Counted from the stretch's first letter, positions 1-50,782 are shown. The stretch: 50,782 nucleotides of DNA from Pseudomonadota bacterium (GCA_018241335.1 JAFEEA010000003.1:1-50782), one strand, 5' to 3'. Translations and numbers: made by a program. The notes: generated from the sequence alone by a model not told the origin.

Positions 1-62
1 TCTCCCAGAGGGAGAAGGAGGGGCCCGCGGCGAAGCCGTGGGAGGATGAGGGGTTACGCCGT
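1..62. repeat. REP-like intergenic repeat, copy A (cut by window edge)
   Basis: The segment reads GGGAGAAGGAGGGGCCC, then a short hairpin-forming core, then GTGGGAGGATGAGGGGTTACGCC. It has the same layout as the right-hand arms of the repeats at 8889-8955 and 32901-32963. It ends 14 bases before the 3' end of the sulfatase gene, which runs on the minus strand. By analogy with the two complete copies it is probably one arm of an inverted pair acting as a transcription end. Its other arm would lie outside the window. Confidence 0.75.
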
Positions 63-76
63 CGCCGAATGGCTCC

Positions 77-2317
77 CTACTGCCGCGCCATCTCCGCTTC
101 GCCGACCATGTCGCCGTCCAGGGCCTGGTCGGCGTCCATGGTCACGGTGACCTTCTTCAAGAGGCCGGTGAACTCGAACGGCGCGGCGTAGTCAGCCACG
201 GGGCTGCCCCGGTCGCGGCCGATGTCGAGGCCGGACCACGAGATGAAGCTGTGGAAGCCCATGTCGGTCTCGCCGCAGCCAACCGGCCGGCCGTCGACCA
301 GCAGGGTGATGATCCTCTGCCCCGGCTCGCTGCGCACAGCCACGCCCAGGCGGTGGTGGCCGGCCGGGACCAAAGTGTCGGAGACCACGCTGGCGTGCCG
401 CCCGCCGACGTTCATGTCGTAGGTCAGGCGCCCGCCCCGAACGAACAGGGTGTAGCCGCAGGTGGCGTCGCCGTGGGCGATCAGCACGCCCTGGTCCTCC
501 GCCGCCAGTTTGACGTGGGCCTCGATCACGAACGAGCGGGATCGGACGTCCGGCGCCACGTCGGTGGGCAGGTGGCCCATGCCGCGGTGGAAGACGAAGT
601 GCTTGCGCGGCCCGTGGAAGCGGGTGGCGTTCTCGGCGAAGCGGGGGCCGAAGCGGTCGTCCAGCGGCAGGACCTTGCAGGCCTCGGCCAGGGCCCACCA
701 CTCGGCCTGCAGCGCGGCGAGCTTTTCCGGCTGGGCGGCCGCCAGGTCCTCGGTCTCCGAGAAGTCTCGGTCCAGGTGGTAGAGCTCCCACACGTCCTTG
801 TCGAAGGGCTGGCCGGGCGGGTGGTAGGCGACAGCCTTCCAGCCGTCCTTCCACAGGCCCCGGTGGCCGAACATCTCGAAGTACTGGCCCTTGCCTCGCG
901 GCGGGTCGGCGTCGCCGAAGCTGGCGGCAAAGGAGACGCCCTCCATGGGCATCTGCGTCACGCCCTTGATCACCGGCGGGGCGGCGAGACCCAGCACCTC
1001 CAGCAGGGTGGGGGTCATGTCGCTGCAGTGGCGGAACTCGTGGCGCAGCTCGCCCCGCGCCGCGATCCCCTTGGGCCAGGAAATCACCAGGGGATCGCGG
1101 ATGCCGCCGCCGTGGGTGTTCTGCTTGTAGCGCTTCAGCGGGGTGTTGGACGCCATGGCCCAGCCCCAGGGGAAGTTGGTGTGGGTGTCGGGCCCGCCGA
1201 TGTCGTCGATGCGGGCGATCTTCTCGTCGATCGGCTCCGGCTTGCCGTTGTAGGGGCCCATGGCGTTGATCATGCCGAAGGGGCCGCCCTCCTGGCTGGC
1301 GCCGTTGTCGCTCATCACCAGGATCAGGGTGTCGTCCTTGATCCCGGCCTCCTCCAGGAAGGCCACCAGCCGCGCCAGGTTCTGGTCGGCGTGGTCCAGC
1401 ATGGCGGCGAAGGCGGCCTGGAGACGGGTGAACAGGCGCTGTTCGTCGGCGCTGTGCTCGGCCCACGGGCGGACCATGTCGTTGCGCGGCGGCATGCGGG
1501 TGTCGGCGGGCACGATGCCCATGGCCTTCTGGCGGGCCAGCCGTCGCTCGCGCTCCACGTCCCAGCCTTCGGCGAAGACCCGGTCGTACTTCATGATCAG
1601 GTCCTGGGGCGCCTGGTGCGGGGCGTGGCAGGCGCCATAGGCCAGCCAGCACAGCCACGGCCGTTCCGGATCGTCGGCCGTGTGGTCGGCGATGTAGCGG
1701 ATCGCCTGGTCGGTCAGGTCCTCGGTCAGGTGATAGCCGTCGGCATAGCCGCCGGGCGCCTCGATCGGGGTGTTGTCGCGCACCAGTTCCGGCGCGAACT
1801 GGTCCGTCTCGGCGTCCATGAAGCCGTAGTAGCGGTCGAAGCCCCGGCCCAGGGGCCAGCCCTCGAACGGTCCCGTGGGGCCGGTCTCGGTCAGCGAGGT
1901 CACATGCCACTTGCCGACCATGTAGTTGCGATAGCCGGCGGGCCTCAGCATCTCGGCCAGGGTGCCTGCCTCGGGCGCGATCTTGCCGCGATAGCCCGGA
2001 TAGCCGCTATCGAAGTTGGCCAGGCACCCCACGCCCACCGAGTGGTGGTTGCGGCCGGTCAGCAGGGCCGCCCGGGTGGTCGAGCACATGGCCGTGGTGT
2101 GAAAGCCGGTGTAGCGCAGCCCCTGGCTCGCCAGGGCGTCGATGGTGGGCGTGGCGATGGGCGAGCCGTAGCAGCCGAAGTCCGAGAAGCCGACGTCGTC
2201 GAAGAGGACGACCAGGATGTTGGGGCTGCCCTTGGCTGGCTTGGGGGCGGTGGGCCACCAGGGTTCAGACTCCGCGATCGTGCGGCCGATCTTGGGTCCA
2301 TTTCCAGCATTGGGCAT
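77..2317 (-). CDS. Arylsulfatase-type type I sulfatase with extra C-terminal domain
   Basis: A 746-residue sulfatase of the alkaline-phosphatase superfamily, expected to hydrolyse a sulfate ester through a formylglycine residue. The metal-binding pair D40-D41 follows a beta strand near the N-terminus. The activation motif is CSTTRAALLTGR, with C78 as the residue to be oxidised. The usual CxPxR proline is threonine here, as in a subset of arylsulfatases. Residues about 570-740 look like an added beta-sandwich (LamG-like) domain, which is an inference from composition and strand-like pattern only. No convincing signal peptide is visible. The ATG at 2317 follows a GAGGAA ribosome site at good spacing. 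It needs a formylglycine-generating enzyme, which is not in the window. It diverges from the aminotransferase gene across 83 bases. The substrate is unknown. Confidence 0.9.
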   Translation of the reverse strand: MPNAGNGPKIGRTIAESEPWWPTAPKPAKGSPNILVVLFDDVGFSDFGCYGSPIATPTIDALASQGLRYTGFHTTAMCSTTRAALLTGRNHHSVGVGCLANFDSGYPGYRGKIAPEAGTLAEMLRPAGYRNYMVGKWHVTSLTETGPTGPFEGWPLGRGFDRYYGFMDAETDQFAPELVRDNTPIEAPGGYADGYHLTEDLTDQAIRYIADHTADDPERPWLCWLAYGACHAPHQAPQDLIMKYDRVFAEGWDVERERRLARQKAMGIVPADTRMPPRNDMVRPWAEHSADEQRLFTRLQAAFAAMLDHADQNLARLVAFLEEAGIKDDTLILVMSDNGASQEGGPFGMINAMGPYNGKPEPIDEKIARIDDIGGPDTHTNFPWGWAMASNTPLKRYKQNTHGGGIRDPLVISWPKGIAARGELRHEFRHCSDMTPTLLEVLGLAAPPVIKGVTQMPMEGVSFAASFGDADPPRGKGQYFEMFGHRGLWKDGWKAVAYHPPGQPFDKDVWELYHLDRDFSETEDLAAAQPEKLAALQAEWWALAEACKVLPLDDRFGPRFAENATRFHGPRKHFVFHRGMGHLPTDVAPDVRSRSFVIEAHVKLAAEDQGVLIAHGDATCGYTLFVRGGRLTYDMNVGGRHASVVSDTLVPAGHHRLGVAVRSEPGQRIITLLVDGRPVGCGETDMGFHSFISWSGLDIGRDRGSPVADYAAPFEFTGLLKKVTVTMDADQALDGDMVGEAEMARQ

Positions 2318-2357
2318 GTCAATTTCCTCGCCTGGCTTTTTCCCTAGCCTTCGTCGA

Positions 2358-2391
2358 CGGCGCTTGCAAAGTCTAAGGATCGCAAGCGCCG
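2358..2391. promoter_or_regulatory. 10-bp perfect inverted repeat upstream of the aminotransferase
   Basis: CGGCGCTTGC at 2358-2367 and GCAAGCGCCG at 2382-2391 form a perfect 10-bp inverted repeat with a 14-base spacer. The last G of the right arm is the first base of the GGAGA ribosome site (2391-2395) of the aminotransferase, and the repeat lies in the only divergent gap between it and the sulfatase gene. It could be an operator for both genes or an mRNA hairpin that limits ribosome access. The sequence alone does not decide between these. Confidence 0.45.
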
Positions 2392-2400
2392 GAGACCGCG

Positions 2401-3792
2401 ATGGACGACCTTCGCCACAACCGCTCCATCGAGGACATCGACCGCGAGTCGGTCTTCCATCCCGCCACCTCCATCGCCGACCATATGGCGCGCGGGCCGA
2501 CGATCATGAGCCGCGCCTCGGGCGTCAGGATCACCGACAACCACGGCCGCACCTGGCTGGACGCCATGGCGGGCCTGTGGTGCGTCAACGCCGGCTACGG
2601 CCGCCGCGAACTGGCCGAGGCGGGGGCCAAGGCCCTCACCGAACTCGGCTTCTTCCATTCCTTCGCCTCGATGGGCAGCGAGCCCACGGCGCGCCTGGCC
2701 GACAAGCTGCTGCAGCTGATGCGCGACGAGGCGGGGCTGAAGAACATGGCCCGGGTGTTCTTCGCCAATTCCGGGTCCGAGGCCAACGACACGGCGGTCA
2801 AGCTGGTCCGCTATTTCAACAACCTGAAGGGCCGGCCGGCCAAGAAGAAGGTCATCGCCCGGCAGGGCGGCTACCACGGCGTCACCGTGGCGGCCGGCAG
2901 CCTGACCGGCATCCCGCTCTACCACAAGGCGTTCGACCTGCCGATCGAAGGGGTGCTGCACGTCTCCTGTCCGCACCACTACGGCTTCGCCGAGCCGGGC
3001 GAGAGCGAGGCGGCCTTCACGGCGCGCCTGGCCCAGGAACTCAAGGACCTGATCGCCCGCGAGGGGGGCGAGACCATCGCCGCCTTCTTCGCCGAGCCGG
3101 TGATCGGCACCGGCGGGGTGCTGATGCCTCCGGCCGGCTACTACGAAGCCATCGTCCCGATCCTGCGCGAGCACGATATCCTGTTCGTGGCCGACGAGGT
3201 GATCTGCGGATTCGGCCGCCTGGGCGGCTGGTTCGGCTCGGGCGTCTACGGGCTGCAGCCCGACCTGCTGACCTTCGCCAAGGGGGTGACCAGCGGCTAT
3301 TTCCCCGTCTCGGGCCTGGCGGTCTCGCAGGGGATCTGGGACGTCCTGGCCGCCGCTTCGCCCGAGATGGGCGTCTTCGCCCACGGCTTCACCTACTCCG
3401 GCCATCCGGTGGGCGGGGCGATCGGATTGGCCAATCTGACGGTGCTGGAGGATGAGGGCTTGCCCGCCCGTGCGGCGGAGACCGGCGCCTACTTCAAGGC
3501 GGCCCTGGACGATCGCCTGGGCGACCACCCGCACGTCGGCCAGATCCGGGGACAGGGCCTGATCCTGGCGTGCGAGCTTGTCGCCGACCGCGCCACGGGC
3601 CGCCGCTTCGACCCGGCTGAGGGCATGCACCGCAAGGTCTCAAACGCGGCCTTCGAGCGGGGGGTGATCACCCGCCCGATGCCGTTCATGCCGGTCAACG
3701 CCTTCTCGCCGCCCCTGATCATCAGCCGCGCCGAGGTGGACGAGGCGGTCGACACCTACGCCGCCGCCCTGGCGGACGTGTTCGGGGTCTAG
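2401..3792 (+). CDS. Class III (omega) aminotransferase
   Basis: A 463-residue PLP-dependent fold-type I aminotransferase of the class III group, which includes omega-amino acid:pyruvate, putrescine and beta-alanine transaminases. Visible landmarks are FFANSGSEANDTAVK near residues 120-134 (phosphate-binding region), the DEVICGFGR stretch with D265 contacting the pyridine nitrogen, and FAKGVTSGY with K294 as the PLP-binding lysine. Length and motif spacing are complete and normal. The ATG at 2401 follows GGAGA with a five-base spacer. It is divergent from the sulfatase. A shared role in using a sulfated amino compound is possible but is only inferred from position. The exact amine donor cannot be read from the sequence. 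Confidence 0.92.
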   Translation: MDDLRHNRSIEDIDRESVFHPATSIADHMARGPTIMSRASGVRITDNHGRTWLDAMAGLWCVNAGYGRRELAEAGAKALTELGFFHSFASMGSEPTARLADKLLQLMRDEAGLKNMARVFFANSGSEANDTAVKLVRYFNNLKGRPAKKKVIARQGGYHGVTVAAGSLTGIPLYHKAFDLPIEGVLHVSCPHHYGFAEPGESEAAFTARLAQELKDLIAREGGETIAAFFAEPVIGTGGVLMPPAGYYEAIVPILREHDILFVADEVICGFGRLGGWFGSGVYGLQPDLLTFAKGVTSGYFPVSGLAVSQGIWDVLAAASPEMGVFAHGFTYSGHPVGGAIGLANLTVLEDEGLPARAAETGAYFKAALDDRLGDHPHVGQIRGQGLILACELVADRATGRRFDPAEGMHRKVSNAAFERGVITRPMPFMPVNAFSPPLIISRAEVDEAVDTYAAALADVFGV

Positions 3793-3799
3793 GCCCGGC

Positions 3800-5026
3800 T
3801 CAGGCCCAGCGCTTGAAGATGATGGTGGTGTTCAGGCCGCCGAAGGCGAAGGCGTTCAGCATCAGGGTGTCGGTCTCGATGGGCCGGGCCTCGCCCAGCA
3901 CCAGGTCGAGGTCGCAGTCCGGATCCGGTCCCAGGTAGTTCTGGATCGCCGGCGCCAGGCCATGTCGCAGCGCCTCCAGCCCGATCACGCCCTGCAGCGC
4001 CAGGGTGGCGCCGATCAGGTGGCCGTGCAGGCTCTTGGTGGCGATCACCGGATGGCGCTTCGCCCGATCACCGAACAGGGCGTGGACAGCCTGGGTCTCG
4101 TTCTTGTCGTTGAGCGGCGTGCCGGTGCCGTGCGCCGAGATCAGGATCTGGGCCGCATCCAGGATGTCGGCCTGGTCCACCGCCGGGCGCATGGCGGCAA
4201 GGGCGCCCTCGAGGCTGGGCTGGGTCCAGTGGAAGGCGTCCGACGACATGCCCGAGCCGGTCAACTCGGCCAGGATGGTCGCGCCGCGTCCCTGGGCGTG
4301 TTCGAGGGTTTCCAGCACCAGGCTGGCCGCGCCCTCGCCGATGGCCATGCCGTCGCGGCCCTCGGAGAACGGCCGGCAGGTGGTGGGCGACATGGCCTGC
4401 AGGCCCTCCCAGGCGCGCAGGCAGCCGGGGGTGTTGATCGCCTCGCTGCCGCCGACCACGGCGACGTCGGCCATGCCGGAGGCGAGCAGGGCGGAGCCCT
4501 GGATGATGGCGTGGCCGCTGGACGAGCAGGCGCTGGTGACGCCGAACACCGGGCCCTTGATGCCGAATTCCATGGCGATGGCGCTGACCGGGGCGGAGAC
4601 CATCACCTTGGGCACCGTCAGCGGATGCAGGCGCGCGGCCTTGCGGCCGTAGAAGCGCTCGAACCCTTCCTCCAGGGTGTGCAGGCCCGCGAAGCCATGG
4701 CCATAGACCGCGGCGGTGCGCGCCCCCAGGGTCCCGACCAGGCCCGCCTGGGCCAGGGCCTCATGCGAAGCCTTGACGGCGTAGAGGCCGAAGGCGTCCA
4801 GCGAGGCGCCGACGCGGCGGCCCAACGCCGCCTCTGTGGCGGCCAGGGCGTCGCCCTTGACCATGGCCACGGGCGTCGTGTGGCCTTCCGGCCCGTTGGG
4901 GCCGGGATCGAAGAGCATGGGCGCGATGCCGCCCACGCCGTCGCGGGCCGCCGTCCAGGTCTCTTCCACAGAAAGGCCCAGCGCCGATACGGCGCCCAGG
5001 CCCGTCACCACGATACGATGAGTCAT
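3800..5026 (-). CDS. Beta-ketoacyl-ACP synthase (KAS II / FabF-like)
   Basis: A 408-residue thiolase-fold condensing enzyme, which extends an acyl chain by decarboxylative condensation with malonyl-ACP. The triad is intact: nucleophile C167 in VTSACSSSG, H299 in SAHGTGTP, and H336 in KSLHGHLIGA with the conserved K331. It sits directly downstream of an ACP gene on the same strand (6-base gap), and its AGGCGGG ribosome site overlaps the ACP stop, so the two are co-translated. It is therefore likely a dedicated KAS/ACP pair rather than the housekeeping FabF, which normally sits in a fab cluster. Such pairs are known in special fatty-acid pathways such as lipid A very-long chains, aryl polyenes and polyketides. 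The product here is not identifiable. It lies about 7 kb from the ceramide locus, which may or may not matter. Confidence 0.9.
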   Translation of the reverse strand: MTHRIVVTGLGAVSALGLSVEETWTAARDGVGGIAPMLFDPGPNGPEGHTTPVAMVKGDALAATEAALGRRVGASLDAFGLYAVKASHEALAQAGLVGTLGARTAAVYGHGFAGLHTLEEGFERFYGRKAARLHPLTVPKVMVSAPVSAIAMEFGIKGPVFGVTSACSSSGHAIIQGSALLASGMADVAVVGGSEAINTPGCLRAWEGLQAMSPTTCRPFSEGRDGMAIGEGAASLVLETLEHAQGRGATILAELTGSGMSSDAFHWTQPSLEGALAAMRPAVDQADILDAAQILISAHGTGTPLNDKNETQAVHALFGDRAKRHPVIATKSLHGHLIGATLALQGVIGLEALRHGLAPAIQNYLGPDPDCDLDLVLGEARPIETDTLMLNAFAFGGLNTTIIFKRWA

Positions 5027-5032
5027 GCCCGC

Positions 5033-5278
5033 CTAAGCCTGCTTGGCTTCGATCAGGCCCTTCAAGGTGTCCACGAACTCGCCGAGATTGAGCGTGTTCT
5101 TGAAGGCGTCCTCGGCGATTTCTGCGCCATACTTCTCTTCGATGGCGAAGACGATGCTGACCACGTCGACCGAGTCGAGCCCGACGTCTTCCAGCGTGGC
5201 CTCGCGCACGAGCTTGGCGCGATCGATCAAAGCCTCTTCGGCCACCAGATCCAGGAGTTCGTCTTCAAGAGTGGCCAT
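5033..5278 (-). CDS. Acyl carrier protein
   Basis: An 81-residue acidic four-helix acyl carrier protein. The phosphopantetheine attachment site is S36 in VGLDSVDVVS, a slight variant of the usual DSL. The ATG at 5278 is preceded by AGAAGG. It is the first gene of a two-gene operon with the beta-ketoacyl-ACP synthase downstream, so it most likely carries substrates for that enzyme. It differs clearly from the second ACP in the window (16696-16947), so the two are not a recent duplication. It could be an alternative ACP for a lipid with an unusual acyl chain. The 387-base gap upstream probably holds its promoter. Confidence 0.93.
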   Translation of the reverse strand: MATLEDELLDLVAEEALIDRAKLVREATLEDVGLDSVDVVSIVFAIEEKYGAEIAEDAFKNTLNLGEFVDTLKGLIEAKQA

Positions 5279-5665
5279 GGCGCCTTCTAGTCCGCGGGTG
5301 CGTAGGCCCTAGCCATACCAAGGCGGGCCCGCGCTTTGAAAGAGGTCTTACAGGCAAGGGGGCCTGCGGCGCCACGTCTTAGCGTCACCAAAGCCTCGTG
5401 ACTGCCGACGTCGGCGGGAGCCCGCGGCTGCGGCTCGCCGTAGGATTGCGGTTGTCCCAGGGCGGCATGTGTGACGCTTGGATGAACTAAATGCCTCAAA
5501 TCATAGATAAAATCGTCTTCAAATATTCACTCGACCCGTAGCGGCCCAGGCGGCATCTGGGGTTCCGCCGTCTGACGAAGATGGAGCCGGGCGCGACGAG
5601 GGTCGACCGCGCCGGGCGTGCGCATTGGATCGGCGGGGCTGCCGTCGGCGGATCGGGGATAGACT
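5279..5665. promoter_or_regulatory. Divergent intergenic region, ACP / TonB receptor
   Basis: This 387-base gap separates the divergent ACP and TonB-receptor genes and must hold promoters for both. The notable part is an AT-rich patch at about 5487-5530, rich in AAAT/ATAAAAT, in an otherwise very GC-rich sequence, consistent with a regulated promoter region for the receptor. Short open frames across the gap lack ribosome sites and codon bias. No operator, riboswitch or RNA gene could be identified. Confidence 0.4.
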
Positions 5666-8014
5666 ATGACGAACTTCAAGCACCGGCTGTTTGGCCGGAC
5701 TGCGGACGTGCGCGTGCTGCGCGCCATGATGGGCGGCGCGGCGATGGCGGCCGGTCTAGGTCTCGCGGGAACAGCGATGGCCGCACAAGCGACCGCAGCC
5801 ACCGACAGCGCCACCGGTGTCGTCGACACGCCGGACTACGGCAACCGGGTGGGCGAGCTGACTGTCACCGCAACCGGCGGCGCCGTCGCCAACGCCCCAA
5901 CCAAGGCGCCGCTGCAGGCCATCGAGCCGACCTCGATCGTCGCCCACGACACGATCGACCAGTTCGTGCCCCAGACCTCGGACTACACCGAGGTGATCCT
6001 GCTGACCCCCAGCGTCAGCGGCCTGTCGTTCAACGGCCCGGGCCTCTACGAGGCCAAGTCGACCCTGCGCGGCTTTTCCGACGGCCAGTACAACGTCACC
6101 TACGATGGCATTCCGTTCTCGGACACAAACGATCCGACCCACCATTCGACGTCCTTCTTCCCCTCGTCGAACATCGGCGCGGTGTCGGTGGAGCGCGGCC
6201 CCGGCGGCGCCGGCCAACTGGGCCAGGCCAACTTCGGCGGTTCGGTGAACATCTTCTCGCCGGAAGTCGGCGAGCAGTTCGGCGGCTCCGAACAGGTGAC
6301 CTATGGTTCCTGGAACACGGCCCAGTCGGTGAGCATGCTGAACACCGGCGCGATCTCGAGCCTCAACGGCGCGCGCGCCCTCTTCGCGCTCTCGGGCCTG
6401 CGCTCCGACGGCTACCTGACGCAGAGCGGCGCCTACGGGATCAACATCATGACCCGGGCGGTGGTGCCGCTGACGGGAAGCTGGAAGGCGACCCTCTTCA
6501 CCACCATCAATCACACCCACGTCTATCAGGACGACAACAACGGCGCGACGCTGGCGCAGCTGGCCCTGCACGGCAAGACCTACGCCCTCAACGACATCCC
6601 GGGGACCAACCAGTACTACAAGATCAACCAGGTGAATAAGCACACCGACTTCAGCTACATCCGGCTGAACGGCGACGTGACGGGCCGGACCCACGTCGAG
6701 AACACGGTCTATACCTACTACTACGACAACAGCACCCTGTCGCCGAACGACGCCACCGACACCACGACGAACAAGGTGGTGCTGCAGAACGGAACCTCGG
6801 TCAGCGGCCACATCCCGGGCTACGTGAAGCTGAACCACTACCGCGTGGTCGGCGACATGCTGCGGGTCAACCAGGACTTCGCTTACGGAACGATCAAGGC
6901 GGGCTTCTGGTACGAGTGGTCCGGCACCCACCGCCTGCGCTACGACTACGATCTTACGGCGGACATGAACCCGACGGTCCCCAACTACGACCAGAAGGCC
7001 GTGAAGGACGCCAGCGGCGCGGTCATCAGCACCGCCCCGGCCAACATCCAGTTCGACCAGCACTCCAGCTGGAACCAGTACCAGCCCTTCATCGACGTCG
7101 AGCTGAAGCTGGGCGACCGCCTGACCGTGACCCCGGGCTTCAAGTACCTGCACTTCGAGCGCAACGTCTGGGGGCCGTACAACCAGAAAACCCGCAACGC
7201 CAACGCCTACTCGGCGACCTTTGACAAGCCGCTGTACTTCTTCACCGCCAACTATCGGCTGCGGGACAACTGGAGCGTCTACGGCCAGTTCGCCACCGGC
7301 TTCCTCGTGCCGCCGCTGGCCGTGCTGCAGACGAACAACCCCAACATCGGCGACCTGAAGCCCCAGGAGAGCCGCAACTACCAGATCGGCACGGTGTTCC
7401 AGAGCGGCCGCCTGTCGTTCGACGCCGACGTCTACTACATCGACTTCACCAACATGCTGCAGTCCTACGTCTGCGACGCCGCGCATGTCGCGAGCACGGG
7501 TTGCACCCTCAACGACACTGTGTGGTTCAACGCTGGCGGCGCCACCTACAAGGGCGTCGAGGGCGAGGCGACCCTGACCGTCAACGAGCACGCCTTCGTC
7601 TTCGCCAACGGCTCGGTGAACTTCGCCGAGGACAAGGCCAATCCCTACAAGCAGATCAGCGGCGCCCCGCGCGGCACGGCCGCCCTTGGCGCGGTCTGGC
7701 ACGACGGTCCGTGGAAGGTGTCGGTGTCCGACAAGTACGTGGCCGAGCAGTGGGCCAACAACTACGACACCAACCTGGGGGCGACCAACCCGGCCGCCGC
7801 CGAGGCCGCCTACCAGGCGTTCCGGATCAAGGGCTACAACTCGACCGACCTGACGATCGCCTACAAGATCGATCACTGGCGCCTGCAAGGCTCGATCTAC
7901 AACCTGTTCGACAGCCAACCGATCGTGAAGATCTCCGGCAGCGGCGCCGCCTCTGACCAGTACTACTTCCAGCCCGGCCGCAGCTTTCAGCTGTCGGCCA
8001 AGTACAGCTTCTAG
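5666..8014 (+). CDS. TonB-dependent outer-membrane receptor
   Basis: A 782-residue TonB-dependent receptor. It has a signal peptide ending in an alanine-rich AxA region near residue 40, a plug domain with LRGFSDGQYNVTYDGIPF and VERGPGGAGQLGQANFGGSVN (about residues 130-200), and a beta-barrel ending in KYSF with the C-terminal phenylalanine typical of BAM substrates. It imports a substrate with TonB/ExbBD energy. The ligand is not readable from the sequence. The acid phosphatase gene begins 15 bases downstream in the same direction, suggesting uptake of an organic phosphate or of a compound dephosphorylated in the periplasm (inference). The ATG at 5666 is chosen because GGGGA lies seven bases upstream. 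No obvious TonB box was recognised in the short mature N-terminus. Confidence 0.93.
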   Translation: MTNFKHRLFGRTADVRVLRAMMGGAAMAAGLGLAGTAMAAQATAATDSATGVVDTPDYGNRVGELTVTATGGAVANAPTKAPLQAIEPTSIVAHDTIDQFVPQTSDYTEVILLTPSVSGLSFNGPGLYEAKSTLRGFSDGQYNVTYDGIPFSDTNDPTHHSTSFFPSSNIGAVSVERGPGGAGQLGQANFGGSVNIFSPEVGEQFGGSEQVTYGSWNTAQSVSMLNTGAISSLNGARALFALSGLRSDGYLTQSGAYGINIMTRAVVPLTGSWKATLFTTINHTHVYQDDNNGATLAQLALHGKTYALNDIPGTNQYYKINQVNKHTDFSYIRLNGDVTGRTHVENTVYTYYYDNSTLSPNDATDTTTNKVVLQNGTSVSGHIPGYVKLNHYRVVGDMLRVNQDFAYGTIKAGFWYEWSGTHRLRYDYDLTADMNPTVPNYDQKAVKDASGAVISTAPANIQFDQHSSWNQYQPFIDVELKLGDRLTVTPGFKYLHFERNVWGPYNQKTRNANAYSATFDKPLYFFTANYRLRDNWSVYGQFATGFLVPPLAVLQTNNPNIGDLKPQESRNYQIGTVFQSGRLSFDADVYYIDFTNMLQSYVCDAAHVASTGCTLNDTVWFNAGGATYKGVEGEATLTVNEHAFVFANGSVNFAEDKANPYKQISGAPRGTAALGAVWHDGPWKVSVSDKYVAEQWANNYDTNLGATNPAAAEAAYQAFRIKGYNSTDLTIAYKIDHWRLQGSIYNLFDSQPIVKISGSGAASDQYYFQPGRSFQLSAKYSF

Positions 8015-8029
8015 AGCGGAGGCGCCCCG

Positions 8030-8755
8030 ATGGCTCGACGGTCCACCACCCTCACGGTCCTGGCGGGCCTGGCGCTGCTGCTGGCGGCGCCCGGCCACGC
8101 CGCGGACAAGCCCGCGCTGGCCTTCCTCTCGGAAGCGGACGTCGAGCCGACGCATCTCCTGCCGCCGCCGCCGGTGGACGGCTCGGCCCAGGCGCGGGAC
8201 GAACTGGCGGAGCTTCGCCGCATCGCCGCCGTCACCACGCCGGCGGAGTTCGAGCAGGCCAGGTGGGACGACGAACACGAAGACGGGACGATCTTCCAGA
8301 GCGCCATCGCGCCCGGCTTCGACCTGGCCAGGCTGCCGGCCACCGCCAAGCTGCTGGCCGAGGTGCGCAACGAGGAGTCCGTGGCCGGCAAGGCCGCCAA
8401 GAATTACTTCAAGCGCAACCGTCCCTGGATCGTCGACCCGAAGCTGAAGACCTGCTCGCGCGAGGACGCGCCGCAGAGCTCCTACCCCAGCGGCCATTCG
8501 ACCATGGCCTTCAGCATGGCCGTGGTCCTGACCAGGGCGCTGCCGGAGCTGTCGGGGAACATCATGGGCCGGGCGCGCGAGTACGCCTATCACCGCCTGG
8601 TCTGCGGCATGCACTACCGGGCCGACATCGTCGCCGGCCAGGCCCTGGGTACGGCGGTGGCCGCGCAGATGCTCAAGGACCCCCGCTTCCAGGCCGACCT
8701 GGACGCCGCCCGCGAGGAACTGAAGGCGGCGGGGCTGACGGGGCGGGCGGGTTAG
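8030..8755 (+). CDS. Secreted class A acid phosphatase (PAP2 superfamily)
   Basis: A 241-residue PAP2-superfamily enzyme of the bacterial class A non-specific acid phosphatase type. Residues 1-24 form a signal peptide ending GHAA, so it acts in the periplasm. The three phosphatase motifs are present: KNYFKRNRP, SSYPSGHS (class A signature), and HRLVCGMHYRAD, where the usual SR of the third motif is HR. It hydrolyses phosphate monoesters through a phospho-histidine intermediate. It lies 15 bases downstream of the TonB receptor and has its own GGAGG ribosome site, so it very likely shares the transcript. Periplasmic release of phosphate from an imported ester is the simplest joint role. It could alternatively act as a lipid phosphatase, but the class A signature argues against that. 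Confidence 0.9.
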   Translation: MARRSTTLTVLAGLALLLAAPGHAADKPALAFLSEADVEPTHLLPPPPVDGSAQARDELAELRRIAAVTTPAEFEQARWDDEHEDGTIFQSAIAPGFDLARLPATAKLLAEVRNEESVAGKAAKNYFKRNRPWIVDPKLKTCSREDAPQSSYPSGHSTMAFSMAVVLTRALPELSGNIMGRAREYAYHRLVCGMHYRADIVAGQALGTAVAAQMLKDPRFQADLDAAREELKAAGLTGRAG

Positions 8756-8773
8756 GGTCTCGGGAGGGGTTCG

Positions 8774-8955
8774 GAACCCCTCACCCTCCCAATCGCTGAC
8801 CGCGATTGGACCCCTCCCTCTCCCTATGGGAGAGGTGATCTGTTCCTGCAGACCCGCAAGAATGATTTCGGACGGCGCAATGTCTTTCCACCTCTCCCAT
8901 AGGGAGAGGGAGGGGCCCGCGCCCGTCAGGGCGTGGGAGGGTGAGGGGTTACGCC
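8774..8955. repeat. REP-like inverted repeat pair, copy B
   Basis: Two copies of a roughly 62-base repeat face each other. The left arm (8774-8836) runs CCCCTCACCCTCCC, a CCAATCGC/GCGATTGG hairpin, CCCCTCCCTCTCCC. The right arm (8889-8955) is its inverse, GGGAGAGGGAGGGGCCC then GTGGGAGGGTGAGGGGTTACGCC, with a different hairpin core (GCCC-GTCA-GGGC). Each arm also contains CTCTCCC/GGGAGAG. The pair fills the gap between the convergent phosphatase and VWA genes and is a likely bidirectional terminator or mRNA-stabilising element. The loop between the arms (8837-8888) has no recognisable feature. Confidence 0.85.
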
Positions 8956-8972
8956 ACTCCGCGCCTTGAACC

Positions 8973-10394
8973 CTACCGCGGGGAATAGGTCCGCAGCACT
9001 TCCTCGATGATCTTTTCCAGCTGGTTCAGGGTGTTGCAGGTCTTGGCCACGCTGCAGAACCGCTGGTAGGCGTCCATCTTGGAGTCGCCCTGGCCCCAGT
9101 AGGTCTCGGGCTCGGGGTTCAGCCAGATCACCGCGCGCGACCGTTCGGCGATCTGCTTCATCAGGTCCAGGCGCGGGTTGACGTAGTTCGAACGCCCGTC
9201 GCCGAGCACGATCACCGTGGTGTGGCGGTCGAGCTCGTCCAGGTGGGTGTCGCAGAAGTCCGCCAGGGCGCGGCCGTAGTCTGTGGGGCGAAAGCCGATG
9301 CGCTTGAGGATCTGGGCGATGGCCTCGTCCAGCTTCTCGTCGTCGAGCAGGTCGTTGACCGACACCATGCGGTCGGAGAAGGCGAAGGCCTCCAGCTTAT
9401 CGACCACCTCGTTCAGGCTGTAGAGGAACAGCAGCAGGAACTGGGCCGCCGCGGCCACCGAGCGCGAGACATCGCAGATGGCGATGATCTTCGGCTTGTC
9501 GATGGTCTGGCTCTTCCAGACGATGTTGAAGGGCACGCCGCCATAGCCCATCGAGCGGCGGATGGTCTTGCGGACGTCCAGCTTGCCCTTGTCGGCGCGG
9601 TGGCGCTTGCGGCTGTAGCGGCTGGCCAGGCGCTTGGCCATGCGCTTCACCAGCGCCTCCATGGACTTCATCTCGTCCGGGTCGATGGAGGTCAGCTTCA
9701 TGTCGCCGAGGATCTTCTCGCGCATGCGCCGGCCGGTCTCGCTGGCGTAGAGCTTGGACTGCCGCTCCACGAAGCGCTGGGCCTCGATGAAGAGGGCCTC
9801 GCGCCGTTCGGCCAGGCGTTCGGCCAGGGCCTCGTCCCGCGGCTGGCCCGAGCCGCGCAGCTGGTTGATCAGGGCCTCCAGCTCGCGCAGGCCCATCTCG
9901 TCCAGGGTCTTGCGGGTCAGCAGGCTGCGCTGGGTGTTGAGGCGGATGTCCTTGGCCCGCGCCCGATCCGCTGCCGCCTCCATGGCCCGCGACAGGGCGA
10001 TGGCGTCGTTGTCGAGCAGCATCTCGGCCAAAGACGTTTCTTGCGAGGCCTCGTCCGCCCGGTCCCGCGACCCGCCGCCCGGGCCGCCGGCCGGCTGGCC
10101 CGCCTCAGGTTCGCGCCGGTCGAGGCGATCGTCCTCGCCCCGTTCGGCCGGGCCCATGGCGCCCTTGAACTCCTCGCGGGTGAAGAAGGTGTCGAAGGCG
10201 ATGTCGAACTTCTCGACCTCGTCCTCGGACTTGGCGAGGGTGACGCACAGGGCGTCCTTCAGCAGCTCGCGGTTGGCGTAGCCGACCTCGGCCACGGCCA
10301 TGTGCGCATCGATCGCCTCGGCCGGGGAGACGCGGACTTCCATGGCGCGCAACGCGCGCAGGAAATCCTCTAGCGCGCCCTGCATGGCGGCCAT
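8973..10394 (-). CDS. VWA domain-containing CoxE-like protein
   Basis: A 473-residue protein of the CoxE-like VWA family. The C-terminal half carries a von Willebrand A fold with the metal-site motif CDVSRSV (DxSxS). The charged N-terminal half is mostly helical, with many Arg/Glu residues and a Gly/Pro-rich linker around residues 80-110. It lies three bases downstream of a MoxR-type AAA+ ATPase gene. MoxR/VWA pairs act as chaperones that insert metals or activate enzyme complexes (CoxD/CoxE mature CO dehydrogenase). No molybdenum or CO dehydrogenase genes are in the window, so the client is unknown. Two ATGs nine bases apart are possible starts; the outer one was used. No transmembrane segment is seen. 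Confidence 0.88.
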   Translation of the reverse strand: MAAMQGALEDFLRALRAMEVRVSPAEAIDAHMAVAEVGYANRELLKDALCVTLAKSEDEVEKFDIAFDTFFTREEFKGAMGPAERGEDDRLDRREPEAGQPAGGPGGGSRDRADEASQETSLAEMLLDNDAIALSRAMEAAADRARAKDIRLNTQRSLLTRKTLDEMGLRELEALINQLRGSGQPRDEALAERLAERREALFIEAQRFVERQSKLYASETGRRMREKILGDMKLTSIDPDEMKSMEALVKRMAKRLASRYSRKRHRADKGKLDVRKTIRRSMGYGGVPFNIVWKSQTIDKPKIIAICDVSRSVAAAAQFLLLFLYSLNEVVDKLEAFAFSDRMVSVNDLLDDEKLDEAIAQILKRIGFRPTDYGRALADFCDTHLDELDRHTTVIVLGDGRSNYVNPRLDLMKQIAERSRAVIWLNPEPETYWGQGDSKMDAYQRFCSVAKTCNTLNQLEKIIEEVLRTYSPR

Positions 10395-10397
10395 GGA

Positions 10398-11372
10398 TCA
10401 GACCCCCGCCGCCTCGGCGGCCTTGGCCAGGTGCTCGCCCAGCTTGGCCTCCACGGCCACGATGTCCTGTTCGAATTTGAGCAGCACGTTCAGGGTCTCG
10501 CGTACCAGCTCCGGCTCCAGGGCCGCTGCGTGCAGCAGGATCAGGGCCCGGGCCCAGTCCACCGTCTCGGAGATCGAGGGCGACTTGCGAAGGTCCAGGG
10601 TCCGCAGGGTCTGCACGAAGGCGACCAGCGACTTGGTCAGCCTGGCCTCGATCCCGGGCACGCGGGTGGCGACGATGCGCTCCTCCAGCCGGGCGTCCGG
10701 CAGGGGGATGTGCAGGTGCAGGCAGCGGCGCTTGAGCGCATCGCCCAGGTCGCGGACGTTGTTCGAGGTCAGGAACACGATCGGCGGCGTCTGCGCCTTG
10801 ATCACCCCGATCTCGGGCACCGACACCTGGTAGGCGGACAGCACCTCCAGCAGGAAGGCCTCGAAGGCTTCGTCCGACTTGTCGATCTCGTCGATCAGCA
10901 GCACGCAGCCGCCGTCCTGGCGCATGGCCTTCAGCAGGGGCCGCGGCTCCAGGAAGGGCTCGGAAAAGAACAGGTCGCCCATGCCGTGCAGGCGGTCCAT
11001 GGCGCTGTCGACGTCCGGGGCGTCGGTCAGCTCCTTGCCCATGTGGTCCTTGAGGATCTGGGTGTAGAGCAGCTGCTTGCCGTACTTCCACTCGTACAGC
11101 GCCTTGGACTCGTCGAGGCCTTCGTAGCACTGCATGCGGATCAGCGGCAGGCCGAGCAGCTCGGCGGTGCGCAGGGCCAGCTCGGTCTTGCCGACGCCGG
11201 CGACGCCTTCAACCAGGATCGGCTTTTGCAGGTGCGCGGACATGTAGAGGGCGGTGGCGATGCGGCGCGAGGCGATGTAGCCGGCGCCCGCCAGGCCCTC
11301 GATGATCGTATCGACGGAGGCGAGGGGGTGCGACTCAGGCGCGTCCCCGAGGGATTGGGCAGCTAGGGTCAA
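10398..11372 (-). CDS. MoxR-family AAA+ ATPase
   Basis: A 324-residue AAA+ ATPase of the MoxR group. Walker A is GVAGVGKT (residues 56-63) and Walker B is VLLIDEIDKSD (around residue 155). A sensor region (FLTSNNVRDLGDALKRR) follows, and the C-terminal lid is helical. It hydrolyses ATP to remodel a partner together with the VWA protein encoded three bases downstream. The likely start is a TTG at 11372 (weak GAG-rich ribosome site); the first in-frame ATG would cut into the region before Walker A. It diverges from a small lipoprotein gene. It is probably a stand-alone MoxR/CoxE pair, common in alphaproteobacteria, with an unidentified client. Confidence 0.9.
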   Translation of the reverse strand: MTLAAQSLGDAPESHPLASVDTIIEGLAGAGYIASRRIATALYMSAHLQKPILVEGVAGVGKTELALRTAELLGLPLIRMQCYEGLDESKALYEWKYGKQLLYTQILKDHMGKELTDAPDVDSAMDRLHGMGDLFFSEPFLEPRPLLKAMRQDGGCVLLIDEIDKSDEAFEAFLLEVLSAYQVSVPEIGVIKAQTPPIVFLTSNNVRDLGDALKRRCLHLHIPLPDARLEERIVATRVPGIEARLTKSLVAFVQTLRTLDLRKSPSISETVDWARALILLHAAALEPELVRETLNVLLKFEQDIVAVEAKLGEHLAKAAEAAGV

Positions 11373-11527
11373 AGTCTCGAACTCTCAAATGACGATGCAA
11401 TATGCATCTGCTTTGAGGCCGATGGGCGCGGTTGGCAACAGGATTGAGCGTCGCGGCCCGCGGCTTGAGTCGGTGGTGAAAACCCTGTCGGATCGCATAA
11501 CGACGATTCGTGAAACGGGGGGTGACG

Positions 11528-12025
11528 ATGCGCGCTGGCTGGGCTCTGCCGATGGCGCTGCTGGTTCTGGCCGGATGCGGCCGCGGCGGCGACACCTCCG
11601 GCGCGACGACCGCCGCCCCGACGAACCTGCCGACGGTTCGCTCGCCCGCCTACAAGGCTGACGGCGGGGCCGACGACTTCCACGGGACCGGCGTGATCTG
11701 CGACCTGACCAAGCCCTTCGTCATATCGGGCGGCGGGGTGACGGTGCGCTTTAGGCCCAAGGGGAACGGCGAGGGCGACTATGACTACGACGGCTCGCTG
11801 GAAGGGTTCGCCGTCTACGGCAAGGGGACCTTCAAGATCGCCCTGGCGCCCGACGGCTCGGGCGGCAAGATCAACGCCGAAGGGCCCGGCTCGGTGAAGA
11901 CGCCGATGGGCGTGCAGACCCGGCATGGCGAGGAGGTCTATACCCTGACCAAGGCCGAGCCCTGCGATCCGGCGACGCTGTCGCTGGGCGGCGCCGACAC
12001 AGCGGCGACACCGGCAAAGCCCTAG
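11528..12025 (+). CDS. Small lipoprotein of unknown function
   Basis: A 165-residue predicted lipoprotein. The signal peptide MRAGWALPMALLVLAGC ends in a good lipobox (LAGC), so the mature protein would start at C17 and be lipid-anchored. The mature part is Gly/Asp-rich with short alternating strands. No family could be named. The ATG at 11528 is preferred over an upstream GTG at 11510 because GGGGGG lies five bases before it and the signal peptide then begins correctly. Its TAG overlaps the TAG of the ceramide synthase gene on the other strand in a shared CTAG, so the two genes converge with overlapping ends. Whether it is tied to the neighbouring lipid locus is unknown. Confidence 0.8.
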   Translation: MRAGWALPMALLVLAGCGRGGDTSGATTAAPTNLPTVRSPAYKADGGADDFHGTGVICDLTKPFVISGGGVTVRFRPKGNGEGDYDYDGSLEGFAVYGKGTFKIALAPDGSGGKINAEGPGSVKTPMGVQTRHGEEVYTLTKAEPCDPATLSLGGADTAATPAKP

Positions 12026-13170
12026 CCGATCGCCTTCTCGTAGATGCGATAGGTCTTGTAGGGGACCGCCTGCAGGTTCTCCATGATGTGGTTCATGGGG
12101 CGATTGTCCTCCAGCACCCAGCCGCATTCGGTGTTGGTCATGCCGTACTTGACCGCCTGGTCGCGTAGCTCGCGGATGATGCGGAAGGGAGCCAGGATGC
12201 CGCGCGGGTCCTTGGCGAACTTGCGCTTGACCCCCATCAGCGGCACCCGGAAGCGCGGGATCTTGCCGACCTTCAGCCGCCACAGCAGCTTGGCCCAGCC
12301 GAACGGGAACAGCTTGCCGCCGAGGTCGCGGGCGATCCAGTTGAGGTCGGGCACCATCACCCCGAAGGCCGCGGGCTCGCCGTCGATCTCCATGAACCAG
12401 ATCAGCCGGTCCTTGAGGATGAACCCCAGGCTGTCCTTCATGTACTTGGTCTCGGATTCGGTGATCGGCACCGACTGCCAGTTGTCGGCCCAGGCGTCGT
12501 TGTAGATCTCGACCAGGGATTTGATGTCGCGCTCGAAGTTGTTCTTGTCGACCGGGCGGAACACGACCCCATCGCCCAGCGGCCGGGCCAGGCGCTTGTC
12601 CACCGCCTTGGGGAAGGTCGGCACGCCGGTGTACCAGGCAAGCAGGTCCTTGGCCTTGGCGTAGCCCAGGGCCTCGATCCGGCGGCCGACGAACGGCTGG
12701 TCGTGTGGCATCAGGAAGAACGACGGCGTGTCGAAGCCGTCGACCAGCAGGCCGGTCTCCTCGTTGATCGACAGGTTGAAGGGGCCCATGACGTGGGTCT
12801 TGCCGCGCGCCTTCAGCCAGGCCTCGGCGGTGGCGAATAGGGCCTGGAAGATGGCCGGATCGTCTTCGGCGCAGATCATGCCGAACTGGCCGGTGGGCTT
12901 GCCGGGTTCTTCGCGGCAGAGGCTGTCGATCTGGGCGCTGATGCGGCCGACATCCTGGCCGTCCCGCACGGCGAGCCAGAACTGCGCCTCGGCGTGCTCG
13001 AAGAACGGGTTGTGCTTGGGCGACAAGGCCTCGCGCCGTTCGAACAGCAGCGGGGCGATGTAGTTCGGATCGGCCGCGTTGATGCGCATGGGCACGCGGA
13101 TGAACCGCTCCAGCTCCGCCTGGCTGGAGACGGGAATGATCTTCAGGTCGCTCATGCCTTGGGTCGTCAT
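12022..13170 (-). CDS. bcerS: Bacterial ceramide synthase, GNAT-like N-acyltransferase
   Basis: A protein of about 382 residues resembling the bacterial ceramide synthase of Caulobacter, a GNAT-fold acyltransferase unrelated to eukaryotic Lag1 ceramide synthases and often mislabelled in databases. It would N-acylate 3-ketosphinganine or sphinganine from an acyl-CoA. Recognisable stretches are RVPMRINAADPNYIAPLL near the N-terminus, FGMICAEDDPAIFQAL, and GPFNLSINEETGLLVDGF. The start at 13170 is chosen because its ATG overlaps the TGA of the lptFG gene (ATGA), implying translational coupling. MSDLKII, 15 bases later, is an alternative. It is the last gene of the acpR-spt-lptFG-bcerS operon. 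The identification rests on recalled family resemblance and on context, not on a catalytic motif. Confidence 0.8.
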   Translation of the reverse strand: MTTQGMSDLKIIPVSSQAELERFIRVPMRINAADPNYIAPLLFERREALSPKHNPFFEHAEAQFWLAVRDGQDVGRISAQIDSLCREEPGKPTGQFGMICAEDDPAIFQALFATAEAWLKARGKTHVMGPFNLSINEETGLLVDGFDTPSFFLMPHDQPFVGRRIEALGYAKAKDLLAWYTGVPTFPKAVDKRLARPLGDGVVFRPVDKNNFERDIKSLVEIYNDAWADNWQSVPITESETKYMKDSLGFILKDRLIWFMEIDGEPAAFGVMVPDLNWIARDLGGKLFPFGWAKLLWRLKVGKIPRFRVPLMGVKRKFAKDPRGILAPFRIIRELRDQAVKYGMTNTECGWVLEDNRPMNHIMENLQAVPYKTYRIYEKAIG

Positions 13171-15452
13171 CCTTCCGCGTACAGCAGGATACTGAGGGCG
13201 CCGCAGCCGAAGGCCACGGGGGCGCCCCACGCCGCCGCCGCGGGCGGCAGCACGCCGGTCTGGCCCATGGCGGTCAGGAGCCCGTCCACCACCAGGTAGA
13301 ACAGGCCACCGCCGAGGCCGAAGATCACCGGCAGGGTGCGATTGCTGCGCGTGTGGCCCAACGCCGCTGGCAGGGCCAGCAGCAGCATGATCAGCGGCGC
13401 GAAGCCTTGGGCGATGGTGCGCTGGATGCGGGTCTGGAACTCGGCCGGGGCTCGGTTGAGGGGCTCGGTTCCCTTCAGCGCCTTGATGGCGTTGGCCGAG
13501 GAGATGTCGCTGGAGTCCGAGAACAGGCGCGCCGCGTCGCCGGCGCTGAGGGAGGTGGGCCAGTGCACGTCGCCGCCGGCTGTGACCACGGCGCGCTGCG
13601 GGCCCACGTCGGTGACCACGGCGTCGCGCATCTTCCAGCCGCCGACTTCGGGCGTCGCCGACTGGGCGGTCATGCGCCGCATCAGGGCCAGGTCGCCATC
13701 ACGCTGGTAGATGGTCAGGCCGGTCAGGGTGCGGCCGTCCGCGGTCGAGCCCTTGGCCACCACCAGGTCGCCGCCAATGCGGAACCAATGGGGCTCCGGT
13801 TCCTTCTTCTGGGCCGCCGGGGCGCTGGCGTTCCACCAGGTGGTCAGGGCCTGCTCGGCGCGCGGCGCCAGGGTCTCGGCGACCACCAGGTCCAGGGCCG
13901 CCACGGACAGGGCCACCGGCAGAGCGCGGCGGAAGATCTGGTAGAGCGACAGGCCCGTGGCGCGCATCGCCACCATCTCGCTGGTGGCGGCCAGCTGGTT
14001 GAAGGTGAAGAGGGCGCCGGCCAGGACCGCGAAGCCGGCGATCTGCTGGAACATGTCGGGCAGGCGAAGGGCCAGGTAGCGCAGGATCTCGATCGCCCCG
14101 CCCCGGTGCAGGATGTCGTTGGTCCGTTCCAGGAGGTCGATCAGCTGCAGGAGGCCAAGCAGGGCGCCGGCGGCCACCGCCGTGCGCACGGCGAAGATGC
14201 GGCTCATGTAGCCGGTGAGGCTCAGGCCGCCCCGCGATTGCATGGCCGTGGGCTTCACCTTCGAGCGCCGCTCGAAGAAGCCCTCGACGCGCATGAACAG
14301 GCCCGAGATCGGCGTCTCTCCCGGCCTCTTGCGGCTGGAGAAGAACATCCACAGGCAGAAGCCGACGAACACCAGGAACACCGTTCCCAGGATCAGCAGA
14401 GGCGGCGCCTTGCCGTTGCCGCCGAAGTTCTTGGCCAGGGTTACGCCATGGTGGAAGGCGACGAGGGCGACGGCGCCGACGATCATCCCCGGCGCGCGGC
14501 GACCGCGCTTGGCGGCCATGGCCAGGGGCAGGGCCAGGAACGGCAGGAAGGGGACGGCGAACGACCGGGTGAGGCGCGACAGCAGTTCCGACTCCAGGAC
14601 CGCGTGCGGGATCAGGGCGTCGCGGCGCGTCAGCTCTCGCACCAGCTCCGGCAGGGTCAGCTCCTGGGCGTCGCCGACGCCGCGTGGATCCAGCTTCTGG
14701 GCGCCGCCCAGGGTCTCGAAGTCGGTGACGTTGCCGAAGCGCAGCACGCGCGGGTCGCCGTGCGGCCCGTCCTCGTAGAGCACGCCGCCAGACAGGGTCA
14801 GCTCGGTGGTCTTGCCATCGGGCCGCAGGCCCAGGCGCCCGGACGTGGCGGTGACCAGGGTCTCGCCCGTCGGGGTGATCCGGCGGATGAAGACGCCCTT
14901 CATGTTGCGCCCGCTGGCGTCGACTTCGTCGGCCGTGATTGTGAAATCGGGCCCGGCGCTCATGAACACCTGGGGCTCGATCTGGGCCGTCCAGCCGGCG
15001 TCGAGGGCGGCGTTGCGCATGGCCCGGTAGGCGAAGCGGCTGTAGGGCTGCAGATAGCCGGTCAGCAGGATGCTCAGGATGCCCAGGATGACGCCCACGA
15101 AGACCAGGGGCGCCACCATCCGCTCGAACGAAACGCCGCCGGCCATGATGGCGTCGATCTCGGAGTCCTCGTCCATCCGGGCGACGACGATGAACATGGC
15201 TATGAAGAACGACGCCGGCAGCGCCAGGCCGAGGTGATAGGGCACCAGGTTGGTGATCAGCCCGGGCAGGAAGCCCAGATGCGCGCCATTGGCCGACAGC
15301 TCGCGGATCAGGCGAAGCGTCTGTTCCAGCAGGAAGGCGATCAGGGTCACCCCCAGCACGCCCACCGCCGGGCGCGCCAGGCTGCGCAGGACATAGCCGT
15401 CGATCAGCGACGGCCGCCAGGTGGACCTGTATCCAGCCAGGGCCGCGGCCAT
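13167..15452 (-). CDS. Fused LptF-LptG permease in ceramide operon
   Basis: A 761-residue membrane protein with two complete YjgP/YjgQ (LptF/LptG) units in tandem. Unit 1 spans about residues 15-375: paired N-terminal helices (VLGVTLIAFLLEQTLRL), a periplasmic jellyroll of about 150 residues, and three C-terminal helices. Unit 2 starts near residue 395 (LSLTGYMSRIF, with LQLIDLLERTNDIL) and repeats the same plan to the end. LptF and LptG normally form a heterodimer that, with the ATPase LptB, extracts LPS from the inner membrane. Here both halves are one chain. It lies 17 bases downstream of spt and overlaps bcerS by four bases, so it is made with the ceramide enzymes. Export of a sphingolipid is the natural inference. 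A housekeeping LptFG is expected elsewhere near lptD. The start ATG follows AGGGAG. Confidence 0.88.
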   Translation of the reverse strand: MAAALAGYRSTWRPSLIDGYVLRSLARPAVGVLGVTLIAFLLEQTLRLIRELSANGAHLGFLPGLITNLVPYHLGLALPASFFIAMFIVVARMDEDSEIDAIMAGGVSFERMVAPLVFVGVILGILSILLTGYLQPYSRFAYRAMRNAALDAGWTAQIEPQVFMSAGPDFTITADEVDASGRNMKGVFIRRITPTGETLVTATSGRLGLRPDGKTTELTLSGGVLYEDGPHGDPRVLRFGNVTDFETLGGAQKLDPRGVGDAQELTLPELVRELTRRDALIPHAVLESELLSRLTRSFAVPFLPFLALPLAMAAKRGRRAPGMIVGAVALVAFHHGVTLAKNFGGNGKAPPLLILGTVFLVFVGFCLWMFFSSRKRPGETPISGLFMRVEGFFERRSKVKPTAMQSRGGLSLTGYMSRIFAVRTAVAAGALLGLLQLIDLLERTNDILHRGGAIEILRYLALRLPDMFQQIAGFAVLAGALFTFNQLAATSEMVAMRATGLSLYQIFRRALPVALSVAALDLVVAETLAPRAEQALTTWWNASAPAAQKKEPEPHWFRIGGDLVVAKGSTADGRTLTGLTIYQRDGDLALMRRMTAQSATPEVGGWKMRDAVVTDVGPQRAVVTAGGDVHWPTSLSAGDAARLFSDSSDISSANAIKALKGTEPLNRAPAEFQTRIQRTIAQGFAPLIMLLLALPAALGHTRSNRTLPVIFGLGGGLFYLVVDGLLTAMGQTGVLPPAAAAWGAPVAFGCGALSILLYAEG

Positions 15453-15469
15453 GGGGGCTCCCTTGGGGG

Positions 15470-16693
15470 TTAGCTGGCGGCGCCCACGCGCCGCTTGTCG
15501 GCGCTTAGCATGCCGAGCTGTCGACCCACATGCTCAAAAGCTTCCAGGGCGGTGTCGATCTGCTGGATCGTGTGCGCCGCGCTGACGGACGAGCGCAGCA
15601 GCGGGTTGTTGGTCGGGGTCGCCGGCGGCACCGCCAGGTTCAGATAGACGCCGGCGTCGAGCAGCATCTTCCAGAACGCGACGGCGATCTCCTGGTTGGG
15701 CATCACCGCGGCGACGATCGGATTGGCCTCCGGCCCGGTCTCGAAGCCGAGGGCGGTCAGGCCGTCGTGCAGACGCCGGGCGTTGCGCATCAGGTTGGCG
15801 CGCAGCTCGGGGCGAATCTGCATCTGGTGCAGCGCTTCCAGCGTCGAGGCGATCACGCCCGGCGGCAGGGAGGCAGTGAACATGTAGGGCCGGCTGACGA
15901 TGCGCATCACGTCGAAGTCGGGATTGTCCGACACGCAGAAGCCGCCGACGCTGCCCAGGCTCTTTGAGAAGGTGCCGACGATGAAGTCGACGTCGGCCTC
16001 GACGCCGGCCTGTTCGGCCAGGCCCCGGCCCGTCTCGCCCAGCACGCCCAGGGAGTGGGCCTCGTCGACCAGCAGGTAGGCGCCGGTCTCGCGCTTCACA
16101 TGGGCGATCTCCTTCAGCGGGGCGGTGTCGCCCAGCATGGAGTAGATGCCCTCCACCACGATCAGCTTGTCGCCGGGCACGCCTTCCAGGCGGCGCAGGC
16201 GCTTGTAGAGATCGTCGGGATTGTTGTGCCGGAAGCGGATCACCTCGGCCATGCCCAGGCGCGAGCCGTCGTAGATCGAGGCGTGGCTGTCGGCGTCAAG
16301 CATCAGGTGGTCGCCGCGGCCGACCAGGGTCGACAGTACGCCCAGATTGGCTTGGTAGCCGGTGGTGAACACCATGGCGTGCTGGCGGCCGTAGAACTTG
16401 GCCAGCTCCTGTTCCAGGCGCAGGTGGCCGTCATAGCTGCCGTTGGCGATGCGCGAGCCGGTGGTGCCGGTGCCCTGGTGCTTGGTCGCCTCGACGGACT
16501 TCTCGATGCACGCGGGATCGAAGGTCAGGCCCAGGTAGTTGTTGGTGCCCAAGAGGATGGTCTTCTTGCCGGCCAGCACGCCCTCTGTGGGCGACAGCAC
16601 GTCGTCGAAGCGGACGCTCAAGGGCTCGATGCCCATGTTCCGGACCATGTCGTAGGCCGTCTTGTACGCGGCGTGTTTGGCGAGAATCGTCAC
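15470..16693 (-). CDS. spt: Serine palmitoyltransferase
   Basis: A 407-residue alpha-oxoamine synthase that condenses L-serine with a long-chain acyl thioester to 3-ketosphinganine, the first step of sphingolipid synthesis. The PLP lysine is K244 in GTFSKSLGSVGG, the SPT form of the motif. D210-E211-A212-H213 and DADSHAS (H137) match cofactor contacts of the family. It is soluble, with no membrane anchor, as in other bacterial SPTs. It starts with GTG at 16693, two bases after the ACP stop, with an AGGGAG ribosome site inside the ACP gene. It is distinguished from KBL and BioF by its dedicated ACP upstream and by ceramide synthase, ceramide reductase and acyl-ACP synthetase neighbours. Confidence 0.93.
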   Translation of the reverse strand: MTILAKHAAYKTAYDMVRNMGIEPLSVRFDDVLSPTEGVLAGKKTILLGTNNYLGLTFDPACIEKSVEATKHQGTGTTGSRIANGSYDGHLRLEQELAKFYGRQHAMVFTTGYQANLGVLSTLVGRGDHLMLDADSHASIYDGSRLGMAEVIRFRHNNPDDLYKRLRRLEGVPGDKLIVVEGIYSMLGDTAPLKEIAHVKRETGAYLLVDEAHSLGVLGETGRGLAEQAGVEADVDFIVGTFSKSLGSVGGFCVSDNPDFDVMRIVSRPYMFTASLPPGVIASTLEALHQMQIRPELRANLMRNARRLHDGLTALGFETGPEANPIVAAVMPNQEIAVAFWKMLLDAGVYLNLAVPPATPTNNPLLRSSVSAAHTIQQIDTALEAFEHVGRQLGMLSADKRRVGAAS

Positions 16694-16695
16694 GC

Positions 16696-16947
16696 TCAGG
16701 CTCCCTTACGCAGCTCTTCCACCGCCCGGATCAGGTCCCCGACGGTTTGGACCTGTGTGATTCGATCCAGGGGAATCGAGATGTCGTAAAAGTCTTCAAT
16801 CGCCATGACGAAGTTCATCACTCCCAGGGAATCCATACCAAGGTCTTCGACGATGTCGGTGTCGTCGGTGATCTCCACCGGACGATTGAGGACCTGCTCG
16901 AATATCGAGGCAATATCGTCACGCATGGATCGATGAGAGACGTCCAT
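16696..16947 (-). CDS. acpR: Acyl carrier protein of the ceramide pathway
   Basis: An acyl carrier protein of about 83 residues with S in LGMDSLGVMN as the phosphopantetheine site. It lies two bases upstream of spt, as in Caulobacter, where a dedicated ACP delivers the acyl chain to serine palmitoyltransferase after loading by an acyl-ACP synthetase (encoded at 18065-19762). The start is uncertain: the ATG at 16947 (MDVSHRS) and the ATG at 16926 (MRDDIAS) both lack a clear ribosome site, and an open frame continues upstream to 17061 without ACP-like sequence. A 160-base gap separates it from cerR, so it may head its own transcript. A TTGACA on the minus strand at 16968-16963 lies near the proposed start but has no clear partner. 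Confidence 0.88.
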   Translation of the reverse strand: MDVSHRSMRDDIASIFEQVLNRPVEITDDTDIVEDLGMDSLGVMNFVMAIEDFYDISIPLDRITQVQTVGDLIRAVEELRKGA

Positions 16948-17107
16948 CTCGGAGCCAACCACTGTCAATTGATGATGTCCCCGCATCCCGCGAATCTGTA
17001 TGCACCGCTTCGCGGACGAAGCCCCGACCCCACCGTTACAGGTTTGCGAATTGCCCTTCAACTGCGGCGGAAAGTGGCCGAGGGGCCCGCCGGCCCGCCG
17101 TGACCCC

Positions 17108-18046
17108 TCATTTCAGCCAGCCCGCGGCCCTGTACCAGGCCACCGCGTCGGCGAACCCGGCCTCGAGGTCGAACCGCGCAGGTGGGGCGCCGGGCGCCTG
17201 CTCCCTGGGCGACACCGACCAGTCCGGATGCAGAAGTTCGCGCGCCTTGCCCCTGGAGAAGATGACCGGTTGGCCGGTGATCCTGCCGGTCGCCTCCGAC
17301 GCGGCGCCGGCGGCGCGCAGCAGCCAGGGGGCGATGGGCATGAGGTCGGCGCGCCGGCCCAGGACCTTGCCGGCGGTCTCGAAGATGTCTCGCCAGGCGT
17401 AGCCTTCCGGCCTCGCCCCGCCCACGGCCCAGGTCCCGGGCGTCGGCTGGTCGGCCAGCAGGGCGGCCACCGCGCAGACGTCGTCGACATGCGCCAGGGC
17501 CAGGCGCGCGCGCGCATCGCCGGGTAGAGGCAGCAGGCTCGACCGGGCCGCGAGCCTAAACAACGCAAGGGTTTCCTGATCGCCGGGCCCATAGATCGCC
17601 GGCGGGCGCAGCACGCTCAAGGCGTCGCCGACGACCGCCTGGGCCGCCGCCTCGCCGGCCGCCTTGCTGGCCGCGTAGTCGCTCAAGGCCGGCTCGCGGG
17701 CCGCAAGGCTGGAGACCAGCAGCAGGCGCGACCCGGCCGCCCGGGCCGCCGAGGCGACCGCCGCCGAGCCGGCCTCGTTGACCGCCTTGAAGGCGGCGCG
17801 ATCGCGCGCCTTGACCAGGCCGGCCGCATGAATGACCAGGTCCGCGCCCGCGGCGAGGCGCGACAGGGCGTCCCGGTCCTCCAGGTCCCCGCGCACGATG
17901 TCCGGCGCGGCGTCGCCCCAGAGACCAGCTTCCGGCGCCCGCCGCGAGAGCACGCGCACGCGCCAGCCGCGCCGCGCCAGGTCGGGAACCAGCCGTCGTC
18001 CGAGGAAGCCGGTGGCGCCCGTCACCGCGGCCAGGCGGCCGGTCAA
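17108..18046 (-). CDS. cerR: NAD-dependent epimerase/reductase, likely ceramide reductase
   Basis: A 312-residue extended short-chain dehydrogenase. The nucleotide-binding motif is GATGFLG (G10, G13, G16) and the catalytic pair is Y124-K128 in YAASK, with serines at 112-113. In Caulobacter the equivalent gene next to spt encodes the enzyme that reduces the 3-keto group of the (N-acylated) sphingoid base. The position here, between aasR and acpR-spt, is the same. It starts with TTG at 18046 after a weak GGGAAA site, 18 bases downstream of the aasR stop, so the two are co-transcribed. Other members of the family act on nucleotide sugars; the gene order is the main reason for the ceramide assignment. 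Confidence 0.85.
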   Translation of the reverse strand: MTGRLAAVTGATGFLGRRLVPDLARRGWRVRVLSRRAPEAGLWGDAAPDIVRGDLEDRDALSRLAAGADLVIHAAGLVKARDRAAFKAVNEAGSAAVASAARAAGSRLLLVSSLAAREPALSDYAASKAAGEAAAQAVVGDALSVLRPPAIYGPGDQETLALFRLAARSSLLPLPGDARARLALAHVDDVCAVAALLADQPTPGTWAVGGARPEGYAWRDIFETAGKVLGRRADLMPIAPWLLRAAGAASEATGRITGQPVIFSRGKARELLHPDWSVSPREQAPGAPPARFDLEAGFADAVAWYRAAGWLK

Positions 18047-18064
18047 TTCTGGTTTCCCATCATG

Positions 18065-19762
18065 TCAGGCCGTGAGGCTGACGGGCGCCTCTTCGAACGC
18101 ACCCTCGAGATAGAGGGCCCGGGCGCGCGAGCGGCTGAGCTTGCCCGACGACGTTTCCGGCAGGCTGCGCGGCGGCGCCAGCACCACCTGCACGTCCAGG
18201 CCATGGCGCACGCGCAGCAGCTTGGCGACCTCGTCGCGCAGGGCTTCGCGGGCGGCGGGATCGCTCAGGCGGCACTGCACCAGGGCGATGACCGTCTCTT
18301 CCAGTTCGCCGGTGATCGAGAACACGGCGACGTCGCCCTGGCGCAGGGCGGCGATCTCCTTCTCGGCGGTCCACTCCAGGTCCTGCGGCCAGACATTGCG
18401 GCCGTTGACGATGATCAGGTCCTTGGCGCGGCCGGTGATGACGATCTGGCCGTCGACGAAGTAGCCGAGATCGCCGGTATCCAGCCAGCCGTCGGCCGAC
18501 AGCACCTTGGCGGTCTCTTCCGGCTCGCCGAAGTAGGTCTTCATCAGGCTGGGGCCACGGGCGAAGATGCGGCCGACGCGGCGCTCGGGCAGCACGTGGC
18601 CGGCGGCGTCGCGCACCTCGATCACATGGTCGGGCAGCACGCGGCCGCAGAGGGCGAACTCGCGGTCGCGCGCGCCGCGCTTGGACGGCTTGATGGCCAG
18701 GCCTTCGCGCTCCAGGCGGTCGATGTCGGTGTGGTCGGTGCGCAGGCCCTCGCCCACGGGCGTCAATGTCAGGGCCAGGGTCGCCTCGGCCATGCCATAG
18801 CTGGCGTTGAAGGCGCCCGGATCGAAGCCGACCGGGGCGAAGGCCTCTGCGAAGGCCCGCAGGGGTTCGGGTCGGATCATGTCGCCGCCGAGGCCCGCCA
18901 CCCGCCAGGTCGACAGATCCAGGTCGCTCACCTTGCCGGCCAGGGCGCGCTTGGCGACCAGGTCATAGCCGAATGTCGGCGCGTAGGAGACTGACGCCCG
19001 GTGCTTGGAGATCAGGTCCAGCCAGACGCCGGGCCGGCGCACGAAGGCGCCCGTGGGCAGCAGGTCCAGAGAACCCTGGCAAAGGACGGTGGTCATCAGG
19101 ACGCCCACCAGGCCCATGTCGTGATAGAGCGGCAGCCACGAGACACCGCGGTCGGTCAGGCCGAGGTTCAGCCCATGCGGCCCCGCGATGCCCGAGACGT
19201 TGGCGTTCAGCGCCGCCTGGGTGACCGCCACACCGAGGGGGAAGCGGGTGCTGCCCGACGAGAACTGCAGGTAGCAGAGACCTTCCGGATCCGGGGTCGG
19301 CAATTGCGTTTCGGTCGCCTGGGGCAAGGCGCCGTAGCCCCCGGCGTAGGCCAGGCCCAGGCCATCGGCGGCGTCGGCGTACCACTCGGCCAGGGACTGC
19401 GGCGCGAACGCGGCCCGCGCCCCCGAGGCCTGCAGCATGCGCCGCACGTGGGCCAGGTAAGGCTCCTTGCCACCCAGCAGCGAGGGCAGGGGCAGGGGCG
19501 CGGGCACCAGGCCGGCGTATTGGCAGGCGAAGAAAGCCCTCAGGAAATCGGCGTCGCTCTCGGCGGCCAGGGCCACGCGGTCGCCGGGCTCCAGCCCCGC
19601 GCCCAGTAGCCGGCCGGCCATGGCGCGCGCCTCGTCACGCAGCCGCCCGTAGTCCAGGACCTCCGCCAGCTCCCCGCGCAGAGAGTAGACATTGATCCCC
19701 GTGGGCATGTCGCCGGCGTAGTCCAGGGCCTCGGCGATCGTCGGCTGGGCCGCGATAAGCAT
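18065..19762 (-). CDS. aasR: Fatty acyl-AMP ligase / acyl-ACP synthetase of the ceramide pathway
   Basis: An ANL-superfamily enzyme of about 565 residues, of the fatty acyl-AMP ligase type. Landmarks are the phosphate-binding loop FSSGSTRFPLG, YGMAEATLALT, the hinge region WLDTGDLGYF followed by GRAKDLIIVNGRNVWPQD, and the C-terminal lysine in ETSSGKLSRS. It would activate a fatty acid with ATP and load it onto the ACP encoded downstream for serine palmitoyltransferase. The ATG at 19762 (MLIAAQPT) is preferred, with GGAAC upstream; an in-frame extension to 19849 is Pro/Arg-rich and unlike the family. It heads the minus-strand array and diverges from the ABC exporter gene. Confidence 0.87.
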   Translation of the reverse strand: MLIAAQPTIAEALDYAGDMPTGINVYSLRGELAEVLDYGRLRDEARAMAGRLLGAGLEPGDRVALAAESDADFLRAFFACQYAGLVPAPLPLPSLLGGKEPYLAHVRRMLQASGARAAFAPQSLAEWYADAADGLGLAYAGGYGALPQATETQLPTPDPEGLCYLQFSSGSTRFPLGVAVTQAALNANVSGIAGPHGLNLGLTDRGVSWLPLYHDMGLVGVLMTTVLCQGSLDLLPTGAFVRRPGVWLDLISKHRASVSYAPTFGYDLVAKRALAGKVSDLDLSTWRVAGLGGDMIRPEPLRAFAEAFAPVGFDPGAFNASYGMAEATLALTLTPVGEGLRTDHTDIDRLEREGLAIKPSKRGARDREFALCGRVLPDHVIEVRDAAGHVLPERRVGRIFARGPSLMKTYFGEPEETAKVLSADGWLDTGDLGYFVDGQIVITGRAKDLIIVNGRNVWPQDLEWTAEKEIAALRQGDVAVFSITGELEETVIALVQCRLSDPAAREALRDEVAKLLRVRHGLDVQVVLAPPRSLPETSSGKLSRSRARALYLEGAFEEAPVSLTA

Positions 19763-19956
19763 GCGCCGTTCCGGCGCCGTGGGCGTGGGATTCAAAACCG
19801 ACCGTCCAATAGTGACCCTCCGGGGGGATGGCGAACACGCGCTGATCATGGCATGCGCCGCGGGGTGACGTCATTATGACAACGCGCGCCGCGCTGATAG
19901 CCCGTATGTTGCGATCTGCGGCGTCTTGGCCTCTCTGCGCTTGATATGGAGCACGA

Positions 19957-21825
<1,869 letters not shown>

Positions 21826-21846
21826 AAGCGGCCGCCCCGGCGGGTG

Positions 21847-22773
21847 TCAGCCCGCGAACCGCGCCACCAGACCCCGGTTCCTCACCGCTCTCGCCGCCAG
21901 CACCGCCAGCAGCACGCCGTTCAGCACCGTGATCTCGTAGATGAAGAACCAGGCTGGATGCTTCACCAGCACCGCCACGAAGGCGGCCAGGGTGCGGCTG
22001 TTGGAACTCAGCAGGCCCGAGCGCTTGACGATGAAGACATGGGCGCGGCGGTAGGCCTCGCGAACGGCCGAGGCGGCGTCGCCACCCTCGGCCAGTTTCG
22101 GCTCCAGCACCTGTTCCAACCGCGTCTCGCCCGGAGCCATCAGTTTGGAGAGGCCGATGTAGAGCCCGCCCAGCAGGCGCTGGAAGATGTTGCCGCCCTG
22201 GCTCTGGGTCTGGCGCATCCAGGCCGCGCCGTAGACCCAGCGGCGATAGGTTTTGCGCCCGGTCTCATAGCCGTTGGCCTGGATGAAGTGGCTGGCGGCG
22301 GCCGCCAGCGCCAGCTCCACCGCGCCGGCGGCGCCCATGTTTCGCGCGACGATCCAGCCCAGGCCCACATAGACGCAGGCCTGGCTGGCATGATCGCAGA
22401 CACCGTCCACAAGTTCGCCGATCGGCGAGGCGCGGCCGGTGCGCCGGGCGAGGTCGCCATCCGCGCCGTCCAGCACGTGCCAGGCGATCAGCAGCAGCAG
22501 GCCGGCGAAGGCCGAGACCGGCCAGGGCAGGGCGGCGAAGCTGGCCGCGCCGGCGGCGGCGAAGAACACCGACGCCACGGAGACCTGGTTCGGCGTGATC
22601 GCCGTCTTCGCCAGCACGTCCACGACCCGACGCGAAATGGGGTGGATCAGCCAGACGTTGGTCACGCCTTCGATCTCGTTGGGACGTCCCGGCGCCTGGC
22701 CGGAGGGCGGCGCCGCTGGCGAAGCGCTGGCGCCTTCTGAAACCTCAGGTGATGAAGAACCACTTGATTTCAT
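21847..22773 (-). CDS. CDP-alcohol phosphatidyltransferase family membrane enzyme
   Basis: A membrane enzyme of about 308 residues with the complete CDP-alcohol phosphotransferase motif. In the stretch LDGADGDLARRTG the spacing DxxDGxxAR is exact, and it is followed by G, D and D at the canonical distances (GELVDGVCD). Five or six hydrophobic segments are visible. The N-terminal WLIHPISRRVV...TAITPNQVSV pattern resembles the inositol-phosphate-phosphotransferase half of bifunctional IPCT-DIPPS enzymes. The enzyme transfers a phospho-alcohol from a CDP-activated donor to an alcohol acceptor. The gene facing it encodes an inositol-phosphate-cytidylyltransferase-like protein that could make the donor. 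The start is uncertain: ATG at 22773 (AAGGA too far upstream) or TTG at 22827 in the same frame. The acceptor, perhaps ceramide or diacylglycerol, is inferred from context only. Confidence 0.87.
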   Translation of the reverse strand: MKSSGSSSPEVSEGASASPAAPPSGQAPGRPNEIEGVTNVWLIHPISRRVVDVLAKTAITPNQVSVASVFFAAAGAASFAALPWPVSAFAGLLLLIAWHVLDGADGDLARRTGRASPIGELVDGVCDHASQACVYVGLGWIVARNMGAAGAVELALAAAASHFIQANGYETGRKTYRRWVYGAAWMRQTQSQGGNIFQRLLGGLYIGLSKLMAPGETRLEQVLEPKLAEGGDAASAVREAYRRAHVFIVKRSGLLSSNSRTLAAFVAVLVKHPAWFFIYEITVLNGVLLAVLAARAVRNRGLVARFAG

Positions 22774-22834
22774 GGCCGGGTTTGGGTCCTTAAGCGCCTT
22801 CGCGCGCGTGCTTATCTTGTCCGCCAAAGGACCA

Positions 22835-22846
22835 GACGCTAGCGTC
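22835..22846. promoter_or_regulatory. 12-bp perfect palindrome between divergent head-group genes
   Basis: GACGCTAGCGTC is a perfect 12-bp palindrome in the gap between the divergent CDP-alcohol phosphotransferase and nucleotidyltransferase genes. Its position suits an operator acting on both. No regulator gene is adjacent, and a single short palindrome in GC-rich DNA can arise by chance. Confidence 0.3.
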
Positions 22847-22931
22847 CTCGCGTCCCCGGGCGCTCACATTCGACCGTGACAATGGGCGTCTCGGCCGGCC
22901 CTCTCGCTTTCAGTCCCTGAACGGAAACCTC

Positions 22932-23723
22932 ATGGCCAACAAGACCCGCGCGGCGACCATCGGCGTTGGCGACAGCGATGAGGCGCAGCGGATGACGGGC
23001 GGCGGGGCGAACGTCAAGGGCCTGATCGTCGCCGCCGGCCAGGGCCTGCGCATCCGCGACATCGCGCTCTCCAAGCCCCTGGCCGAGGTGCGCGGCGTGG
23101 CCCTGATCGAACGGGTCATCGAGAGCGCCCATGCGGCGGGCCTGCGCGAGTTCGTGGTGGTCACGGGATACGAGGCCGAGCGGGTCGAGGCCTTCCTGCG
23201 GGACCTGTCGGCGCGCCGGGGGATCAAGATCGAGACGGTGCGCAATCCCGACTGGCACAAGTCCAACGGCCTCTCGGTCGCCGCAGCCGAGGCCCTGCTG
23301 GGCCAATATTTCGTGCTGATGATGTCGGACCACCTGTTCGATCCGCAGATCCTGTCGGCCCTTCTGGAGACGGCGCCGGACGCGAAAGGCGTGACCCTGG
23401 CGATCGACCGGCGCCTGGACAACGAACTGGTCGACCTGGAGGACGTCACCCGCGTGGCCACCGACGCCGATGGCCGCATCGTTGGGATCGGCAAGATGAT
23501 CGAGACCTACGACTGCTTCGACACCGGTATTTTCCTGGCTTCCAAGGCCCTGATCGAGGCTGTGCGCGAGGACGTGGCGGGCGGCGGCGCGGGCAGCATC
23601 TCGGCCGGCATGCAGCTCCTGGCGGGCCGCGGCCACGCCCGTGTGTTCGATATCGGCGACCGCTTCTGGCTGGACGTCGACGACAAGGTCGCCTTCGGCC
23701 ACGCGGAGCAGGCGGCGGCCTGA
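22932..23723 (+). CDS. Sugar-phosphate nucleotidyltransferase, inositol-1-phosphate cytidylyltransferase-like
   Basis: A 263-residue NTP-transferase. After a 28-residue leader it has KGLIVAAGQGLRIRD, the NTP-binding loop, then KPLAEVRGVALIERVI and FVVVTGYEAERVEAFL. NPDWHKSNGLSVAAAE and MMSDHLFDP (metal-binding SDH) follow, then VDLEDVTRV and YDCFDTGIFLAS. This succession closely follows the cytidylyltransferase half of inositol-1-phosphate cytidylyltransferase/di-myo-inositol-phosphate enzymes, not the MobA or glucose-1-phosphate groups. The expected reaction is CTP plus a polyol phosphate to a CDP-polyol. In IPCT-DIPPS it is fused to a CDP-alcohol phosphotransferase; here that partner is the divergent neighbour. 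The ATG at 22932 follows GGAAA. Activation of glycerol- or choline-phosphate remains possible. Confidence 0.83.
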   Translation: MANKTRAATIGVGDSDEAQRMTGGGANVKGLIVAAGQGLRIRDIALSKPLAEVRGVALIERVIESAHAAGLREFVVVTGYEAERVEAFLRDLSARRGIKIETVRNPDWHKSNGLSVAAAEALLGQYFVLMMSDHLFDPQILSALLETAPDAKGVTLAIDRRLDNELVDLEDVTRVATDADGRIVGIGKMIETYDCFDTGIFLASKALIEAVREDVAGGGAGSISAGMQLLAGRGHARVFDIGDRFWLDVDDKVAFGHAEQAAA

Positions 23724-23736
23724 GGGGCGACAGAGC

Positions 23737-24750
23737 CTAGTCTTCAAAAGCCGCGTTGATCCGGGCGCGATCCGCCCCCTGGGCCAGCAGCATCGCGAGC
23801 AGGATCCTGGCCTTGGGGCCATCCAACGAGCCCGCCGCTATCAGCCCGCGGCCGGAGATCAGATCGATCTCCGATCCGGCGAAACCGTAGGTCTGTCGCA
23901 GAGTCTCGCCGGCCCCGGTGCGCGAGGCGAGGACCACGGGAATGGCCGCCGCCAGTTCGGCGACCAGCGGGACCAGGTCGCGCGGAATGTGGCCAGCGCC
24001 CATCGCCTGAAGCACCACGCCTGCCGGCGGATCGGGCAGAAGGGCTCGGACCAGTCGGCCGCCGTCATCCATCGGGATCGGCAGCAGGACCACCTCGGGC
24101 AGCGCGCCGCCTTGCCACGCCAGCGTGGGCGTGCGGCGGGCGGGCTTCAGGGCGATCCGCGGCCGGCCCTCTGCGATCCAGCCGATCGGCCCGACCAGGG
24201 GTGACGCGAAAGCCGACGGCCGGTGCGTGTGGCGCTTGGACACGAAGCGGGCGGCGTGGATCTCGTCGTTGAACACCACCAGCACGCCTGCGCCGCGCGC
24301 GGACGGCGAGGCGGCCGTCCGGATCGCCGCCAGCAGGTTGGCGGGGCCGTCGGCGCCGGCCTGCGACGGCGCGCGCATGGCGCCGGTGACGACGACGGGC
24401 GCTTCCAGATCGAGCAGCAGGTCGAGGAGAAAGGCTGTCTCCTCGATGGTGTCGGTGCCCTGGGTGACGACCACGCCCGTCGCTCCGCCCGCTATCGCCG
24501 CGCGCGCCCGGCCGGCGACGTCGGCGATCTGGGCCATCGAGAGACTGGAGCTGGAAACGTTGGCCACGGTCTCGGCCGTCACGTCCAAGCCATCAAGCCA
24601 AGGGCGGACGGCCCCGATCAGGTCATCGGCGTCCAGGCCCGGCGTGACACCGCCGCCACCCTCTCGCGGCGCCATCGCGATGGTGCCGCCAAGGGCGAAG
24701 ACGGCGATACGCGCGGCTGACCTCTGCGGGTCTGGAGCCTGGGACGCCAT
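23737..24750 (-). CDS. L-asparaginase
   Basis: A 337-residue type I/II L-asparaginase family enzyme, hydrolysing L-asparagine to aspartate and ammonia. Both signature regions are present: FALGGTIAM with T23, and VVVTQGTDTIEE with T99 and D100. There is no signal peptide, so it is likely cytoplasmic. The ATG at 24750 is preceded by GGGAG and lies nine bases after the glycosyltransferase stop, so both are probably on one transcript. No link to lipid head-group chemistry is evident, and the grouping may be accidental. Glutaminase side activity is common in the family. Confidence 0.92.
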   Translation of the reverse strand: MASQAPDPQRSAARIAVFALGGTIAMAPREGGGGVTPGLDADDLIGAVRPWLDGLDVTAETVANVSSSSLSMAQIADVAGRARAAIAGGATGVVVTQGTDTIEETAFLLDLLLDLEAPVVVTGAMRAPSQAGADGPANLLAAIRTAASPSARGAGVLVVFNDEIHAARFVSKRHTHRPSAFASPLVGPIGWIAEGRPRIALKPARRTPTLAWQGGALPEVVLLPIPMDDGGRLVRALLPDPPAGVVLQAMGAGHIPRDLVPLVAELAAAIPVVLASRTGAGETLRQTYGFAGSEIDLISGRGLIAAGSLDGPKARILLAMLLAQGADRARINAAFED

Positions 24751-24759
24751 GGCTCCCGC

Positions 24760-26037
24760 CTACTCCGCGGCGATCGGCTCGCCGACCAGGGGCATGGGGT
24801 AGGGTTCGCGGGCGGGGTCGATGGCCATGGCCTGCTCGATGAACAGGGAGGAGTAGCGCTCCACCATCTTGTCGATGTCGAACTCCTCGGCGCGGATGCG
24901 GCCATTGCGCGAGAATTCCTCGCGCAGGGCGCGGTTCTCCAGCAGGTGGTCCATGGCGGCGCTGAACGCCTCAAGGTTCTCCGGCGGAACGACCCAGCCG
25001 CTCTTGCCGTCCTCGACCACCTCGGCGGGGCCGAAGTCGCAGGAGGTGACCAGGGCCGGCGTGCCGCAGGCCAGCGCCTCGGCCACCACGCTGGGGAAGC
25101 CCTCCCAGCGCGAGGGCAGGACGAAAAGCGTGCTGCGGGCCATCCAGGCCCAGGGGTTGGCCACCCAGCCAGGGAACTTGACCCGGTCGGCGACGCCGAG
25201 CTCGGCGGCCAGCGCCTTGGTCTCCGCGTCCATGCTGCCGCGGCCGATGATCACCAGGTCGTACCCCTTGGCCGCCTCGCTGGCGGCGAAGGCGCGCAGC
25301 AGGAGGTCATGGTTCTTCTGGTATTCGAGCCGGCCGACGGTGAGGATGAACGGCCGCTCCGGCGTCTCGACGCTTTCGCGCGACAGCTTGCGGATCTTGT
25401 TCAGGTCGATCGGGTTGTGGATCACGCGCACGCGCTCGGGATCCAGCTCCAGCCGCGCTTGAAGCCCGGCAGCCATCTCGTGCGAATTGGCCAGGAAGCA
25501 GTCGGCGGCCCGATAGGCCTTGCGGGTCAGGGTCTTGATCGCCCGCCGCGCCAGGCTGTTCTGCAGCTCGTTCTCGATCACCGCGTCGGTGTTGTTGCCT
25601 TCGCGCACGATCCAGCGGGGCCGTTGCGCGCCCATGCTCGCCACCACCGGCCCGGTGATGACGTTCATGCCTTTCAGGAAGCTCATCACCACGTGTGGGC
25701 GATGCGCCTTGATCATCTGGCGCAGGTTCACCGGCGCCAGGACCGCCGCGGCGGCCAGTTTGTGGGGCCGGTAGAAGGTGGAGTTGGCCCCCTCGAAGGC
25801 CAGCAGGTTCTGGCCGAAGGGCGAGACGTCGATGCGGCTCTCGTCGGCGTCGGCCAGGAACGGGCCCGAGCGGTGCAGCAGGCCCATGCGCACATCGACC
25901 AGCTTGGGGTCGCAACGATTGAGCAGATGCACGGCGACGCGCTCGGCCCCGCCGCCATGCAGCGAGGAGAGCAACAGCATCACACGCACCGGCGGGGCGG
26001 GCGTGCTATCGATCACGGTGGCGAATCCGTCCCCCAT
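24760..26037 (-). CDS. Glycosyltransferase family 4
   Basis: A 425-residue GT-B retaining glycosyltransferase. The N-terminal half opens with MLLLSSLHGGGAERVAVHLL, the acceptor-side glycine loop typical of GT4. The C-terminal half has ILTVGRLEYQKNHDLLL and the donor-binding EX7E region PSRWEGFPSVVAEALACG. No transmembrane segment is present, so it acts at the cytoplasmic membrane face. It heads an operon with asparaginase and diverges from the phospholipase D-like gene. Its place beside ceramide and CDP-alcohol genes suggests it could add a sugar to a lipid head group. A role in polysaccharide synthesis is equally possible. The donor cannot be read from the sequence. Confidence 0.9.
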   Translation of the reverse strand: MGDGFATVIDSTPAPPVRVMLLLSSLHGGGAERVAVHLLNRCDPKLVDVRMGLLHRSGPFLADADESRIDVSPFGQNLLAFEGANSTFYRPHKLAAAAVLAPVNLRQMIKAHRPHVVMSFLKGMNVITGPVVASMGAQRPRWIVREGNNTDAVIENELQNSLARRAIKTLTRKAYRAADCFLANSHEMAAGLQARLELDPERVRVIHNPIDLNKIRKLSRESVETPERPFILTVGRLEYQKNHDLLLRAFAASEAAKGYDLVIIGRGSMDAETKALAAELGVADRVKFPGWVANPWAWMARSTLFVLPSRWEGFPSVVAEALACGTPALVTSCDFGPAEVVEDGKSGWVVPPENLEAFSAAMDHLLENRALREEFSRNGRIRAEEFDIDKMVERYSSLFIEQAMAIDPAREPYPMPLVGEPIAAE

Positions 26038-26110
26038 CGGGCGCTTCTTAGCCGCGGCTCGCGGCGAGCGGCAACCCGAGCGGGCCGCTTCGCGCGGGTT
26101 GGAGGGCGGT

Positions 26111-27226
26111 TTGGTTCATTTCGAGCTCTTGGTTGGGGCGGACGCCTTCTGGAAGCGCGCGGCGAAGGATTTCGCTCAATCCCGACGCCGCCTGTTCGTG
26201 CAGGCGATGACGTTCGAGGGAGATTCGGCGGGATTGGCGGTGGCGGCGGCGATCAAGGCCAGCCCGGCGGGTGACCGGCGCGTCCTGGTGGACGAATACA
26301 CACGGCACGTGATCAGCGACCGCTCCGTTCACGCAAAAGCCTCCAAAGCCGACCAGGACTTCCAGAGCGAGGTCCGCGCCACCCACGCCATGTTCAGCGG
26401 CCTCGTAGACGGCGGAGTTTGCGTTCGCGTGACAAACCCCGTCGGCCCACTCTTTACCCGGTATCCGGCCCGCAATCACAAGAAACTGATTGTCGCGGAC
26501 GACGCGGCCTATATCGGCGGCGTCAATTTCAGCGACCACAACTTCGCCTGGCACGATTTCATGCTGAGGATCGAGGGCGCGGATCTGGCCGAGGCCTGCG
26601 CCGAGGACTTCATCGCCACCTTCGAGGGGCGTCCTCGCGCCAGCAACGCCGAGTTCGGCCCGGTGCGGCTGATTTCCATGGATGGTCGCAGCAACCGCGC
26701 CGCCTTCGCCGAGATCATGGCCCTGATCGAGGGCGCGCGCCGGTCGGTGACGATCATCAGCCCCTACCTGACCTTCCCGGTCACGGGCGCCCTGGCGCAG
26801 GCGCGCCGGCGCGGGGTCGCGGTGGAGCTGATCACCCCGCTGGCCAACAACAAGCGCCTGGTGCGCGACTACCTGCTGTGGGCGGCCAAGGCGGGCGGGC
26901 TGGACGTGCGGCTGCAGCCGCACATGTCCCACCTCAAGGGCATGCTGATCGACGACGAGCGGCTGGTGATCGGCTCGTCCAACTTCGACTTCGTCAGCCT
27001 GGGCGCCGAGGAGGAGCTGGTGGCGGTGATCGCCGATCCGCGCGTGATCGCCGACTTCCGCGCCGCCGTGATCGACCCGGCCGTGGCCGAGGCGTTGCCC
27101 GCGTCGGCCCACACGCCCTCGACCCTGGCCGGTCTCCTCAGCCTGGCGCAGCTCAAGTTCGCGCAAGGCGTCGTCGGCGCCGTTCGCGGCGTTCCGCGCG
27201 GAGCCTACGACTACCCCGCGGGGTGA
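26111..27226 (+). CDS. Phospholipase D / cardiolipin synthase-like protein
   Basis: A 371-residue protein of the phospholipase D superfamily with two intact HKD motifs: H123-K125-D130 in RNHKKLIVAD followed by GGVNFSDHN, and H274-K276-D281 in SHLKGMLID followed by GSSNFD. Two motifs in one chain give a full active site. Members hydrolyse or transfer phosphatidyl groups (cardiolipin synthase, phosphatidyltransferase). No N-terminal membrane helices are present, unlike classical ClsA. The start is a TTG at 26111, because GGAGG lies five bases upstream and sequence before it is not protein-like. It diverges from the glycosyltransferase gene. It may remodel phospholipid or sphingolipid head groups (inference). 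Confidence 0.88.
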   Translation: MVHFELLVGADAFWKRAAKDFAQSRRRLFVQAMTFEGDSAGLAVAAAIKASPAGDRRVLVDEYTRHVISDRSVHAKASKADQDFQSEVRATHAMFSGLVDGGVCVRVTNPVGPLFTRYPARNHKKLIVADDAAYIGGVNFSDHNFAWHDFMLRIEGADLAEACAEDFIATFEGRPRASNAEFGPVRLISMDGRSNRAAFAEIMALIEGARRSVTIISPYLTFPVTGALAQARRRGVAVELITPLANNKRLVRDYLLWAAKAGGLDVRLQPHMSHLKGMLIDDERLVIGSSNFDFVSLGAEEELVAVIADPRVIADFRAAVIDPAVAEALPASAHTPSTLAGLLSLAQLKFAQGVVGAVRGVPRGAYDYPAG

Positions 27227-27256
27227 TGGGCTGGGACCGGCGGTCAAGGCGTCGGA

Positions 27257-28246
27257 TCAGGCGGCGGCCGGCTGGCCGTGGGCGACCGGCATCGGCGTCT
27301 TGGCCGGCTTCTGGCCGCCACGCCAGGCGTCCAGGAAGCTGGCCTGGTGGACACAGCTGACCGTGCAGTAGGGCGCGCAGCTCTTGGCGGTGGAATATTC
27401 GCGGACGATGTCGGCGGTGGTGTAGTCGGCCAGCGGGATGCCGGGGCTGCCGCGCTGCTGCGAGCAGTAGTGCACCAGGCCGTCCTCGCAGATGTAGAGA
27501 TAGCGTGCGCCGGCCCGACAGCGCCAGGCGTTGGGCTGTCCCGCCATCAGGTTCTTCTGGAACATCAGATAGTTGATCTGATGAACGATGGACCGCTTGT
27601 CGGTCAGCTTGTCGTAGACGGCGCGCTGGGTATCCGAGAGGGGGGCCAGGGTGCCCTCTGCGTCGTGCAACACGCCCACCGTATGGCTGAAGCCCAGGGC
27701 CTTGGCGGTCTCGGCCACCTCGAGGGCGTCCTGGGTGCGTTCCTCGGTGATGCCCAGGACCGAGTTGATGTTGACGTGGAACTTGGCGTGCTCGGACAGC
27801 AGCTTCAGGCGGCCCATCAGCGACTTCAGGGTCTTCTTGGAGACCTCGTCCGGCTTCACCCCGTCGATGGAGATCTGCAGCTCCTGCAGGCCCGCCTCGT
27901 TCATGCCCTCGATCGACTTCTTGGTCATCAGGAAGCCGTTGGTGATGGTGGTGGCGACCATGCCGTGGCCGCGGATACGGCGGATGACGTCCTCGTGGCC
28001 CGGATGGGTCATGGGCTCGCCCCCGGTCAGGGTGACGATCTGGGCGCCCAGGGCCGCCAGGCGGTCGACCCGCTCCAGCAGCAGCTCCAACGGCACCGGC
28101 TTGGAGACCTTGTCGTACTCGCTGCAATAGGCGCAATCGAGGTTGCAGTAGCGGGTCACCACCAGGTGGGCCAGCATCGGCTTGCGGGTCGACAGCAGCA
28201 CATTGGCGGCGACCTTCAGCCCGTCCCGCAACGTCACACCCGCCAT
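27257..28246 (-). CDS. Radical SAM / SPASM domain protein
   Basis: A radical SAM enzyme of about 329 residues. The [4Fe-4S] motif is CNLDCAYC (C34, C38, C41), followed by the SAM-contacting TLTGGEP. A C-terminal cysteine cluster (CRAGARYLYICEDG, YCSQQRG, CAPYCTVSC) is typical of SPASM/Twitch auxiliary-cluster domains. Such proteins mature peptides, activate enzymes such as sulfatases, or modify small molecules. An anaerobic sulfatase-maturating role could serve the window's sulfatase, but that gene is 25 kb away and a Cys-type sulfatase in an aerobe would normally use FGE. No short precursor peptide gene is adjacent. Start: ATG at 28246 with GGGGA upstream; the ATG at 28297 lacks a ribosome site. 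Confidence 0.87.
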   Translation of the reverse strand: MAGVTLRDGLKVAANVLLSTRKPMLAHLVVTRYCNLDCAYCSEYDKVSKPVPLELLLERVDRLAALGAQIVTLTGGEPMTHPGHEDVIRRIRGHGMVATTITNGFLMTKKSIEGMNEAGLQELQISIDGVKPDEVSKKTLKSLMGRLKLLSEHAKFHVNINSVLGITEERTQDALEVAETAKALGFSHTVGVLHDAEGTLAPLSDTQRAVYDKLTDKRSIVHQINYLMFQKNLMAGQPNAWRCRAGARYLYICEDGLVHYCSQQRGSPGIPLADYTTADIVREYSTAKSCAPYCTVSCVHQASFLDAWRGGQKPAKTPMPVAHGQPAAA

Positions 28247-28339
28247 TGTCCGGATATCCCCAACCGTCTCTCGCGAAGGCCCTAGATGGGCCTTCAATGC
28301 GCCGATGTCACGTGCTGCGCTGCAACAGAAGCCGCCAAA

Positions 28340-28846
28340 TCACTTCGGATAGTTCAGCGTCACCTGCACGACGTTGTCGCCCTGGTGGGCCTCGAACTTC
28401 ACCTGATTGAATTTCGGCAGGTTCAGCAGCGACAGGGAGTGGGGATTGTTGGTCAGTCCCCAGGGCTCGTTGGGGCCCGTGAGCCAGTTGTAGCCGAACT
28501 TATGGTTCGAATTCAGGTCCTGGTAGACGACGACCGCGTAGGAGCCGGGACGCGGAACCCAATAGCAGATGCTCTGGCTGCCGGCGCGGGCGGGCTCGCG
28601 AAGCACCCGGATCGAGCCGCCGGACTTCAGGAACTTCTTTTCGTCGTCGTAGAAGGTGACCGCCATCAAGCCCTCGGCGGCGCGGATGTTCTCCACCTTG
28701 ACGACGACCTTCACGCCCGTGGGCGAGCCGTTGCAATCGCCGCCTTGGGCCGCGGCGGCGCCCGGCGCGAGCGCCGCCATGGCGCACGCGGCGAGGCTCG
28801 CTTGGCGGAGCAGTCCGACGTTCATTCGCGAAGTCCGTGCTTTCAT
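28340..28846 (-). CDS. Secreted DUF2141-type protein
   Basis: A protein of about 168 residues (start MKARTSR at 28846; MNVGLLR at 28825 is an alternative with GGA upstream). It has a signal peptide with an alanine-rich core ending GAAAAQ. The mature part is a compact beta-sandwich with VVVKVENIRAAEGLMAVTFYDD, WVPRPGSYAVVVYQDLNSN and KFGYNWLTGPNEPWGLTNN, matching DUF2141 proteins. The function of the family is unknown. It is expected in the periplasm or outer membrane. It lies 93 bases downstream of the radical SAM start on the same strand and could share a transcript with it. Confidence 0.82.
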   Translation of the reverse strand: MKARTSRMNVGLLRQASLAACAMAALAPGAAAAQGGDCNGSPTGVKVVVKVENIRAAEGLMAVTFYDDEKKFLKSGGSIRVLREPARAGSQSICYWVPRPGSYAVVVYQDLNSNHKFGYNWLTGPNEPWGLTNNPHSLSLLNLPKFNQVKFEAHQGDNVVQVTLNYPK

Positions 28847-29289
28847 GGCCAAGCTAGGTACCGTCCGCTCATGGCTCAAATATGCTTTCGAGGTGGTTTA
28901 CGCGACCGAGGGGGCCGGAACAGGGCCAGGCGCGGGAGGCAGGCCGTTCCCCTTGATAGGATGGGGGTTTGCCGGCGCGGGCGCCAGGGTTGGCCGTGCG
29001 CGATCACAGTGGGCGCCACGGTTCCGTTTCACCGACGTAGCGCGCGGCTGGACCGCGGGTTCCATCGAGCGGGGATATTCGCGGCCTGAAGCGTAAGGCG
29101 GCCGTCGCTCCAAGGCCGAAGATGTCGTGTAGCCGACATAGTTTTCGGCCTTGTTCTTGCCGCAATTCCTATCTGGACGTGCGGCTGGAAACTTCATTCC
29201 AGCAAGTGTTGTGCGCCGTATGCTCAATATAAGGCGTCCGACCTGAGGATTCAGATTCGATAAACGGTCGCGACGACAGAATTCTCCGC
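28847..29289. other. Gene-poor region with orphan hairpin
   Basis: This gap of about 440 bases lies between the minus-strand DUF2141 gene and a short plus-strand reading frame. Open frames crossing it lack codon bias and ribosome sites. It contains the strong hairpin at 29112-29152 and, at about 29155-29280, a comparatively AT-rich stretch that could be a promoter for the small gene at 29290 and the kyn genes. No tRNA or known riboswitch fold was recognised. Confidence 0.4.
29112..29152 (+). terminator. Terminator-like hairpin with no upstream gene
   Basis: AAGGCCGAA (29112-29120) pairs perfectly with TTCGGCCTT (29144-29152), and inside it ATGTCG pairs with CGACAT around a six-base loop. The stem is followed on the plus strand by TTGTTCTT, a modest T-rich tail, so it could be an intrinsic terminator for plus-strand transcription. 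No plus-strand protein gene ends before it. It may end a non-coding transcript from the 28.9-29.1 kb region, or be a structured regulatory site. Confidence 0.45.
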
Positions 29290-29418
29290 ATGAGAGAGCT
29301 GCCGATTCGCTGGGCCGAGCCGCCGAAACCCAAGGGGATGAGCTTCAAGGCCTTCCTGTGGGTGGCGCTGACCGTCGCGGTTCTGGTCTTTTGCGCCGTC
29401 ACGGCCCTGGTCCGCTAG
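29290..29418 (+). CDS. Small single-pass membrane protein (42 residues)
   Basis: A short reading frame encoding 42 residues: a charged, proline-rich N-terminus (MRELPIRWAEPPKPKG) and one hydrophobic helix (AFLWVALTVAVLVFCAVTAL) ending in VR. The layout is that of a small inner-membrane protein. It fits between the gene-poor region and kynB (51 bases downstream, same strand). There is no strong ribosome site before the ATG, which lowers confidence. The function is unknown. Confidence 0.5.
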   Translation: MRELPIRWAEPPKPKGMSFKAFLWVALTVAVLVFCAVTALVR

Positions 29419-29469
29419 GCGCCGACCGAATTCCTCCTCTAGGGTCCGGCGTCGCCTCTGGACCCCACC

Positions 29470-30129
29470 ATGCTCAAGAACGCCCCGCCCGCAGCCGCGC
29501 CGCCAAGGCTCTGGGATATCAGCCAATCCCTACGCGCCGGCCTGCCCGTGTGGCCGGGCGACACCGCCTTCCATGCGCGCCGGACCTGGGACATGGCCCA
29601 GGGTTCGCCGGTCAACGTCTCCGCCTTCGAGACGTCCACGCACGCCGGGACTCACGCCGATGCGCCCCTGCATTATGCGGGCGGCGGCGGCGCGGCGGCG
29701 GACTTGGACCTGGAGCCCTACCTCGGGCTTTGCCGGGTCGTGGACGCGCGGGCGGGCGGCTCCGTGATCTCGGCGGACTTCGTGGATGGCCTGGGCGACC
29801 TGCCGCCCAGGGTTCTGTTCCGCACCTATGACGCCTTCCCGCGAGACGCCTGGCGGTCGGACTTCGTCACCATCAGCGCCGCGGCCATCGCCACCATGGC
29901 CCGCCGGGGCGTGCGCCTGGTAGGCCTCGACAGCCCTTCGCTCGACCCGGAGACGTCCAAGACCATGGACGCCCACCACGCGGTGCACGCCGCGGGAATG
30001 CGGATCCTCGAAGGGCTGGTTCTCGATGATGTCCCGCCGGGCGACTACGAACTGATCGCCCTGCCGCTGAAGCTGGCGGGTCTGGACGCGGCCCCGGTGC
30101 GCGCGGTGCTGCGCGAGTGGGTCCGATGA
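29470..30129 (+). CDS. kynB: Kynurenine formamidase
   Basis: A 219-residue member of the cyclase/KynB family, hydrolysing N-formylkynurenine to kynurenine and formate in tryptophan breakdown. The metal-binding signature THAGTHADAPLHY is intact (H58, H62, D64, H68). The N-terminus ISQSLRAGLPVWPGDTAF is typical of bacterial KynB. Its TGA overlaps the ATG of kynureninase (ATGA), so the two are translationally coupled, which confirms the pathway assignment. The first enzyme, tryptophan 2,3-dioxygenase, is not in the window. The start ATG at 29470 has only a weak GGAC upstream. Confidence 0.93.
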   Translation: MLKNAPPAAAPPRLWDISQSLRAGLPVWPGDTAFHARRTWDMAQGSPVNVSAFETSTHAGTHADAPLHYAGGGGAAADLDLEPYLGLCRVVDARAGGSVISADFVDGLGDLPPRVLFRTYDAFPRDAWRSDFVTISAAAIATMARRGVRLVGLDSPSLDPETSKTMDAHHAVHAAGMRILEGLVLDDVPPGDYELIALPLKLAGLDAAPVRAVLREWVR

Positions 30130-31352
30130 GCCTCGATCTCGCGGCCGTCCGCGCCCTCGACGCCAGCGACCCCTTGCGCGCGTTCCGCGACCGGTTCGAC
30201 CTGCCGGACGGCGTGATCTACATGGATGGCAACTCGCTTGGGCCCCTGCCCAGGACGGCTCGCGCAGCCCTGACGCGCGCCGTCGACGACGAATGGGGTC
30301 GGGGACTGATCCGCAGCTGGAACGACGCCGGCTGGATCGACGCGCCCCGCCGCGTCGGCGACAGGATCGCCGGCCTGATCGGGGCGTCGCCCGGCGAGGT
30401 GGTCGTCGCGGACTCCACCTCCGTGAACCTCTTCAAGCTGGCGGCGGCGGCCGTCGGCGCGCGGCCCGGGCGGCGGGTGATCCTGACCGAGGCCGGCAAT
30501 TTTCCCACCGACCTCTACATCGCCCAGGGGCTGGCCGCCGTGCTGCCGGCTGTGCAGGTGAGGGCGGTCCCGGCCGATGAGATCGCCGCCCACCTGGGCC
30601 CGGACGTCGCCCTGCTGCAGCTCAGCCACGTGCACTACAAGAGCGCTCGCCGTCATGACATGGCGGCGCTGACCACGGCCGCCCAGGCGGCCGGCGCCCT
30701 GACGCTCTGGGACCTCAGCCACAGCGCAGGGGCGATCGAGGTGGACCTCAATGGCTGTAACGCCGACCTCGCCGTCGGTTGCGGCTACAAGTTCCTGAAC
30801 GGCGGCCCGGGCGCGCCGGCGTTCCTGTTCGTCGCCGCGCGCCACCAGGCAAGGCTGGTGTCACCCCTTGCCGGTTGGATGGGGCACGCCGCCCCGTTCG
30901 ACTTCGTCGACGAATACCGCCCCGCGCCGGGGGTCGAGCGGTTTCTGTGCGGCACGCCTTCGATCCTCGCTCTCACCGCCCTGGAGGCCGGCGTCGAGAT
31001 CGCCGCCGCGGTGGACGCCCAGGCCCTGGCCGCCAAGGCCAAGCGGCTGATCGGTCTCTTCATCACCGAGGTCGAGGCGCGCTGCCCGACCCTGACCCTG
31101 GCCAGTCCCCGGCACGGCCCGCGCGGCAGCCACGTCTCCTTCGCCCACCCCGAGGGATACCGCATCATGCGTGCGCTGATCGCACGCGGCCTGATCGGCG
31201 ACTTCCGCGAGCCCGACATCCTGCGCTTCGGGATCACCCCGCTCTACCTGGGCTATGAGGACGTGTGGCGCGCCGCCCAGTTGATTCAGCAAGTGCTCGA
31301 CGCCGAAGCCTGGCGGGACGAGTCGGTCCGGCAGGCCGGGCGGGTGACCTAG
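30126..31352 (+). CDS. kynU: Kynureninase
   Basis: A 408-residue PLP-dependent enzyme cleaving L-kynurenine to anthranilate and L-alanine. The PLP lysine is K222 in GCGYKFLNGGPGAPAF, a kynureninase signature; WDLSHSAGAIEVDLN precedes it, and YMDGNSLGPLP near residue 32 is the conserved N-terminal loop. The start at 30126 is set by the ATGA overlap with kynB; a GTG nine bases earlier is unlikely. Together kynB-kynU give anthranilate production from tryptophan, for biosynthesis or further breakdown. The Mur ligase-like gene follows after 47 bases on the same strand but is functionally unrelated. Confidence 0.95.
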   Translation: MSLDLAAVRALDASDPLRAFRDRFDLPDGVIYMDGNSLGPLPRTARAALTRAVDDEWGRGLIRSWNDAGWIDAPRRVGDRIAGLIGASPGEVVVADSTSVNLFKLAAAAVGARPGRRVILTEAGNFPTDLYIAQGLAAVLPAVQVRAVPADEIAAHLGPDVALLQLSHVHYKSARRHDMAALTTAAQAAGALTLWDLSHSAGAIEVDLNGCNADLAVGCGYKFLNGGPGAPAFLFVAARHQARLVSPLAGWMGHAAPFDFVDEYRPAPGVERFLCGTPSILALTALEAGVEIAAAVDAQALAAKAKRLIGLFITEVEARCPTLTLASPRHGPRGSHVSFAHPEGYRIMRALIARGLIGDFREPDILRFGITPLYLGYEDVWRAAQLIQQVLDAEAWRDESVRQAGRVT

Positions 31353-31399
31353 GTTCGACGCCTCTTCCCTCGCGGCCCGCATCGCCGCACAAGGACGCC

Positions 31400-32812
31400 A
31401 TGCACGTCTATTTCCTCGGCATCGCCGGCGCCGGCGTCAGCGCCTTGGCTTCGGTCCTGGCGTCTGAAGGCCATACGGTCTCGGGCTCGGACGACGGGGT
31501 CTTCCCGCCGGTCAGCACCTACCTGACCCGCATGGGCATTCCCTATCACGTGGGATTCGACCCGGCGCAGATTCCCGCCGCGATCGACGTCGCGATCGTC
31601 GGCTCCAGCGCCAAGCTGGACCTGGGCGACAACCCCGAGCTGGCGGAGCTGATCCGGCGCGGGGTCCCGCGCTACAGCTTCGCCGAATTCCTGGGCCTGC
31701 ACACGCAGGGGCGCGAGAACATCGTTGTCGCCGGCAGCTTCGGCAAGTCCAGCCTCACCGCCCTGATCGCCTATCTGATGCGAGCGGTGGGCAAGGACCC
31801 GGGCTATTTCATCGGGGCCATCCCCCTGGACCTCGACGCAACCGGACATGCCGGCAAGGACCGGGCCTTCGTCATCGAGGGCGACGAGTACATCGTCGGC
31901 GGCGAGGACCGGCGGTCGAAGTTCATGCTCTATCACCCGTCCCAGGTGCTGCTGAGCTCCATCGTCCACGACCATGTGAACGTCTTCCCGACCATGGCCG
32001 ACTACGAGGCGCCGTTCGCGGAGCTTCTGGCCCTGCTGCCGCGCGACGGTCTGCTGGTCTGCGCCCAGGGGTACGAGCCCATCGAGCGGCTGACGGCCGG
32101 GCGCAAGGTCGTCTGGTACGGTCTGGAAGACGGCGCCGACTACCGGGCCGCCAACATCCAGGTCGGCGAGACCACCACCTTCGATCTCGCCACGCCGTCG
32201 GGTGAGACCATCCCCCTGGCCACGCAGCTCCTCGGCCTGCACAACATCGAGAACATCGCCGGCGCCGCCGCCCTGCTGCTCGAGCGCGGCGACATCGACG
32301 CCTTCACCCTGCGCCAGGCTTTGCCGCGCTTCCGGGGCGTGGCGCGGCGGCTGGACAAGAAGACCGCGACGTCCCGCGTCCCCGCCTATGAAGGGTTCGG
32401 CTCGTCCTACGAAAAGGCGCGTTCGGCCATCGAGGCCATCGCCTTGCACTTCCCCGGCCGCCCGGCCGTGGTGGTGTTCGAGCCGCACACCTTCTCGTGG
32501 CGCAACGAGGAAGCCCTGGCCTGGTACGACACGGTGTTCGAGGGCGTGTCGCGCGTGCTGCTGCTGCCTCCGCCGGGTCACGGCGCGGCGACCCATCACC
32601 AGCTCAGCCAGACCGATATCCTGGCCCGCATCCGCTCCGCCGGCGTTGACGCCGACGCCTTCGCCAATGGCCCGGAGGTCCTGGCGGAACTGGACCGGTC
32701 GCTGTCCGGGGACGAGGTGCTGCTGCTGCTGTCGTCGGGCCCCCTGGCCGGCCTCGCCGAGACCGCGCCGGCCCTGCTGGAGACCAAGTTCGGGATGGGC
32801 GGCAAGGCCTGA
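31400..32812 (+). CDS. Mur ligase family protein, Mpl-like
   Basis: A 470-residue three-domain Mur ligase. The N-terminal Rossmann part starts HVYFLGIAGAGVSALA, as in MurC and Mpl. The central ATPase has the P-loop AGSFGKSS (residues 111-118), where Mpl and MurC normally have GTHGKT. EGDEYIVGGEDRRSKF then corresponds to the Mpl stretch that binds the substrate. The C-terminal domain has VVFEPHTFSWRNEEAL. Mpl joins recycled murein tripeptide to UDP-MurNAc. The shift from GTHGKT to GSFGKS and the altered central motif suggest a divergent or differently acting ligase. The ATG at 31400 follows AAGGA by five bases; a longer upstream frame is not protein-like. The stop codon TGA lies at the edge of the repeat that follows. 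Confidence 0.82.
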   Translation: MHVYFLGIAGAGVSALASVLASEGHTVSGSDDGVFPPVSTYLTRMGIPYHVGFDPAQIPAAIDVAIVGSSAKLDLGDNPELAELIRRGVPRYSFAEFLGLHTQGRENIVVAGSFGKSSLTALIAYLMRAVGKDPGYFIGAIPLDLDATGHAGKDRAFVIEGDEYIVGGEDRRSKFMLYHPSQVLLSSIVHDHVNVFPTMADYEAPFAELLALLPRDGLLVCAQGYEPIERLTAGRKVVWYGLEDGADYRAANIQVGETTTFDLATPSGETIPLATQLLGLHNIENIAGAAALLLERGDIDAFTLRQALPRFRGVARRLDKKTATSRVPAYEGFGSSYEKARSAIEAIALHFPGRPAVVVFEPHTFSWRNEEALAWYDTVFEGVSRVLLLPPPGHGAATHHQLSQTDILARIRSAGVDADAFANGPEVLAELDRSLSGDEVLLLLSSGPLAGLAETAPALLETKFGMGGKA

Positions 32813-32963
32813 ACCCCTCATCCTCCCACGCTCTTCGCGCGCGGGCCCCTCCTTCTCCCTCTGGGAGAAGGGACTCAAGCGTCGCCGTTCGTGCTCGGAA
32901 CACCTCTTCCGAAGGGAGAGGGAGGGGCCCAATCGCCTAGCGATTGGGAGGGTGAGGGGTTCA
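32811..32963. repeat. REP-like inverted repeat pair, copy C
   Basis: The left arm (32811-32872) runs GAACCCCTCATCCTCCC, a GC-rich core, GGGCCCCTCCTTCTCCC, then an inner stem. The right arm (32901-32963) is its inverse: GGGAGAGGGAGGGGCCC, an AATCGCC/CGATT hairpin, GGGAGGGTGAGGGGTTCA. It fills the gap between two convergent genes, and its outer ends TGAACCCCTCA supply the TGA stop codons of both the Mur ligase gene and the dehydrogenase gene. It is a member of the same family as 1-62 and 8774-8955. Confidence 0.85.
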
Positions 32964-34388
32964 GGCCGTCGCGACTATCCCTAAACCATTCAAGCCTTCC
33001 CTCACCGCCGCCCGGAACCGCGCGTCTTGCGCCAACCGGGCCGGGAATACCTCCCGCACTTCCAGCAAGGCCGCCGCCCCACCGTCGCTGACAGTCGCTG
33101 CCAGCCGGTCCGCCAGGGGATCCAGCAGCGGGCGACCGGCCGCGGTTTCGCGGGCGACGAATGCCATCCACCCCGCCACCGCCAGGCCCAGCCGCGCTAC
33201 CGGCCGGCCGTCGTCCAGGGCCTCCTGTACGGTCGCCAGCAGGCGGATGGGCAGCTTCTGCGAGCCGTCCATGGCGATCTGGATCAGGCGATGGCGGATG
33301 GCCGGGTTGGCGAAGCGCTTGAGGATCGCCTCGATGTAGGCGCCGACATCCATGCCCTTTGGCGCGCGGACGGCCGGAGCGATGTCGATGATCATCAGGT
33401 CACGCAGGAGGGCCCCAAGTTCCGGGTCCGCCGCCGCCTCCGCCACGGTCTCGAAACCCCGAGCCAGGCCCAGGTAGGCCAGGCTGGAGTGGGCTCCGTT
33501 GAGCAGCCGAAGCTTGGCCGCCTCGTAGCCCTCGACATCCGAGGTCAGGGTCACGCCGACCGCCCCAAGGTCCGGAGCGCCGGGCCCCAGGTCGTCTTCC
33601 AGGACCCATTGCACGAACCCCTCGCGCTGCACCGGGGCGGCGTCGACCAGGCCCAGGCGGCTCTCGACCAGGGCCAGCAGGGCGCCGTCGGCGGCCGGCG
33701 TGATGCTGTCGACCATGGACGACGGGAAACGCGCCTCGCCCTCGATCCAGGCCGCCAGCTCCGCGTCACGCTCGGCGGCCATCTGCATGACCGCATGACG
33801 CAGTTTGCGGCCGTTGGCCGGCAGGTTGTCGCAACTCGCCACGACAAATGGCCCGTGGCCCGCCGCGCGCCGGGCCGCCAGACCCGCGACGACCCACCCC
33901 ACGGCGCTGCGCGGCGTCCCCTGGCCGCGCCCCGCCAGGTCGGCGGCGATGTCCGGATTTCGGTGGTCGAGATCGCCCGCGGCGTCCAGGCCATAGCCCT
34001 TCTCGGTGACGGTGAGGCCCAGCCAGCGCGTGGCCGGCGCCGCCAGACGCGCCAGCACCGCCGCCGGATCGCGCGAGGCCGCCAGCACCTCGGTCATGGC
34101 GCCGATCACCCTCACCCGCGTCACCGCCTCCAATTCGGCCAGGGCGTAGAGGCCGTCCTGGGGCGCGAGCGCGTCGGGGAGGGTCGTGCTCTTGGGCGCG
34201 ATTCCGCTGATCGCCCAGCGCGGATCGGTCTCCAGCAGCCGGTCGAAGAACCAGGCCTGGTGCGCGCGGTGAAAGGCGCCGGGACCGAGGTGCGCGACCC
34301 CGATCGTCGTGGCGGCGCGATCATAGCCGAACCGCTCCACCCCGACCGCCAACTGGCCCAGGCTCCGCATCGACAGCCGTTCCGTCAT
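32961..34388 (-). CDS. uxuB: Mannitol dehydrogenase family, likely fructuronate reductase
   Basis: A 475-residue polyol-specific long-chain dehydrogenase. The N-terminal NAD-binding domain contains IGVAHLGPGAFHRAHQAWFFD, the signature of the family, and the C-terminal helical domain carries the catalytic lysine region (DNLPANGRKLRHAV, with SMVDSITPA in the usual place). Family members are mannitol dehydrogenase, fructuronate reductase (UxuB) and tagaturonate reductase (UxaB-like). Divergence from a LacI regulator whose operator also precedes uxaC-kduI-kduD makes fructuronate reductase the best choice. The ATG at 34388 follows GAGGA by five bases; an upstream extension to 34442 is rejected. 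Confidence 0.85.
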   Translation of the reverse strand: MTERLSMRSLGQLAVGVERFGYDRAATTIGVAHLGPGAFHRAHQAWFFDRLLETDPRWAISGIAPKSTTLPDALAPQDGLYALAELEAVTRVRVIGAMTEVLAASRDPAAVLARLAAPATRWLGLTVTEKGYGLDAAGDLDHRNPDIAADLAGRGQGTPRSAVGWVVAGLAARRAAGHGPFVVASCDNLPANGRKLRHAVMQMAAERDAELAAWIEGEARFPSSMVDSITPAADGALLALVESRLGLVDAAPVQREGFVQWVLEDDLGPGAPDLGAVGVTLTSDVEGYEAAKLRLLNGAHSSLAYLGLARGFETVAEAAADPELGALLRDLMIIDIAPAVRAPKGMDVGAYIEAILKRFANPAIRHRLIQIAMDGSQKLPIRLLATVQEALDDGRPVARLGLAVAGWMAFVARETAAGRPLLDPLADRLAATVSDGGAAALLEVREVFPARLAQDARFRAAVREGLNGLGIVATA

Positions 34389-34445
34389 GCCGTTCCTCGG
34401 CCTGCCGGCCGCTCCTGCTCGTTTCGCATGCCGCTTGCCCAATCA

Positions 34446-34459
34446 GTAACCGGTGTCAT
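34446..34459. promoter_or_regulatory. LacI-type operator, site 1
   Basis: GTAACCGGTGTCAT is a near-palindrome around a central CG, the form bound by LacI-family regulators. It lies in the gap between the fructuronate-reductase-like gene (57 bases upstream of its start) and the LacI gene. The exact reverse complement occurs at 42570-42583 before uxaC. It is the likely binding site of the regulator encoded at 34568-35632. Confidence 0.7.
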
Positions 34460-34567
34460 GCTGTGCTCGCTAGCCTGGCCCTGCCGCATTGTCGCGCGGT
34501 CGCCGCGTCGTCTATGAGAGGAATGTCTCGGGGGACAACACCCCGGACATCTGGTTCTGGAGCGCCC

Positions 34568-35632
34568 GTGACCTCATCCTCCTCGTCCGACGACCATGAC
34601 GAGACCGAAGGCGGCTTCGCCGGCCGGCGCCCGACCATCAACGACATCGCCCGCTTGGCGCGGGTGTCCAAGAAGACCGTGTCGCGCGTCATCAACCGCT
34701 CGCCCTTCGTCAAGGAAGAGACCCGCGCCCGCATCGAAGCCGTGATCGCCGAGACCGGCTATGCGCCCGACCCCCAGGCCCGCGGCCTGGCCTTTCGGCG
34801 TTCGTTCCTGATCGGCCTGATCTACGACAACCCGACCCCCCAGTATGTGGTCAACATGCAGCTCGGCATCCTGGACGGGATCAAGGACACCGGCTTCGAG
34901 CTGGTGGTGCATCCCTGCGACAGGTCGAGCCCTTCGTTCCTGGCAGACATCCGGGGATTCATCGAGCGCCAGCGCCTGGCGGGCGTGGTCCTGACCCCCT
35001 CGGTTTCCGAGGACGAACGGGTGGCCGAACTACTGGCGGAGATCGAGTGCGACTACATCCGCATCGCCTCGGTGGAGCTGGACGCGCCCGACCGGATGAT
35101 CGTCTCTCACGACCGTCAGGGCGCCGCCGCCGCCGGCCGCCATCTGGCCGAGCTGGGGCACAAGCGGGTCGGCTTCATCTCCGGCCCGCCGACGTTCCGT
35201 TCGTCGCACGAGCGGCGCGCCGGTTTCGAGGACGCCCTGGCCGCGGCGGGGGTGAAGCTGGATCCTAAGTACATCCGGGAGGGGGCTTACACCTTCGAGT
35301 CCGGCATCGCCTGCGCCGAGCAGCTCCTGGCCCTGGATCCGCCGCCGACGGCGATCTTCGCCGGCAACGACGAGATGGCGGCCGGGGTGCTGCAGGTGGC
35401 CCTGCGGTCCGGCCTTCGAGCGCCGGAAGATATTTCAGTGGTTGGCTTTGACGATTTCCAGATCGCCTCGCGCCTGTGGCCGCCGCTGACCACGGTGCGC
35501 GCGCCCACCCGTGTCACCGGCCGCCTGGCCGCCCTCAAGCTTCTGGGCGCCCAGGACGAGGCGCCCGCCCGGCCTGAAGAGACCCTTCCGGTCCTGGTGG
35601 TTCGCCAGTCGTCAGGGCCGCCGCGGCGCTGA
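34568..35632 (+). CDS. LacI-family transcriptional regulator of hexuronate genes
   Basis: A LacI/GalR regulator of about 354 residues. After a flexible, Ser/Asp-rich leader the helix-turn-helix is PTINDIARLARVSKKTVSRV (about 22-41), followed by hinge helix DPQARGLAFRRS. The periplasmic-binding-protein-like ligand domain fills the rest, with FAGNDEMAAGVLQVAL and ISVVGFDDFQIASRLWPPLTTV near the end. It diverges from the fructuronate-reductase gene, and two identical operator-like sites mark this promoter region and uxaC, so it likely represses hexuronate use until a uronate or keto-deoxy intermediate binds. The GTG at 34568 has GGAG at good spacing; ATG codons further upstream are possible but give a non-conserved leader. 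Confidence 0.88.
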   Translation: MTSSSSSDDHDETEGGFAGRRPTINDIARLARVSKKTVSRVINRSPFVKEETRARIEAVIAETGYAPDPQARGLAFRRSFLIGLIYDNPTPQYVVNMQLGILDGIKDTGFELVVHPCDRSSPSFLADIRGFIERQRLAGVVLTPSVSEDERVAELLAEIECDYIRIASVELDAPDRMIVSHDRQGAAAAGRHLAELGHKRVGFISGPPTFRSSHERRAGFEDALAAAGVKLDPKYIREGAYTFESGIACAEQLLALDPPPTAIFAGNDEMAAGVLQVALRSGLRAPEDISVVGFDDFQIASRLWPPLTTVRAPTRVTGRLAALKLLGAQDEAPARPEETLPVLVVRQSSGPPRR

Positions 35633-35650
35633 TCGCGCCTGCGCCGCCTT

Positions 35651-37408
35651 TCAGCGCGGTCCCTTGCCCCGATGCGGGGGCTTGCCCTTGAAGGGGCGCT
35701 TGCCGGCGTGGGGCGGTCCGCCGCCTGGCCGGTGCTGGGCGCGCGGCGGGGCGGACTTATCGCGCGGGCCCGGCGCGGCGGCCGGTTCGATGCGCTCGCG
35801 CTCGCCCTCATGGCCGCGGATGGCGTGGGCGAAGTGGCTCACGGCGTCGGCGGCGATCTCGAACTTGGTCTCGCGCTCGAAGATGCGGATGGCGCCGATG
35901 TCGGCCTTGGTCACCTGGCCCAGGCGGCAGATGATGGGGATCAGCCACTTGGGATCGGCGTCGTCCTGGCGGCCGACCTTCATGCGGAACCAGGCGCCGG
36001 CCTGCGGCCCGCGGGCGTCCAGCTCGCGCGCATAGGCCTGCCGCTCGGCGCGGCGTTCGCGGTTGTTGGGGCGGGGGCGCTCATCCCGGACCGGCGGCCC
36101 GCCATCGTCGAACAGTTCCTCCGGCGCCGGCAAACGCGAACGGTGCAGCCTCAGCAGGGCGGTGGCCACTTGCTCGGCGGACCGCTCCCCGACGATGGCT
36201 CGGGCGAGCATCAGCTCCTCGTCCGACGGCGGCTCGTTGAGGATCGGGTCTTCCAACAGCCGCTGCTGGTCCTTGGCGCGGATCTCGTCGGCGCTGGGCG
36301 GGCCGCTCCAGGTCGCCTCGATATTGGCCTGGGCCAGCAGGCCCTCGGCCTGGCGGCGGCGGCTGTAGGGAACCAGCAGGACCGAGGTCCCCTTGCGTCC
36401 GGCCCGGCCGGTGCGTCCCGAGCGGTGCAGCAGGGCGGCCTTGTTCTGGGGCAGCTCGGCGTGGATCACCAGCCCCAGGTCCGGCAGGTCCAGCCCGCGG
36501 GCCGCGACGTCGGTGGCCACGCAGACCTGGGCGCGGCCGTCGCGCAGGGCCTGCAGCGCCTCGGCCCGCTCCTTCTGGGTCAGCTCGCCGGACAGGGCGA
36601 CGACGTTGAAGCCCCGCTCGCGCAGGTTCACGTAGAGGTGGCGCACCGACTCGCGGGTGGCGCAGAACACCAGCGCCCCGGTCTCGAAGTGGCGCAGGAC
36701 GTTGACCACCGCGTGCTGGGTCTCGTGCGGGGCCACGCGGATCACGCGGTAGTCGATGTCCCCGTGCGGCTCGTTACGATTGACGGTGTCGATCCGCAGC
36801 GCGTCCTTCTGGTAGCGCCGGGCCAGGGCCGCGATCTCGCGCGCGATGGTGGCCGAGAACAGCAGCGTCCGGCGCTCCAGCGGCGTGGAGTCCAGGATCA
36901 CTTCCAGGTCTTCGCGAAAGCCCAGGTCCAGCATCTCGTCGGCCTCGTCGAGGACCACGACCTGAAGTCCCGACAGCACAAGGTGGCCGCGCTCCAGGTG
37001 GTCGCGCAGCCGGCCGGGCGTGCCGACCACGATGTGGGCGCCCTCGGCCAGGGCCCGCTGCTCGCGCCGAACGTCCATGCCGCCGACGCAGTGGACGATC
37101 CGCGCGCCGGCCTCGGCGTAGAGCCAGCCCAGTTCGCGGCTGACCTGGATGGCCAGTTCTCGCGTCGGGGCGATGACCAGGGCCAGGGGAACGCCCGCCG
37201 CGCCGAACCGTTCGGCCTCGCCCAGCACCTGGGGCGCCATGGCCAGGCCGAAGGCCACCGTCTTGCCCGAGCCGGTCTGGGCAGAGACCAGCAGGTCGCG
37301 CCCATCGGCGGCGGATTCCAGCACGGCGGCCTGCACGGGGGTCGGCTCGAGATAGGACTGAGCGAAAAGGGCGCGCTCGATGGCGCGGTTGATCATCGGA
37401 AAGGGCAT
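35651..37408 (-). CDS. DEAD-box RNA helicase with DbpA-type C-terminal domain
   Basis: A 585-residue DEAD-box ATP-dependent RNA helicase of the DeaD/CsdA type. Motifs in order are the Q-motif region (FAQSYLEPTPVQ), AQTGSGKT with K49, PTRELAIQ, GTPGRL, DEAD at 154-157, SATIA, and HRSGRTGRAGRKG. A DbpA-like RNA-binding domain follows (FRMKVGRQDDADPKWLIPII, then ADIGAIRIFE). The basic, glycine-rich tail (KPPHRGKGPR) is typical of RNA remodelling helicases acting on ribosome assembly or cold-shock mRNAs. The ATG at 37408 follows AGGA. It is convergent with the LacI gene (18-base gap), so it is not part of the uronate operon. Confidence 0.93.
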   Translation of the reverse strand: MPFPMINRAIERALFAQSYLEPTPVQAAVLESAADGRDLLVSAQTGSGKTVAFGLAMAPQVLGEAERFGAAGVPLALVIAPTRELAIQVSRELGWLYAEAGARIVHCVGGMDVRREQRALAEGAHIVVGTPGRLRDHLERGHLVLSGLQVVVLDEADEMLDLGFREDLEVILDSTPLERRTLLFSATIAREIAALARRYQKDALRIDTVNRNEPHGDIDYRVIRVAPHETQHAVVNVLRHFETGALVFCATRESVRHLYVNLRERGFNVVALSGELTQKERAEALQALRDGRAQVCVATDVAARGLDLPDLGLVIHAELPQNKAALLHRSGRTGRAGRKGTSVLLVPYSRRRQAEGLLAQANIEATWSGPPSADEIRAKDQQRLLEDPILNEPPSDEELMLARAIVGERSAEQVATALLRLHRSRLPAPEELFDDGGPPVRDERPRPNNRERRAERQAYARELDARGPQAGAWFRMKVGRQDDADPKWLIPIICRLGQVTKADIGAIRIFERETKFEIAADAVSHFAHAIRGHEGERERIEPAAAPGPRDKSAPPRAQHRPGGGPPHAGKRPFKGKPPHRGKGPR

Positions 37409-37597
37409 GGAGTTCCTGGTCGGCGGCGCGAAGGGCCGTCGCGAGCGGCTCTCCATAGCTCAAAATGCTGCGCTTGCGAATGGCGCATCGGCGCGCAGGT
37501 CCCGCACGCCGCTGTTGCGCCCGGCCCGCCGCGGATGCTTCAACGGCGCCGGGCCTGTCGCCGCCGCCAGAGCGGGCGAGGCCGGGAGCCAACGCGC

Positions 37598-38449
37598 ATG
37601 AACCTCACCTGGACCATCGGCGACGTGCGCGTCACGCGGATCGTGGAGATGGAGCTGTCGCCGGCCGGCAAGTTCCTGATGGACGAGGCGACGCCCGAGG
37701 CGATCCAGTCGATCCCCTGGCTGCATCCGCATTTCGCCGAGCCGGACGGGCGCCTCAAGCTCAGCATCCATGCCCTGGTGGTGGAGACGCCCACCAAGCG
37801 CATCGTCGTCGACACCTGCGTCGGCAACGACAAGGACCGCGGCGATGGCGGATGGAGCCGTCTGCAGACCAGCTTCCTGAAAGACCTGACCGCCGCCGGC
37901 TTTCCGCCGGACAGCATCGACGTGGTGCTGTGCACCCACCTGCACGTCGACCACGTCGGCTGGAACACCATGCTGGTCAACGGCGCCTGGGTCCCGACCT
38001 TCCCCAACGCCCGCTACCTGCTGGGCAAGGCCGAGTTCGACTACTGGAAGGCTGAGGAGGGCGCTTCGGACGCCCAGATCTTCGCCGACAGCGTCCAGCC
38101 GGTGTGGGACGCCGGCCTGGTCGACCTTGTCGCCGCCGACCACCAGGTCTGCCCCGAGGTTCGCTTGGTTCCGACCCCCGGCCACACCATCGGCCACGTC
38201 AGCATCGGCATCGCCTCCAAGGGCCAGCAGGCGATCATCACCGGCGACTTCATCCACCATCCCTGCCAGATGGCGCACACCAACTGGGCCAGCCATTTCG
38301 ACTACGACAAGGTCCAGTCCAGCGCCACGCGCGAGCGGATGTTCGACGCCTTCGCCCGCGACGGCGTCCTGGTGATCGGCACGCACTTCGCCGGCCCGAC
38401 CGCCGGCCGAGTCTTCCGCGAGGGCCCCGCCTTCCGCTTCAAGGTCTAG
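37598..38449 (+). CDS. Metallo-beta-lactamase-fold hydrolase
   Basis: A 283-residue MBL-fold protein with the binuclear metal motif THLHVDHVG (H114, H116, D118, H119), a downstream metal histidine in PTPGHTIGHV, ITGDFIHHP, and a late histidine in GTHFAGP. The overall pattern resembles the N-acyl-homoserine lactonase / MBL hydrolase group, but the substrate cannot be assigned. There is no signal peptide. It starts at 37598 with GGGAG upstream, divergent from the helicase, and lies just before the TetR-controlled aromatic operon. A role in opening a lactone in that pathway is conceivable but unproven. Confidence 0.88.
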   Translation: MNLTWTIGDVRVTRIVEMELSPAGKFLMDEATPEAIQSIPWLHPHFAEPDGRLKLSIHALVVETPTKRIVVDTCVGNDKDRGDGGWSRLQTSFLKDLTAAGFPPDSIDVVLCTHLHVDHVGWNTMLVNGAWVPTFPNARYLLGKAEFDYWKAEEGASDAQIFADSVQPVWDAGLVDLVAADHQVCPEVRLVPTPGHTIGHVSIGIASKGQQAIITGDFIHHPCQMAHTNWASHFDYDKVQSSATRERMFDAFARDGVLVIGTHFAGPTAGRVFREGPAFRFKV

Positions 38450-38487
38450 GGTCCGCCGCGCCTCGCGGCGCTCGGAAGGCGGGGCGC

Positions 38488-38515
38488 TTGCGTTTCTGAC
38501 CAAATTGTCTAATAA
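38488..38515 (+). promoter_or_regulatory. Predicted promoter of the TetR-led aromatic operon
   Basis: TTGCGT at 38488-38493 and TAATAA at 38510-38515, 16 bases apart, form a plausible sigma-70-type promoter. Transcription would start about seven bases after the -10, at or next to the ATG at 38523, which has no ribosome site. That suggests a leaderless mRNA, a common arrangement in Caulobacter. Two operator-like palindromes overlap this promoter. Confidence 0.5.
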
Positions 38516-38529
38516 TGACCAAATGGTCA
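38497..38529. promoter_or_regulatory. Tandem TetR-type operators
   Basis: TGACCAAATGGTCA at 38516-38529 consists of arms TGACCA and TGGTCA with a two-base centre. A degenerate copy, TGACCAAATTGTCT, lies at 38497-38510, 19 bases upstream. The first copy sits between the predicted -35 and -10; the second covers the -10 edge, the start site and the ATG itself. This is the expected design of an autorepressing TetR-family regulator. Confidence 0.65.
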
Positions 38530-39203
38530 GTTCTATCGTCCGCCCCGACCGCCGCCGCGAGCGGACCCGCGCCGCCCTTCTGGACGCGGGCGAGGCCCTG
38601 TTCGCCGCCAAGGGCCGCGAGGGGGTGACGATCGACGAGATCACCGCCGCCGCCGACGTGGCCAAGGGCAGCTTCTACAATCACTTCGCCGACCGCGACG
38701 CCCTGGCGCGCGAGGTCTACCGGCTGGTGCGCGAGACAGTGGAGGCCCAGGTCGACGCCGCCAACGCCGGGGTCGTCGACCCCGCCGTCCGCATGGCGCG
38801 CGCCGGCTGCGTCTACATCGCCTTCGCCATGGCCGCGCCGCGCCGCGCCGGCGCCCTGAACCGGCTGTTCGCGGGCGAGGCGATGGTGGATTCGCCGCTG
38901 AACCGGGGCCTGCGCGCCGACCTCGACGCCGGTTTCGCCCAGGGCCGCTTCAAGGGCCTCTCGCCCGCCGCCGCCGTGCTGCTGATCTTCGGCGTCGCCC
39001 ACGCCGGCATGGGGCGGGCGCTGGATCGTTCCCTGCCGCCGCTGGACGCCGGGACGGTGGGCGACCTCTACGGAGGCCTGCTGCGCGGCCTGGGCGTCGC
39101 CCCCGACGAAGCTGGCCGCATCGCCGCCGACGCCGCCGGCGCCCTGATCGCCCCCTTGGCCTCCGCGGCCCAGCCTTCCTCTCGCAAAAGGAACGAACCG
39201 TGA
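38523..39203 (+). CDS. TetR-family transcriptional regulator
   Basis: A TetR-family repressor of about 226 residues. The N-terminal helix-turn-helix is VTIDEITAAADVAKGSFYNH with the conserved FYNHF. The rest is an all-helical ligand-binding domain with alanine-rich helices. The start is taken as ATG 38523, next to a likely transcription start and inside an operator palindrome; TTG at 38505 would add six residues. Its TGA overlaps the GTG start of the dioxygenase gene (GTGA), so regulator and catabolic genes are translationally coupled. It likely senses an aromatic substrate or intermediate and controls its own operon. Confidence 0.87.
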   Translation: MVSSIVRPDRRRERTRAALLDAGEALFAAKGREGVTIDEITAAADVAKGSFYNHFADRDALAREVYRLVRETVEAQVDAANAGVVDPAVRMARAGCVYIAFAMAAPRRAGALNRLFAGEAMVDSPLNRGLRADLDAGFAQGRFKGLSPAAAVLLIFGVAHAGMGRALDRSLPPLDAGTVGDLYGGLLRGLGVAPDEAGRIAADAAGALIAPLASAAQPSSRKRNEP

Positions 39204-40123
39204 GCCTCATCAAGATCGAGGACATCGCCCATGTCCGTTTCCAGGTCCCCGACCTGGACCGCCAGGACGCCTTCCTGCGCGACTTCGGCCTGACGCCGGT
39301 CGCCGGCGACGGCGCCGTGCGCCACTACCGCGGCCTTGGCCCGAGCCCCTTCCTCTACGCCCTGCAGTCGGGCGAGGCCTCCTTCCTGGCCCTGGGCCTG
39401 CGCGCGGCCGGAGTGGCCGACCTCGCCCGCCTCGCCGAGGCGGAAGGCGCGCCGGTCGAGGCCCTCGACGCGCCCGGCGGCGGCCAGGTGGTTCGCCTGA
39501 AGGACCCCGACGGCTTCACCGTCGAGGTCGTGGCCGGCCAGGCCGCCGCGTCGGCCGCGCGGCCACCCGAACGCCAGGCCTGGAACAACGCCTTCGGCCA
39601 TCCGCGCCAGGGCGCGGTCAAGCGGGTGGGGCAGGGGCCGGCGGCGGTGATGCGCCTGGGCCACGCGGTGCTGAACGTCACCGACTTCCGGGCCTCGGAG
39701 CGCTGGTACAAGGACCGCTTCGGCTTCATCACCTCCGACGAGATCGCGGTGTCGCCGCAGTTCACCCTGGGCGCGTTCATGCGCTGCGACCGGGGCGACA
39801 CGCCGACCGACCACCACACCCTGTTCCTGGCCCAGGGGCCTCAGCCAAAGTTCAATCACGCCGCCTTCGAGGTCGCCGACCTGGAGGACCTGATGGTCGG
39901 CCACCAGCACCTGCAGGCCGGCGGCCATGCGCCGGAGTGGGGCGTCGGGCGGCACATCCTGGGCAGCCAGGTGTTCGACTACTGGCGCGACCCCTACGGC
40001 TACGCCCTGGAGCACTGGACCGACGGCGACCTGCTGACGGCCGCCTCGGGCTCGAACGTCACCAGCATCGCCGATCTGCTCGGCGTCCAGTGGGGGCCGG
40101 CCGCGCCCCCGACCATGGCCTAG
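39200..40123 (+). CDS. Extradiol ring-cleavage dioxygenase (VOC / type I)
   Basis: A 307-residue vicinal-oxygen-chelate protein with two beta-alpha-beta modules. The C-terminal module carries the extradiol dioxygenase iron triad H155 (LGHAVLNV), H220 (FNHAAFEV) and E271 (YGYALEHW), as in 2,3-dihydroxybiphenyl 1,2-dioxygenase. It would open a catechol ring next to the hydroxyls. It starts with GTG at 39200, overlapping the TetR stop, with AAGGAA upstream. With the downstream hydroxylase and FAH-family hydrolase it forms a meta-cleavage route for a phenolic compound. The ring substrate cannot be deduced. Confidence 0.88.
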   Translation: MSLIKIEDIAHVRFQVPDLDRQDAFLRDFGLTPVAGDGAVRHYRGLGPSPFLYALQSGEASFLALGLRAAGVADLARLAEAEGAPVEALDAPGGGQVVRLKDPDGFTVEVVAGQAAASAARPPERQAWNNAFGHPRQGAVKRVGQGPAAVMRLGHAVLNVTDFRASERWYKDRFGFITSDEIAVSPQFTLGAFMRCDRGDTPTDHHTLFLAQGPQPKFNHAAFEVADLEDLMVGHQHLQAGGHAPEWGVGRHILGSQVFDYWRDPYGYALEHWTDGDLLTAASGSNVTSIADLLGVQWGPAAPPTMA

Positions 40124-40134
40124 GAGGCCCTCCG

Positions 40135-40992
40135 ATGAAACTCGCCGCCTTCGACGCCGGCCGCGGCCGGGAACTGGCCGTGGTCACGGACGCCGGCCTG
40201 GTGTCCATCACCCGCGCCGCGCCCGGCCTGGTCTCCGAGATGACCGACCTCATCGCGCGCTGGGACGCGGTCCGCGGCGCGGTGGCCGAGATCGCCGCCA
40301 GCCGTGCGGCCGATGCGCCCCTGGCAGGGACCCGCCTGCTGGCGCCCATCGCCCGGCCGGGAAAGATCATGGCCATCGGCCTCAACTACGCCGACCACAT
40401 CGCCGAAAGCGGCATGGAGACCCCGGCCGCTCAGACCTGGTTTTCCAAGGCCGTGACGGCGGTGAACGGCCCCAACGATCCGATCCAGATCCCCAAGGTC
40501 TCGGCCTTCCTCGACTATGAGGCCGAGATGGTGGCGATCGTCGGCGCCGGCGGGCGGCACATCGGCCGCGAAGCCGCGCCGGGGGCGATCTTCGGCTATT
40601 GCGTCGGCAACGACGCGACGGTGAGGGACTGGCAGCACCGCACCTCGCAGTGGGTGGTGGGCAAGTCCTTCGACACTCACGCCCCCTTCGGCCCCTGGAT
40701 CACCACGGCGGACGAGCTGGGCGACCCGCATGGCCTGGGCATCCGCTGCCTGGTCAACGGCGAGACGCGCCAGGCGTCCAACACCGCCCAGCTGGTCTTT
40801 GACGTCTGGGCCCAGGTCGAGCACCTGTCCCAGGCCATGACCCTGGAGCCGGGCGACGTGATCTACACCGGCACTCCGGGCGGGGTCGGGGCGGCCATGA
40901 CGCCGCGCCAGTTCCTCAAGGACGGCGACGTGGTGCGGGTGGAGATCGACCGCCTGGGCGCCATCGAGGCCGTCTGCCGGCCGGAGGCCTGA
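40135..40992 (+). CDS. Fumarylacetoacetate hydrolase family protein
   Basis: A 285-residue FAH-fold enzyme. Metal ligands are in FLDYEAEMVAIVG (ExE) and in KSFDTHAPFGPW (D), and the substrate loop IMAIGLNYADHI is typical. The family includes acylpyruvases, fumarylpyruvate hydrolase and 2-oxo-hept-3-ene-dioate hydratases/decarboxylases, which work on ring-cleavage products. AGGAGG lies just before the ATG at 40135, eleven bases after the dioxygenase stop. In this operon it most likely hydrolyses or hydrates the cleaved ring product. A C-C hydrolase of the MhpC type, hydratase and aldolase genes are not present in the window. Confidence 0.9.
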   Translation: MKLAAFDAGRGRELAVVTDAGLVSITRAAPGLVSEMTDLIARWDAVRGAVAEIAASRAADAPLAGTRLLAPIARPGKIMAIGLNYADHIAESGMETPAAQTWFSKAVTAVNGPNDPIQIPKVSAFLDYEAEMVAIVGAGGRHIGREAAPGAIFGYCVGNDATVRDWQHRTSQWVVGKSFDTHAPFGPWITTADELGDPHGLGIRCLVNGETRQASNTAQLVFDVWAQVEHLSQAMTLEPGDVIYTGTPGGVGAAMTPRQFLKDGDVVRVEIDRLGAIEAVCRPEA

Positions 40993-40995
40993 CCC

Positions 40996-42477
40996 ATGGC
41001 CGCGCCGGAAAAGACTGTCGACGTCGCCATCGTCGGCCTGGGGCCGGTCGGCGCCGCGCTGGGGGCGATGCTGGCGCGTCGCGGCGTCTCGGTGTGCGTG
41101 GCCGAGAAGGACGGCGAGATCTATCCCCTGCCGAGGGCCGCGCACTTCGACCACGAGATCATGCGCCTGTTCCAGGGCCTGGGGATCGCCGAGGCGGTGC
41201 TGGCCCACGCCCGCCCCGCACCGGCCTATCGCTTCCAGAACGCGGCCGGCGAGGTGCTGATGCACTTCGACATGCCGCCGGGGGCCAGTCCCTCGGGCTG
41301 GTCGCCCAGCTACATGTTCCACCAGCCGGGGGTGGAAGAAGCGCTGAGGAGCCTCTTGACCGGCGCCGACGTCCGGCTCGGCCGGCGCTTCGAGGGCCTG
41401 GTCCAGGACGGCGAGGGCGTGACGGTCACCCTGGCGGGGCCGCGGGGGCCCGAGACCGTCCGCGCCGGTTACCTGGTGGGCTGCGACGGCGGCGCCTCGG
41501 CGGTGCGCAAGGCCATCGATGGGGCGCTGGACGACTACGGCTTCGACGAGCCGTGGCTGGTGATCGACACCAGGGTGGGCGAGGGCGCGCGCCTGCCCGA
41601 CATCAACCTGCAGATCTGCGATCCCGAGCGGCCGACCACCTGCGTGCTGATGGGGCCGGGCCGGCACCGCTGGGAGTTCATGCTGAAGCCGGGCGAGGAC
41701 CCCGCGGCCGTGATGGACGACGCCGTCATCGCCGGATGGCTGGCGCCCTGGGGCGGGCTGGAGCACCTGACCCTGGAGCGCAAGGCCGTCTACCGGTTCC
41801 ATGGCCTGGTCGCCCAAAGCTGGCGGTCGGGGCGGGTGTTCCTGGCCGGCGACGCGGCGCACCAGATGCCGCCGTTCCTGGGCCAGGGCCTGTGCTCGGG
41901 CCTGCGCGACGCCGCCAACCTGGCCTGGAAACTGACCGAGGTGCTGGCGGGCCGCGCCGACGACGCCCTGCTGGACACCTACCAGCCCGAGCGGGAGCCG
42001 AACGTGCGGGCCATCGTCGAGCAGGCGATCTTCATGGGCCGGGTGGTCTGCGCCATCGATCCCGAGGTCGCCAAGGCGCGGGACGCCCAGATGATCGCCG
42101 ACCGCGCCAAGGCGGCCGGCGCGCCGCGCCCGCCCGGGCCGGCTTCGACCCTGGCGGCGGGCTGCATCCTGGAGGGCGCGGCCGCGGCGGGGCGCTTCTT
42201 CCCGCAGCCGTGGGCCGGCGGCTCGCGCCTGGACGACGTGCTGGGCGACGAGGCCGTGATGATCACGCGCGGCGCCTGGTCCAGCGACGGTCCGCGGTCG
42301 ATGGCCCTGGACGCCGTCGCCCTGGCCCCCTTCCGCGCCGCCCTCGCCCGATGGCTGGACGACCAGGGCGCGGACGCGGTGCTGGTGCGGCCCGACCGGT
42401 ACGTCTTCGGCGCCGGCGAGCCCGACGTCCTGGCCAGGGCCTGGCGGGCCTGGAGCCGGCAGCCGGTCGCCGCCTGA
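40996..42477 (+). CDS. FAD-dependent aromatic hydroxylase (MhpA-like)
   Basis: A 493-residue class A flavoprotein monooxygenase. The FAD-binding GxGxxG is IVGLGPVGAALG (G14, G16, G19), the second FAD motif is VFLAGDAAHQMPPFLGQGL, and YLVGCDGGASAVRKAI is the DG motif. It resembles 3-(3-hydroxyphenyl)propionate hydroxylase (MhpA) and would add an ortho hydroxyl to a phenol to give the catechol opened by the dioxygenase. It is shorter than E. coli MhpA at the C-terminus. It starts three bases after the hydrolase stop with GGAGG upstream and is the last gene of the TetR operon. Confidence 0.9.
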   Translation: MAAPEKTVDVAIVGLGPVGAALGAMLARRGVSVCVAEKDGEIYPLPRAAHFDHEIMRLFQGLGIAEAVLAHARPAPAYRFQNAAGEVLMHFDMPPGASPSGWSPSYMFHQPGVEEALRSLLTGADVRLGRRFEGLVQDGEGVTVTLAGPRGPETVRAGYLVGCDGGASAVRKAIDGALDDYGFDEPWLVIDTRVGEGARLPDINLQICDPERPTTCVLMGPGRHRWEFMLKPGEDPAAVMDDAVIAGWLAPWGGLEHLTLERKAVYRFHGLVAQSWRSGRVFLAGDAAHQMPPFLGQGLCSGLRDAANLAWKLTEVLAGRADDALLDTYQPEREPNVRAIVEQAIFMGRVVCAIDPEVAKARDAQMIADRAKAAGAPRPPGPASTLAAGCILEGAAAAGRFFPQPWAGGSRLDDVLGDEAVMITRGAWSSDGPRSMALDAVALAPFRAALARWLDDQGADAVLVRPDRYVFGAGEPDVLARAWRAWSRQPVAA

Positions 42478-42569
42478 GCGCGACGTTCCGGCGACGTCAT
42501 CGCGGAGCGATTGGTCTAGGGTGCCCGCGCCGTCCCGCGCCCCGGGGCGGCAGACCCTTGCCTCGGTCT

Positions 42570-42583
42570 ATGACACCGGTTAC
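42570..42583. promoter_or_regulatory. LacI-type operator, site 2
   Basis: ATGACACCGGTTAC is the exact reverse complement of the site at 34446-34459 and is extended to TGACACCGGTTACCA, with a good dyad around CG. It lies 12 bases before the uxaC start, in the 118-base gap after the aromatic operon, where a bound repressor would block initiation or early elongation. Confidence 0.7.
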
Positions 42584-42595
42584 CAAAGAGCCGCC

Positions 42596-44008
42596 ATGAC
42601 CCGCCCGATCCTGCATCATCCCGATCGCCTGTTCCCGGCCGAGCCGGAGACGCGGGCCATCGCCCGGCGGCTGTACGATCAGGTCAAGGCCCTGCCGATC
42701 CTCTCGCCCCATGGGCACACGGACCCGGCCTGGTTCGCCGACGACGCGCCCTTCGCCAATCCCGCCGACCTGCTGCTGGCGCCCGATCACTACCTGTTCC
42801 GCATGCTCTATTCGCAGGGCGTGGCGATGGAACGGCTGCGGGTGGCGCGGCGGGGGGAAGGGGCCGGCGGCGATCCGCGCGAGGCCTGGCGGCTGTTCGC
42901 CGAGCACTTCCACCTGTTCCGGGGCACGCCCTCGGCGATCTGGCTGAACCACGTCTTCGCCGAGGTGTTCGGCCTGGAGGTCGCTCTGGAGGCGGCCACG
43001 GCCGACCTCTACTACGACGCCATGGACGCGGCCCTGAAGACGCCGGCGTTCCGGCCCCGCGCCCTCTTCGAGCGGTTCGGCATCGAGGTCCTGGCCACCA
43101 CCGAGAGCCCGTCCGACGACCTGGTGCATCACCGCAAGCTGGCTGGCTCCGGCTGGTCCGGCCGGGTGGTCACCGCCTATCGCCCGGACCCCGTGATCGA
43201 CTGCGAGCACGAGGCGTTCCGGGACGCCCTGGCGGCCTTCGCGGAGCTGAGCGGCCAGGATATCGGCTCGTGGAAGGGGTACCTGGAGGCGCACCGCATC
43301 CGCCGGGCCGCCTTCGCCGCGGTGGGCGCCACCTCCACCGACCACGGCCATCCCACCGCCGCCACCCTGGACCTGGCGCCGCCGCAGGCCGAGGCCCTGT
43401 TCGAGACGGTGATCTCCGGCCGCGCCACGCCGGCGGAGGCCGAGGCCTTCCGCGCCCAGATGCTGACCGAGATGGCCCGAATGAGCCTGGACGACGGCCT
43501 GGTGATGCAGATCCACCCCGGCTCGTTCCGCAACCACAACGCCCGGGTGTTCGCCGACTTCGGTCGCGACAAGGGCGCCGACATTCCGACGTCCACGGAC
43601 TATGTGCGGGCGCTGAAACCTCTGCTGGACCGGTTCGGCAACGAGGCGGGGCTGACGGTGATCCTGTTCACCCTGGACGAGACGGCCTACGCCCGCGAGC
43701 TGGCGCCCCTGGCCGGTCACTATCCGATCCTCAAGCTCGGGCCGGCCTGGTGGTTCCACGACAGCCCCGAGGGGATGCGCCGGTTCCGCGAGCAGACCAC
43801 CGAGACCGCCGGCTTCTACAACACCGTCGGCTTCAACGACGACACCCGCGCGTTCCTCTCCATCCCGGCCCGCCACGACGTCGCACGGCGCGTGGACTGC
43901 GGCTTCCTCGCCCGCCTGGTGGCCGAGCACCGCCTGGCCGAGGACGAGGCCGCCGAGGTGGCCCGCGACCTCGCCTATCGTCTGCCCAAGCAGGCCTACA
44001 AGCTCTGA
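42596..44008 (+). CDS. uxaC: Glucuronate isomerase
   Basis: A 470-residue uronate isomerase of the amidohydrolase superfamily, converting D-glucuronate to D-fructuronate and D-galacturonate to D-tagaturonate. Evidence: LPILSPHGHTDPAWFADD with metal-binding H39 and H41, VLATTESPSDDLVHH, LVMQIHPGSFRNHN, KLGPAWWFHDSPEGM, and ARHDVARRVDCGFLARLV near the end. Length and motif order match UxaC. The ATG at 42596 is preferred to an upstream frame. It heads the uxaC-kduI-kduD-ppc series and is preceded by the LacI-type operator. Confidence 0.96.
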   Translation: MTRPILHHPDRLFPAEPETRAIARRLYDQVKALPILSPHGHTDPAWFADDAPFANPADLLLAPDHYLFRMLYSQGVAMERLRVARRGEGAGGDPREAWRLFAEHFHLFRGTPSAIWLNHVFAEVFGLEVALEAATADLYYDAMDAALKTPAFRPRALFERFGIEVLATTESPSDDLVHHRKLAGSGWSGRVVTAYRPDPVIDCEHEAFRDALAAFAELSGQDIGSWKGYLEAHRIRRAAFAAVGATSTDHGHPTAATLDLAPPQAEALFETVISGRATPAEAEAFRAQMLTEMARMSLDDGLVMQIHPGSFRNHNARVFADFGRDKGADIPTSTDYVRALKPLLDRFGNEAGLTVILFTLDETAYARELAPLAGHYPILKLGPAWWFHDSPEGMRRFREQTTETAGFYNTVGFNDDTRAFLSIPARHDVARRVDCGFLARLVAEHRLAEDEAAEVARDLAYRLPKQAYKL

Positions 44009-44035
44009 ACAACAACACCGCCTGAGGACGCGCCC

Positions 44036-44884
44036 ATGTTCCGCAAGACCTACCACGCCACCCATCCCGACATGATGGACGGGGCCAGCAACGACGCCCT
44101 GCGCGCCCGCTACCTGATCGACGGCCTGTTCGCCCCGGACGAGGTGCGGCTGAACTATTGCCACAACGAGCGCTTCGTCATCGGCGGCGCGGCCCCGGTG
44201 GCCAACACCGTGTCCCTGCCGCTGCAGACCGAGCCGGAGTCGGCCAAGGGCCAGCCCTTCCTTGAGCGGCGGGAGCTGGGCGCGGTGAACGTCGGCGACG
44301 GCGAGGGGACGGTCACGGTCGACGGCGTCGCCTATCTGCTGAAGCCGCGCGACGGGCTCTACATCCCGATGGGCAGCGCCGAGGTGACCTTCGCCTCGGC
44401 CAGCGCCGCCACCCCGGCGCGGTTCTACCTGGCCAGCACGCCGGCCCATGCCCGCTTCGAGGTCAAGCACATCTCCATCGACCAGGCCGTGCCTCTGGAG
44501 CGTGGGTCGCTGGAGACCTCCAACGAGCGGACCATCTACCAGTACATCGTGCCGGCCACCTGCCGCTCGGCGCAGCTGCTCCTGGGACTGACGATCCTCA
44601 AGACCGGCAGCGTCTGGAACACCATGCCTCCGCACCTGCACGACCGCCGGTCCGAGGTCTATTTCTACTTCGGCCTCAAGGACGACGAGCGGGTGTTCCA
44701 CTTCATGGGCGAGCCGGACGCGGCGCGCCACATCGTCGTCGCCAACCAGGAGGCGGTCGTCTCGCCGCCGTGGTCGATCCACATGGGGTCGGGCACGTCC
44801 AACTACGCCTTCATCTGGGCCATGGGCGGCGAGAACCTCGACTACACCGACATGAACGTGCTCGACATCTGCCAGCTGAAGTAG
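44036..44884 (+). CDS. kduI: 5-keto-4-deoxyuronate isomerase
   Basis: A 282-residue cupin isomerase interconverting 5-keto-4-deoxyuronate and 2,5-diketo-3-deoxygluconate in pectin and uronate breakdown. The zinc ligands are H200, H202 and E207 in [16 protein letters not shown], and H249 in [10 protein letters not shown]. These match the spacing of E. coli KduI (length 278). It starts 27 bases after uxaC with GAGGA upstream and is followed nine bases later by kduD, its pathway partner. Confidence 0.97.
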
Positions 44885-44893
44885 GCGACGCGC

Positions 44894-45649
44894 ATGACCA
44901 ACCCCTTCGACCTCACCGGCCGGGTCGCCGTCGTCACCGGCGCCAACACCGGCATCGGCCAGGGGATCGCCGTCGCCCTGGCCGAGGCGGGGGCCGATAT
45001 CGTGGCGGTGGGGCGGACGCCGCCGACGCAGACCCAGCAGGCGGTCACGGCCCTGGGCCGCGCCTTCCTGTCGGTGGAGGCGGACCTGGGAACGCTGGAG
45101 CCCATCGCGCGCATCGTCGAGGCGACCCGGGCGCGGTTCGGGCGGCTGGACATCCTGGTCAACAACGCCGGCCTGATCCGGCGGGCCGACGCCCTCGACT
45201 TCACCGAGGCCGACTGGGACACGGTGGTCGACGTGAACCTGAAGAGCGCCTTCTTCCTGGCCCAGGCCGCGGGGCGGCAAATGATCAATCAAGGCGGCGG
45301 CAAGATCATCAATGTCGCCTCGATGCTGTCGTACCAGGGCGGGATACGGGTCGCCTCCTACACGGCCAGCAAGAGCGGGCTTGCGGGGCTGACCCGACTT
45401 CTGGCCAATGAGTGGGCGGCGAAAGGGATCAATGTGAACGCCATCGCGCCCGGCTACATCGAGACCAACAACACCGAGGCCCTGCGCGCCGATGAGGGGC
45501 GCAGCCGCGACATCCTGGCCCGCATCCCGGCAGGGCGCTGGGGCCGGCCGTCCGACCTGGGCGGCGCCGCGGTGTTCCTGGCCTCGTCCGCCTCGGACTA
45601 TGTGCACGGGACGCTCCTGGCGGTGGATGGCGGTTGGCTCGCCCGGTAG
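44894..45649 (+). CDS. kduD: 2-deoxy-D-gluconate 3-dehydrogenase / KduD
   Basis: A 251-residue short-chain dehydrogenase reducing 2,5-diketo-3-deoxygluconate to 2-keto-3-deoxygluconate. TGANTGIGQGIA binds the cofactor, NNAG is at 90-93, and the catalytic S143, Y156 and K160 are in place (VASMLS and YTASK). NVNAIAPGYIETNNTEALR is characteristic of KduD. It follows kduI directly. Its last 16 bases overlap the start of the PEP carboxylase gene in another frame. Confidence 0.95.
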   Translation: MTNPFDLTGRVAVVTGANTGIGQGIAVALAEAGADIVAVGRTPPTQTQQAVTALGRAFLSVEADLGTLEPIARIVEATRARFGRLDILVNNAGLIRRADALDFTEADWDTVVDVNLKSAFFLAQAAGRQMINQGGGKIINVASMLSYQGGIRVASYTASKSGLAGLTRLLANEWAAKGINVNAIAPGYIETNNTEALRADEGRSRDILARIPAGRWGRPSDLGGAAVFLASSASDYVHGTLLAVDGGWLAR

Positions 45650-48270
45650 CCCAGACCACCTCGGCCCTGCTGGAAGGGCTGCTGACCGAGGCCATCGCCG
45701 AGGCCGACGGGCCGGACGCCGTGGCCCTGATCGCCAGGGTCCAGGCCGGCGAGGCGAATCTCAAGGATCTCACCGCCGAACAAGGCGAGTTCGTCGCCCG
45801 GGCGCTGACCTGCCGCTCGCTGCTGATGTCCATCGCCGAGGACGCCGCCGGCCGCAGGCGCAGCGCCGAGGCCGAGGCCCTTGACCCCTCCGATCCGCTG
45901 CGCTCACTGCACGCCAGCGTCGAGGCGGTGAAGGCGGCCGGCGGGCCCGCGCCGCGCAAGGCCCTGGACGGGCTGGACGTGACCCCGGTGTTCACCGCCC
46001 ATCCCACCGAGGTGCGCCGGCGCGCGGTGGTGGAGCGGGAGTTCGAGATCTCGCGCCTGATCCTGGGCGCCCGGCACCGGCTGAACCCAGCCCAGGAGAC
46101 CCGCTACCGCGAGGATCTCTACCGCGAGATCGCCCTGCTCTGGCGCATGCGCCTGCATCGGCCCGAGCGGATCGCCGTGGCCGACGAGATCCGCAACGCC
46201 CTGGCCATCGTCCGAGACAGCGTCCTGCCGGCCCTGGCCGAGCTCTTCGAGAACTGGAGCCGCGACCTCGGGCCGGCCATGCCAGACCATCCGATCCTGC
46301 GGCTGGGCTCGTGGATCGGCGGCGACCGCGACGGTCATCCCGGGGTCAACGACGAGACCCTGCGCGCGGCGCTGAGATCCAACGCCCGGGTGATCCTGAA
46401 CCACTATTCGGACGAAGTGCGGGCGCTGTGGTTCGACCTCGCCATTTCCTCGGACCTGAGCCCGGTGTCGGCGGCGCTGCAGGCTCTGGCCGACACCGCC
46501 ACCGACATGTCGCCCCACCGCCGGGACGAGCCCTATCGCCTGGCGCTGGAGCACATCTGGGAGCGGCTGTCGGGCACAGCCAACCGTCTGGCGGGCGGCA
46601 GCTATCCGGCGCGGGCCGAAGCCTATGACCATCCTCGCGAATTTGTCGCCGACCTGGAGGTGGTCAGCGCCTCCCTGACCGAGAACGGCGACGCGCGGCT
46701 GGTGGGGCACCGGCTGGCGACCCTGATCGCCCTGGCCCGCGCCTGCGGGTTCCACCTGTTGCGGCTGGACTTGCGCCAGAACGCCGACGTGCACGAGCGG
46801 GTGCTGACCGAGCTCTTCGACCGCGCAGCGACGGGCGTGGAGTACGACGTCCTGACCGAGGCCAAACGGGTGAAGGTGCTGCTGGCCGAGCTGTCGCACG
46901 AGCGGCCGCTGCGCTCGCCCTTCGCGAGCTATTCGCCGGAGACCGCCAAGGAACTGGCCACCCTGGACGCCGCCGCCGAGGCGGTGCGCCTCTACGGCAA
47001 GGAGGCGTTCTGCGCCTATGTGGTCTCCAAGACCGACTCCCTGTCGGACATGCTGGAGCCCCTGGTGCTGCTGAAGCAGGTGGGGCTGGTCACCGGCGGG
47101 GCCGAGCCGCGCACCCAGCTGCCGGTCTCGCCCCTGTTCGAGACCATCGACGACCTGGAGCACGGCCCCTCGATCCTGTCGGCGTGGCTGCGGCTGCCGG
47201 AGGCGCGCAGCCTGCTGGGCAAGCCGGCGGTCCAGGACGTGATGCTGGGCTATTCGGACTCCAACAAGGACGGCGGCTACGTCACCAGCCGGTTCTCCGT
47301 CGTCCGCGCCGCCGAGCGCCTGGCCGAGCGGTGCGAGGACCATCACGTGGGCCTGCGCCTATTCCACGGCCGGGGCGGCTCGATCGGCCGCGGCGGCGGC
47401 CCGGCGCCGAGGGCGGTGCTGGCGCAGCCGCCGGGCTCGGTGCAGGGGCGCATCCGGATGACCGAGCAGGGCGAGATGATCGCCCACCGGTTCGGCGACC
47501 AGCCCATCGCCCGCCGCAGCCTGGAGAGCCTGGTCGCCGCCACGGTGCTGGCCAGCCACAAGCCCGTCGAGGCCAGGCCCGGCGCGGCCAGGCACGAGCA
47601 CACCTTGCGAGCCCTGTCGGCCGGGGCCTTCGCCGCCTACCGCGCCCTGGTCTACGACGACCCGGCCTTCGCCGACTTCTTCTGGTCGGCCACGCCGATC
47701 ACCGAGATCGCGTCGCTGAACATCGGCAGCCGTCCCGCCTCGCGCGGCGCCGGCCGGCGGATCGAGGATCTGCGCGCCATCCCCTGGGTGTTCTCCTGGT
47801 CGCAGGCGCGGTTCCTGCTGCCCAGCTGGTACGGCTTCGCCGGCGGGGTCGAGCGCGCGGGGCTGACGGCCGGCGCGCTGCGGGATCTGCGCGGCGGATC
47901 GGAGTTCTTCGCCACCCTGATGGCCAACATGGAGCTGGCCCTGGTGCAGGCGGACATGGATCTGGCCGGCCGGTATGCCGCCCTGGCGTCGGACCAGGCC
48001 TCGGCGCGGCGGATCATGGACCAGGTGAGGCGCGAGCACGCCGCCGCCGTGGACATGGCCCTGGCCACGCGGGGCGGGACCAGCCTGCTGGAAGACCAGC
48101 CGCACCTTCGCGCCTCCATCACCCGGGCCCTTGAGGCGATCGCGCCCCTCAACGCCCTGCAGCTGGAACTGCTGGGCCGCCGGCGCGGCGGCGATGCCTC
48201 CGAAGAGGTGTTCCTGGGCGTCGAGCTGACAATCGCCGGCATCGCGGCGGGCCTACGGACCACGGGCTGA
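45634..48270 (+). CDS. ppc: Phosphoenolpyruvate carboxylase
   Basis: An 878-residue PEP carboxylase, fixing bicarbonate onto PEP to give oxaloacetate. The catalytic motif VFTAHPTEVRRR (H123) is intact, as are GGDRDGHPGVND, VMLGYSDSNKDGGY (PEP-binding), LFHGRGGSIGRGGGP and the C-terminal LGVELTIAGIAAGLR TTG end. The start appears to be a TTG at 45634 inside the end of kduD. No better ATG or GTG keeps the conserved N-terminal helix, so ppc is probably translated by coupling to kduD. It may serve as anaplerotic supply during uronate growth, or simply share the locus. The N-terminus is slightly shorter than in E. coli Ppc. Confidence 0.95.
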   Translation: MARPVAQTTSALLEGLLTEAIAEADGPDAVALIARVQAGEANLKDLTAEQGEFVARALTCRSLLMSIAEDAAGRRRSAEAEALDPSDPLRSLHASVEAVKAAGGPAPRKALDGLDVTPVFTAHPTEVRRRAVVEREFEISRLILGARHRLNPAQETRYREDLYREIALLWRMRLHRPERIAVADEIRNALAIVRDSVLPALAELFENWSRDLGPAMPDHPILRLGSWIGGDRDGHPGVNDETLRAALRSNARVILNHYSDEVRALWFDLAISSDLSPVSAALQALADTATDMSPHRRDEPYRLALEHIWERLSGTANRLAGGSYPARAEAYDHPREFVADLEVVSASLTENGDARLVGHRLATLIALARACGFHLLRLDLRQNADVHERVLTELFDRAATGVEYDVLTEAKRVKVLLAELSHERPLRSPFASYSPETAKELATLDAAAEAVRLYGKEAFCAYVVSKTDSLSDMLEPLVLLKQVGLVTGGAEPRTQLPVSPLFETIDDLEHGPSILSAWLRLPEARSLLGKPAVQDVMLGYSDSNKDGGYVTSRFSVVRAAERLAERCEDHHVGLRLFHGRGGSIGRGGGPAPRAVLAQPPGSVQGRIRMTEQGEMIAHRFGDQPIARRSLESLVAATVLASHKPVEARPGAARHEHTLRALSAGAFAAYRALVYDDPAFADFFWSATPITEIASLNIGSRPASRGAGRRIEDLRAIPWVFSWSQARFLLPSWYGFAGGVERAGLTAGALRDLRGGSEFFATLMANMELALVQADMDLAGRYAALASDQASARRIMDQVRREHAAAVDMALATRGGTSLLEDQPHLRASITRALEAIAPLNALQLELLGRRRGGDASEEVFLGVELTIAGIAAGLRTTG

Positions 48271-48297
48271 GGCCGCCGCCCGGCCGTCGCCCTTCCC

Positions 48298-49374
48298 CTA
48301 CTGCGGCGCGTCCTTTGCCCAGGGACTGCCCAGCAGGAAGCATCGGGGCAGCTTGGCGGGCGGATCGCCGATCCCATAGGGCGCGGCGGCCGGCGCGGTG
48401 GTCCAGATGTCCGGGTCCTCGAGACCCAGCCGCCAGATCGCCACGCCCGACAGGCCGGCGGCGCGGGCGGCCGCCAGCTCATAGGACCAGGTGTGGGCGT
48501 CGGTCATCCAGGCTGTGTGGCGGGCGCCGGCCTTGTCGCGATAACGGAAGACAGCGTTTGCGCTGGCCGGGTCATGGGCGATCTCGACGCCATGGGCCGC
48601 GGCGACGGCCTTGGCGGCTGGCACGCTGGTGACGGTGGCCGCCTTGCCGTTCGGCCAGTCGTAGCCGTAAGTCCCCACCGCCAGCAGCACCTTGGCCGGG
48701 TCGACGCCGGTCAGCTTCACCGGCAGCACCGCCTCCAGCCAGTCCTCGCCGGCCACCGGTCCGGGCGTCGAGGTCGACCAGCATTCATCATAGGCCATCA
48801 GCACCAGGCGATCAGAGGCGGCGGCCAGGGGCCGGATCACGGCGGGGTCGGCGCTGAGGAACGCGGTCACCCAGGCGCGCTTGCCGACCTGGCCCATGGC
48901 CCGGCGTGTCTCGGCCACGAAGGCCGGATAGGCCGCCGCGCCGGCGGGGGTCAGGTTCTCGAAGTCGAGCACGACTCCGGCCCAGCCGCGCGCCTTGGCG
49001 AGGCCCGCCAGCCGGGCGGCGATCCGGGCGCGGGTCCGGGGATCGGCGACGGCGGCGCTGGCCGCGGCCGTGTCCCACACCCCGTCGTGGGCGTTGGTGA
49101 CCACCGGCATGACCTTGATCGCGGGCGAGCGCTTCAGAACCGCCTGGGCGGCGGGATCGGGGCTCAAGGCCAGGGTCCCGGCCGCCGTGGTCAGGGCGAT
49201 CCACTGCGGGGCGAAGACGTCGATGCCGTCGGCGTGGGCGGCCAGGTCCGGCGCGCTGGCCGGATCCCAGGGAACATGGAAGGCGGTCACCTCGCCCAGT
49301 CCGGGCGGGCGAGCGAGGGCGGAGCCGGCGCCCAGGGCGAGCGCGGCGGCGGCGAACATCGAGCGGAGACGCAT
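48298..49374 (-). CDS. Secreted GH18-like (beta/alpha)8 protein
   Basis: A protein of about 358 residues with a signal peptide (MRLRSMFAAAALALGAGSALA) and a TIM-barrel resembling glycoside hydrolase family 18. ADGIDVFAPQWIAL, KVMPVVTNAHDGVWD, GWAGVVLDFENL (D137 and E139 at the catalytic strand end), VLMAYDECW, and a final tryptophan strand VAIWRLGLEDPDIW are visible. The acidic motif is shortened to LDFE, compared with DxxDxDxE. Similar domains occur in multidomain polysaccharide deacetylase proteins. It could cleave or bind an N-acetylglucosamine polymer in the periplasm or outside the cell. The ATG at 49374 is preferred on signal-peptide grounds. It is convergent with ppc. Confidence 0.82.
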   Translation of the reverse strand: MRLRSMFAAAALALGAGSALARPPGLGEVTAFHVPWDPASAPDLAAHADGIDVFAPQWIALTTAAGTLALSPDPAAQAVLKRSPAIKVMPVVTNAHDGVWDTAAASAAVADPRTRARIAARLAGLAKARGWAGVVLDFENLTPAGAAAYPAFVAETRRAMGQVGKRAWVTAFLSADPAVIRPLAAASDRLVLMAYDECWSTSTPGPVAGEDWLEAVLPVKLTGVDPAKVLLAVGTYGYDWPNGKAATVTSVPAAKAVAAAHGVEIAHDPASANAVFRYRDKAGARHTAWMTDAHTWSYELAAARAAGLSGVAIWRLGLEDPDIWTTAPAAAPYGIGDPPAKLPRCFLLGSPWAKDAPQ

Positions 49375-49504
49375 CGGCCGGCTTCTATCGCGGCTCCGGC
49401 GCCAAATCGAGGCGCGGCAAGAGATCGCCGAGAATTCGGCATGGGCGCGGCGGTCGCCCGGCAGGCGCTGCGGCATCCGGTCTCATAGGTATTGATCCGT
49501 AGGT

Positions 49505-49519
49505 TTAACCGCGGATTAG
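49505..49519. promoter_or_regulatory. CtrA-like box
   Basis: TTAA-CCGCGGA-TTAG fits the CtrA consensus TTAA-N7-TTAA with one mismatch. It lies in the 293-base gap (49375-49667) between the GH18-like gene and the chemoreceptor gene, about 150 bases before the latter. CtrA controls chemotaxis and motility genes in Caulobacter. The evidence is a single half-perfect match in a short AT-rich patch. Nothing else was recognised in this gap. Confidence 0.35.
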
Positions 49520-49667
49520 CCAAGGACGGCGGACTTCATGTGCGAAGTTCAATCTTCGCGTGATTCCGAGGCCCCAAGAAGCCTGGGAAAACAGTGTAAT
49601 CCGGGATGGATCCTTCAGATCTGGGCGCCGGGAGTGAGAATTATTTGCAAGGGATAGGTCGAGGCAG

Positions 49668-50782
49668 ATGAATTCAGGCAAGGGTGACTCCTCCGGGCTG
49701 CGCGGACGGCTGGCCTTCATGAAGCTGGACGAGGCGGCCGGCGGGCGCCTGCGCGCCGCCAAGGGGCCGGTGATGAAGGCCCTGCCCGGCGCCCTCGACG
49801 CCTTCTACGACCAGGTCCGGGCCTTTCCGGAGACACGCGCCTTCTTCGACTCGGATGCGGCGATCGGCAGCGCCAAGTCACGGCAGCTCGGCCATTGGGA
49901 AGCGCTCTCCGAAGGCCGGTTCGACGACGGCTACCTTCGCGCCGTCACGGCGGTGGGCGAAATCCACGCCCGCATCGGCCTGGAGCCGCGCTGGTACATT
50001 GGCGGCTACGCCCTGGTCCTGGAAAAGCTGGTCGCGGCGGTCGTCGCCGCGCGCTGGCCGAAGACGGGCGGCCTGGGTTTCGCCGCCAGGGGACCCGGCG
50101 CTGATGATGTCGCCGCCGAGATCGGGGCGGTCATCAAGGCCACCCTCCTCGACATGGACCTGGCCATTTCGGTCTATCTGGAGGCGTCCGACCGGGCCCG
50201 GAAGGCGCTGGAAGAGGAGACCCGCGCCACCAACGAGGCGGTGATGGAGACCATCGGCGGCGCGCTGACGGCCATGGCCGAGGGTGATGTCACCCGGCGC
50301 ATCGGCGACGAGATGCCCTCCGCCTACCAGCGCCTGCGCGACGACTACAACGGAGCCATCGACAAGGTGCGCGACGCGCTAGCCCGGGTGCGAGGCAGTT
50401 CGGCGCAGATCGGCACGGCCACCGACGAGATCACCGCCGCCTCGGACGACCTGTCGCGCCGGACCGAGCAACAGGCCGCCAGCCTGGAAGAGACCGCCGC
50501 CGCCCTCGAACAGATCACCGCCACCGTCCAGCGCACCGCCGCCGGCGCGCGCAGCGCCAAGGACGCGGTCGGCGCCGCCAAGGACGTGGCCGACCGCTCC
50601 GGCGAGGTGGTCGCCAAGGCCGTCAGCGCCATGAACGAGATCGAGAGCTCGTCCAAGGAAATCAGCCAGATCATCGGGGTGATCGATGAGATCGCCTTCC
50701 AGACCAATCTGCTGGCCCTAAACGCGGGCGTCGAGGCGGCCCGGGCGGGCGAGGCGGGCCGCGGCTTCGCGGTGGTGGCCTC
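49668..50782 (+). CDS. Globin-coupled methyl-accepting chemotaxis protein (partial)
   Basis: The first 371 residues of a cytoplasmic chemoreceptor; the gene runs off the window. Residues about 15-170 form a protoglobin sensor ([35 protein letters not shown]), with H100 as the likely haem-binding proximal histidine. No transmembrane segments are present. A short HAMP-like linker ([16 protein letters not shown]) precedes the signalling coil, with [19 protein letters not shown] as the methylation region and [16 protein letters not shown] as the hairpin tip that binds CheA/CheW. It would sense oxygen or another gas for aerotaxis. The ATG at 49668 follows GAGG. The C-terminal end, including any CheR/CheB docking pentapeptide, is outside the window. 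Confidence 0.9.

Follow-up and report, generated by a model that had tools for sequence, protein, structure and literature searches.

The window, a 50 782-nucleotide stretch of DNA from a Caulobacteraceae bacterium, contains two adjacent genes for a predicted nucleotidyltransferase and a predicted CDP-alcohol phosphotransferase (PT), which raises the question of what head group their products might build and on which acceptor. A preliminary description, made from the sequence alone, had proposed that the pair could form a module making a phosphoinositol (or other phospho-polyol) lipid with ceramide or diacylglycerol as acceptor, possibly further glycosylated. As judged by sequence comparison, the two genes probably encode the enzymes that activate the head group of an inositol phosphoceramide and transfer it to the lipid.

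Genetic organization of the locus

The nucleotidyltransferase gene (positions 22932–23723, plus strand) encodes a protein of 263 aa, whose catalytic domain begins at about residue 27 (PF12804, 2.2e-14). The PT gene (21847–22827, minus strand) encodes a protein of 326 aa as listed, with a match to PF01066 above the cut-off (4.3e-9). Both genes are real, with open ORFs of full length at these coordinates, in agreement with the preliminary description. The latter correctly recognized the genes as split and divergent but was wrong in calling them “facing”, since it is their 5′ ends that are adjacent. Comparison with homologues indicated that the true start of PT is probably the ATG of residue 19 (approx. 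position 22773), which places approx. 158 bp between the two gene starts. This short intergenic region (22774–22931) may, from its coordinates, serve as a shared promoter region.

One flank of the pair is occupied by genes predicted to be involved in lipid export and ceramide synthesis. An MsbA-related ABC exporter (19957–21825, plus strand; TIGR02204, 714 bits, under the model cut-off of 780) is the counterpart of the potential flippase CC_1166; its homologues located near the pair are 60–71% identical in four Caulobacteraceae genomes and 48% identical in a fifth. It is followed, on the minus strand, by (i) aasR, encoding an acyl-ACP synthetase for sphingolipid synthesis (18065–19849; NF006624, over the cut-off), (ii) a cerR-like gene for an NAD-dependent reductase (17108–18046; assigned from PF01370 and its position in the cluster), (iii) acpR, an open frame for a dedicated acyl carrier protein, kept beside spt in relatives (16696–17061), (iv) spt, encoding serine palmitoyltransferase (SPT) (15470–16693; NF047599, 673 bits versus a cut-off of 500), (v) lptF2 and lptG2 (13167–15452; open frame of 761 aa), proposed to act in sphingolipid transport to the outer membrane, and (vi) a gene for a cerS-like N-acyltransferase (12022–13230), which had no match in Pfam or NCBIfam and has 53–54% identical homologues in the sphingolipid loci of relatives. 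The lptF and lptG sequences form a single ORF in the window and are separate genes in relatives, e.g. G021 and G033 (loci L061 and L062).

The other flank contains genes for a GT4 glycosyltransferase (24760–26037, minus strand; PF00534, 3.6e-46), which adjoins the pair in close relatives and might glycosylate the head group, a PLD-like enzyme of the cardiolipin-synthase superfamily (25895–27226, plus strand; PF13091, 1.6e-25) and a radical SAM protein (27257–28297, minus strand; PF04055). The neighbourhood thus agrees with the preliminary description, which had named ceramide synthesis, an exporter, a GT4 and a PLD-like enzyme. The radical SAM gene recurs near these clusters: homologues of 51–59% identity are encoded close to the cassette in loci of Azospirillaceae, Acetobacteraceae and other alphaproteobacteria, among them those of Nitrospirillum, Azospirillum, Gluconacetobacter and Rhizomicrobium, and the homologue in a close relative (L069) is 79% identical. 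An asparaginase gene was noted in addition.

The nucleotidyltransferase and its link to Ino1

The best PDB sequence matches of the nucleotidyltransferase were 2xme, 4mnd and 4jd0 (E 1.8e-19 to 1.9e-15), followed by MurU (1.6e-8); the entry of the Caulobacter enzyme CpgD was not among the matches at the default threshold. The AlphaFold model of the protein (pLDDT 90.5) gave 4jd0 as the top fold match (2.8e-20), followed by 4mnd and 2xme. By sequence and by fold, the nearest solved structures are those of CTP:inositol-1-phosphate cytidylyltransferases (IPCTs), and not those of another substrate class. The protein has a MobA-like nucleotidyltransferase fold and retains the active-site residues Arg, Lys and Asp, which as R40, K48 and D133 are the same in all of 14 homologues compared; the DTG motif of IPCTs is likewise invariant. 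Its closest characterized relatives are IPCTs. The window proteins had also been described as matching the two halves of bifunctional IPCT-DIPPS enzymes. Separate parts of the corresponding model (NF041135, 419 residues) were indeed matched, the nucleotidyltransferase covering positions 2–213 and PT positions 236–343, but the scores (107.9 and 31.1 bits, respectively) are far under the cut-off of 580, and two genes are involved rather than one protein. The match to the IPCT fold is by itself not decisive, because CpgD, which makes CDP-glycerate, is also structurally nearest to 4jd0 (PMC12275187).

The distribution of Ino1 (myo-inositol-1-phosphate synthase) was more informative as to the substrate. 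In a sample of 79 related genomes, nine carry a gene closely orthologous to that of the window (E <1e-48), and Ino1 was found in all of them, compared to 14 of 79 overall (Fisher P = 1e-8). In a class-wide sample of 385 genomes, in which the enzyme was counted at E <1e-30, 12 of 13 enzyme-bearing genomes contain Ino1, compared to 36 of 385 overall (Fisher 8e-13); these counts and tests take related genomes as independent. The two genes are also physically linked, Ino1 being located within approx. 1 kb of the enzyme gene in five genomes (G003, G005, G008, G013 and G023). In G013, which belongs to the same genus as the window genome, an Ino1-IPCT fusion of 604 aa gives Pfam matches to both Ino1 and NTP transferase, and a similar but incomplete copy is present in G008. 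Fusions of Ino1 with IPCT were also identified in other alphaproteobacterial families (L112/L150, L152, L159 and L160), and IPCT-PT fusions in L117, L151, L153, L154 and L158, as well as in L146 from Latescibacterota.

Two other arrangements were observed among these loci. In G008 (L046:252–2995) a second copy of the 3′ end of the IPCT gene lies at positions 2906–2995, behind an interposed dehydrogenase-like frame; the arrangement resembles the outcome of an insertion that duplicated this end. In L142–L147 (Latescibacterota and one Gemmatimonadota) IPCT is part of frames of 484–600 aa, and the neighbouring genes include one that is flippase-like and one that is CpgA-like.

The window enzyme itself carries an apparent trace of such a fusion. 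Ahead of the enzyme domain the protein starts with MANKTRAATIGVG-DSDEAQRMT, and these first 22 residues (positions 22932–22997, plus strand) correspond to both ends of Ino1: residues 4–13 (KTRAATIGVG) align with the Ino1 start in relatives (KIRAAIVGVG), and residues 16–22 (DEAQRMT) are identical to the Ino1 end in the fusion protein. When shuffled versions of each half were scored against the Ino1 sequences of close relatives, no more than 0.1% equalled the score of the real sequence. The model predicts it to be disordered, residues 1–25 lying outside the enzyme domain with pLDDT <50. The simplest reading of this sequence is that an Ino1-IPCT fusion lost its Ino1 part by in-frame deletion, with the two Ino1 ends persisting as a scar; misassembly is a possible source.

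For the inositol-phosphate source that the preliminary description had proposed to look for, the genome contains a candidate, an Ino1 gene truncated at a contig end and belonging to a different subfamily. This gene, the only Ino1 match in the genome (G000), starts at the edge of contig C70 and resembles the fused, cassette-type Ino1 at E 1e-7 at best. It adjoins an integrase-like gene, its GC content (62.6%) is below the 68–72% found otherwise, and its tetranucleotide make-up deviates. Since it combines another subfamily, truncation at the contig end, an integrase-like neighbour and low GC content, this Ino1 may be a replacement, a recent transfer or a contaminant. A homologue of 46% identity is present in another genus of the family. 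Besides its Ino1-IPCT fusion, the same-genus genome G013 contains a 74-residue fragment (L178:3950–4690) that is 64% identical to the C70 Ino1, and this is the only close match to the C70 type among same-genus genomes.

Taken together, the sequence data support the assignment of the nucleotidyltransferase as a CTP:inositol-1-phosphate cytidylyltransferase linked to Ino1, and the case for inositol is stronger than could be seen when the preliminary description was made.

The phosphotransferase and its acceptor

PT contains the motif of the CDP-alcohol phosphotransferase superfamily (DxxDGxxAR(8-9)GxxxDxxxD). The motif is complete (D-GA-DG-DL-AR-(8)-G-ELV-D-GVC-D) and invariant or nearly so in 10 homologues, so that the catalytic motifs of both proteins are intact, as previously noted. 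The best fold match of the PT model is AF2299 (4o6m), followed by PIP synthases, CEPT1 and the Archaeoglobus fulgidus IPCT-DIPPS (4mnd); matches of the model to this range of folds leave the acceptor unfixed. Comparative sequence evidence, such as the IPCT-PT fusions, supports PT as the partner of the IPCT.

The genomic context bears on the acceptor. SPT is encoded by all nine related genomes with a close orthologue, compared to 31 of the 79 overall (Fisher 1e-4), and by 17 of 20 genomes picked from named loci. SPT was lacking in two Latescibacterota genomes and one Gemmatimonadota genome; the L142–L147 group was represented by L145 and L147, both without SPT. In Acidocella, Nitrospirillum and other alphaproteobacteria, Ino1, IPCT and PT are located between cerS-cerR-aasR and acpR-spt, with lptF and lptG in the same cluster. 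Of 80 named loci, 26 combine Ino1, PT and a ceramide gene. The cassettes of Robiginitomaculum, Kordiimonadaceae and Emcibacteraceae, by contrast, had no ceramide gene over a distance of approx. 10 kb, although SPT is present in those of the genomes that were tested. Nitrospirillum viridazoti (L086; G461:C3:1170743–1181350) contains two SPT genes approx. 8 kb apart at the cassette locus.

The preliminary description had regarded wide occurrence of the pair in genomes lacking sphingolipids and inositol as an argument against its proposal. Such occurrence was not seen among close relatives, as all nine close-orthologue genomes contain both SPT and Ino1, but class-wide only four of the 13 enzyme-bearing genomes have SPT (P = 0.07) and nine lack it. 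The notion that the cassette always accompanies sphingolipids was dropped on this account. Since there are Ino1-bearing genomes without SPT, divergent members of the PT family would serve some other acceptor or product, and the data speak more strongly for the CDP-inositol chemistry (Ino1 in 12 of 13 genomes) than for a link to sphingolipids in every case.

For the window enzyme, ceramide is favoured because SPT is present in all nine related genomes and the cassette is located inside ceramide clusters, and we consider it the likely acceptor. PT is accordingly proposed to be a CDP-inositol:ceramide phosphoinositol transferase. In the resulting pathway, Ino1 would convert glucose-6-phosphate into inositol-1-phosphate, which the nucleotidyltransferase (22932–23723) would combine with CTP to give CDP-inositol and pyrophosphate. 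The membrane-bound PT (21847–22827) would then displace CMP and place phosphoinositol on the primary hydroxyl of, presumably, a ceramide supplied by the adjacent spt, cerR and cerS genes. The MsbA-like exporter might flip the lipid, and the dedicated LptFG might move it on towards the outside. In this genome, from which the fused Ino1 domain was apparently deleted, a different Ino1 gene would have to supply the substrate.

Diacylglycerol, a less likely acceptor, would be used in a Kennedy-like reaction giving phosphatidylinositol, any inositol ceramide being formed later by exchange. This order of reactions has been proposed, and is unconfirmed, for Bacteroidetes (Heaver 2022, PMC9246714); the occurrence of divergent IPCT and PT homologues in genomes without SPT and the resemblance of PT to other lipid CDP-alcohol transferases, including CEPT1, are consistent with it. 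However, in the clade of the window enzyme the cassette lies amid ceramide genes and SPT is present in every related genome that carries it, and a Pfam scan of the neighbours revealed no HAD-hydrolase gene among the adjacent genes. We therefore give this order of reactions a minor share of the probability, and diacylglycerol itself is clearly the less probable acceptor of PT.

The phosphoinositol ceramide might be modified further, as suggested by neighbouring genes in other genera. In Acidocella (L078:15859–17720 and L078:7539–8528) a GT4 gene and a PIG-L-family deacetylase gene directly follow spt, and a PF04488 glycosyltransferase gene precedes Ino1. A GT4 gene and a PIG-L-family (GlcNAc-PI de-N-acetylase) gene also follow spt in Nitrospirillum and several other genomes, and a PF04488 gene is located just ahead of Ino1 in many loci. 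Since these genes accompany the cassette, a glycosylated inositol phosphoceramide is suggested for Acidocella, Nitrospirillum and these other genomes. The window GT4 is 32% identical to the Acidocella GT4 encoded after spt and could possibly glycosylate the product; no match to the Acidocella PIG-L-family or PF04488 proteins was found in the window. The product of Ino1 is 1L-myo-inositol-1-phosphate, so that a head group borne by CDP-inositol should be linked via the position enantiotopic to that of eukaryotic inositol phosphoceramide (IPC). A wider, tentative proposal, which we regard as doubtful, is that many Alphaproteobacteria make glycosylated inositol phosphoceramides, counterparts of plant and fungal GIPC, by an independently evolved route: transfer from CDP-inositol to ceramide, followed by sugar addition and deacetylation by GT4, PIG-L and PF04488 enzymes, the inositol being linked via the position phosphorylated by Ino1, with stereochemistry opposite to that of eukaryotic IPC.

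Comparison with known systems

The system most similar in genetic setting is that of Caulobacter crescentus, in which CpgD (CCNA_01210/CC_1152) and CpgA (CC_1159) belong to like enzyme classes, are encoded in a like ceramide locus and are proposed to act through a CDP-activated head group (PMC12275187, PMC11324152). The window locus mirrors that of Caulobacter, and orthology with CpgD and CpgA, the pair then making a ceramide phosphoglycerate head group, was our first hypothesis. The locus type, the two enzyme classes, the CDP-alcohol-type domain of CpgA and the structural nearness of CpgD to the IMPCT 4jd0 all agree with it. The orthology was rejected on the basis of phylogeny, substrate-site residues, the absence of CpgB and CpgC, and the linkage to Ino1. 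The identity of the window enzyme to CpgD-type proteins is only approx. 30–36%, and in the tree the latter are set apart as a separate clade by a long branch (100/100, branch 2.75). In CpgD, glycerate is contacted by N110 and, via water, by S170, with M147 packing above it (PMC13228409). These residues are kept in CpgD-type proteins, whereas in the window protein N110 is replaced by M131 and S170 by D197, and there is no Met at the position of M147. The partners of CpgD, which forms CDP-glycerate, are CpgB (a ceramide kinase) and CpgC. CpgC was absent from all six IPCT-type Caulobacteraceae genomes tested (including that of the window) and present in 3/3 of the CpgD type; CpgB was clear in the latter three and gave no match in the former six, save one weak partial match (E 9.6e-6) in a related genome. 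The Cpg system also lacks an Ino1 link: the three Caulobacteraceae genomes whose loci contain a CpgD-type protein near cerS (G021, G028 and G033) have no Ino1, in contrast to the Ino1 fusions and Ino1 relic of the IPCT type. A phosphoglycerate product is thus very improbable, and from these comparisons it appears that loci of this kind carry either the CpgA–D or the IPCT cassette.

The nearest structures are those of the A. fulgidus IPCT/DIPPS (2xme, 4mnd) and the Thermotoga maritima IMPCT (4jd0), which share the Arg, Lys and Asp residues and the DTG motif with the window enzyme and are 26–28% identical to it in structural alignment. In A. fulgidus both activities reside in one protein and serve a soluble solute, whereas in the window they are encoded by separate genes in a ceramide locus. 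Synthesis of the soluble compatible solute di-myo-inositol phosphate by the window pair is hardly to be expected, since, despite the matches of both proteins to parts of the bifunctional model and the IPCT-PT fusions of other alphaproteobacteria, the scores are far below the NF041135 cut-off, the surrounding genes are those of ceramide synthesis and lipid export, and the known producers of this solute are mostly thermophiles.

In the open-access literature, to which the search was confined, the cassette was not described in Proteobacteria and the CDP-inositol route to lipids was shown in no bacterium. If the proposed pathway is right, it shows at the level of genes how Proteobacteria could make inositol sphingolipids and offers a system in which the unproven CDP-inositol route to lipids can be studied; it would also point to head-group cassettes being exchangeable at the ceramide locus of Caulobacteraceae, for phosphoglycerate in Caulobacter and for phosphoinositol in the window genome. 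The cassette is directly testable in cultured, named hosts such as Acidocella facilis, Gluconacetobacter diazotrophicus and Nitrospirillum. A lipid fragmenting like phosphoinositol dihydroceramide has been reported from Novosphingobium acidiphilum, in which no matching cluster was recognized (PMC9246714).

Phosphoinositol dihydroceramide is also made by Bacteroides thetaiotaomicron (BT_1522–1526), where the pathway does not involve CDP-inositol but runs via a PIP intermediate, with a synthase of the CDP-diacylglycerol type and an AUR1-like transferase (PMC9246714). A closer parallel is the putative alternative cluster of Bacteroides vulgatus and Prevotella, which likewise comprises MIPS, an NTP transferase presumed to make CDP-inositol and a CDP-alcohol phosphatidyltransferase (Heaver 2022, PMC9246714). 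The window genes do not belong to this cluster, as Ino1 is not adjacent and no HAD protein is encoded among the scanned neighbours; in relatives, the genes for MIPS, the NTP transferase and PT do cluster. The Bacteroidetes route, so far untested and described for Bacteroidetes only, is predicted to proceed via diacylglycerol with a HAD hydrolase, whereas the alphaproteobacterial cassette is linked directly to ceramide genes. The CDP-inositol lipid route itself was thus already predicted for Bacteroidetes, and the ceramide-linked cassette of Alphaproteobacteria would be a variant of it.
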